Source: Pirellulales bacterium (GTDB lineage: Bacteria > Planctomycetota > Planctomycetia > Pirellulales > Thermoguttaceae). From it: 35,290 nt of DNA. The DNA lies in contig JAFGIR010000057.1 of NCBI GenBank assembly GCA_016929515.1, positions 1-35,290 of the forward strand, read 5' to 3'. Each line of letters begins with the position of its first letter. Within the stretch, counting starts at the first letter, position 1. Positions 1 through 35,290 of the stretch are shown piece by piece. The position numbers and the translations under genes were made by a program. A model generated the notes under the pieces. That model was not told the DNA's origin. It was given only the letters and a program-made list of their open reading frames with translations, and made no database searches.

Positions 1-14
1 CAGGGTTTCTCCAG

Positions 15-87
15 TGGAGCGGAGGAGGGTCGAACTCCCGACCTCTGCATTGCGAACGCAGCGCTCTCCCAACTGAGCTACCGCCCC
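15..87 (-). tRNA. tRNA-Ala (anticodon CGC)
   Basis: Read on the minus strand this 73-nt segment folds as a full cloverleaf. The acceptor arm GGGGCGG pairs with CCGCTCC with one G-U, the D arm contains AGCTCAGTTGGGAGAGC, and the T arm carries GTTCGAC. The anticodon loop is TTCGCAA, giving anticodon CGC, which reads alanine GCG codons. The discriminator base is A. No CCA is encoded after it, so CCA must be added by the nucleotidyltransferase. It has its own promoter at 133-162 and lies downstream of the lipoprotein gene on the same strand. Confidence 0.96.
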
Positions 88-132
88 AGCGGTTTACTCT
101 CATCCTATCGTCGTACGGAGCGACAAACCTTC

Positions 133-162
133 AGTTTAGCATTGCAGGCCGGCGATTGTCAA
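133..162 (-). promoter_or_regulatory. Promoter of tRNA-Ala
   Basis: On the minus strand a perfect -35 box TTGACA (162-157) and a -10 box TAAACT (138-133) are separated by 18 bp. Transcription would start near 126, about 40 nt before the mature tRNA 5' end at 87. The position and near-consensus boxes fit a strong sigma70-type tRNA promoter. Confidence 0.75.
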
Positions 163-185
163 AGGGGTGTCGGATCCTGTTGGGA

Positions 186-203
186 CTAGGGTTCGAGCCC
201 TAG
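186..203. other. 18-bp perfect hairpin at lipoprotein gene end
   Basis: CTAGGG, a six-base loop TTCGAG, then CCCTAG form a perfect inverted repeat. It contains the TAG stop codon of the minus-strand lipoprotein gene. It could slow 3' exonucleases or help termination of that transcript, but no T-run follows on the minus strand, so it is not a standard intrinsic terminator. Confidence 0.35.
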
Positions 204-1658
204 ACTATGCAAATAGGCCACCCGCTGTCGTTGGACACCGAGTTGCTTGGTAATTGCCCGCCATTGGCCAGCCGCTTCGTGCAGTGCCAACGCGGGGGTT
301 TTCTCACCCCGGACAGCTGCCGCGACCGCCTCGTCCAACGCCCTCAAATATTCCCGCCGGCCGGGAATCCGCAGGGCGAAGGTCCATTGCTCTCGGCCGA
401 AGGTCGCCTTGGTCTGTTTGGCATAGCCGGCTGCCGTGGCCGGACTCATCGGGGCTTCGACCCAGTTGCCAGGCCTCGACAACTGAGACCGGCGAAACAT
501 GGTGGTCCAGGGGCTTCGCGACGCGGGCGGCGGATCGGCCCGAAGGGCCGAAAGCCACAGCAGTAACTCTGCGGCGGCATCCGGTCGCTCCGAACCCTTG
601 AAAATCACGCCAATCCGGCCCGAGGTTGCCAGCAGGGGCACGCTCCATTCCACATCGTTGTCCCTCTCTTCCAAACGACGCTCGTCGACGTTGTAATGTT
701 CGCGCGAGCCGGGCAATTCGGCCACGCCGGCCAGCAGAGGCGCGATCTTCTCCTTGCCGAGGGAGGAGTCGGCCGTGGGCCAACTCAGGGCCATCCCACA
801 AGCCCCCTGCCAAAAGGCGGTCCGAACCTCGGTCGGATCGGCCAGGAGTTGATCCGCCGGGCCGTACTCGGCCGCTTCCACCAGTTGCTCCAGCGCGTGA
901 ACCACCGGCGGGCTCTCGACCAGCGGCTCCATCGTCTCGATGTCAAACCAGGTCGAGAAATTGTCCGGATGGGTCACGCCCGACGAGGCTCGTGCCAACA
1001 GAACAAGGCCTCCCCAACCTGGCCCCAGGGGTTCCATCGTGCCGGACCAGACAGCGTCGGTCGGCGGTGCTTTTTCGCCCAACTTGGCTCGGTGGTCAAG
1101 CAGCTTGGCCAGTTCCTGATATTCGGTCCAGGTTCGCGGCGGCTCCTTGCCCAACGCTTTGAGCAAGTCGGTCCGATAGTAACACACGAACACGGGCGAG
1201 CCGAACGGAACGGCCAGAGTCGACGTCCCCCAAGACGTCTCGTGGTGTCGAACCAATTCGAAGATTTCGGTCCAGTTCTCCTCCCCATCGTCGCGGAGTG
1301 CTTCGGGGATCTCCGTCAGCCGTTGTTGCTCGGCCAAGACTCCCAGGAGATAGGAAGGGCAGATGGCGGCGTTGGCGAGTGATACCTCTTGGGCAAGAAA
1401 CGCGGATTCCGTTGTCTCGGCTACTTCCAAAGTCGCGCCCGTTTGGGTGTGCCATTCGCCTTCGACTTTTCGGACGGCCTCGGCCAGTGCCGCGTCGTCC
1501 ACGACCAGCAGTCGCAGCTTGAGCCCGTCAAGCGGCAGCTTGGTCTCCACGCTTTTGTTGTTTTTCGACCAAGGACACCCCGCCAAGAAGATCAACATGC
1601 ACAAGATCAGACCGATTCGCACGGTGTCCAGGCGGCGGAGGAAATGAAGAAACAACAT
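186..1658 (-). CDS. Extracellular solute-binding lipoprotein (sugar ABC type)
   Basis: This 490-residue protein resembles family 1 extracellular solute-binding proteins, the periplasmic receptors of sugar-type ABC importers. A hydrophobic signal segment ends in the lipobox LAGC with the lipidated cysteine at residue 28, so it should be membrane-anchored outside the cytoplasm. The body has the typical Trp- and Pro-rich two-lobe pattern, including WTEIFELV, PFGSPVFVCYYRTDLL and PRTWTEYQELAKLL. An ATG 14 codons upstream (1700) is also open. I prefer 1658 because AGGGAG lies 6 nt before it and the promoter at 1707-1736 would start transcription at about 1700, leaving no leader for the longer form. 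No permease or ATPase gene is adjacent, so the transporter partner and the ligand are unknown. Confidence 0.85.
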   Translation of the reverse strand: MLFLHFLRRLDTVRIGLILCMLIFLAGCPWSKNNKSVETKLPLDGLKLRLLVVDDAALAEAVRKVEGEWHTQTGATLEVAETTESAFLAQEVSLANAAICPSYLLGVLAEQQRLTEIPEALRDDGEENWTEIFELVRHHETSWGTSTLAVPFGSPVFVCYYRTDLLKALGKEPPRTWTEYQELAKLLDHRAKLGEKAPPTDAVWSGTMEPLGPGWGGLVLLARASSGVTHPDNFSTWFDIETMEPLVESPPVVHALEQLVEAAEYGPADQLLADPTEVRTAFWQGACGMALSWPTADSSLGKEKIAPLLAGVAELPGSREHYNVDERRLEERDNDVEWSVPLLATSGRIGVIFKGSERPDAAAELLLWLSALRADPPPASRSPWTTMFRRSQLSRPGNWVEAPMSPATAAGYAKQTKATFGREQWTFALRIPGRREYLRALDEAVAAAVRGEKTPALALHEAAGQWRAITKQLGVQRQRVAYLHSLGLEP

Positions 1659-1706
1659 GACGGTCTCCCTGACAACGACGCTCACGATTCCGCGTTTCAT
1701 ACGTCT

Positions 1707-1736
1707 ACTCTAGGGGATGTCCACGCCTTTGGTCAA
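1707..1736 (-). promoter_or_regulatory. Promoter of solute-binding lipoprotein gene
   Basis: On the minus strand TTGACC (1736-1731) and TAGAGT (1712-1707) are spaced by 18 bp. The start point would be near 1700, giving a leader of about 40 nt that contains the ribosome site AGGGAG. The promoter is divergent from the one at 1787-1816. Confidence 0.6.
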
Positions 1737-1786
1737 TGCTTGTCGGTCTGCTTGCGCGCCGTTTGCTGACATTTGCATTGACTACA

Positions 1787-1816
1787 TTGACAAGGATTGG
1801 TCGATCGGTGTAATAG
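1787..1816 (+). promoter_or_regulatory. Promoter of RidA-family gene
   Basis: A perfect -35 TTGACA (1787-1792), an 18-bp spacer and -10 TAATAG (1811-1816) place transcription start near 1823, about 87 nt before the RidA-family start codon. The two divergent promoters lie only about 50 bp apart, leaving little room for shared control sites. Confidence 0.6.
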
Positions 1817-1909
1817 TCCAAGAATCCGGGCCGCAGTCGGCCACTTTTCGGCTCAGGGACTGGGCAAGCGTCAACAAACCTAAGAAATGCTCTGCCGGAG
1901 AATACCCCC

Positions 1910-2386
1910 ATGAAAAGCGAAGAACGACTTGTCGAGCGACTGGCCCGGCTCGGGCTGGAGATGCCCGAGGCCGCCGAGCCCAAGGGACTCTACCGACCGG
2001 TGCTCATTGTGGATGACCTCGCGTATACGTCAGGCCACTTGCCCGTCACGGCCGACGGCCAGTTGATTACGGGCCGAGTCGGCGACGACCTGGACGTCGA
2101 CGGGGCCCAGCAGGCAGCTCTGCTGGCCGGCTTGGGCATTCTGGCCACGCTGAAGGCCGAGTTGGGAAGCCTCGACCGGGTCCGCCGCGTGGTCAAGCTG
2201 CTCGGCATGGTCAACTGCACCGCCGGTTTCACTCAGCAGCCGGCGGTGATCAACGGTGCCAGCCAACTGCTGGCCGACGTGTTTGGCGAGGAGAAGGGTA
2301 TCGGTGCCCGCAGCGCTTTCGGCGTCGGGTCACTGCCCTTGGGTGTGCCGGTGGAAATCGAAGCCATCTTCGAAATTGAGCACTGA
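1910..2386 (+). CDS. RidA family protein (YjgF/YER057c/UK114)
   Basis: This 158-residue protein belongs to the RidA superfamily, trimeric cytosolic enzymes. Classical members hydrolyse reactive enamine/imine intermediates released by PLP enzymes. The family pattern is clear: an entry segment with YTSGHLPV at 39-46, a central Q-x-x-x-x-GFTQQPAVINGAS-like region, and the C-terminal signature around Arg134 (ARSAFGVGSLPLGVPVEIEA). Arg134 aligns with the substrate-carboxylate arginine of active RidA. It is longer than E. coli RidA (128 aa) because of an N-terminal extension, as in the larger RidA subfamilies whose substrates are less certain. GGAG about 9 nt upstream of ATG supports the start. It appears to be a single-gene unit with its own promoter. 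Confidence 0.92.
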   Translation: MKSEERLVERLARLGLEMPEAAEPKGLYRPVLIVDDLAYTSGHLPVTADGQLITGRVGDDLDVDGAQQAALLAGLGILATLKAELGSLDRVRRVVKLLGMVNCTAGFTQQPAVINGASQLLADVFGEEKGIGARSAFGVGSLPLGVPVEIEAIFEIEH

Positions 2387-2454
2387 CCGAGGTGGGCTGC
2401 GTTGCGAGGAAGGCATTCCGCGTGTTCATTCTTGATGCTCCTCGTGGGTCGGAA

Positions 2455-2484
2455 TTGACGCCCCCCCGGTTGCGCTACTATAAT
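2455..2484 (+). promoter_or_regulatory. Promoter of NfeD-flotillin cluster
   Basis: TTGACG (2455-2460), an 18-bp C-rich spacer and a perfect TATAAT (2479-2484) form one of the best promoter matches in the window. The predicted start is near 2491, which falls at the first base of the palindrome at 2491-2504. Confidence 0.7.
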
Positions 2485-2490
2485 TCACTA

Positions 2491-2504
2491 CCCGATCGAT
2501 CGGG
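2491..2504. promoter_or_regulatory. 14-bp palindrome at transcription start (possible operator)
   Basis: CCCGATCGATCGGG is a perfect 14-bp palindrome beginning at the predicted +1 of the NfeD promoter. A repressor bound here would block initiation or escape. It would also form only a very tight RNA hairpin, so a DNA operator is the more natural reading. No regulator gene is adjacent. Confidence 0.4.
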
Positions 2505-2687
2505 TCGCAGCACCTCGCCCCGACAAGAAAGGTCCTCGGACCACGAATAGTCGTTGGGTGGTGCCGGTCGTGCTGCCCGACCGATCCCGTGGCGTCACAT
2601 TGCAAACCAGGGCATGAAACGGTGCTAGACTCTGTCAAAAAACGATGTGACACGGAGGACACTCGCTGTTGGCCGGGTGGTTGGTGC

Positions 2688-4913
2688 GTGCGAGCACGCA
2701 CCCTACAGGCGGCTGCACGTGGCCTCTTACTCGTCTTCTGCCTTTTTTGGTTTTTGCCATGTCTCACTGCTCTCGGCGCCGAGGAGCCAGGCGAAGCACC
2801 CGCGCCGACGGCCGGCAACCGAGTCGGGCGTGTGCTCAGGCTTGTGTTGCCAATTACGAGCGACACCGGGCGGCTGGTGGAACGTTTCGTGAGACGCGCG
2901 ATGGACGAAGCGGAGAAGAACGATACTCGGCCCGTGCTGATTTTCCAGTTCGAGGTTCCACCAGGCCAGGAGGACTTTGGTCGAGGGAGCCAATTTGGAG
3001 CGTCGCTCGACGTGGCCACGTTCCTGTCGAGCGATGCGTTGAGCGGCGCGACCACGGTTGCCTACATTCCGCGTTCGATCCAAGGTCATGCCGTGCTCGT
3101 GGCACTGGCCTGCGACGAAATCATCATGGCCTCAGACGCCACGATTGGTTCGGCCGGAATCGACAGCCCGCGAATCGACGACGCCATGCGCGGCGGTTAC
3201 CGCGAAATCGCGCTGCGCCGCCGCACCGTGCCCGTCGAGTTGGCCCTCGGCATGCTCGACCCGGCGCACGAGGTCCACGACGTCGACACGGAGATGAGCA
3301 ACCACGAGTTCGTCACGCCCGAGCAACTCGAAGAACTTCGCAAGCATCACCGGATTAAGAACGACCGTGTCGTGATCCGGCCGGGCGAGGTGGGCCAGTT
3401 CCGAGGTGATCGGGCCCGGCAACTCGGGTTCGTCAGCTATTTGGCCCAGAATCGCCGCGAGGCGGCCGGCGCGCTTGAGTTGCCACCCGAACAAGTCGAA
3501 GAAGACATTTTACTGGCCGACAAGTGGATCGCCGTTCGGGTTGATTTGGAGGGACTCGTCACGTTCGAGAAAGTCAATCAGGTTAAGCGGTCGATCGAAG
3601 AAGCCATCGGACGCGACGCGGCCAACTTCGTCTGTCTCTGGATCGACAGTGCGGGTGGATCACCGACCGACAGCATCAACTTGGCCAACTTTCTGGCCGA
3701 TCTGCCGTCCACCAAGGTCCGCACCGTGGCCTACATCGACAATAAGGCGCGAGGCGACGCCGCCCTGGTGGCCTTGGCGTGCGATCAGATTGTCATGTTA
3801 CCCGACGCGGTACTCGGTGGCCCAGGCGACTATTTCATGTCGGCGCCGGAAATCGATCAGGCAAAAGACGGTATCCGCCAACGCGCGCGACAGAAGTTCC
3901 GATCGTGGTCCTTGCCGATGGCGATGTTTGACCCGAATCTGACGGTATTCTGCTGCACGCGTCTAAACATGCCTGGATTGAAGGAGTATTTTTGCACGGA
4001 AGAACTCGACGAAGAAAACCACGGCCAGCCCGACGGCAAGAAACAGTGGCGCCAGGGACAACCGGTACACGGTCCGGGCAGGTTGTATCAAGCCAATGGC
4101 GCCGAAGCAGTCGATCACCACCTAGCGAACCACACGGTCAAGAACTTCACCGAGTTCAAGGAGATCTATGGGCTGGAGGATGATCCTCATCTGGTTGAGC
4201 CGAACTGGGCCGACTCGCTGATCCGGATACTCGCCTCGCCCGCCGTGGCCATGTTGCTGCTAATGGTCGGCGGCGCGGCGCTGTATGCCGAGTTGCATAC
4301 ACCGGGCATCGGCCTCGGCGGTTTTCTGGCCACCGTTTGCTTCCTGATGTTCTTCTGGGCCCAGTTTATTGGAGACAATGCGGTCTGGCTCGAAATCATC
4401 CTCTTTCTGGCCGGCGTCAGCTTTCTGGTCTTGGAGGTCTTCGTTCTGCCGGGTTTCGGCATCTTCGGCATCGGCGGAGGGGCGTTGGTACTGGCCTCGC
4501 TCGTGTTGGCCACGCAAACGTTCTTCCTGCCGCGAAACGAATACCAACTTCACCAGTTTCAGGTTTCGCTGACGATTGTGGCCGGTGCCGGATTGGGGGT
4601 GGTCGTCCTCGCATCGATGTTGAATCGATGGCTGCCGCACGTGCCGCTGTTGAATCGGCTCATGCTCGGACCGCCGACGGCCGAGGAACAGGAACTCACC
4701 CAACACCGTGAATCACTGGTTCATTTCGAGGAACTGCTCGGACAACAAGGTATCACAACCACCCAATTGACACCCAGCGGCAAGGCCCGATTCGGCGACC
4801 AACTGGTCGACGTGATTGCCGATGGGGAGTTGGTCGAACCAAACACGCGCATCGTCGTGGTCGAGATCCACGGCAACCGTGTCATGGTCGAACCGGTTGA
4901 TGCGGAAGAATAA
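2688..4913 (+). CDS. Long NfeD-family membrane protein, tandem ClpP-like domains
   Basis: The protein has a signal peptide (ending near TALGA), a first ClpP-like domain (about 45-180), a second (about 280-400), four or more membrane segments (about 515-640) and a C-terminal NfeD OB-fold (about 670-741). The family (NfeD1b type) works with flotillin-like or stomatin proteins, and classical members are Ser-Lys membrane proteases. Here the strand that usually carries the ASAG-type nucleophile motif reads GHAVLVALACDEI in domain one and GDAALVALACDQI in domain two, with no serine, so both look inactive. SAGG near residue 321 of domain two keeps the oxyanion-loop style. I chose GTG 2688 because it gives a normal signal peptide; the frame is open back to GTG 2589, but the extra 33 residues look non-coding. 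Ribosome sites are weak for both. The downstream short NfeD and FloA genes fit a joint role. Confidence 0.88.
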   Translation: MRARTLQAAARGLLLVFCLFWFLPCLTALGAEEPGEAPAPTAGNRVGRVLRLVLPITSDTGRLVERFVRRAMDEAEKNDTRPVLIFQFEVPPGQEDFGRGSQFGASLDVATFLSSDALSGATTVAYIPRSIQGHAVLVALACDEIIMASDATIGSAGIDSPRIDDAMRGGYREIALRRRTVPVELALGMLDPAHEVHDVDTEMSNHEFVTPEQLEELRKHHRIKNDRVVIRPGEVGQFRGDRARQLGFVSYLAQNRREAAGALELPPEQVEEDILLADKWIAVRVDLEGLVTFEKVNQVKRSIEEAIGRDAANFVCLWIDSAGGSPTDSINLANFLADLPSTKVRTVAYIDNKARGDAALVALACDQIVMLPDAVLGGPGDYFMSAPEIDQAKDGIRQRARQKFRSWSLPMAMFDPNLTVFCCTRLNMPGLKEYFCTEELDEENHGQPDGKKQWRQGQPVHGPGRLYQANGAEAVDHHLANHTVKNFTEFKEIYGLEDDPHLVEPNWADSLIRILASPAVAMLLLMVGGAALYAELHTPGIGLGGFLATVCFLMFFWAQFIGDNAVWLEIILFLAGVSFLVLEVFVLPGFGIFGIGGGALVLASLVLATQTFFLPRNEYQLHQFQVSLTIVAGAGLGVVVLASMLNRWLPHVPLLNRLMLGPPTAEEQELTQHRESLVHFEELLGQQGITTTQLTPSGKARFGDQLVDVIADGELVEPNTRIVVVEIHGNRVMVEPVDAEE

Positions 4914-4987
4914 GGATTGTTGCCCCCTGTGTCTCCGATGAGTGGGGAACCATAATGGACCACCGGAAACCGTTCTGAGAAGACGAA

Positions 4988-5578
4988 ATGGAATACTGGA
5001 TCTTATCGCTTCTGCTTCTAGTGGCCGGCCTTGGATTGGTGGTCCTCGAGGTCTTCTTCCCCTCGGGAGGAATTCTCGGATTCTTGTGCTTCTGCTCCAT
5101 CGTCGGTTCGGTGATCCTCGGGTTTCGGTATAGCGTGACCATGGGCAGCAGTGTCCTGGTGACCGCCCTCGTCGGCGTGCCGGTCGTCATCATGGTGGCT
5201 TTGCATTGGTTGCCCGATACGGCCATCGGCCGCAAGATCATCCTCGATGCGCCCCGCAGCGACGACGTCCTGCCGGACGACCCAAGAGTGCGAAGCCTGA
5301 AAGACCTGGTAAACGAGATAGGCAGGGCAAAAAGCAAAATGTTGCCTGCCGGCGTGGTCAAGATTGGTGGCCGGACGATTGATTGCGTGAGCGAGGGCAT
5401 GGCGATCGAGCCGGGTCAATGGGTTCGGGTGATCGAAGTCCGCGGAAATCGAGTGGTGGTACGCCCGCTCGACGAGGACGAAATCCCGAAGCGGCTCAGC
5501 CCCGACGACCCCCTCTCGCAGCCCATCGACTCGGTGGCCGCCGATCCGTTCGACGAGGAGGATGAGGCCTCGACTTGA
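4988..5578 (+). CDS. Short NfeD family protein
   Basis: This 196-residue protein has two or three membrane helices in the first 75 residues (MEYWILSLLLLVAGLGLVVL and the following segments) and a C-terminal NfeD OB-fold at about 110-165, seen as GGRTIDCVSEGMAIEPGQWV followed by VRGNRVVVRPL. It lacks the ClpP-like part, so it is the short form (NfeD1a or YqeZ-tail style). Short NfeD proteins are thought to bind flotillins and stabilise membrane microdomains. It lies 74 bp after the long NfeD gene and 175 bp before floA, in the order seen in yqeZ-yqfA type clusters. The tail after 165 is acidic and Pro-rich. The ribosome site is weak (GAGAAG about 5 nt upstream). Confidence 0.88.
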   Translation: MEYWILSLLLLVAGLGLVVLEVFFPSGGILGFLCFCSIVGSVILGFRYSVTMGSSVLVTALVGVPVVIMVALHWLPDTAIGRKIILDAPRSDDVLPDDPRVRSLKDLVNEIGRAKSKMLPAGVVKIGGRTIDCVSEGMAIEPGQWVRVIEVRGNRVVVRPLDEDEIPKRLSPDDPLSQPIDSVAADPFDEEDEAST

Positions 5579-5753
5579 CATTTTGGCCTCCGACCGCTAA
5601 ACCCAGGGACAGTTGAGACGTAGAGGGTAGACATCGCCCGCCAGAAATCCACTTGCCGCTGGTTCGTGGACTTCCGGTAGGCGACACCCGCCCTGCTCTC
5701 TCACTCGGATTGACGTCGGGGATTACCTTTACCCAGCTCGAAGGATCGTAATC

Positions 5754-6821
5754 ATGTTGCTCTTCGCTCAAGGCCCGGACGTGGGCCCCGACCTTTCGCA
5801 GATTCTCTGGATTGGCGGTATCCTGATTGCCGTCCTTGCGGTGCTGGTGGTTCTGGCCGTGGTGGTTCGTTATTTCCGCCTCTGGATTCAGTCCTTCACG
5901 ACCGGCGCTGGAATCGGCATCCTCGATTTGCTGGGAATGACGTTCCGCAAGGTCGACCCTCGCGTGATCGTCCGTAGCAAGATCATGGCCGTGAAATCCG
6001 GACTGGGTGAAGAGACTGGTATCACTTCCAAAGCGCTTGAAGCACATTACCTGGCCGGCGGCAACGTGCCGCTGGTAATCCGCGCGATCATCGCCGCCAC
6101 GAAGGCCAAGATTGTCGATCTTGATTTCAAGCGGGCAACGGCGATCGACCTGGCCGGCCGAAACGTGCTCGAAGCCGTTCAGACGAGCGTTTATCCAAAA
6201 GTCATCGATTGCCCGGCTCGCGGATCCGCCCGCGATTCGCTCGACGGCATCGCCCAAAATGGCATTCAGCTCAAGGTTCGTGCTCGGGTCACGGTTCGTG
6301 CCAATTTGGCACAGTTGATCGGCGGTGCGACCGAAGAAACGATCATCGCCCGCGTCGGCGAGGGCATCGTCAGTGCGATCGGCTCGGCGGCCACGCACGG
6401 CGAAGTGCTTGAAAACCCGGACAAGATTTCGAAGACGGTGCTGGCCCGACGACTCGATTCGCAAACCGCGTTTGAGATTGTCTCGATCGACATTGCCGAT
6501 GTGGACGTCGGCGACAACATCGGCGCCGTATTGCAGGGCGAACAGGCCGAGGCCGACCTGCGCGTCGCCCGGGCGAAGGCCGAAGGTCGTCGCGCGATGG
6601 CCGTGGCCGAAGAACAGGAGATGTTTGCCCAGATCGAAGAAAGCCGGGCAAAAGTGGTCGAGGCGGAAGCCGAAGTACCCAAGGCCATTGCCCAAGCGTT
6701 CCGCGAGGGAAGTCTCGGGATCATGGACTACTACAAGTTGCGAAACGTCCAGGCTGATACGGATATGCGCACGGCGATCGCCCGACCCGGAACGAAATCG
6801 GGGGGAGGAACGGCCGCATGA
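5754..6821 (+). CDS. floA: Flotillin-like protein FloA
   Basis: This 355-residue protein matches FloA (YqfA, UPF0365), an SPFH-type scaffold of bacterial membrane microdomains. One N-terminal membrane segment (about 15-40) is followed by the SPFH/band-7 region, with [28 protein letters not shown] and [20 protein letters not shown] all typical of the family. The C-terminal coiled coil is rich in Ala-Glu repeats ([20 protein letters not shown]), and the end carries the hallmark [18 protein letters not shown]. Length is close to the usual 330 residues. AAGGA 8 nt before ATG supports the start. The preceding 175-bp gap shows no convincing promoter, so transcription probably reads through from the NfeD genes. 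The stop overlaps the next start by 4 bp. Confidence 0.96.
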
Positions 6822-7543
6822 ACCCCGTGACGTTCCCGATCGCCGCGATTGGAGATCTGCTTGGCGTCGCCTTTGTGATCATCGCCGGTCTGGTTTCGGT
6901 GATCGGTCAGATCATGGCCAAGCAGCGTGAGCAAAAGGCGGCGGCCGAGAAGGCCGCGCGCCGTGGGGCGGCCGGTGGACGTCCCGCGCCGGGTCCTGTC
7001 GTCGCACAGCCTGCCCAACCAAAACGGCCCGCTAATCTGGAAGACGAAATCGGCGAGTTTCTCCGGCGTGCGGCGAGAGGTCGTGCCGGTCAAGATCGTC
7101 CGGTTCAGGCCCGGCCGGCCCAGGCCCCCGGCAGACCAAACCAACCTCGCCCGGTGCAGGCGCGCCCCGCGCAAATTCCGGTGGCCGCCGAAATCGTTGA
7201 GCCGGCACCCCACCCGGTCGGTGGAAAGGTCGAAGCCGTGGTGGCCAAGGAACTCGACACGAGTCGGTTCAAAAAACGCGCCCACCAGTTAGGCAAACGA
7301 ACTCGCGAGGTGTCGAAGCAACTCGAACAACGGGTCAGCAAGAAATTCGACCGTGAATTAGGCAAGCTGGGCGGCCAGATCGCACGGCCGGCCCCGCCGA
7401 AGAAGAAACCCGTGACGGCGATGCCCGTCATTCCGGCCACCGGCGCGGCCGGCTTCGCCGCCATGCTCCGCGACGTGCACACCGTCCGTCAGGCGGTCAT
7501 TCTCAGCGAAATCCTCAGTCGCCCCATCGACCGCTGGTCGTGA
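6818..7543 (+). CDS. Unknown membrane protein coupled to FloA
   Basis: I do not recognise a named domain in this 241-residue protein. Its ATG overlaps the floA stop (ATGA), so translation is coupled and the two are probably made in a fixed ratio. An N-terminal hydrophobic helix (about 8-30, [20 protein letters not shown]) is followed by a basic, Ala/Arg/Pro/Gln-rich linker (about 35-130) with repeats such as VQARPAQ. A charged helical part around 150-185 ([20 protein letters not shown]) precedes a conserved-looking tail near 215-241 ([20 protein letters not shown], then RPIDRW). The layout suggests a single-pass anchor with a flexible cytoplasmic arm ending in a short docking segment. A role as a FloA partner is inferred from context only. 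Confidence 0.8.
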
Positions 7544-7920
7544 GGACGCATTTGGAAATCGCTATCGGGTTGCCCACGGCTCGCCCACCCGAGTTGTCTT
7601 TTCGGGAAGTCGACAGGACCACTCAAAGAGTGGCGAAAAAAGTGGACAACAAAGCGTCCCTATGCTAGCATGGGGGGCGATTGGGTGTCCCCCCTCGTTT
7701 CCCGGGTCGTGGCGGGTGTTGGATATTGGGATGTCTCGTGGACGGCCGTTCAGCCACAAGCAAGCGGTCTCGCGATTGTCATGAGCAACTGCTCTTCAGA
7801 GTATTCCCTGCACTTCTGCTGAACGCAGCCTGATCGACAGGACGGACAGCCTCAAACGTGTTTGGCCAGTGCCAACAGTCTCGTGACAATGCAGACTTTG
7901 AACATGAGCAGGAGCGAACC
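7544..7920 (+). other. 377-bp intergenic region with hairpins and a promoter
   Basis: This gap ends the FloA cluster and starts the protease gene. CCACTC-AAA-GAGTGG (7619-7633) is a perfect 6-bp hairpin. A looser CCCGA/TCGGG pair lies at 7588-7606. Neither has a T-run, so termination of the FloA transcript here is only possible. The promoter at 7643-7671 follows, and a G6/C6 hairpin (7672-7694, loop 11 nt) sits at its predicted start point. The remaining 225 nt would be a long untranslated leader for the protease gene, with no convincing small ORF. Confidence 0.45.
7643..7671 (+). promoter_or_regulatory. Promoter of secreted C1A protease gene
   Basis: TGGACA (7643-7648), a 17-bp spacer and TAGCAT (7666-7671) each differ little from consensus. 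Start would be near 7678, inside the left arm or loop of the G6/C6 hairpin, leaving a leader of about 240 nt before the ATG at 7921. Confidence 0.5.
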
Positions 7921-9516
7921 ATGATGATCCGAAATACTTCGTGTCAAACTCGCGGTTTTTCCCTGGGCAAGGGCCCGCATGCGTCCCGGTTCGCGTGCCG
8001 TGACAGCAAAACACCTTGCCGCCGATGGGCAATCCTCGTGGTGATGGTCACGGTGGCGAGCTCATTGCTGGAAATCAACCTGGTACAGGCCGATTCTTAC
8101 GACCTGAGAGACTACAATCGTGTCACGCCGGTGAAAGATCAGAATCCTTACGGAAACTGCTGGGCGTATGCCACGATGTGTTCCATCGAAAGCAACATGC
8201 TCACGCAGGGTTTCGCGTCGGACCCAAATTCACCCTCGGTCGACTACTCCGAGTCCCACCTCTCGCGATTCTACGACGGTTACGACGTGGGGCAGCCGAT
8301 TACCGGCGGCAGTCGGCACGAGGCACTGAGCTATTTCTCTCGCGGACGAGGACCGGTGCTGGAATCGCAATATCCGAAGCCGGGCACAACCGGGGATTTG
8401 TACGCGAATCATGCCTATGCGCCCCAGTGCTGGGTGACGGCCCAGCAGTGGATCGACCGCGAGAACGTATATCATCCGGCGACTTTCCAAGACATCAAGA
8501 ACACGATCGTGGCCCACGGGGCAATCGAAACCAACATGCTCTGGGATGATTATTATTACAACGCCGGATACAACAGTTATTACTGCCCCGGCGGACCGTA
8601 CACGATCAATCACGCCGTGAGCCTGGTGGGCTGGGATGACGCCAAAATGACTCATAGTGGTAACCCCGGAGCCTGGCTGGTGAAAAACTCCTGGGACACG
8701 TGGTTTGGAGACGACGGCTACTTCTGGCTTTCCTACGACGACATGTCCGCGGTGCGGAGCGCGACTTCGTACCAGGTGGCTCCCGCCGCCACGTACAACG
8801 AAGTTATTGAAAACCAGACGAACGCGCCCAATACCTGGTGGAACATTCAGTACGGAGCATCGAAGTTCACGACCGACGGAGCCGGCTTCCTCGAAGCCGT
8901 CGGTTTCGCGACCGACGAGTATGGCATCCAATACAGCATCAGCGTCTACGACTCCTGGTCGGGCAACCAGCCCAGCGGACTGTTACGCACCGAGATGGGA
9001 AGTTACGACTGGCCGGGCTATTATGTCGTCGATTTCGATTCGCCTATCCTGATGGAAGCAAACGACGACTTTGTCGTCGTTCTCCATCTCTCCGGAGGAA
9101 CCGGGGCTGGCTACTATCTGGCAGCGGATACCACCTGCGGCGACCCCATGGACGTCAACTACATTAGCAACGACGGAATGTACTGGTATGACATGAGCTC
9201 AATGCTTGGCGGCGACAACATCCTCTTCCTAAAAACGTTCGTGAGCAACATTCCCGGCGACGCCAACCGCGACGGCGCCGTCGACGAGGCGGATTCGGCC
9301 GCGCTGGCGGCCAACTGGGGCGAGAGCGACGCGACCTGGGCGATGGGCGACTTCGACTGCGACGGGGTCGTCGGGCCTCGCGACGCATCGATCCTGGGAG
9401 CCAACTGGGGCTACAACGCAAGCGAAGCGTTGGCCGTGCCGGAGCCGAGCGTGTTCATTCTGATGCTCGGTGCACTGGTTGCGTGCGGCACGCTTCGATC
9501 GCGGTCTGACCGATAA
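7921..9516 (+). CDS. Secreted papain-family protease with dockerin and PEP-CTERM
   Basis: This 531-residue protein is exported and then sorted to the surface. A long signal region (about 1-58, hydrophobic WAILVVMVTVASSLLEI) precedes a C1A peptidase domain. The oxyanion Gln74 and nucleophile Cys80 lie in DQNPYGNCWAY, the catalytic His231 in INHAVSLVGWDD, and Asn256 in KNSWDTWFGDDGYF, so it looks active and lacks a large inhibitory propeptide. A lectin-like domain of the type found after such peptidases spans about 295-425. A type I dockerin at about 445-495 has two Ca-binding loops (DANRDGAVDEAD and DFDCDGVVGPRD). The tail is a PEP-CTERM signal, VPEP at 506-509, a hydrophobic segment and RSRSDR. 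AGGAG 6 nt before ATG 7921 supports this start over an open ATG/TTG region upstream. It stands alone with its own promoter. Confidence 0.94.
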   Translation: MMIRNTSCQTRGFSLGKGPHASRFACRDSKTPCRRWAILVVMVTVASSLLEINLVQADSYDLRDYNRVTPVKDQNPYGNCWAYATMCSIESNMLTQGFASDPNSPSVDYSESHLSRFYDGYDVGQPITGGSRHEALSYFSRGRGPVLESQYPKPGTTGDLYANHAYAPQCWVTAQQWIDRENVYHPATFQDIKNTIVAHGAIETNMLWDDYYYNAGYNSYYCPGGPYTINHAVSLVGWDDAKMTHSGNPGAWLVKNSWDTWFGDDGYFWLSYDDMSAVRSATSYQVAPAATYNEVIENQTNAPNTWWNIQYGASKFTTDGAGFLEAVGFATDEYGIQYSISVYDSWSGNQPSGLLRTEMGSYDWPGYYVVDFDSPILMEANDDFVVVLHLSGGTGAGYYLAADTTCGDPMDVNYISNDGMYWYDMSSMLGGDNILFLKTFVSNIPGDANRDGAVDEADSAALAANWGESDATWAMGDFDCDGVVGPRDASILGANWGYNASEALAVPEPSVFILMLGALVACGTLRSRSDR

Positions 9517-10253
9517 CGTCGCGGGGGTGCCGAGAGTCCGGCGATAGTGTTTTGGTTTTCTCGCTTTCCTTCCTTTGGCTTTCGTGTTGAACTGAGTGAG
9601 ACTACACCTGTAGGCACTTGGCCCGTTCGACTCGTCGAGAGAAACGCGACAGCGCCGAAAACGAAACGGGACTTTTTCGGAACGCCGAGCGTCCGTTCGT
9701 CGTGCGGTTGTGCATGGTCAGCGATTGGGGTGCCGACTCCTCGATCACCCCTCTGCTCGGTGGTCGTGAAATCCATTTTCTTCTGAATGTCCAGAGAAAC
9801 TTGCATCTTCGATATATACAAACTAGGATTACGCCTGTTGTTGATATCCGCACTGCTCATGAACGCGACCGATGGAAAGAACGGCTTCAAGACGTTCGCA
9901 CTAGCCAACCGTGCAAACCGGAAGGGAGAAGCATAGTTGAAGGGTTGGCGTGATCGTTCCACAACTGATGGAGTGCCAGACGTCACCGATCATTTCAGGG
10001 CGGTCTCGGAACATCGCCTCATTGACGAACAGGCAACTCCGCGGACGAGCAACGGAGATCCGGCCACTGGGGGGCGATCCGTCGGTTCACGGGGCATTGC
10101 TGTCGCGAAGATCAACGATGGTGTTCCCATCGCGCGTTGATCGTCCAGGAACTTCTCAACTCAATATCCAATTGTCTGGGCGATGCGCCGCTGAACGAAG
10201 ACTCAGGACAACGGGAGCTTCAAGTGAAGAAGAAATTCATGAGAGGAATCTTC
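9517..10253. other. 737-bp intergenic region, no supported gene
   Basis: Open frames here on both strands have composition unlike neighbouring proteins and no ribosome sites, so I do not call a gene. Near 9655-9680 CCGAAAA and TTTTCGG form a 7-bp stem with a 12-nt loop, a weak candidate terminator usable from either side. A promoter-like pair lies at 9801-9829. The last 30 bp before 10254 belong to alternative starts of the next gene. The rest shows nothing I can name. Confidence 0.5.
9801..9829 (+). promoter_or_regulatory. Weak promoter-like pair upstream of M23 gene
   Basis: TTGCAT (9801-9806), a 17-bp AT-rich spacer and TAGGAT (9824-9829) resemble a sigma70 promoter. If used for the M23 gene the leader would exceed 400 nt, so it may instead drive an unseen RNA or be fortuitous. 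Confidence 0.25.
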
Positions 10254-11246
10254 ATGAGAACAACGTATTCGATTCTTGCGCTGCTTGCCGCTGCGTTTCT
10301 GACCACGATGGCCTCGGCCGAGGAGCCTGCACAGCGATTCCAGGTGGTCGCCGACCGTATGGTCAAGGCGATCAACGAACAAGACTACCCGGGCATCCAG
10401 CAAGATTTCGGCAAGGTCGTGTTGGACGGGTTTCCCTTGGAGAAATCCAAGCCCTTCTTCAAAAAACTAGTCACCGATTGCGGCAAGATCGAAAAGTTGG
10501 ATCCGCCGCGGCTGATTCCGCCCGATCAGGCCATCTTCGCGGTCCATTTCGAGCGAGCCGTGCTCGATTTGAAAATCGTGCTCGACGGAGAAGACAAGAT
10601 CACGGGCCTGTGGTTTCATCCGCCCACACCGGCAATTCCCGTTCCCGAGAAACACGCGACCGTGCTCCGTCTGCCTTTCGAGGAATGCTGGAAGGTCGCC
10701 TGGGGTGGCGATACCAAGGAACTCAATCAGCATCACGATTGCCCTAACCAGAAGTTCGCTTTCGATTTTCTGGTCGTCGACGAGCACGGAAAGACGCATG
10801 CAAACGACGGCACCAAGAACGAGGACTACTACGCCTTCGGCCGCCCGGTGCTCGCGCCGGCCGACGGAGTCGTGGCCGAGGTCATCGACGGCGTGCGTGA
10901 CAACACACCGGGCTCGATGAATCCCTATTCGGCCGTCGGCAACGCCGTCATCATCCGCCACCGCAAGCACGAAGTCTCCGTCCTTGCCCATTTCCAGCAA
11001 GGCACAATTTGCGTCAAGCGAGGTGAGCGGGTCAAGCAGGGTCAAGTCCTCGGGTTGTGTGGAAACTCGGGGAACTCTTCCGAAGCGCACATCCACTATC
11101 ACTTTCAGAATACGCCCATCCTCCAGGACGGCACGGGAATCAAATGTTATTTTGACCGCGTCCGTGTTTTGAGAGACGGAAAGACAGAATCCAAAAAGCA
11201 CTACTCGCCCGTAAGAAACGACCTTGTCGAGCGAACACGACTATAA
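10254..11246 (+). CDS. Secreted M23-like peptidase with DUF3887-like domain
   Basis: This 330-residue protein has a signal peptide (LALLAAAFLTTMASA, cut before EEP), a DUF3887-like domain (about 25-125) and an M23/LytM-type fold (about 140-320). M23 enzymes are zinc endopeptidases that cut peptidoglycan cross-bridges. The downstream metal motif HIH is present (His279, His281). The upstream motif is unusual: HHDCPNQKFAFDF has Asp171 but no His exactly four residues earlier, with His160/161 further away, so the metal site may be rearranged. The duplication ADGVVAEVIDGV and RVKQGQVLGLCGNSGNS segments are classical. ATG 10254 has AGAGGA 6 nt upstream; GTG 10224 (GGGAG 6 nt upstream, MKKKF start) is an equally credible start. 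Its stop codon lies within the -10 box of the next operon. Confidence 0.88.
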   Translation: MRTTYSILALLAAAFLTTMASAEEPAQRFQVVADRMVKAINEQDYPGIQQDFGKVVLDGFPLEKSKPFFKKLVTDCGKIEKLDPPRLIPPDQAIFAVHFERAVLDLKIVLDGEDKITGLWFHPPTPAIPVPEKHATVLRLPFEECWKVAWGGDTKELNQHHDCPNQKFAFDFLVVDEHGKTHANDGTKNEDYYAFGRPVLAPADGVVAEVIDGVRDNTPGSMNPYSAVGNAVIIRHRKHEVSVLAHFQQGTICVKRGERVKQGQVLGLCGNSGNSSEAHIHYHFQNTPILQDGTGIKCYFDRVRVLRDGKTESKKHYSPVRNDLVERTRL

Positions 11247-11247
11247 T
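11218..11247 (+). promoter_or_regulatory. Candidate promoter of MoxR operon
   Basis: A perfect TATAAT (11242-11247) overlaps the TAA stop of the peptidase gene. With an 18-bp spacer the -35 position reads ACGACC (11218-11223), only three matches to consensus, which suggests help from an activator or an alternative recognition. Start would be near 11254, about 42 nt before the MoxR ATG. Confidence 0.45.
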
Positions 11248-11295
11248 GGGGGAAGACACACCTTCGCCACACACCCGCATGAGAGGGAGTAACGC

Positions 11296-12303
11296 ATGTC
11301 GGTCGAATCGGAAGCTGCAAAAGCGGCCCAGCAACAGGTCGAGTTTTTTGCGGACCGGGTCCGCACTATTCGGCAGAGTCTCCATGAAGTGGTCGTCGGC
11401 CAAAACGCGGTCATCGATCAGATGCTCATCTGTGCCCTGACTGGTTCCCACGCGCTGTTGGTCGGGGTGCCGGGCTTGGCCAAGACACTTCTGATCAAGG
11501 CACTTGCCTCGTCGTTCGACTGGAAGTTCTCGCGGATTCAGTTCACGCCCGACTTAATGCCGGCCGACGTAACCGGCTACGAATTGCTCGGACGGGGTCA
11601 CGATTCACAGGGTCCGGAGATGGTCTTTCGTCGAGGGCCCGTCTTCGCCAATCTGGTTCTGGCCGACGAAATTAACCGCGCGGCTCCCAAGACCCAATCG
11701 GCTTTGCTCGAAGCCATGGCCGAGCACCATGTGACCATCGGCGGTCAGACCTACCCGTTGGAGGAACCGTTCCTGGTCGCCGCGACGCAGAACCCGATCG
11801 AGCAGGAAGGGACCTATCCGTTGCCCGAGGCACAATTGGATCGCTTCATGATGGAAATCCGCATCGGTTACCCCACGCCGGAACAGGAAGAAGAGATCGT
11901 GATGCGGACCACGGGCGGAATGCCGCCGTTGCCGAAAGCTTCGCTCGACCGCAAGCAATTCCTCCAGCTTCGCGATCTGGTGCTGGCCGTGCCGGTGCCG
12001 AAGAGCGTGGCCAGCAGTGCCGTTCGCATGTGTTCGGCAGGCCGGCCCGACAACGGTCACGCCAGCCAGTACATCAGAGACTACGTTGCCTGGGGTGCCG
12101 GGCCTCGCGGCTCGCAGAACCTTGTGTTGGCGGCCAAGGCGTGGGCCTTGTTGCAGGGACGCACGGCGCCGATCCTCGATGATCTTCAGACCGTGGCCAA
12201 GGCCGTCTTGCGGCACCGGGTCATCGTGAACCATCGAGCCGTGGGCGACTCGGTCACCTCGGAGGACATCATCGATCATCTGCTCGAAGAAGCCGCGGTA
12301 TGA
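11296..12303 (+). CDS. MoxR family AAA+ ATPase
   Basis: This 335-residue cytosolic ATPase is a MoxR-type AAA+ chaperone that acts with VWA-domain proteins to assemble or activate other proteins. Walker A is GVPGLAKT at 57-64, Walker B is VLADEINR near 121-128, and sensor 1 follows in VAATQNPIEQEGTYPLPEAQ. The lid region carries YIRDYVAWGAGPRGSQNL, typical of the MRP subfamily. Length is standard. GAGAGGGAG about 6 nt before ATG is a strong ribosome site. Its stop overlaps the next start by 4 bp, so it is translationally coupled to the DUF58 gene, the usual MoxR partner. Confidence 0.97.
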   Translation: MSVESEAAKAAQQQVEFFADRVRTIRQSLHEVVVGQNAVIDQMLICALTGSHALLVGVPGLAKTLLIKALASSFDWKFSRIQFTPDLMPADVTGYELLGRGHDSQGPEMVFRRGPVFANLVLADEINRAAPKTQSALLEAMAEHHVTIGGQTYPLEEPFLVAATQNPIEQEGTYPLPEAQLDRFMMEIRIGYPTPEQEEEIVMRTTGGMPPLPKASLDRKQFLQLRDLVLAVPVPKSVASSAVRMCSAGRPDNGHASQYIRDYVAWGAGPRGSQNLVLAAKAWALLQGRTAPILDDLQTVAKAVLRHRVIVNHRAVGDSVTSEDIIDHLLEEAAV

Positions 12304-13208
12304 ACACGCCACGCAACAGCCGGTTTCTCGACGTAGTGGCGCTCTCGGCATTGGAACACATGCGGTTCACGACGCGTCACCACATCGAGGGTGCCTACAG
12401 CGGTCGCCACCAATCTCGCCAGCAAGGGGGCGTCGGTGAGTTCGTCGACTTCCGCGAGTACTCCGGAAGCGAAGACTTGCGGCGGCTCGATTGGAAAGTC
12501 CTCGCCCGAACCGACAAGGCATTCGTTCGGCTCTATCAAGATGAAACGAATCTGCTGTGTACGCTGGCGATCGACGCCAGCGGCTCGATGCGATTCGGCA
12601 GCCCCAATGGCCTCGCGGCGGGCTCCAAGTTGGAGTATGTGCAATACTTGGCGACCGCGCTGAGCCATGTGATCAGCCGAGGGCAAGACCAGATCGGGTT
12701 GGCCGTGCTGACCAACGGGTTGGGCACAACACTTCCGCCCGGCGGAACAATGTCGCACGTGAGCCACTTGCAGGAAATCGTTGAGAACCTCGCGACCGAA
12801 CCGACTGCCAAGATGGCCACCGGGCTGCACGGCCTGTTCGAGCGATCCAGCCGACGCGGTGTCTTGCTCTTGATGAGCGACTTCCTGATGGACGATTTGG
12901 AGGAGACGTTTGCCGCGCTCCGGCTATTTCGGCACCGCAATTGGGAAGTCGTCACACTGCACATTGTCCATCCGGACGAAGAACGGCTGCCGGCGGGAAC
13001 CGCGTATCGTTTCGAGGGCCTGGAAAACGAGGGCCGCGTCGACTGCTCGCCCGCGGAGATCGCCGCCGCCTACGGACGTCGTTTTTCGACCCACCTGGCC
13101 ACGGTGCGCCAGTTGGCGCTGGCCGGTGGTTGCGACTACCGGCTCGTCTCGACGGGCGTACCTTACCTGCAAACGCTCGGCAGCTTTTTAGTGGAGCGAT
13201 CCGGATGA
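12300..13208 (+). CDS. DUF58 (VWA-like) domain protein
   Basis: This 302-residue protein belongs to the DUF58 family, a VWA-like group nearly always next to MoxR. The family signature is present as DFREYSGSEDLRRLDWKVLA near 47-66. A metal-ion-dependent adhesion (MIDAS) motif DASGS occupies residues 92-96 and would bind Mg2+ and a partner. No membrane segment is visible, so it is probably cytosolic and docks to MoxR. Its start overlaps the moxR stop and its stop overlaps the BatA-like start, both by 4 bp, giving tight translational coupling across three genes. The ligand is unknown. Confidence 0.95.
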   Translation: MNTPRNSRFLDVVALSALEHMRFTTRHHIEGAYSGRHQSRQQGGVGEFVDFREYSGSEDLRRLDWKVLARTDKAFVRLYQDETNLLCTLAIDASGSMRFGSPNGLAAGSKLEYVQYLATALSHVISRGQDQIGLAVLTNGLGTTLPPGGTMSHVSHLQEIVENLATEPTAKMATGLHGLFERSSRRGVLLLMSDFLMDDLEETFAALRLFRHRNWEVVTLHIVHPDEERLPAGTAYRFEGLENEGRVDCSPAEIAAAYGRRFSTHLATVRQLALAGGCDYRLVSTGVPYLQTLGSFLVERSG

Positions 13209-15325
13209 CGTTTTTGCATCCCTGGGCAATCTGGCTTGGACTGGCGGCCGCTACCGTGCCCATCACGGTTCACTTGCTGACGCGGCCTCGTCCGATGCGG
13301 ATGCCGCTTTCCACATTGCGTTTTGTCCGCGAGGTAGTCCGCCAACGCCGCAATCGCAGTCGGCTGCGCGATCTGCTGATCCTGGTCTTCCGCACCGCAG
13401 CCATCCTCCTGCTGGCTGCCGCGATCGCCCGGCCGCAATGGGGCTCGCGGCCGTTGACTTCCGATTCCGTCGCCGGCCGTGCGGTTCGCGTGGTCCTGCT
13501 TGACGTTAGCCAGAGCATGGCGGCCACCGAGGGCAGCATCGAGGTGATCCAACGCGCGCGACCACGCGCCGCCGACTACCTGCGCTATCGGCCGGGGCTA
13601 AAGGTCAACTTGATTCTGGCCGGTGCCGCGCCGCGTGCCGTTTTCGAACAACCGTCAACCAATTTCGGCGCACTTCGAGATGAGCTTTCGGCCGCTCGAG
13701 TTTTGCCCGAGCGAATCGACGTTCGGCGTGCAATCCACCTGGCGGCACGAATGCTTGCCCCGAGTTCCCCGGAAGACAAGGCTCGACGCGAATTGGTCAT
13801 GGTTGGTGATTTCCAGCGGTCGAATTGGGCCCGCGCCGATTTTTCGCTACTTCCGGCGGAAACAAAGATCCAGCTTGAGTCCGTCGCGCCCGAGCGGCCG
13901 CCGGCGAATCTGGCCATTACCCGGGCCACCGCGACGGTGCTTAGCGCGAGCAAGGAGGACATGCAGCTCGAAGTCGATGTCACGAACGATACTCCGTCGG
14001 AGAGAAAGACCACGGTTGAAGTGAATCTGGGCGAGGCAACGTATCGATTGGTGGGCACGTGTCCGCCAGGACGCGAGACTACGCTTACCGCGCGGCTTGA
14101 TCGGCGTGGCTTGGGGTGGCAGTACGGCGAGGCCCGGTTGGTCGGCATCGACGACGCACTCTCGGCGGACAACGTTCGCCCGCTGGTTGTGCATATTCCG
14201 CCCAAGCCGGTCTACGCCCTGATTACACGGCAGTCGGCCACCCAGCGACCTTCGTCGAGCCATTTCCTCCAGTGTGCGCTGGCGCCCGACAAGCGGCTTG
14301 GCGAAAAGGCCTCGACCACGGTTCTGCGGCTGGATCCGGCTTCGCTCGATCACGTCGCGCTGGCACCGGCCCGAATGATCGTGCTCGATCACCCCGGCAG
14401 ATTAGATGACGAAGCCGTGACCTTGCTGGCCGGATTGTTGCGACGTGGGCGACCAATGCTCTACGTAGCCAGCAAACCGGTCGATGCAGCCAATTTGAAG
14501 CGACTGGCGGAAGCGGTGGGAACCGGATTGCGGATGCCAATCGAGTTCACGCCGCCGGCGCCGGGTCAGTCGCGCCGCGATCTCTTCTTGACCTCGGTTC
14601 GTGGCAACCAACCGCCGTTTCGCGTCTTTGGCGACAGTCTTTCGGCGATCACCGGGCGGTTGCGTTTTGCCGGCGGATTGAATTCCCGGCAAGTGGAAGG
14701 CGGGTTGACCAACGATATCCTGGCGAGCTTCAACGACAGCTCGGCCGCGTTGGTGCTTACCACGTCGGACGCGGGAACCCTGGCCGTGTTGAATGCCGAT
14801 CTGGGAATATCGAATCTGCCTCGCACGCCCGTGTTCGTGCCGTTGTTGGATGAGTTGATCGACCGGATGCTGCGACAGGACCGTGCGGACAACTCGGTCG
14901 AGTGCGGCGAGCCACTGGTTGTGAGTCTCCCGCCGGAGGCAGACGTTGCGGCAGGGCTCAAGGTCGTTGGGCCCGCAGGCACGTCGCCCGAGGCAGCCGT
15001 GGAAAACCAGTTCGGTGAATTGGTCGATCAAGGCGCGACAGTCGTCTGGCACTGGGAGTCACCCAACCAACCCGGCGCGTATCGCGTCGAACGTGAGAGT
15101 CAGGTGGTCTGCTCCGTGCCCGTGGTTCTTCCGGCCGAAGAGAGTCGGCTGGAAAGTCTTCCCGACGAGGTGTTGACCGAACGTCTCTCCGGCGGACGCG
15201 ACGTTCGTTACCGCGGTGTCAAGACAGCCGTGGGCCGGCAGGACGACTCGTGGGTCTACTTCACCGTGGCCTGTCTGTTTTGCATGTTCGCCGAGGTGAT
15301 GACCCTGTTGGTCTTCAAGACCTGA
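13205..15325 (+). CDS. BatA-like VWA membrane protein
   Basis: This 706-residue protein begins with the BatA N-terminal pattern: a membrane helix (about 5-22), the conserved LLTRPRP loop and a second helix (about 60-78). A VWA domain follows with a MIDAS DVSQS at 100-104. The centre (about 230-330) looks like beta-sandwich repeats with alternating basic and hydrophobic residues, and a C-terminal helix (about 680-700, YFTVACLFCMFAEVMTLLVF) anchors the end. Most of it should sit outside the cytoplasm. The frame is open far upstream within the DUF58 gene, but ATG 13205, which overlaps the DUF58 stop, is the start that matches the BatA family. BatA-type proteins are linked to aerotolerance and envelope stress, but their mechanism is unclear. 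Confidence 0.92.
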   Translation: MTFLHPWAIWLGLAAATVPITVHLLTRPRPMRMPLSTLRFVREVVRQRRNRSRLRDLLILVFRTAAILLLAAAIARPQWGSRPLTSDSVAGRAVRVVLLDVSQSMAATEGSIEVIQRARPRAADYLRYRPGLKVNLILAGAAPRAVFEQPSTNFGALRDELSAARVLPERIDVRRAIHLAARMLAPSSPEDKARRELVMVGDFQRSNWARADFSLLPAETKIQLESVAPERPPANLAITRATATVLSASKEDMQLEVDVTNDTPSERKTTVEVNLGEATYRLVGTCPPGRETTLTARLDRRGLGWQYGEARLVGIDDALSADNVRPLVVHIPPKPVYALITRQSATQRPSSSHFLQCALAPDKRLGEKASTTVLRLDPASLDHVALAPARMIVLDHPGRLDDEAVTLLAGLLRRGRPMLYVASKPVDAANLKRLAEAVGTGLRMPIEFTPPAPGQSRRDLFLTSVRGNQPPFRVFGDSLSAITGRLRFAGGLNSRQVEGGLTNDILASFNDSSAALVLTTSDAGTLAVLNADLGISNLPRTPVFVPLLDELIDRMLRQDRADNSVECGEPLVVSLPPEADVAAGLKVVGPAGTSPEAAVENQFGELVDQGATVVWHWESPNQPGAYRVERESQVVCSVPVVLPAEESRLESLPDEVLTERLSGGRDVRYRGVKTAVGRQDDSWVYFTVACLFCMFAEVMTLLVFKT

Positions 15326-15353
15326 CAGAAATGTGTGGGATGAAAGAAACTCC

Positions 15354-17630
15354 ATGAGCGTGGAACCTCATATACCGCTGGCACTTTGGGTGTCGTTGAC
15401 ACTCGGCGCAATCGTCTTGTTGGGCAGCTACGCTGCCATTGGACGCCGGCGTCTGCCGCGTGGGCGATGGTGCGGAATCATCGCGTTGATGTCCGCAGCC
15501 GTGGCCGTTCCTCTGATCGTCTTGCTTAATCCGATCCGTGTAGAGCCGGTTCCGCCACCGGCCGGCAAGCCCTTGTTGACGGTCCTGGTCGACCGCTCGG
15601 CCAGCATGGCCACCAGCGACGTGCCGTCGCCGGCCACCGACACCTCGGCAGCCAGCGCCCGCCGTTACGACGAGGCATGCCGAATCGCCTCGCGCATGGT
15701 TGACTCGCTGGAAGACCGCTATGAGGTTCAAGTCGTTTCGTTTGCCGAACAAGCCACGCCGAACTCGCTCGCTTCTCTGGAGGACGATTCGCCCGACGGC
15801 GCCGCGACCGATCTTGCGTCGGCCGTTGAAGACGTCCTGGTCGACCGGCCGCAGGGTCAGGCCGTATTGGTCCTGAGCGACGGCATTCACAACGCGGGCA
15901 ACTCCCTGGCACGGCTCCGCCAGAGCGTGGCTCGGGCGAAGGCCATGGCCATCCCGCTGTTGGTCAAGACAATCGGCGGCTCTTCGGACATCGACGATCT
16001 GGCCGTTTCGCTCAACCTGCCTCAGGAGTTGGCTTTCGTCGGGCAACGCGTGCCGGTTGTCGTTCGACTGAAACAGCGCGGGGCGACGGCCGCGCAGACC
16101 CGGCTCTCCTTGTGGCTCGACAACAAGCAACTCGACCAGCGCGACGTGGAACTCGAACGCGACGCGACGACACAAACCGTGTTCCACGTGGCTGAAGACA
16201 AGACTGGCCTGTATCGGTATGAAATTCGAGCAGAAGCACTTCCCAAGGAAGCCACGGTCGTGAACAACACGGCGACGCTGCTTCTGCGAGTCGTCGACGA
16301 GCCCATTCGAATCTTGCTGCTCGAAGGAAAACCCTATTGGGATACAAAATTTCTGATCCGCACCTTGTCGATGGACAAGTCGATCGAACTAACCAGCCTC
16401 GTGCGGATGGCCGAGGGGCGACTGCTGCAACGCACGATCTCCCACGCCAGCCAGTCGAAGGAAGATGGCAAACCAAAAGAAACGGCCGACGCGGCAAGAC
16501 TCGATCGTTGGGCCGTTTGCCAGAATGCCGACAAGCAACTCGGTAACGCCAATCGTCTGGGCACGTTCCAGATCATCATTCTCGGCCGCGACGCCGATGT
16601 GTTTCTGACCGATGACGTGTTGGCCCGGTTGAAGAAGTGGCTCGTTGACGGAGAAGGCTCATTGGTTTGTTTCCGCGGCCCGCCCTCCTCGCAGATCAAC
16701 CAGCGGCTCGCCGAACTGATGCCTGTTCGTTGGACGCCGTCTCGCGAATCGCGGTTTCGCGTCAGGATGTCCGAGGCGGGTGAGGCCTTGCGATGGCTGT
16801 CGGGTGCCGAGGGCGACATCGAATTGGCCAGCCTGCCGTCACTGGCAACCGTCGCTCGGCCCAATCGGCCCAAACCGCTGACCGTCGTTCTGGCGACGGC
16901 CGTCGGCGATAACACCGAAAAGCCAGTTCCTCTCATCAGCTATCAACCGGTTGGCAACGGTCGGGTCGTCGTCATTGAGGGCGCCGGTATGTGGCGATGG
17001 GACTTTTTGCCAGCCCAATACAAACAACACGACCAGTCCTACGGCATTCTGTGGCGAAGCCTTGTGCGGTGGCTCGTTTCGGGTACGGGGCTGCTGCCGT
17101 CGCAAGATTTCGCGCTACGAACCGACAAAGTGACCTTCAGTACGGCCGAGACCGTGACAGCCGTCTTGTTGACCAGCGCCAAGCGGTCCGCCGTGCCACC
17201 GAAGATTAAGCTGACCGGCAAGACATTGAAAGAACCTCGCACAGTGACCGCGACGCCGTCGGGCGACTTCCCGGGCCAGTTTCGTGTTGTGTTCGGACGC
17301 CTGGGCGAAGGGACTTATCAGGCAAGCGTGATCGGCAGCAGCGACGCAGCGGCAACCACGGCCTTCGATGTTCGAGGTAATCTCACTGAGCGACTCGACG
17401 TCGCCGCCCGGCCGGACATCCTAGCTTGGACCGCCGAACACAGCGGTGGGGCCGTCCTCGAAGACGACGATCCGGATCGGCTGGCACAGTATTTCGACCA
17501 ACATCTGGCACAAAGCCGGCCTCAACGAAACTCGCGGGTCGGGCTTTGGGATCGCTGGTGGGTACTCCTTGGCACCTTTGGGCTCTGGGGCACTGCCTGG
17601 GGACTCCGCCGCACGTCCGGGTTAGTCTGA
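15354..17630 (+). CDS. VWA membrane protein with glutamine amidotransferase-like domain
   Basis: This 758-residue protein has two N-terminal membrane helices (about 5-25 and 37-58), a VWA domain with MIDAS DRSAS from residue 80, a beta-rich stretch, and a class I glutamine amidotransferase-like (PF07090-type) domain at about 315-550. In that domain IRILLLEGKPYWDTKFLIRT and FQIIILGRDADVF are characteristic. I do not see a convincing catalytic Cys nucleophile motif, so it is probably a binding fold rather than an enzyme. A C-terminal helix (WWVLLGTFGLWGTAWGL) anchors the end. GTG 15333 would add seven residues; I prefer ATG 15354, though ribosome sites are weak for both. Together with the BatA-like neighbour it probably forms a VWA pair in the membrane. 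Confidence 0.9.
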   Translation: MSVEPHIPLALWVSLTLGAIVLLGSYAAIGRRRLPRGRWCGIIALMSAAVAVPLIVLLNPIRVEPVPPPAGKPLLTVLVDRSASMATSDVPSPATDTSAASARRYDEACRIASRMVDSLEDRYEVQVVSFAEQATPNSLASLEDDSPDGAATDLASAVEDVLVDRPQGQAVLVLSDGIHNAGNSLARLRQSVARAKAMAIPLLVKTIGGSSDIDDLAVSLNLPQELAFVGQRVPVVVRLKQRGATAAQTRLSLWLDNKQLDQRDVELERDATTQTVFHVAEDKTGLYRYEIRAEALPKEATVVNNTATLLLRVVDEPIRILLLEGKPYWDTKFLIRTLSMDKSIELTSLVRMAEGRLLQRTISHASQSKEDGKPKETADAARLDRWAVCQNADKQLGNANRLGTFQIIILGRDADVFLTDDVLARLKKWLVDGEGSLVCFRGPPSSQINQRLAELMPVRWTPSRESRFRVRMSEAGEALRWLSGAEGDIELASLPSLATVARPNRPKPLTVVLATAVGDNTEKPVPLISYQPVGNGRVVVIEGAGMWRWDFLPAQYKQHDQSYGILWRSLVRWLVSGTGLLPSQDFALRTDKVTFSTAETVTAVLLTSAKRSAVPPKIKLTGKTLKEPRTVTATPSGDFPGQFRVVFGRLGEGTYQASVIGSSDAAATTAFDVRGNLTERLDVAARPDILAWTAEHSGGAVLEDDDPDRLAQYFDQHLAQSRPQRNSRVGLWDRWWVLLGTFGLWGTAWGLRRTSGLV

Positions 17631-17640
17631 GGAAAAAGTC

Positions 17641-20514
17641 ATGGAACACTTGTCCTTGCAGTCACGCATTCGCGCCGTGCGGCGTCGATTGTTGATCATC
17701 GGCACGGCCGCCGCCGGTTGTTGGGGATTGACACTCGCGTTGGTCGTCGTCTTGGCCGGTGTTTGGCTCGATCTGCTGTGGGAACTCCCGGCCTCGTGCC
17801 GAATCGCCGGCATGGTAGTTGCCGCGGTCGTGGGAATCGGACTGTCGATCGCCCTGACACTCGCCGCTTCGCTGGCCGCCCGGGCAATGGCCGTGGCACG
17901 CGGGCTCGACCGGGCCGCTCACTACGGTGGCGACATCCTGACCGGGTGGGAACTCGACAGAACGACTCATTTGGACGAAAATTCGGTGATTCGGCAGTCG
18001 CGCCACCCTGAGGTCACCACCCAGCTCTCCAAGATGGCCGTCTCGCATGCCGCGCGGCTGGCCGAAAAAGTGCCCGTCGCCAAGGCGGCTCCGGCCCGCC
18101 CACTAACGCGGTCGCTGTTCGGCCTTGCGGTGCTGCTGTTGCTGATCGGCGGCCTGATCGTCGGTCTGCCCGAGTTGGCTCGGACTGAATGGAACCGGTT
18201 TCGCAACCCGTTGGACGACGTGCCGCCCTTTTCACTGGTCCGGTTCGACGTTGTCCCGGGCGATGCCGAAGTGGTTTATGGTGGAGAACTCGACATCCGG
18301 GCCTCGGTGACGGGGGCTGCGGTCGACGACGTCGAGTTGGTCCTCGCGAACACGGACGACACCGAAGAGGTTCTCCCCATGTTCCGCGAACAAGACGGAC
18401 GTTGGCGAACCGTTTTGTCGCAGATTACGTCCCCGGCCGACTACTTCCTCCGCGCGCACGGCGCGCGAACCAGGCGATATTCGATCCGCGTGATCACGGT
18501 TCCACGTATCGAAGACGTTCGCATCCGAATCATACCACCGGCCTACACGCGACGTGCCGAGTACGAAGGTCCCCTGCCCCGCGAAGGCATCGCCGGATTG
18601 GCGGGAACCAAGATTGAGATTAGGGCTCGAAGCAATCGGCCTTTGTCGGAGGGCACTCTGATGGTCGTCGGTGGACGAGCCGCCCAACCCGACGACCCCG
18701 CCGCGACAGCCTCGCCCAACGGCCCCATCGAACTCGACCTGCTGCCGATTGCCTCCGAGACGAACAGTGCCGCTGGATCATTCATCATCACGGGCGACGG
18801 AAAGTTCGAGCTGCACGTAAGGGATGTGGCCGGCCAGAGTTCCCAGGAGTCGTTTGCCGGGACGATCACTTGTTTGCCGGACGAACGACCGTTCGTCCAT
18901 TTGCTGCAGCCTCGGTCCATGTCGTTCGCCACGCCGACGATCGAATTGCCGGTTGAAGTATCGGCCGAAGATGACTATGGGATTTCTCGCATACAATTGT
19001 ATCGCAGTCTGAACGACTCTCGGCCGTTACCGACCGATTTGCCGCTGGGCCGCCGCCCAACGAACAGCGCCGACGAACTTGTCACGCTGCCGCTGCGCGT
19101 GTTCGGTCTGAGGCCGGGCGACGTAATCAAGTTGTTTGGCCGGGTCGAAGACAACGATCCGGCCGGCGCGAAAGGGGCCGAGAGCTCGGTTGTCACGGTA
19201 CGGATTATCTCGCAGGGCGAATTCGAGCGAATGGTCCAGGCCCGCGAGGGAATCGATGTCCTCTTGTCGAAATACCGAGAGGCCCAACGGCGGATGGAAT
19301 CGTTGGGCGAGGAAATCGACAAGCTGCAAAAGGAGCTCGAAAGCACGCCGCCCGGCGACAAGCAGGCCGACAAGCTTCGCGAGAAGATGGAAAAACTACG
19401 CGATCGATTACAGAAGGAATCACAAGCCCTGCGAGAGCTGAGCGAGACCCGGCTACCGGTGGATCTGGACGAAAACCTGTCGCCCCAGATTGCGAAGCTC
19501 GCGGATATGACCGGCCAAATGGCCGGCGAACTCGAAAAGCTGTTGAAAGAATCGTCGCTCAATCGTGAACCAATCGAGCGGCAACTGAAAAAGATGGCCA
19601 AGCAATTGCAGAAAAGGAAACAACAATACAACGAACAGGCCTCGAAGCCGATGGAACATCTGGCCGTCGTCTTTCCACTCATGGTCGACCAGCAACGATT
19701 CACGATGCTCGTGCTCCGCCAGGACGATTTGCTCGAACGCCTTGCATCATTGAAGGATCGCGATGGCGAGGACGACCCGGCACTGAAGATCCGAATGCGA
19801 GATCTCGAGGAAGAACAACGGCAAATCCGCGAAGACCTGCAATCGCTGCTCGTCGACATCGAAGAGCACATCACGAAGTTGCCCGACGAAGAGCCGTTCG
19901 ACGAGTTGCGTCAATCGGCGACTGATTTTGTCGACGATCTCAGAGACAGTCGTGCCGAAGAAGCCATGGTCGAAGCCGAGGCTGGACTGGGCGACTTTTC
20001 CGGAACCGTTGGATACGAACGCGCCAAGGAGGCGTCCGAAATCCTCCACCGATTCCTGAAGGAGTGCAACGGCGGCATGGGCCAATGTGCCAACAACTGT
20101 CTCCGGTTTCAGCCGACGTTGTGCAACTCGATGGGCAATTCGGCTAACCAACTCATGGCAATGATGGGCCTGGGCAACGCGCCGGGCAACGCAATGGGCA
20201 GCGGAGGCATGGGACCTGGCTCCGGCGGCTTCAGTGCTCAACGCGGCGGATACGGCGTCTATGGCGGCCTGCCCGGAATGATGGGAAGCTTCGGCGACAC
20301 GGGCCAGGGAAGATCCGAAGGCAAACAGCAGAACACCCGCTCCTCGCGGTTCTTCGGTGGACGTCATCATCCGGAAGAAAAGACGGTGATTGATGATCTG
20401 GAAAGCGACGACGCCTCGGGCATCGGCGAAGGAGCCATTCCCGTCCATTCGCGCCGACGCGTCGGTCAGTATTTCCTGCGTGTGAATGAAGAAACAAACA
20501 ACTCGTCGGAGTAG
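17641..20514 (+). CDS. DUF4175-like coiled-coil membrane protein
   Basis: This 957-residue protein follows its neighbour after only 10 bp. Two membrane helices (about 18-42 and 55-78) and a third (about 158-180) precede a large extracytoplasmic region with beta-sandwich character (about 195-520). A long coiled coil (about 530-700) is rich in Glu, Lys and Leu, such as RRMESLGEEIDKLQKELES. The tail (about 825-895) is Gly/Met/Asn rich (GNAPGNAMGSGGMGPGSGG), then a short basic end. It resembles DUF4175-type proteins that follow VWA genes in planctomycetes. No enzymatic motif is visible; a spacer or scaffold role across the envelope is inferred. The Gly/Met tail is odd and may be disordered or a binding surface. 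Confidence 0.85.
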   Translation: MEHLSLQSRIRAVRRRLLIIGTAAAGCWGLTLALVVVLAGVWLDLLWELPASCRIAGMVVAAVVGIGLSIALTLAASLAARAMAVARGLDRAAHYGGDILTGWELDRTTHLDENSVIRQSRHPEVTTQLSKMAVSHAARLAEKVPVAKAAPARPLTRSLFGLAVLLLLIGGLIVGLPELARTEWNRFRNPLDDVPPFSLVRFDVVPGDAEVVYGGELDIRASVTGAAVDDVELVLANTDDTEEVLPMFREQDGRWRTVLSQITSPADYFLRAHGARTRRYSIRVITVPRIEDVRIRIIPPAYTRRAEYEGPLPREGIAGLAGTKIEIRARSNRPLSEGTLMVVGGRAAQPDDPAATASPNGPIELDLLPIASETNSAAGSFIITGDGKFELHVRDVAGQSSQESFAGTITCLPDERPFVHLLQPRSMSFATPTIELPVEVSAEDDYGISRIQLYRSLNDSRPLPTDLPLGRRPTNSADELVTLPLRVFGLRPGDVIKLFGRVEDNDPAGAKGAESSVVTVRIISQGEFERMVQAREGIDVLLSKYREAQRRMESLGEEIDKLQKELESTPPGDKQADKLREKMEKLRDRLQKESQALRELSETRLPVDLDENLSPQIAKLADMTGQMAGELEKLLKESSLNREPIERQLKKMAKQLQKRKQQYNEQASKPMEHLAVVFPLMVDQQRFTMLVLRQDDLLERLASLKDRDGEDDPALKIRMRDLEEEQRQIREDLQSLLVDIEEHITKLPDEEPFDELRQSATDFVDDLRDSRAEEAMVEAEAGLGDFSGTVGYERAKEASEILHRFLKECNGGMGQCANNCLRFQPTLCNSMGNSANQLMAMMGLGNAPGNAMGSGGMGPGSGGFSAQRGGYGVYGGLPGMMGSFGDTGQGRSEGKQQNTRSSRFFGGRHHPEEKTVIDDLESDDASGIGEGAIPVHSRRRVGQYFLRVNEETNNSSE

Positions 20515-20584
20515 GACAAGGACTTACTGAAGCGTCAGAAGAACCACGGGGTTGTGGTTTCCGTATCCACGGAGAATCAAGATC

Positions 20585-21337
20585 ATGCACTATCGCGTTT
20601 GGAGCTTTCTCATGGTAGCGGTCAGCTTGACGGTTCTTGCCGTCTTGGCCTCGGCCGACATCAACAAGACGACGAACAACCGGGCGAAATCGAAGCCGGC
20701 GGCCGTCAAGATCGCGTCGATCGTCCGCGACGCGAAGCAAATCGGCGGAGAACCCGATGGAATCGTCCAGGTCGCCAATCTCGTCTACGCCGGCACGAAG
20801 AGTAGCCGGTGTTTCTCCGACCATTTTCTGGTTCTGGCCGAGAAAGAGTCGGCCATTTCGACCAGCCGCCGCTTCCATGCGGTCAAGCTGGGCAGCGACG
20901 ACATCTTCGAGTTTCCGCTGTTGATCATGACGGGCGAAGGAACGTTCCAGCTCTCCGACCGCGAGCGTCAAAACCTTCGACGCTATGTCGAGCACGGCGG
21001 TCTGCTGTTGGCTTCGGCCGGGTGCTCCTCGACCGAGTGGGACCGTTCGTTCCGGCGCGAAATGGTGACGATCTTCCCGGAGCACAGGCCCAAACCGATC
21101 GATATGAGCCACCCCATCTTTCACACCGTTTACGAGATCAAGACTCTGGCCGCTTCCCACGGCAAGCCTCGGTCGCTCTTGGGGGTGAGCATTGGGGGGC
21201 GCTTGGGCGTGGTCTACTCGCCCGACGGCCTGAACGACACGGGCCACACGCAGGGCTGCTGCTGCTGCGGAGGAAACGAACTGCAGAAGGCCGAACAAAT
21301 CAACGTGAATATCCTGGCCTATGCGATGACCTACTGA
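20585..21337 (+). CDS. DUF4159 domain protein (exported)
   Basis: This 250-residue protein has a signal peptide (SFLMVAVSLTVLAVLASA) and a DUF4159 domain over nearly its whole mature length, with FEFPLLIMTGEGTFQLSDRE and YVEHGGLLLASAGCSS typical. DUF4159 is found beside BatA-type genes or fused to them, and its fold is related to glutamine amidotransferase-like domains. Near the end four consecutive cysteines, residues 225-228 in GCCCCGGNE, could bind metal or form disulfides. GGAG lies about 10 nt before ATG 20585. An upstream in-frame start at 20552 exists but would spoil the signal peptide. The 70-bp gap to the preceding gene shows no clear promoter. Confidence 0.9.
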   Translation: MHYRVWSFLMVAVSLTVLAVLASADINKTTNNRAKSKPAAVKIASIVRDAKQIGGEPDGIVQVANLVYAGTKSSRCFSDHFLVLAEKESAISTSRRFHAVKLGSDDIFEFPLLIMTGEGTFQLSDRERQNLRRYVEHGGLLLASAGCSSTEWDRSFRREMVTIFPEHRPKPIDMSHPIFHTVYEIKTLAASHGKPRSLLGVSIGGRLGVVYSPDGLNDTGHTQGCCCCGGNELQKAEQINVNILAYAMTY

Positions 21338-21357
21338 CTGAAACAACCTCGTTCGCC

Positions 21358-22749
21358 ATGCCCCATTTGGTTACTGGTTCCGCCTTCAGGAGGCTGCTCA
21401 TGATTGGGCTCGTCGTGACGGTTGGCTGCGACGGCTGTTCGGATCGTTCAACGAACGACCGGCCTTTGCCGACCATCGTGGCCAGCGGCGACACGGCCGG
21501 CTGGATCGTGCCTTGTGGATGTGCGTCAAACCAGTCCGGAGGCCTGCCGCGACGCGCCTCTTGCGTCAAGCGTCTGATCGCGTCCGGAGACGTATTGCTG
21601 CTGGTCGACGTGGGCGGGGCGCCCGTGGGAACCTCGTCTTATGACCGGCTCAAGTTTGAAGCCATCGCCAAGGGCGAAGTGATTATGGGAATCGCCGCTC
21701 ACAACATCGGCGCTGGTGAAGTCGCGCTGGGAACCGACTGCCTCCGCGACGCGGCCGGCCGACTCAAGCTGCCGTTGGTTTCGGCCAACACGCGCGACCG
21801 CCAGGGCCGCCGGCTGAGTGAGCCGCTACGAATGATCGACGTCGCCGACCATTGTGTTGCCGTCATCGGCGTTCTCGATCCTCGATATGCCACCGACCGG
21901 ATCGAAGTCACGTCGCCGCATCAAGCCGTCCTCGACACCATCGCGACCATCCGCGGCCCCTGCGATGCCGTCGTCGTTCTGGCCTATCTACCCGAAGACG
22001 CGCTGCGACGTTTTGCCGAAACGCTGCCCGAGGTCGATCTGATCATTGGCGGTCCGACCGGCCAAACGATCCCGCCGACACGATTGGGTCCAACGCTGTT
22101 GGCCTCGGCCACCAACCAAGGCAAGTTCTTGGCCGTGTTCTCGCCAGGCGGGACCGAACGCGATGGCAAGTTCGTCGGGAGGATTGTCGAGTTGGACGAG
22201 TCCTTTGAAGATGATTCGGCACAAGTGGACAATATCAAGCAGTTCTACGAGTTGCTCGCGCAGCACGACTTCCGGCCCGAGCAAACTTCGTTCGTCTCGC
22301 CGCTTCCCGAGGGACTGCCAAGAGGTTTCGCGGTCGCCGGCAGCAAACGCTGCGCCGAGTGCCATGAAGAAGAATACGGCGTCTGGCACGACTCGAAACA
22401 CCGACGCGCCTGGGACTCGTTGAAGAACAAGGGCGCCCACGTCGACCCCGACTGCCAGCGTTGCCACGTGACGGGCTACGGGATGCCCGATGGGTTCCAC
22501 TCGTTGGCCCAGGGCGACATGCGGATCAACGTTGGCTGCGAGAGCTGCCACGGACCGTCGCAGGCCCATTGTGACAATGAAACCGTTCATACAACCCATT
22601 ATGATGGCGCCAAGAATCACTGCCAGACGTGCCACGATCGCGAGAACAGCCCTGAGTTTTCCTACGACACCTACTGGCCCAAGATTCGTCACGGCGATCA
22701 GCAGGATGAGCCTGCTCCCGCCGACCCGACCGGAGAGAAATCGTCATGA
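21358..22749 (+). CDS. Metallophosphatase-like tetraheme c-type lipoprotein
   Basis: This 463-residue protein begins with a lipoprotein signal (RRLLMIGLVVTVGC, lipidated Cys near residue 23). The first part (about 40-300) resembles the UshA-like/5'-nucleotidase metallophosphatase fold and carries PCGCASNQSGGLPRR, in which Cys53 and Cys55 fit the CxC form of the UshA-like (seleno)protein group. Several usual metal ligands are not obvious, so phosphatase activity is doubtful. The second part binds c-type heme: CAECH (about 332), CQRCH (365), CESCH (394) and CQTCH (422) give four CxxCH sites in a cytochrome c554-like arrangement. The start is uncertain: ATG 21400 has a perfect AGGAGG 6 nt upstream but would leave too short a signal, so I use 21358. 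It sits between the DUF4159 and thioredoxin-HEAT genes. Confidence 0.9.
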   Translation: MPHLVTGSAFRRLLMIGLVVTVGCDGCSDRSTNDRPLPTIVASGDTAGWIVPCGCASNQSGGLPRRASCVKRLIASGDVLLLVDVGGAPVGTSSYDRLKFEAIAKGEVIMGIAAHNIGAGEVALGTDCLRDAAGRLKLPLVSANTRDRQGRRLSEPLRMIDVADHCVAVIGVLDPRYATDRIEVTSPHQAVLDTIATIRGPCDAVVVLAYLPEDALRRFAETLPEVDLIIGGPTGQTIPPTRLGPTLLASATNQGKFLAVFSPGGTERDGKFVGRIVELDESFEDDSAQVDNIKQFYELLAQHDFRPEQTSFVSPLPEGLPRGFAVAGSKRCAECHEEEYGVWHDSKHRRAWDSLKNKGAHVDPDCQRCHVTGYGMPDGFHSLAQGDMRINVGCESCHGPSQAHCDNETVHTTHYDGAKNHCQTCHDRENSPEFSYDTYWPKIRHGDQQDEPAPADPTGEKSS

Positions 22750-25700
22750 TCTTCCCACGAATCGCGCGAGGCGGTTGGACACTCGCCTTGCTGCTGTCGA
22801 TCGGTGTTTCCCATGCGGTAGAACCGCCGGCCGCGGCACCGCCGGAAGCCGCGCCGGCGAAGGTCGAAGCCACGAAAGTCGAGTGGCTGCCGGTTCCCAG
22901 CCCGGTGGTCAAAACCTACGACATTCTGACCGTCGATCAAACGGCAGACGACACGAAGGCCCCTGCTCCGGCACGGACCAAGGACGGGAAGCTTGTTTGG
23001 TTCACGGATCTTGACGCGGCGCACCGCCAGGCCCAAATCGAAGGCGAGCCCGTCTTCGTGCGTGTCCTGGCCGGCTGGTGTCCAACATGCCAGGCCATGG
23101 AAAAAGCGATGAACCAAGACGCCGTTCAGGCCGAGTTGGCTCGATGGGTGCTTGTCCATATCGACGTGACCTCGGGCCCAACCAGAATTCGGGAATTGCA
23201 GACTGGTGCCGTTCCTGCGTGGTTTGTTCGGACCGCTGCCGGCCGGCCGGTGGCCTCGCACATAGGCGGCCAGACGGCCGAGCAGATTGTCGCCTGGCTC
23301 AAAGAGAACCGCAAGTCGGCCCTGGCTCGGCCGGACGACGTATTGCTAGCGGCCGACGCGCCCGATCCGTCGGCCGTGGATCGCTTGGTTGGCCAGTTCG
23401 ACGATCGCGACACCACCGTCCGCCAGGCGGCCATTCGGCGGTTGGTGCCACATCCCAACGCGGCTCGCCCCGCCGTGGTCAAGGCGTTTCGCGAAGGTCG
23501 CCTCTCGGCCCGGCTCTCGGCACTCGAAGTGCTCCGGCGGTGGCGGGCTCCGGTCGAAGAAATGGACCCTTGGTTGCCTGACTCATTCAGCCAAGAGAAT
23601 CTCGCGCGGCTCGACGAATGGGTCGATGAATCGGCGAAGACACCTCAAACGGTTGACGCAGCGAGTGCGACAAGCAAGACCGACGAAGCGACAGCGGAAC
23701 CTAGGCCACTTTCCGAGGAAGATTTGGCGGAGGCTCGCGCGGAGATCGAACGATTGGTCAAGGGGACGGACTTCGAGGCATTGGCGGCCGCCGCCCGATT
23801 GGCCACGGTGGGCCGAGCCCTCCTCCCCGAGGTCACCCAACGGCTGACTAAGGCCGAAACGGACCATGATCTCCAGCGATTGCGAATGCTTCGCTATCGA
23901 TTGTTGGCAAGCGACCTGCTCGCGCTCCGTTGGCCGGGCGGATTGCTGCGTCTGGCCGATACCGATCCGAGTCAACGCCGCAAGGCGGCCGAGGAGTTGG
24001 TCCATCGAGCAACCGCGTCGGATGCGGCCTTGCTGCTGTCGCTCTTCGGCGATAGTGATCCGATGGTCCGCGAGATCGGACTTCGCGGCTTGCAGGGAAT
24101 GGGCGGCGAGGAAACAACCGCCGCGCTGGGCGATCTACTCTCCGACCCCGAACCAAACATCCGGGCAGCCGTCTTGAAACAGCTCGAAGAGAAGCCACAA
24201 GCCAGTATGGTACCGAAGGTCACGAGGTATCTCAAAACCGAGACCGATCCCGACCTGATCGTGCACGCCGTTCGCTTCTTGCGTGTTTCGAACAGTGGCG
24301 CCGCAATGAAAAGTCTGTTGCCGCTACTGCAACATGATGTGTGGCAGGTGCGGGCCGAAGCTGCCGCGGCCGCCGGCGCGATAGCCGACTCAACCACCAG
24401 TGAACAAAAGGCGCGGATCTTCGCCGCGTTGGTCGAGTTGCTCAAAGACTCCGACGCTTTTGTCGTCAGCCGGGCCGTCGAGGGTCTCGCGGGCCAGGAT
24501 CTGCTGGTCGCCGTCGACCCGATGATCGACGCGGCCGAACGTCATCCCCAATTGGCCGTCTCGATCATCGAGACTCTCACGCGCCACGATAGGATGCGCG
24601 CGAAGGCACTCCCACACCTGCGTAAGATGTTCAAGCATGACGATTCGCGGATTCGGGCGGCCGCGATTTCCGGGCTGGCCAAGTCGATGCCCTCGGCCAT
24701 GGAGAAGGAAGCGTTGGTTGCCTTGGAAGACCCGGCCCGCGAGGTCCGCATTGCGGCCGCTGAATTACTCTTCGGCTTGCTGGAACAAAAGCGAGAAGCC
24801 GCTCAGAAGCAAATCAACGATCAACAACAGGCCAGAACTCAAGTGGTGGTGAGGTCCGAGGCACCGTTGTTCATCGCAACAAGCCAGGGGCCGACGCTGA
24901 TGGAGTCGCTGGCCAAGGCGGCTGCCAGCCTGGCGCGAGGAAAGGCCACGAACACGGAGAAAGTCACCGCCGTCCCGTCGGCGGTCGGGTCACCACCATC
25001 GCCAAGCGAGAAGTCCGACAAGGCAGTGCTCGTCGTGAATACAGCGAATACCGACTCCTCGGGCGACGCATCCAAGAAGACAACCCCTGACGTCCAGAAA
25101 CCCGACGACAACGCCTTGGGCGAGAAGAAGCCCGGTGACAAGACCGAACCTGCGGAGAACGACGAGGAGAAGCCGAACGCCCACGATGTGTGGCTTGCGG
25201 AATGCTACACGGGCAAACACCGGCCGTCGTGGGTTGCCGATGCGAAGGAACCTCTGTTGAAAATGCTCGAATCGGACGATCCGAAGGAGAAAATGGCCGC
25301 GGCCATGGCGTTGGTGCCGTTGGGTCAGCTCGACTTGGCCCTGCCGATTCTCAGCACGTTGCCGCGCGGTAACCCCGAGACGTTTGCACATTCGGCAAAG
25401 ATGTTGTCGTGGTTGGTTTGGGAAAAGCGGGCCCAGTTGTTTGACTCGCTTCTCGAAACGGCCAATGACCCGAGCGATTATTCGTCTCTGATTACCGGCC
25501 TGATCACCGTCGCCGACCGAAGAACCACCGACCGATTTTGGAATCTGCTGAGCAAGGAGAAACTGCCCAAGTATCTGGCCGGCACGCTGCAGCACGGACT
25601 GAGCCAAGCCTACTTGGGTGAGCGCTATTACAACCCGTCTGAAGCAAGCCTCTCGGCAAAAATGACTTTGCGGCGTGATGCCAAGCATTGGGTCGTTTCG

Positions 25701-26408
25701 GGCAATGAGATTCAGCGGATGATGGCCTTGTCGCTCCTGGCGACCGTTGCGCCCGACGAGGCGGCTGAATTCGCACATCGAATGATCGACGACAAGTCGC
25801 TTGCGGCCGATCATCGACGCGATGCCTTCCGGATATTACTCACGACCGCGAACAAACAGCGAAAAGCGGCCTCGACCGAGATTGCGGTCAACGCTCTGGC
25901 CAACGATGACCAATTGCGTCAAATTGCCCTGGCCTTTCTGGCTGGTGACACGAGCAGCCTTCAGATGAGCAGTGCCGGGTATCCGTTGAGCTATAGCTTC
26001 ACCTTTTACAGCGAGGGATTCTCCTCCGGCAAACCAATCGTTCCAAAGCCACCGAAAGGTCTAGAGCCGAAGCACGTTCGACCGTGGATTCACGACAAGG
26101 ACGCCAAGACGGCGGCCTATGCGGGCTATCTCTTGGCGTTGTTGGGCCAGCCCGAGGGATTGCCCCCGTTGTTGGACCACTGGCAATCGCTCAGCCAGCG
26201 AGATTGGGACGACAACCGGCTGGTGGTCCGGGCAATTGTCGCGTTGAATGACTCGACGCAAGTCGGCACGCTCCGCAAAATCTATGGCGAAACCGATAAT
26301 TGGCGAAGGCGCGAACTCTACTGGACCATTCGCGTCATGACAGGGCCAGAAATCCTCAAACTGCGAAAACAAATCCGTGATGAAGTCGGAATGAATAGCC
26401 TGCGGTGA
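22746..26408 (+). CDS. Exported thioredoxin-like and HEAT-repeat protein
   Basis: This 1220-residue protein is coupled to the tetraheme gene by an ATGA overlap. A signal peptide (LALLLSIGVSHA) is followed by a thioredoxin-fold domain (about 80-190) with the redox motif WCPTC, Cys113 and Cys116. Helical HEAT repeats then fill about 210-700, seen as repeated pairs such as RRKAAEELVHRATA and DPMVREIGLRGLQGM. A Pro/Ser/Lys/Asp-rich flexible linker spans about 715-815, and a second helical region runs to the end. HEAT solenoids usually bind other proteins. Because it follows a heme protein, the thioredoxin part could reduce heme-binding or other cysteines outside the cytoplasm, but this is inferred. 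It is by far the largest gene in the window and has no frame interruption. Confidence 0.9.
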   Translation: MIFPRIARGGWTLALLLSIGVSHAVEPPAAAPPEAAPAKVEATKVEWLPVPSPVVKTYDILTVDQTADDTKAPAPARTKDGKLVWFTDLDAAHRQAQIEGEPVFVRVLAGWCPTCQAMEKAMNQDAVQAELARWVLVHIDVTSGPTRIRELQTGAVPAWFVRTAAGRPVASHIGGQTAEQIVAWLKENRKSALARPDDVLLAADAPDPSAVDRLVGQFDDRDTTVRQAAIRRLVPHPNAARPAVVKAFREGRLSARLSALEVLRRWRAPVEEMDPWLPDSFSQENLARLDEWVDESAKTPQTVDAASATSKTDEATAEPRPLSEEDLAEARAEIERLVKGTDFEALAAAARLATVGRALLPEVTQRLTKAETDHDLQRLRMLRYRLLASDLLALRWPGGLLRLADTDPSQRRKAAEELVHRATASDAALLLSLFGDSDPMVREIGLRGLQGMGGEETTAALGDLLSDPEPNIRAAVLKQLEEKPQASMVPKVTRYLKTETDPDLIVHAVRFLRVSNSGAAMKSLLPLLQHDVWQVRAEAAAAAGAIADSTTSEQKARIFAALVELLKDSDAFVVSRAVEGLAGQDLLVAVDPMIDAAERHPQLAVSIIETLTRHDRMRAKALPHLRKMFKHDDSRIRAAAISGLAKSMPSAMEKEALVALEDPAREVRIAAAELLFGLLEQKREAAQKQINDQQQARTQVVVRSEAPLFIATSQGPTLMESLAKAAASLARGKATNTEKVTAVPSAVGSPPSPSEKSDKAVLVVNTANTDSSGDASKKTTPDVQKPDDNALGEKKPGDKTEPAENDEEKPNAHDVWLAECYTGKHRPSWVADAKEPLLKMLESDDPKEKMAAAMALVPLGQLDLALPILSTLPRGNPETFAHSAKMLSWLVWEKRAQLFDSLLETANDPSDYSSLITGLITVADRRTTDRFWNLLSKEKLPKYLAGTLQHGLSQAYLGERYYNPSEASLSAKMTLRRDAKHWVVSGNEIQRMMALSLLATVAPDEAAEFAHRMIDDKSLAADHRRDAFRILLTTANKQRKAASTEIAVNALANDDQLRQIALAFLAGDTSSLQMSSAGYPLSYSFTFYSEGFSSGKPIVPKPPKGLEPKHVRPWIHDKDAKTAAYAGYLLALLGQPEGLPPLLDHWQSLSQRDWDDNRLVVRAIVALNDSTQVGTLRKIYGETDNWRRRELYWTIRVMTGPEILKLRKQIRDEVGMNSLR

Positions 26409-26487
26409 TCGACGATTCCGTAAGCGTCCAACGGCAACCCTGAACTGGACATTCCTAGACCCTTTCTTAACGACAAGGAGAATCGCT

Positions 26488-27477
26488 ATGTCTTCTCGCG
26501 CATTGAAGCTTGTGTTTGTTGTCTTTTTGGCAATCGTCGTGAACCCAACCTTCGGCGAGGCCCAGTTTGGACTGGACATGTTGGCGTACGGTTCCGGCAT
26601 GGGCAACGACGCGGTTAAATCGGTCGGCACGGTGAAGCTCAAAATCAAACCGACCACACTGCGAATGTACCTTCAATTGGACGGCAAGGGCGGAACGCTC
26701 AAGAACGCCCTGGCCAACCTAAAGGGCAACCACAAGACGACCGTGCTTGAACTCGAAAAGTTGAAGGCCGAGAGGGACTCGATCTCGCTCGGCGCGCCGA
26801 CCATCGCCGCCCAGAGCCAGCAGGAACAGATGGAAATGATGATCCAGTCGCGGATCGTCATGCCGACGACGGTGGAAATGTCGGTCGCAAAGCCAAAGGG
26901 CCCCAGAGTGTATCAAGTAACTGCGTTGCTCATGGCCGAGTGGCCGTTGCCCAGTGACAAGCCCGATGAGTTGCTCCTCTTTGTCGACAGCCTGACCGCG
27001 GAAATCGAGAAGATCGCTTTATCCGGCAAAAAGGACTCCAAGGAACTCACGCCCGAGCAACAGGAACTCCTCGAAGAAATGGAAGGAGCGTCCACTTCGT
27101 ACTCCAACGATAGTGACGGTGTAAAGCCCGGCAGTCCTTATTTCGTCTATGTCGGCACCGTCTCGGAGGACCAACGAACCAAGGCGATGCGCGAAGCGTT
27201 TGGCAAGGCGAAGAAGAACGCCGAGCAACTCGCCCTCGCGGCCCGAGTAAAGCTGGGATCACTTGTGGGACTCACCGGCAGTAGCTCCGGATCAAGTGGC
27301 CTATTGAACACTTACGGATCCTTCGGCGTGGACTATGAAATCCGGAATTACCTCCAACAGATAACCCAAGGCCGACAAGATGAAGTTGAGTCGTCGGAAA
27401 ATGAAGTTGTCGGTCTCACGCCGGGCGCGCTTTCCTACCAAGTTGTCGTCACCTCGGTATTCAAGATCGCGGAATGA
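26488..27477 (+). CDS. SIMPL (DUF541)-like exported protein
   Basis: This 329-residue protein has a signal peptide (LVFVVFLAIVVNPTFG) and a SIMPL-type (DUF541) domain. The opening strand-helix unit VGTVKLKIKPTTLRMYLQLD, the later helix KAMREAFGKAKKNAEQLALA followed by LGSLVGLTGSS, and the closing strand SYQVVVTSVFKIAE match the family layout. A large insertion around 110-215 carries charged, Met/Gln-rich helices. The family's function is poorly known; it is found on the outer face of bacterial membranes. AAGGAG about 8 nt before ATG supports the start. It lies 79 bp after the thioredoxin-HEAT gene and may be the last gene of that transcript or a separate unit. Confidence 0.82.
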   Translation: MSSRALKLVFVVFLAIVVNPTFGEAQFGLDMLAYGSGMGNDAVKSVGTVKLKIKPTTLRMYLQLDGKGGTLKNALANLKGNHKTTVLELEKLKAERDSISLGAPTIAAQSQQEQMEMMIQSRIVMPTTVEMSVAKPKGPRVYQVTALLMAEWPLPSDKPDELLLFVDSLTAEIEKIALSGKKDSKELTPEQQELLEEMEGASTSYSNDSDGVKPGSPYFVYVGTVSEDQRTKAMREAFGKAKKNAEQLALAARVKLGSLVGLTGSSSGSSGLLNTYGSFGVDYEIRNYLQQITQGRQDEVESSENEVVGLTPGALSYQVVVTSVFKIAE

Positions 27478-27555
27478 CTGGAGAATCGAAGTACGAGACC
27501 GCCAGGCGGTGAGGAGACGGTGCTCGCCTCGGCAAGCAGCATGCCCGCAGTTGTG

Positions 27556-28494
27556 TCACTCGACCGGCTCGCCGCCGAGGCGGCGGATAAGTTCCGCGAC
27601 CACCTTTTTCTCTTCCATCTCGATGGCCACTTCCATGTTGTGACGCCAGGCTGGGACGCGACGCCGATCGAAGACGGTCATGCCCGCGGTCAACTCCCCC
27701 ATGGTCTCGACGTCGGCCGCCATCTCTCGAAAGGCGAACAACTCCGGGTTGACAGCCGCGCAGAGCGCAATGGAGTCGTGAACATGGATGCCTTCCAGTC
27801 CAAACTGTTGGCGATATGCCCGGAAGGCCGGAGGGAGGATCTTTCGAAGAAACTTGCCCACCTTGGTCGACTCCTCGGGCAAGCGGTTGAAGAGATCGTA
27901 GCTGAGGACGATTTGATTGGTCAGATCCAGTGGGACCAGCGTCTTTGTCGAAGGCGACCGAAAAACCTCTCGAGCCGCCTCGGGATCGCAATAGATGTTG
28001 AATTCGGCCGCCGGGGTAATGTTGCCTGGCCCCTTGACCGTTCCTCCACTGATCACGATCTGGCCCACCAACGAGGAGAGTTCCGGGTCGCGTTGGAAGA
28101 CGCGAGCAAGATTGGTCAGTGGACCCAACGCGATGATTGTCACTGAATTGGGAGCCGAACGGACGGCGTCGGAAATGACTTTTTCCGACGGGTGCCGAGT
28201 GCGGAGCTCGGCCACCTCGAACTTCACGTCCCCCAACCCGTCGTCACCGTGCAGATAGCGCCCGTCGACCGGTAAACGGTGATCGGGCGGCGACGCCGCG
28301 CCAATCCGTGGCCATCGCGGAGGATCGATCTGTTCAATGATCGCCTGTACGTTTCTCGTGGCCTTGTCGGCTGGGCAGTTGCCACCGACCGCCGTAACCG
28401 CGATCACATCCAGATCGGGATCGAACAGAGCCATGCACAACGCCATGGCATCGTCGATGCCTGGATCCACGTCGAGGATTACCTTTTTGGGCAT
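27556..28494 (-). CDS. Inosine-uridine type nucleoside hydrolase
   Basis: This 312-residue cytosolic enzyme cleaves the N-glycosidic bond of ribonucleosides to free base and ribose. The N-terminal calcium and ribose motif DVDPGIDDA covers residues 8-16 (Asp10, Asp14 and Asp15 are the key acidic ligands). ITGG-like IVISGGTVKG and NIYCDPEAAREVF segments line the site. The late VHDSIALCAAVNP carries the His-Asp pair used in base protonation and metal binding. Length is typical (about 310). The 3' end faces the SIMPL gene with 78 bp between them. AGGA lies close upstream of the start. No other purine or pyrimidine salvage gene is near, so substrate preference cannot be read from context. Confidence 0.94.
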   Translation of the reverse strand: MPKKVILDVDPGIDDAMALCMALFDPDLDVIAVTAVGGNCPADKATRNVQAIIEQIDPPRWPRIGAASPPDHRLPVDGRYLHGDDGLGDVKFEVAELRTRHPSEKVISDAVRSAPNSVTIIALGPLTNLARVFQRDPELSSLVGQIVISGGTVKGPGNITPAAEFNIYCDPEAAREVFRSPSTKTLVPLDLTNQIVLSYDLFNRLPEESTKVGKFLRKILPPAFRAYRQQFGLEGIHVHDSIALCAAVNPELFAFREMAADVETMGELTAGMTVFDRRRVPAWRHNMEVAIEMEEKKVVAELIRRLGGEPVE

Positions 28495-28590
28495 CCTGTT
28501 CCTCGCAAGCCGTGTCGAGCAATGACATCCAATGACCGATATCGGAACCGCTTACTGGCACCGACATTCCCAACAAACAAAGGGCAACCA

Positions 28591-28655
28591 ACGGAAGCCC
28601 GGTCTACAGCCTGGTCCGTGATGTTCCGCCGATCACGGACCATCCAGGCTTCCGT
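28591..28655. repeat. 65-nt imperfect inverted repeat (large stem-loop)
   Basis: The outer arms ACGGAAGCC (28591-28599) and GGCTTCCGT (28647-28655) and the inner arms GGTCCGTGAT (28613-28622) and ATCACGGACC (28632-28641) pair perfectly, enclosing a 9-nt loop. The unpaired left side is longer than the right (13 versus 5 nt). A competing pairing of GCCTGG with CCAGGC also exists. It could be a structured RNA part, a protein-binding site or a short inverted-repeat element. I see no target-site duplication and no second copy in the window. Confidence 0.7.
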
Positions 28656-29046
28656 GGGACGATGCGACGGACGACCGAGCGATTCCCGCATGCCAAGCGA
28701 TCCCACGTCGCGAATCCAGTGCTCGGCAAAAGCAGCGCGTCAGCCAGCGATAATCCAAGCAGGGGGATTGTCCCACCCAGCCTCATTCACACTCAGCCGA
28801 CATTGACCAATCTGCTGCGGATTGTCTAGCCTCTTTCCAGTGTTGGGCGATTGTAGAGGTCTGACTCAGCATGGGCAAGAGCAGTGAGTGTCGGTTCCAA
28901 TCCAGCCAACCAACGAACCACTCTGACAGGGAGGTTATTTTATCCAAATTCACTATTTCCTGGAGGATTCCGGCAGAATGCGACATGAATACCACCCGCT
29001 AGAATTATAAAACACCCATCAATAATGCTGTCCACTGGGAGGACCG

Positions 29047-29075
29047 CTGTCGAGAACGACTCAAAGTGCTACAAT
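29047..29075 (+). promoter_or_regulatory. Promoter of trpD
   Basis: TACAAT (29070-29075) is preceded by TGC, giving an extended -10. The -35 position at a 17-bp spacer reads CTGTCG, three matches. Start near 29082 would leave a leader of about 33 nt. No leader peptide or Trp-codon run of the attenuation type is visible. Confidence 0.4.
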
Positions 29076-29114
29076 GGGCACTCGTCACAATACCCCAATG
29101 AGGTCAGTGGAAGT

Positions 29115-30137
29115 ATGATCGGACCAGCTTTGGAGCTTGTGGAAGCGGGCCAAGACCTATCGATGGACCAGATGGCCGAAACCATCGGGCTCATCATGGA
29201 CGGCAAGACGACCGAGGACCAGATCTCTCGACTGCTGGTGAGTCTCCATAAGAAGGGGGAGTCCGTCGAGGAAATTGCCGGGGCCGCGTTGGCCATGCGG
29301 CGGCACATGACGCCGATCCACACGACGCGTCAGGATGTCGTCGATCTGGTGGGCACCGGTGGCGATGCTTCTCGAACGTTCAATATCAGCACGGCCGCCG
29401 CCCTGGTGACGGCTGCCACGGGCGTACCCGTGGCCAAACACGGCAATCGTGCCATGACCAGCCGGACTGGTTCGGCCGATGTTTTGGCCGAATTGGGGGT
29501 CAACATTGAGGCCGAGGTGCCGGTGGTCGAGGCTTGTCTCGATGAACTGGGTATCTGCTTCTGTTTTGCCCCTTTGTTGCACAAAGCCATGAAGCACGTC
29601 GCCCACGTCCGGCAAAAACTGGGAACACCGACACTTTTCAACATTCTCGGCCCATTGGCAAACCCCGCCAGCGCTCCGCTGCAGCTGATGGGCGTGTCCA
29701 GCCCTGAATTGCAGGTCCTTCTGGCCGAAGCTCTCTTGTTGTTGGGATGCAAGCGGGCGTTGGTGGTCCACGGCGAGGGTGGGCTCGACGAGGTCTCGCT
29801 GAGCGGCACCACGCAGGCCATCAAGATCGAAGGAGACAGCCGCCTGGAAATGGAGCTGAATCCCGAGGATTTTGGGATGGAGAAGGTCCAATTGGACGAT
29901 CTGCGGGTGGACACGCCAGCGCAGAGTGCCCAACGAATCCGTACTGTCTTGCAGGGTCGTCCAGGCCCGGCCACGGACATTGTGGTGGCCAACGCGGCCG
30001 CCGCTTTATGGCTGGCCGGCCGTGGGCCCACGGTTGGAGCATGTGTGCCAGTGGCCCTCGAAGCGATCGAGAATGGCGCGGCGGCCGATCTGCTGGCCCG
30101 ACTTGTCGAGCGAACAAATGTATCAAGTGACTCGTAA
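29115..30137 (+). CDS. trpD: Anthranilate phosphoribosyltransferase
   Basis: This 340-residue enzyme transfers phosphoribose from PRPP to anthranilate, the second step of tryptophan synthesis from chorismate. The PRPP site GTGGD lies at 80-84, NISTAAALV follows, and KHGNR occupies 108-112. VRQKLGTPTLFNILGPLANP and GEGGLDEVS are classical for TrpD, and Arg/Asp/Glu metal positions look intact. Length agrees with stand-alone TrpD (about 340), not the fused TrpGD form. The frame is open 30 codons upstream, but ATG 29115 gives the normal N-terminus. GAGG is too far for a strong ribosome site and GTGGAAG is nearer. No other trp gene is present in the window. Confidence 0.96.
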   Translation: MIGPALELVEAGQDLSMDQMAETIGLIMDGKTTEDQISRLLVSLHKKGESVEEIAGAALAMRRHMTPIHTTRQDVVDLVGTGGDASRTFNISTAAALVTAATGVPVAKHGNRAMTSRTGSADVLAELGVNIEAEVPVVEACLDELGICFCFAPLLHKAMKHVAHVRQKLGTPTLFNILGPLANPASAPLQLMGVSSPELQVLLAEALLLLGCKRALVVHGEGGLDEVSLSGTTQAIKIEGDSRLEMELNPEDFGMEKVQLDDLRVDTPAQSAQRIRTVLQGRPGPATDIVVANAAAALWLAGRGPTVGACVPVALEAIENGAAADLLARLVERTNVSSDS

Positions 30138-30196
30138 GAGGCTGTATCCAAAGGCAGGGCAACAGGTTAACACACATTCGCTTGACGCGATCGCTC

Positions 30197-30225
30197 TTGT
30201 TGGTTCCGAGAACACCCATTAGAAT
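30197..30225 (+). promoter_or_regulatory. Promoter of MMPL transporter gene
   Basis: TTGTTG (30197-30202), a 17-bp spacer and TAGAAT (30220-30225) form a plausible sigma70 promoter, with a start near 30232 and a leader of about 80 nt. A nearby TTGACG at 30183 is too far upstream to pair with this -10 box. Confidence 0.4.
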
Positions 30226-30314
30226 GTGGCCCACCCTGGGGCAGTGGTCGGACCGGTCGTCCCGGCCAACGGCAATTTACCGACTCCCGTATTCGCTCAT
30301 TCCGGAACCATATC

Positions 30315-33170
30315 ATGGCCGCGGAAAGGATGCCGGCGGCGGAACCATCGTTGTTGGCCGGCCCCATGGCTTGGCTGACACGCGGCGTCCTACGTTATCC
30401 CGTGGCCGTGATTGCCGTGGCGATCACTCTGGCGTTAGTTGCCTTGACGTTCACCGGAAGCGAACTTGAGTTCCACACCAGCCGACTCGACCTGCTCGAC
30501 GCGCAATGTAGTCACAATCGTCTATGGATCGACTACATCAACAAATTTGGGCATCAGGACGACGTGGTCGTGGTGGTCCAGGGCGGTAGTCGTCGGCAAG
30601 TCGTCCCTGTCTTGGAAGAACTCTCTTCCGATTTGATTTCCCAGAGTCAGTTCTTCCATGCGGTTCTACACGAGGTAAACCTCTCGCGGATTCGGAGCAA
30701 GGGTCTCTACTATCTGAAACCCGACCAATTACGGCCAATCGAACCGTTTCTCGATGAGATCAAGCCGATTGTCGATGGGCAGTGGTCACGACTCAAGCTA
30801 AGCGACATGATCGACGAGTTGTGTCTGCAGTTGCACAACCCGAAACTCTTCCATCGGCGCGAGCCCACTTTGGCCATGATGGACCGGCTGTCGTACGGCC
30901 TTTTGGCGGCGCTCACACAACCGGTCGGTTATTGCTCGCCATGGCCCGAAATGCCCGAGGTTTTCGCGTCACTCAGGGAGCCGGGGTCGGCTTACTTTCT
31001 TACCAACGAGGGACGCTGGGGCCTGATTCTCCTGAGGCTGGCCGAGGACGAAGACAAGAACGCGTTCGCGCCGGGGGGTGAAGCCCTCGACACGCTGCGA
31101 CGCCTGACCAAGCAGGCCGAAGCACGCCATCCCGGAGTGCAGATCGGCTTAACCGGCCTGCCCGTCCTCGAAAACGACGAGATGCGATCCAGCCAAACGG
31201 CCATGATACGAGCCAGTTTCTTGTCGTTACTTGGCGTCGCCTGTCTCTTCGTGGCCGGGTTTGGCGGCGTGCGCCATCCGATGATGGCCATGCTTGCGTT
31301 GGTGTTGGCCATGGCTTGGTCGTTCGGTTACATCACGCTCGTCGTCGGACACCTGAACATCCTAACCATCGCCTTCGCGGTGGTATTGATCGGCCTCGGC
31401 ATTGATTTTGGCGTGCATTTCACGGCGCGATATCTTCAGAATCGCCGGGAACACCTCGGCAGTGGCGAGGCGATAGTCGAAACGGCCACTGGCGTGGGAC
31501 CGGGCATTGTAACCGGCGCCGTGACGACTGCCATTGCATTCTTCATGGCCGGGTTCACCACGTTCACCGGCGTGGCCGAGTTGGGAATTATTGCCGGCGG
31601 CGGAATTTTGCTCTGTTGCGTGGCAGCGTTGGTTGTGCTGCCCGCGATGATCTCTCTGAGCGATTCACATCGCCCACGCGCGGTTTTGCCTATGCCGCTG
31701 AACGTTCACACTTGGATCCGTCCTTTCTTGAGGTGGCCACGCTTTGTGTTGTTGCTAACCACCGCCGGCACGATCCTCGTCGGATTGGGGGTCGCGAGGC
31801 TTCGCTACGATCACAACTTGCTCAACCTGCAGGAAGAAGGGCTCGAAAGCGTCGAACTTGAGAAGGCACTGCTCAACAAGGCCGATAAGAGTGCATGGTT
31901 TGCCTTGTCCATCGCGAAAAACCGCGAGGAACTCACGGCCCGCAGAAAGGCCTTTCTCGAAAAGCAATCCATCGACCGGATCGAGGACATATCCAGCTAC
32001 TTGCCACTCGATTACGAACAAAGGCGTCCAATCATCGAGCGAATCCGGCATCGTCTCGATGACTTGCCCGAACGGCCGCCCGAGATACCGGTCGACCCAC
32101 CGGGAGAGCTTGGCCAAGCCCTGGCTCGCGCTCAAGTCTTGATCAACGATAGCGCCGATGCTCCACGAATTCAACACCGTCTGGAACAAGCGAGGATCGC
32201 CCTGCGAGGCTTGACTCAGCCCGAGTGTTATGAGCGTCTTCGGCGATTCCAGCACGGCATGGCAGGTGACTTGCTTAGTCGGCTGTTCCAACTCCGAAGC
32301 GTGGCTGATCCCGAGCCTCCGAAGCTTGATGACCTTCCCAAGAGTCTAGTGACTCGGCTGGTCGGCCAAGAACACAACCATCACTTCTACTTGATGAAGA
32401 TCTACAGCAAGTCGGACATCTGGAACATGGAGATGATGCGACAGTTTGTTCGAGAAGTCCGATCCGTCGACCCGAAGGCAACGGGCAATCCGCTGCAGAC
32501 TTACGAAGCCTCGCGTCAAATGAAGGCCAGTTATGAGAACGCGGCTCTTTACGCGCTGGGGGCGATTGCCGTCGTTCTGTTGTTTGACTTCGGCAGTCTT
32601 CGTTATGTGTTGTTGGCAATACTGCCATTGGGAGCGGGCATGCTCCAGTTATTCGGCATGCTCGGTTTGTTGGACATTCCGCTCAACCCGGCCAACATGA
32701 TCGTGCTGCCGTTGATCCTGGGGATTGGCGTGGACGATGGGGTACATGTCGTCCACGATTTCCGCCGCCAAAGGGGACCCTATCGAATGAGTCCCTCGAC
32801 AGCCAGTGCGGTTCTGATCACGTCGTTGACGACCATTATCGGCTTCGGCAGCCTGATGATTGCCAGCCATCGGGGCCTGCAGAGTCTGGGCCGCGTTTTG
32901 ACCATCGGCGTAAGCTGTTGCCTGTTCGCGTCATTGGTCATGCTGCCAGCGTTATTGACATGGGCGACTCGCCACCGCCCAAGTGACTTGGGAACCACCC
33001 CGGACCAGAGCCAGCATCGATCGGCCATCGGCCGCAGCCTCCACCGATACGCTTCCGGTGCCCATCCAAGCACCAGCCCTCCGACCGTTCCCCAAATCGC
33101 GCGGCGCGATTCGGGCGACACACCGTTGCGACCGTTGAACGGACCGCGAGATCGAGAGCCTCATGGATAA
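30315..33170 (+). CDS. MMPL/RND family transporter, HpnN-like
   Basis: This 951-residue inner-membrane protein is an MMPL-type RND exporter with two similar halves. After a first helix (about 29-50), an extracytoplasmic domain starts with FHTSRLDLLDAQCSHNRLW, which resembles HpnN, the hopanoid transporter. A block of five helices (about 297-450) contains VVLIGLGIDFGVHFTARYL, where the Asp is the expected proton-relay residue. The second half repeats this: helix at about 480-500, periplasmic domain, then helices at about 745-885 with ILGIGVDDGVHVVHDFRRQ. The C-terminal 70 residues are polar and variable. HpnN-type exporters move lipids to the outer membrane; no hopanoid synthesis gene is in this window, so the cargo is inferred only. 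The ribosome site is weak, and ATG 30330 or 30366 are possible later starts. Confidence 0.93.
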   Translation: MAAERMPAAEPSLLAGPMAWLTRGVLRYPVAVIAVAITLALVALTFTGSELEFHTSRLDLLDAQCSHNRLWIDYINKFGHQDDVVVVVQGGSRRQVVPVLEELSSDLISQSQFFHAVLHEVNLSRIRSKGLYYLKPDQLRPIEPFLDEIKPIVDGQWSRLKLSDMIDELCLQLHNPKLFHRREPTLAMMDRLSYGLLAALTQPVGYCSPWPEMPEVFASLREPGSAYFLTNEGRWGLILLRLAEDEDKNAFAPGGEALDTLRRLTKQAEARHPGVQIGLTGLPVLENDEMRSSQTAMIRASFLSLLGVACLFVAGFGGVRHPMMAMLALVLAMAWSFGYITLVVGHLNILTIAFAVVLIGLGIDFGVHFTARYLQNRREHLGSGEAIVETATGVGPGIVTGAVTTAIAFFMAGFTTFTGVAELGIIAGGGILLCCVAALVVLPAMISLSDSHRPRAVLPMPLNVHTWIRPFLRWPRFVLLLTTAGTILVGLGVARLRYDHNLLNLQEEGLESVELEKALLNKADKSAWFALSIAKNREELTARRKAFLEKQSIDRIEDISSYLPLDYEQRRPIIERIRHRLDDLPERPPEIPVDPPGELGQALARAQVLINDSADAPRIQHRLEQARIALRGLTQPECYERLRRFQHGMAGDLLSRLFQLRSVADPEPPKLDDLPKSLVTRLVGQEHNHHFYLMKIYSKSDIWNMEMMRQFVREVRSVDPKATGNPLQTYEASRQMKASYENAALYALGAIAVVLLFDFGSLRYVLLAILPLGAGMLQLFGMLGLLDIPLNPANMIVLPLILGIGVDDGVHVVHDFRRQRGPYRMSPSTASAVLITSLTTIIGFGSLMIASHRGLQSLGRVLTIGVSCCLFASLVMLPALLTWATRHRPSDLGTTPDQSQHRSAIGRSLHRYASGAHPSTSPPTVPQIARRDSGDTPLRPLNGPRDREPHG

Positions 33171-33414
33171 ACCGTCCGGCTCGGTGTACGTCGCAGTGAG
33201 CGGTTCGGCGAGGTCTGCATAGGCGACCGTTGGCGAACCGTCTCGGAATGCCCTCCTCCCTCCCCTTCGGTCGCCCTTCGGTCAGCAACCAAGTCAGTGG
33301 CAATATTGTAGAGGCCAGCATCAACTGTGCAGCTAACGTATCCCCTTTCGCTTACAGTCTTTATGGTGACCCGAGCGAGATATTACTGGAAACATCCGAG
33401 TCGCTTCGGTACCC

Positions 33415-33443
33415 TTTTCACGCACCGCAAGGCCGGTTAAACT
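33415..33443 (+). promoter_or_regulatory. Promoter candidate of structured RNA or small-gene leader
   Basis: TTTTCA (33415-33420), a 17-bp spacer and TAAACT (33438-33443) resemble sigma70 boxes; the same TAAACT serves as -10 in the tRNA promoter of this window. The start would be near 33450, just before the first hairpin arm. Confidence 0.35.
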
Positions 33444-33449
33444 AATAGG

Positions 33450-33562
33450 TTCGGTTAACCACCGAGTCGCTCGGAGTGTGCCTTTGGGAGTGCGCGGCGC
33501 CAGTTGACCGAGCGACTTATGGTGGGCGACGTCCACCCAACGGGTGGTTGCGCGGCCTTTTT
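33450..33562 (+). ncRNA. Candidate structured RNA (sRNA or mRNA leader)
   Basis: Directly after the promoter candidate, CCACC plus AGTCGCTCGG (33459-33474) pairs with CCGAGCGACT plus GGTGG (33508-33525), 15 bp in two blocks separated by a small internal loop, around a 33-nt apical part. Next, CCACCC-AAC-GGGTGG (33533-33547) is a perfect hairpin, and a T5 run lies at 33557-33561. The T-run is about 10 nt after the hairpin, so it is a poor intrinsic terminator; read-through would make this the leader of the basic protein gene at 33683. I found no match to tmRNA, RNase P, SRP or 6S features I can recognise. Boundaries are estimates. Confidence 0.35.
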
Positions 33563-33612
33563 GGCAGGTCGCCTGACACGCCCTTGACCAAACAAACTGT
33601 ATGTGGCTAGTC

Positions 33613-33639
33613 GTTGCCTGGTTCGACAGAGCTGGCAAC
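33613..33639 (+). promoter_or_regulatory. Hairpin upstream of small basic gene
   Basis: GTTGCC (33613-33618) and GGCAAC (33634-33639) form a 6-bp stem about 30 nt before the ribosome site GGGAG at 33669-33673. It could be part of a leader structure controlling translation of the small basic protein. Confidence 0.3.
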
Positions 33640-33682
33640 CGGCTTTCAATGAGCATTAGAAATACTGCGGGAGTACATCGCC

Positions 33683-33781
33683 ATGGCCAAGCCAGGTCGA
33701 AAGATCAAGAAAGCCAATCACGGAAAGCGGCCTGCTAGCAGCAAGGCGCGCAAGGAAAAGCGACAGCGCGTCAAAACCTAG
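33683..33781 (+). CDS. 32-residue highly basic small protein
   Basis: The product is 32 residues long, with nine Lys and five Arg but one acidic residue (Glu25). It opens MAKPGRKIKKANHGKRP and ends with an alternating basic stretch (KARKEKRQRVKT). GGGAG about 9 nt before the ATG is a good ribosome site, and the frame ends cleanly at TAG. Composition and size resemble small ribosomal or nucleic-acid-binding proteins such as bTHX, but I see no specific family match, so RNA or DNA binding is inferred. The structured region upstream could give autoregulation, as for many ribosomal proteins. It is too short for ordinary gene callers and may be missed in related genomes. Confidence 0.65.
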   Translation: MAKPGRKIKKANHGKRPASSKARKEKRQRVKT

Positions 33782-33909
33782 CCAAAAAGTGCGTCGACAT
33801 GATGGCGACCATCTAGCGCGGCGCGCATGCGGTCGCGGAGTGATGGCCGCAACGGAGCTTGTGATTTTCCGTGGTATTGTTCGGGTATCCTTGTCCGAGG
33901 GCAACCATC

Positions 33910-33944
33910 TCCGGCGGAAATTGTCTGAGGTTGATTCCGCTGGA
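33910..33944 (+). promoter_or_regulatory. Stem-loop upstream of FabZ-like gene
   Basis: TCCGGCGGAA (33910-33919) pairs with TTCCGCTGGA (33935-33944) over 10 bp with one G-U, enclosing 15 nt. It ends 25 nt before the ribosome site AAAGGAG. No T-run follows, so a leader element or protein site is more likely than a terminator. No strong promoter is visible in the 199-bp gap. Confidence 0.35.
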
Positions 33945-33980
33945 TAAACCATGTTACGAACTGTCGCAAAGGAGTAAGCT

Positions 33981-34490
33981 GTGGCTAAGAAGCCCCTTAT
34001 CCTTGATCACTCTGAATACGATCTGAGCCAGATTGTCGCCGACACCGAAGAAATCCACCGCTACAACCCACAGCGGTACGAAATGGCGCAATTGACGGCA
34101 ATCTGTTACGAAGATCTCGAAAACGGCATCTGTGTCGGCTACAAGGATATGAGTTCCGACGATTTCTGGGTTCGTGGGCACATGCCTGGTCTTCCCATCA
34201 TGCCTGGTGTGATCATGTGTGAAGCGGGCGCGCAAGTGGCCAGCTATTACGCTCTAAAGCACCGGCTCATGGACACCAAGATGATTGGCTATGGTGGACT
34301 CGAGGGTGTTCGCTTTCGTGGCGTGGTTCGGCCGGGCGACCGGTTTGTCATTGTTGTCCGATTGCTCAAAGTGCGGCGTCTGATGTTGACGTGCGAGTTT
34401 CAGTGCTTCGTCGACGAAGACTTGGTTTGTGAAGGGATTCTCAAGGGAATCCCTCTACCAGTCGACGAACTGATGGCCGAGCAGGCCTAG
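33981..34490 (+). CDS. FabZ-like 3-hydroxyacyl-ACP dehydratase
   Basis: This 169-residue protein has the hotdog fold of FabZ/FabA dehydratases, which remove water from 3-hydroxyacyl-ACP in fatty acid synthesis. The motif GHMPGLPIMPGVIMCEAGAQ carries the catalytic His67 and Glu81. Later strands (YGGLEGVRFRGVVRPGDRFV) match the family. It is longer than typical FabZ (about 150) because of an N-terminal segment of some 25 residues. The start is GTG 33981, supported by AAAGGAG with 6-nt spacing. No other fab gene adjoins it, so it may be a second, specialised dehydratase rather than the housekeeping FabZ. Confidence 0.9.
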   Translation: MAKKPLILDHSEYDLSQIVADTEEIHRYNPQRYEMAQLTAICYEDLENGICVGYKDMSSDDFWVRGHMPGLPIMPGVIMCEAGAQVASYYALKHRLMDTKMIGYGGLEGVRFRGVVRPGDRFVIVVRLLKVRRLMLTCEFQCFVDEDLVCEGILKGIPLPVDELMAEQA

Positions 34491-34516
34491 CGGTACGCCA
34501 CGAGCGATTTTGTGCG

Positions 34517-34546
34517 TTGGCCCTTGGTAGACCCGCACGGTAGTAT
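34517..34546 (+). promoter_or_regulatory. Weak promoter candidate of rhomboid gene
   Basis: TTGGCC (34517-34522), an 18-bp spacer and TAGTAT (34541-34546) lie in the 71-bp gap before the rhomboid start. The predicted start near 34553 leaves almost no leader, so the gene may instead be read from the FabZ-like gene. Confidence 0.25.
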
Positions 34547-34561
34547 GGATCGGCTCGCACC

Positions 34562-35290
34562 ATGTTCTTGCCCTTTCACGACGACAACCCGACCCAACGC
34601 ACGGCGTTCGTCACGTATGCGATCGTTGCAGCAAACGTCCTCTGTTTCGTCTGGTTTCTTCAACTGCCGACCCAACAGCAGCATGAGTTCACGCTGCACC
34701 ACGGCTTTATCCCGGCGAGGATGACGAAACTCGCAGTGGGTCAGCCCGTGGTTGTGAAGGAACCCATCTTGCTTCGAGATCGTCGCGGGGGCCTCTGGCA
34801 AGCTGACAGAGCGGTCCGACTGCCCGCGGACCGAAACGAAATCCTGCTGTCGCCGCTGACCTGCATGTTTCTCCACGCCGGCTGGGTCCACCTGTTAAGC
34901 AACATGTGGTTTCTCTGGCTTTTCGGCAACAACATCGAGGATCGGCTTGGTCACGTAGTGTTCTTGCTGTTCTATGTTCTGGGAGGACTGCTGGGCTCCG
35001 GCTGTCACTGGCTAATCAATCCCGACAGCCTGGCCCCGACCATTGGGGCCTCGGGCGCGGTGGCCGCCGTGCTGGGAGCCTATGCCATTACGTGGCCTTG
35101 GGCTCGCATCCACACCCTTGTTTTCCTCATTGTCTTTATCACAATCGTCGATCTGCCGGCCCTGGGTGTCTTGGGTGCCTGGTTTCTGATCCAACTTATG
35201 GAAGGCCAGGGGCAACTTGGGCTGAACGTGGCTGGAGGTGTTGCCTGGTGGGCTCACGTGGGCGGATTTGTCGCCGGCATGGTTCTCATG
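34562..35290 (+). CDS. Rhomboid family intramembrane serine protease (partial)
   Basis: The gene runs off the window end after 243 codons with no stop. Rhomboids are multi-pass membrane proteases that cut membrane segments of their substrates. The catalytic serine lies in GASG (Ser164) and the partner histidine is His232 in WWAHVGGFVAGM. The first-loop motif HAGWVHLLSNMWFLWLFGNN has His110 and Asn114, which support the oxyanion site, so the enzyme looks active. An N-terminal helix (about 16-35) is followed by a polar insertion of about 45 residues (53-96), larger than in minimal rhomboids. It follows the FabZ-like gene by 71 bp. The start is judged from the family N-terminus; the ribosome site is weak. 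Confidence 0.93.
   Translation, partial: MFLPFHDDNPTQRTAFVTYAIVAANVLCFVWFLQLPTQQQHEFTLHHGFIPARMTKLAVGQPVVVKEPILLRDRRGGLWQADRAVRLPADRNEILLSPLTCMFLHAGWVHLLSNMWFLWLFGNNIEDRLGHVVFLLFYVLGGLLGSGCHWLINPDSLAPTIGASGAVAAVLGAYAITWPWARIHTLVFLIVFITIVDLPALGVLGAWFLIQLMEGQGQLGLNVAGGVAWWAHVGGFVAGMVLM

Follow-up and report, generated by a model that had tools for sequence, protein, structure and literature searches.

The window, the whole stretch of 35,290 nucleotides analysed here, carries a gene for a tandem ClpP-like NfeD protein, followed by genes for a short NfeD and for the flotillin FloA (Table 1). The 741-residue length of the tandem protein and all residue numbers count from the predicted GTG start; the longest open frame of the gene begins further upstream, at an in-frame GTG at 2589. 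A signal-peptide-like start suggests that the protein is exported. Pfam's NfeD1b_N model (PF25145) reached 68.3 bits (cut-off 40) in two stretches, the better at residues 298–378, and with membrane and OB domains, an NfeD1b-kind ClpP-like N-terminus and a linked SPFH gene the locus has the NfeD1b (ClpP-NfeD) architecture. Upstream is a YjgF/Rid-type gene (Pfam), a linkage that was conserved in 0 of 70 loci. Downstream, a 241-aa Pro/Ala/Arg-rich protein with no Pfam family is encoded at 6818–7543, its start overlapping the end of floA. A papain-family protease with a lectin-like domain follows at 7858–9516, with dockerin and PEP-CTERM matches just under their cut-offs, and a run of MoxR-type ATPase, DUF58 and BatA/VWA genes occupies 11296–15325.

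Table 1. Coordinates of the tandem NfeD gene, its parts and its downstream neighbours within the window
Feature	Position	Strand	Basis
Tandem ClpP-like NfeD (NfeD1b-type), predicted pseudoprotease	2688–4913	+	741 aa from GTG at 2688
N-terminal hydrophobic signal-peptide-like segment, residues 1–32	2688–2783	+	sequence; predicted helix 4–21
D1, first ClpP-like domain, residues 43–277, predicted inactive	2814–3518	+	superposition on 1510-N (6m4b_A)
D1 nucleophile position, Gly133, and invariant His134	3084–3089	+	alignment of same-order tandems
D2, second ClpP-like domain, residues 280–505, predicted inactive	3525–4202	+	model; superposition on 1510-N (6m4b_A)
Ser321 of IDSAGG, in DSPGG-type strand, not the nucleophile	3648–3650	+	alignments
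D2 nucleophile position, Gly356, and following Asp357	3753–3758	+	profile alignment to PH1510
D2 site lacking the L2 loop and catalytic lysine, residues 378–390	3819–3857	+	loop-length comparison
NfeD membrane domain, five predicted helices, residues 518–651	4239–4640	+	PF24961, 88.2 bits (cut-off 26), model at residues 520–642
NfeD C-terminal OB domain, putatively partner-binding, residues 681–736	4728–4895	+	PF01957, 48.0 bits (cut-off 29.1)
Short NfeD without ClpP domain	4988–5578	+	PF01957, 45.1 bits
Flotillin FloA	5754–6821	+	PF12127, 482.1 bits; NF010186, 492.2 bits

AlphaFold2, supplied with 75 sequences, modelled the full chain at a mean pLDDT of 89.4, with D1 and D2 mostly above 90, and D2 modelled alone reached 96.5. 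An earlier note on this DNA had read the chain as two ClpP-like domains lacking their catalytic serines and had proposed superposing each predicted domain on PH1510, the STOPP/NfeD1b protease of Pyrococcus horikoshii. We found that 1510-N of PH1510 (6m4b_A) was the top structural match for both domains, with Z 19.5 and rmsd 2.4 over 175 residues for D1 (residues 43–277) and Z 19.0 and rmsd 2.4 over 170 residues for D2 alone. D1 and D2 align with one another as homologues (hhalign probability 99.9, E 2.8e-34), and D2 is nearer the family of single-domain relatives (hhalign 100, E 9e-50) than is D1 (99.8, E 8e-28). At the sequence level, phmmer with the single tandem protein gave no match among PDB sequences, whereas the family profile did. 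The D1 profile alone did not find PH1510 by sequence, and the D1 register used below is based on alignment with the single-domain family together with the fold match.

The nucleophile position corresponds to the first residue of GHAVLVALACDEI in D1 (residues 133–145) and of GDAALVALACDQI in D2 (residues 356–368). Searched against the PDB, the tandem-family profile placed the D2 segment 'Arsd' on the motif around Ser97 in wild-type PH1510 (2deo, E 2e-10) and also matched the S97A entry (E 1.6e-10), while the D2 profile alone (4.7e-12) set its Arg-Gly-Asp columns on Ala96-Ser97-Ala98. For D1, hhalign laid SIQGHAV over MALSGAA of the single-domain family without gaps (probability 99.8), with Gly133 on the family Ser. 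Together, the three register alignments indicate that the Ser positions of both domains are occupied by Gly (133 and 356), and that the Ser97-equivalent nucleophile of the PH1510 type is absent from both, as the earlier note had claimed. That note had also named Ser321, of a SAGG motif, as a possible nucleophile that would overturn its reading; Ser321 instead aligns with the Thr in the LDTPGG motif of PH1510 and, among dyad-bearing relatives, falls in DSPGG. This strand, whose Gly323 and Gly324 are conserved, we take to have a substrate-binding or oxyanion role.

The catalytic lysine is absent too, since the protein no longer has the L2 loop on which it would sit. From G378 to A412 the tandem protein has 33 residues, compared with 42–43 in 10 single-domain homologues with the dyad, and these homologues have an Ala-Pro-Glu-Lys type motif where PH1510 has Lys138. 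A PH1510-type L2 loop with a Lys138-equivalent base is thus missing from the tandem protein. According to the PH1510 study (PMC3795559), Lys138 lies at the base of L2, the S97A and K138A mutants are inactive, deletion of L2 residues 126–133 left no detectable products, and one dimer binds one peptide, between the two protomers.

A match was present in 54 of 60 genomes examined, including the window's own, and a single match spanned both domains in 48 of the 60; it was split in two pieces in genomes G021 and G059 (rows read by eye). Across the phylum 235 of 294 genomes had a match, and among the matches listed those covering both domains fell within the window's class, while those outside it were of one-ClpP-domain length or shorter. 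With 25 near-identical proteins of 165 removed, the set of same-order tandems, the order likely being Pirellulales, numbered 113. Outside this set are the fragment L063 and the single-domain, order-type L052; the partial sequence L119 belongs to it and stands outside the set of 112 used for per-position conservation. The redundant L002 and L064 had been removed before an earlier alignment, and of 80 named loci A3 took 74 and A4 55.

Alignment of the planctomycete homologues at the Ser and Lys positions, a check the earlier note had suggested, gave Gly at the D1 nucleophile position throughout the order (112 of 113, with one gap) and the L2-Lys motif in none of the 113. Being common to the whole order, this loss is not a matter of chance. 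At the D2 position Gly occurs 44 times, Ser 39, Ala 29 and Cys once; 39 tandems therefore have a Ser without its Lys, and residual or altered chemistry is possible in those relatives. The D2 loop measures 32–35 residues in 108 of the 113. In the other five (L050, L048, L167, L168 and L169), all with Gly, unrelated inserts of greater length (44–65 residues), some of them Pro/Arg/Asp-rich, stand in place of the L2 loop.

All 29 single-domain relatives, 11 from the order and 18 from outside the class, have Ser. Among 31 tandems of a second family of the same class (f21), D1 is dead, and D2 has both Ser and Lys in 28 and neither in three (Lys read partly by eye). These rows, L191–L207 and L075–L090 minus L076, constitute a natural half-way state. 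The f22 member has neither D2 Ser nor Lys, and the f23 tandems L208, L209 and L210 have Asp, Asp and Ala at the D2 position; their L2 region is shortened and their D1 carries Gly-His.

The FastTree phylogeny put all tandems to one side of a branch and the window's order with f22 and f23 to one side of another, the order branch having a support of 99, with the caveat that long branches can mislead; L051, L063 and L119 are absent from the second tree. Over the first tree the D2 position required 22 changes between Ser and non-Ser, and 19 within the order, counts that are independent of the root; the direction of change we infer. That D1 is uniformly Gly, D2 is mixed and the D2 of f21 is intact suggests that D1 died before D2. 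The pattern fits a history in which D1 lost its serine first and D2 was inactivated afterwards; f21 underwent smaller losses of its own. This sequence of domain losses, the missing L2 loop and the invariant Gly-His of D1 go beyond what the earlier note had described.

Per-position conservation differed between the two sites. In the set of 112 same-order tandems, Gly133 is found in all and His134 in 111, ranking 2 and 4 among 240 D1 positions, and Cys142 joins them within the four most conserved. Position 356 of D2, in most relatives followed by Asp, ranks 128 of 215, with Ala354 (99%) and Ala358 (95%) nearby. These ranks indicate that the D1 site is kept for something and that only the D2 nucleophile position is relaxed. 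A new enzymatic activity at a remodelled D1 site, built on Gly133-His134 and Cys142, would accord with this conservation and with the rarity of the His outside the order, where 1 of 15 tandems in the conservation set has it. We consider such an activity improbable, however, as no partner base is evident and it has no known substrate, and as the Cys142 counterpart is conserved in dyad-bearing relatives too, so that Cys142 may be structural.

The relaxed D2 column might also be taken to mean that D1 and D2 are decaying, roleless relics persisting by drift. Against this, both domains are intact in more than 100 relatives, and dN between the window and five relatives (0.21–0.27 for D1 and 0.23–0.42 for D2) is not far above that of the C-terminal, membrane part (0.14–0.29), which makes decay very unlikely. 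With dS at 0.88 or more (saturated in 2 of 15 comparisons), the substitution rates indicate purifying selection on both D1 and D2. The fold is kept, the catalytic residues are lost and the gene is under selection, as expected of a ClpP-fold pseudoprotease.

For the whole model, Foldseek ranked E. coli SppA first. This tandem S49 protease likewise has two ClpP-fold domains per chain; it is active and has no NfeD domain, and its dyad is composite, one domain giving the lysine and the other the serine. Could the tandem NfeD assemble such a site, with lysine from D1 and serine from D2? Of 112 relatives, 19 do have a D1 Lys at column 161 and 39 a D2 Ser. The window protein has neither, and D2 Ser/non-Ser stood at 9/7 in relatives with the D1 Glu-Lys motif and 30/66 in those without (Fisher p 0.086), with p 0.84 when any Lys in the D1 stretch was counted. 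SppA also superposed across both domains only at rmsd 18.5, from which it follows that, in the present model, the domain arrangement is not common to the two proteins. With the residues absent and no clear Ser-Lys association, a composite dyad is largely ruled out for the window, and we regard it as exceedingly improbable. Identity as an SppA (S49) peptidase was also rejected: TIGR00706 gave 42.1 bits against a cut-off of 155.45, PF01343 fell below its cut-off, and neither Ser nor Lys is present. The window's genome has separate SppA homologues, and a 670-aa tandem SppA-type protein with a Ser motif in its C-terminal half is encoded on contig G000:C385 (L175).

The earlier note had placed the tandem protein beside FloA, and this position recurs among relatives. 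In the 58 related loci whose downstream sequence ran to 2.5 kb or more, FloA lay 0.7–1.7 kb downstream in 42 and was not found within the downstream DNA examined in 16; the short NfeD was downstream in 48 of the 58. A second FloA gene of the same genome (G000:C39:796-1701, L177; 435 bits) lies away from the window. In 10 of the 60 genomes there is, besides, an NfeD1b of single-domain type whose Ser and Lys are invariant, which raises the possibility that the inactive tandem partners such an active protease and tunes it, as non-catalytic ClpR accompanies ClpP in plastids. Most of the 60 genomes are without a single-domain NfeD1b, though, and 13 regions around single-domain NfeD1b or similar genes (two of the regions short) showed no FloA. 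In the window's own genome the single-domain-family profile matched nothing beyond the tandem, the short NfeD and two genes of SppA type (named by eye); this profile search found no active single-domain NfeD1b there, in an assembly that is 92.3% complete in 503 contigs and in which one located elsewhere could be missed. A regulatory subunit of this kind thus seems to us rather unlikely.

The earlier note had proposed a structural or substrate-binding role in place of proteolysis. Its negative half stands: the lack of Ser and of L2-Lys, the order-wide extent of this state and the joint retention or joint loss of Ser and Lys in f21 argue strongly that the tandem NfeD carries out no serine proteolysis, of which we are highly confident. 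Its positive half is the most plausible of the readings left. As catalysis is lost and the DSPGG-type strand conserved, we prefer peptide or client binding coupled to FloA, and would put the chance that the protein is such a binding partner of FloA at about even. Taken as a whole, the tandem NfeD is most readily explained, with somewhat better than even confidence, as a ClpP-like protease of the STOPP/NfeD1b type in which both sites were inactivated and which, as a pseudoprotease partnering flotillin, binds peptides or stretches of client proteins. Sequence comparison shows that the domain was duplicated, that both dyads were lost, that the domains are conserved throughout the order under purifying selection and that the gene is linked to floA; with both cutting sites lost across the order, the protein's task is probably to hold on to polypeptides or to sense them, and not to cleave them.

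For this client-binding pseudoprotease, we envisage that an NfeD1b chain duplicated its ClpP-like domain within the window's class, and that the serine of the N-terminal copy disappeared in the tandems' common ancestor. In the window's order the L2 loop with its lysine would then have been lost from the C-terminal copy, whose nucleophile position may afterwards have drifted repeatedly among Ser, Gly and Ala. The five membrane helices and the signal-peptide-like start would set D1-D2 outside and the OB domain inside. At the membrane's outer face, D1-D2 could still have a groove for peptides, perhaps as the two protomers of the PH1510 homodimer joined in one chain, and could bind or monitor segments that are hydrophobic or unfolded, while the membrane and OB domains would connect them to FloA on the inner face; the whole unit would act as a client-binding scaffold or sensor, not as a protease. 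A bolder version, which we offer as a doubtful possibility, is that the tandem is a single-chain counterpart of the PH1510 homodimer whose centres were switched off stepwise, with D1 rebuilt around Gly-His and the cleavage tunnel turned into an ATP-independent peptide clamp at the outer face of flotillin domains. If true, a protease that processed flotillin would, throughout an order, have been turned into a holdase or sensor.

Comparable systems each share a part of this arrangement. PH1510 has the same ClpP fold per domain and an NfeD gene adjoining its SPFH partner, but one ClpP-like domain where the tandem has two, with Gly at both Ser97 positions and no L2 or Lys138. YqeZ-YqfA of Bacillus subtilis (NfeD1b type, SPFH5/FloA) is likewise an operon pairing with FloA; YqeZ has one ClpP domain, whereas the planctomycete protein is tandem and inactive. 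In a survey, YqeZ is described as including a ClpP protease motif and adjoining YqfA, and planctomycetes are among the SPFH5 carriers (PMC2636767). Plastid ClpR resembles the tandem NfeD in being ClpP-type without catalytic sites, and is described as such a subunit within a working plastid complex (PMC6508832). ClpR, however, sits in a soluble Clp core beside active ClpP, and the tandem NfeD is a membrane chain with two dead domains. In Staphylococcus aureus, FloA is paired with an OB-domain-bearing NfeD that, in the main text of the report, binds FloA through the OB domain, placed inside, and with it stabilises unfolded clients; at 26 kDa it is much shorter than the tandem, and the terms 'ClpP' and 'serine protease' are absent from that main text (PMC11222466).

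ClpP-NfeD with FloA and non-catalytic plastid ClpP paralogues are thus already known, and a tandem dead NfeD is not among the literature found. Titles and opening abstracts of the literature searched, with subscription journals mostly outside the search, held no description of a tandem or catalytically dead NfeD. In what NfeD proteases do for flotillins, cutting is hard to separate from scaffolding. The tandem relatives form a large natural collection that retains the scaffold and has lost the cutting in two steps, which a tree can locate, and, as a sister family retains one active site, comparison would reveal which flotillin functions require proteolysis. Automatic labels of ClpP-like or S49 protease are likely wrong for tandem NfeD genes across an order. 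Four records titled Candidatus Nealsonbacteria or Candidatus Kuenenia (L120, L156, L159 and L160) carry a same-order planctomycete gene, and their bins are probably mislabelled or mixed.
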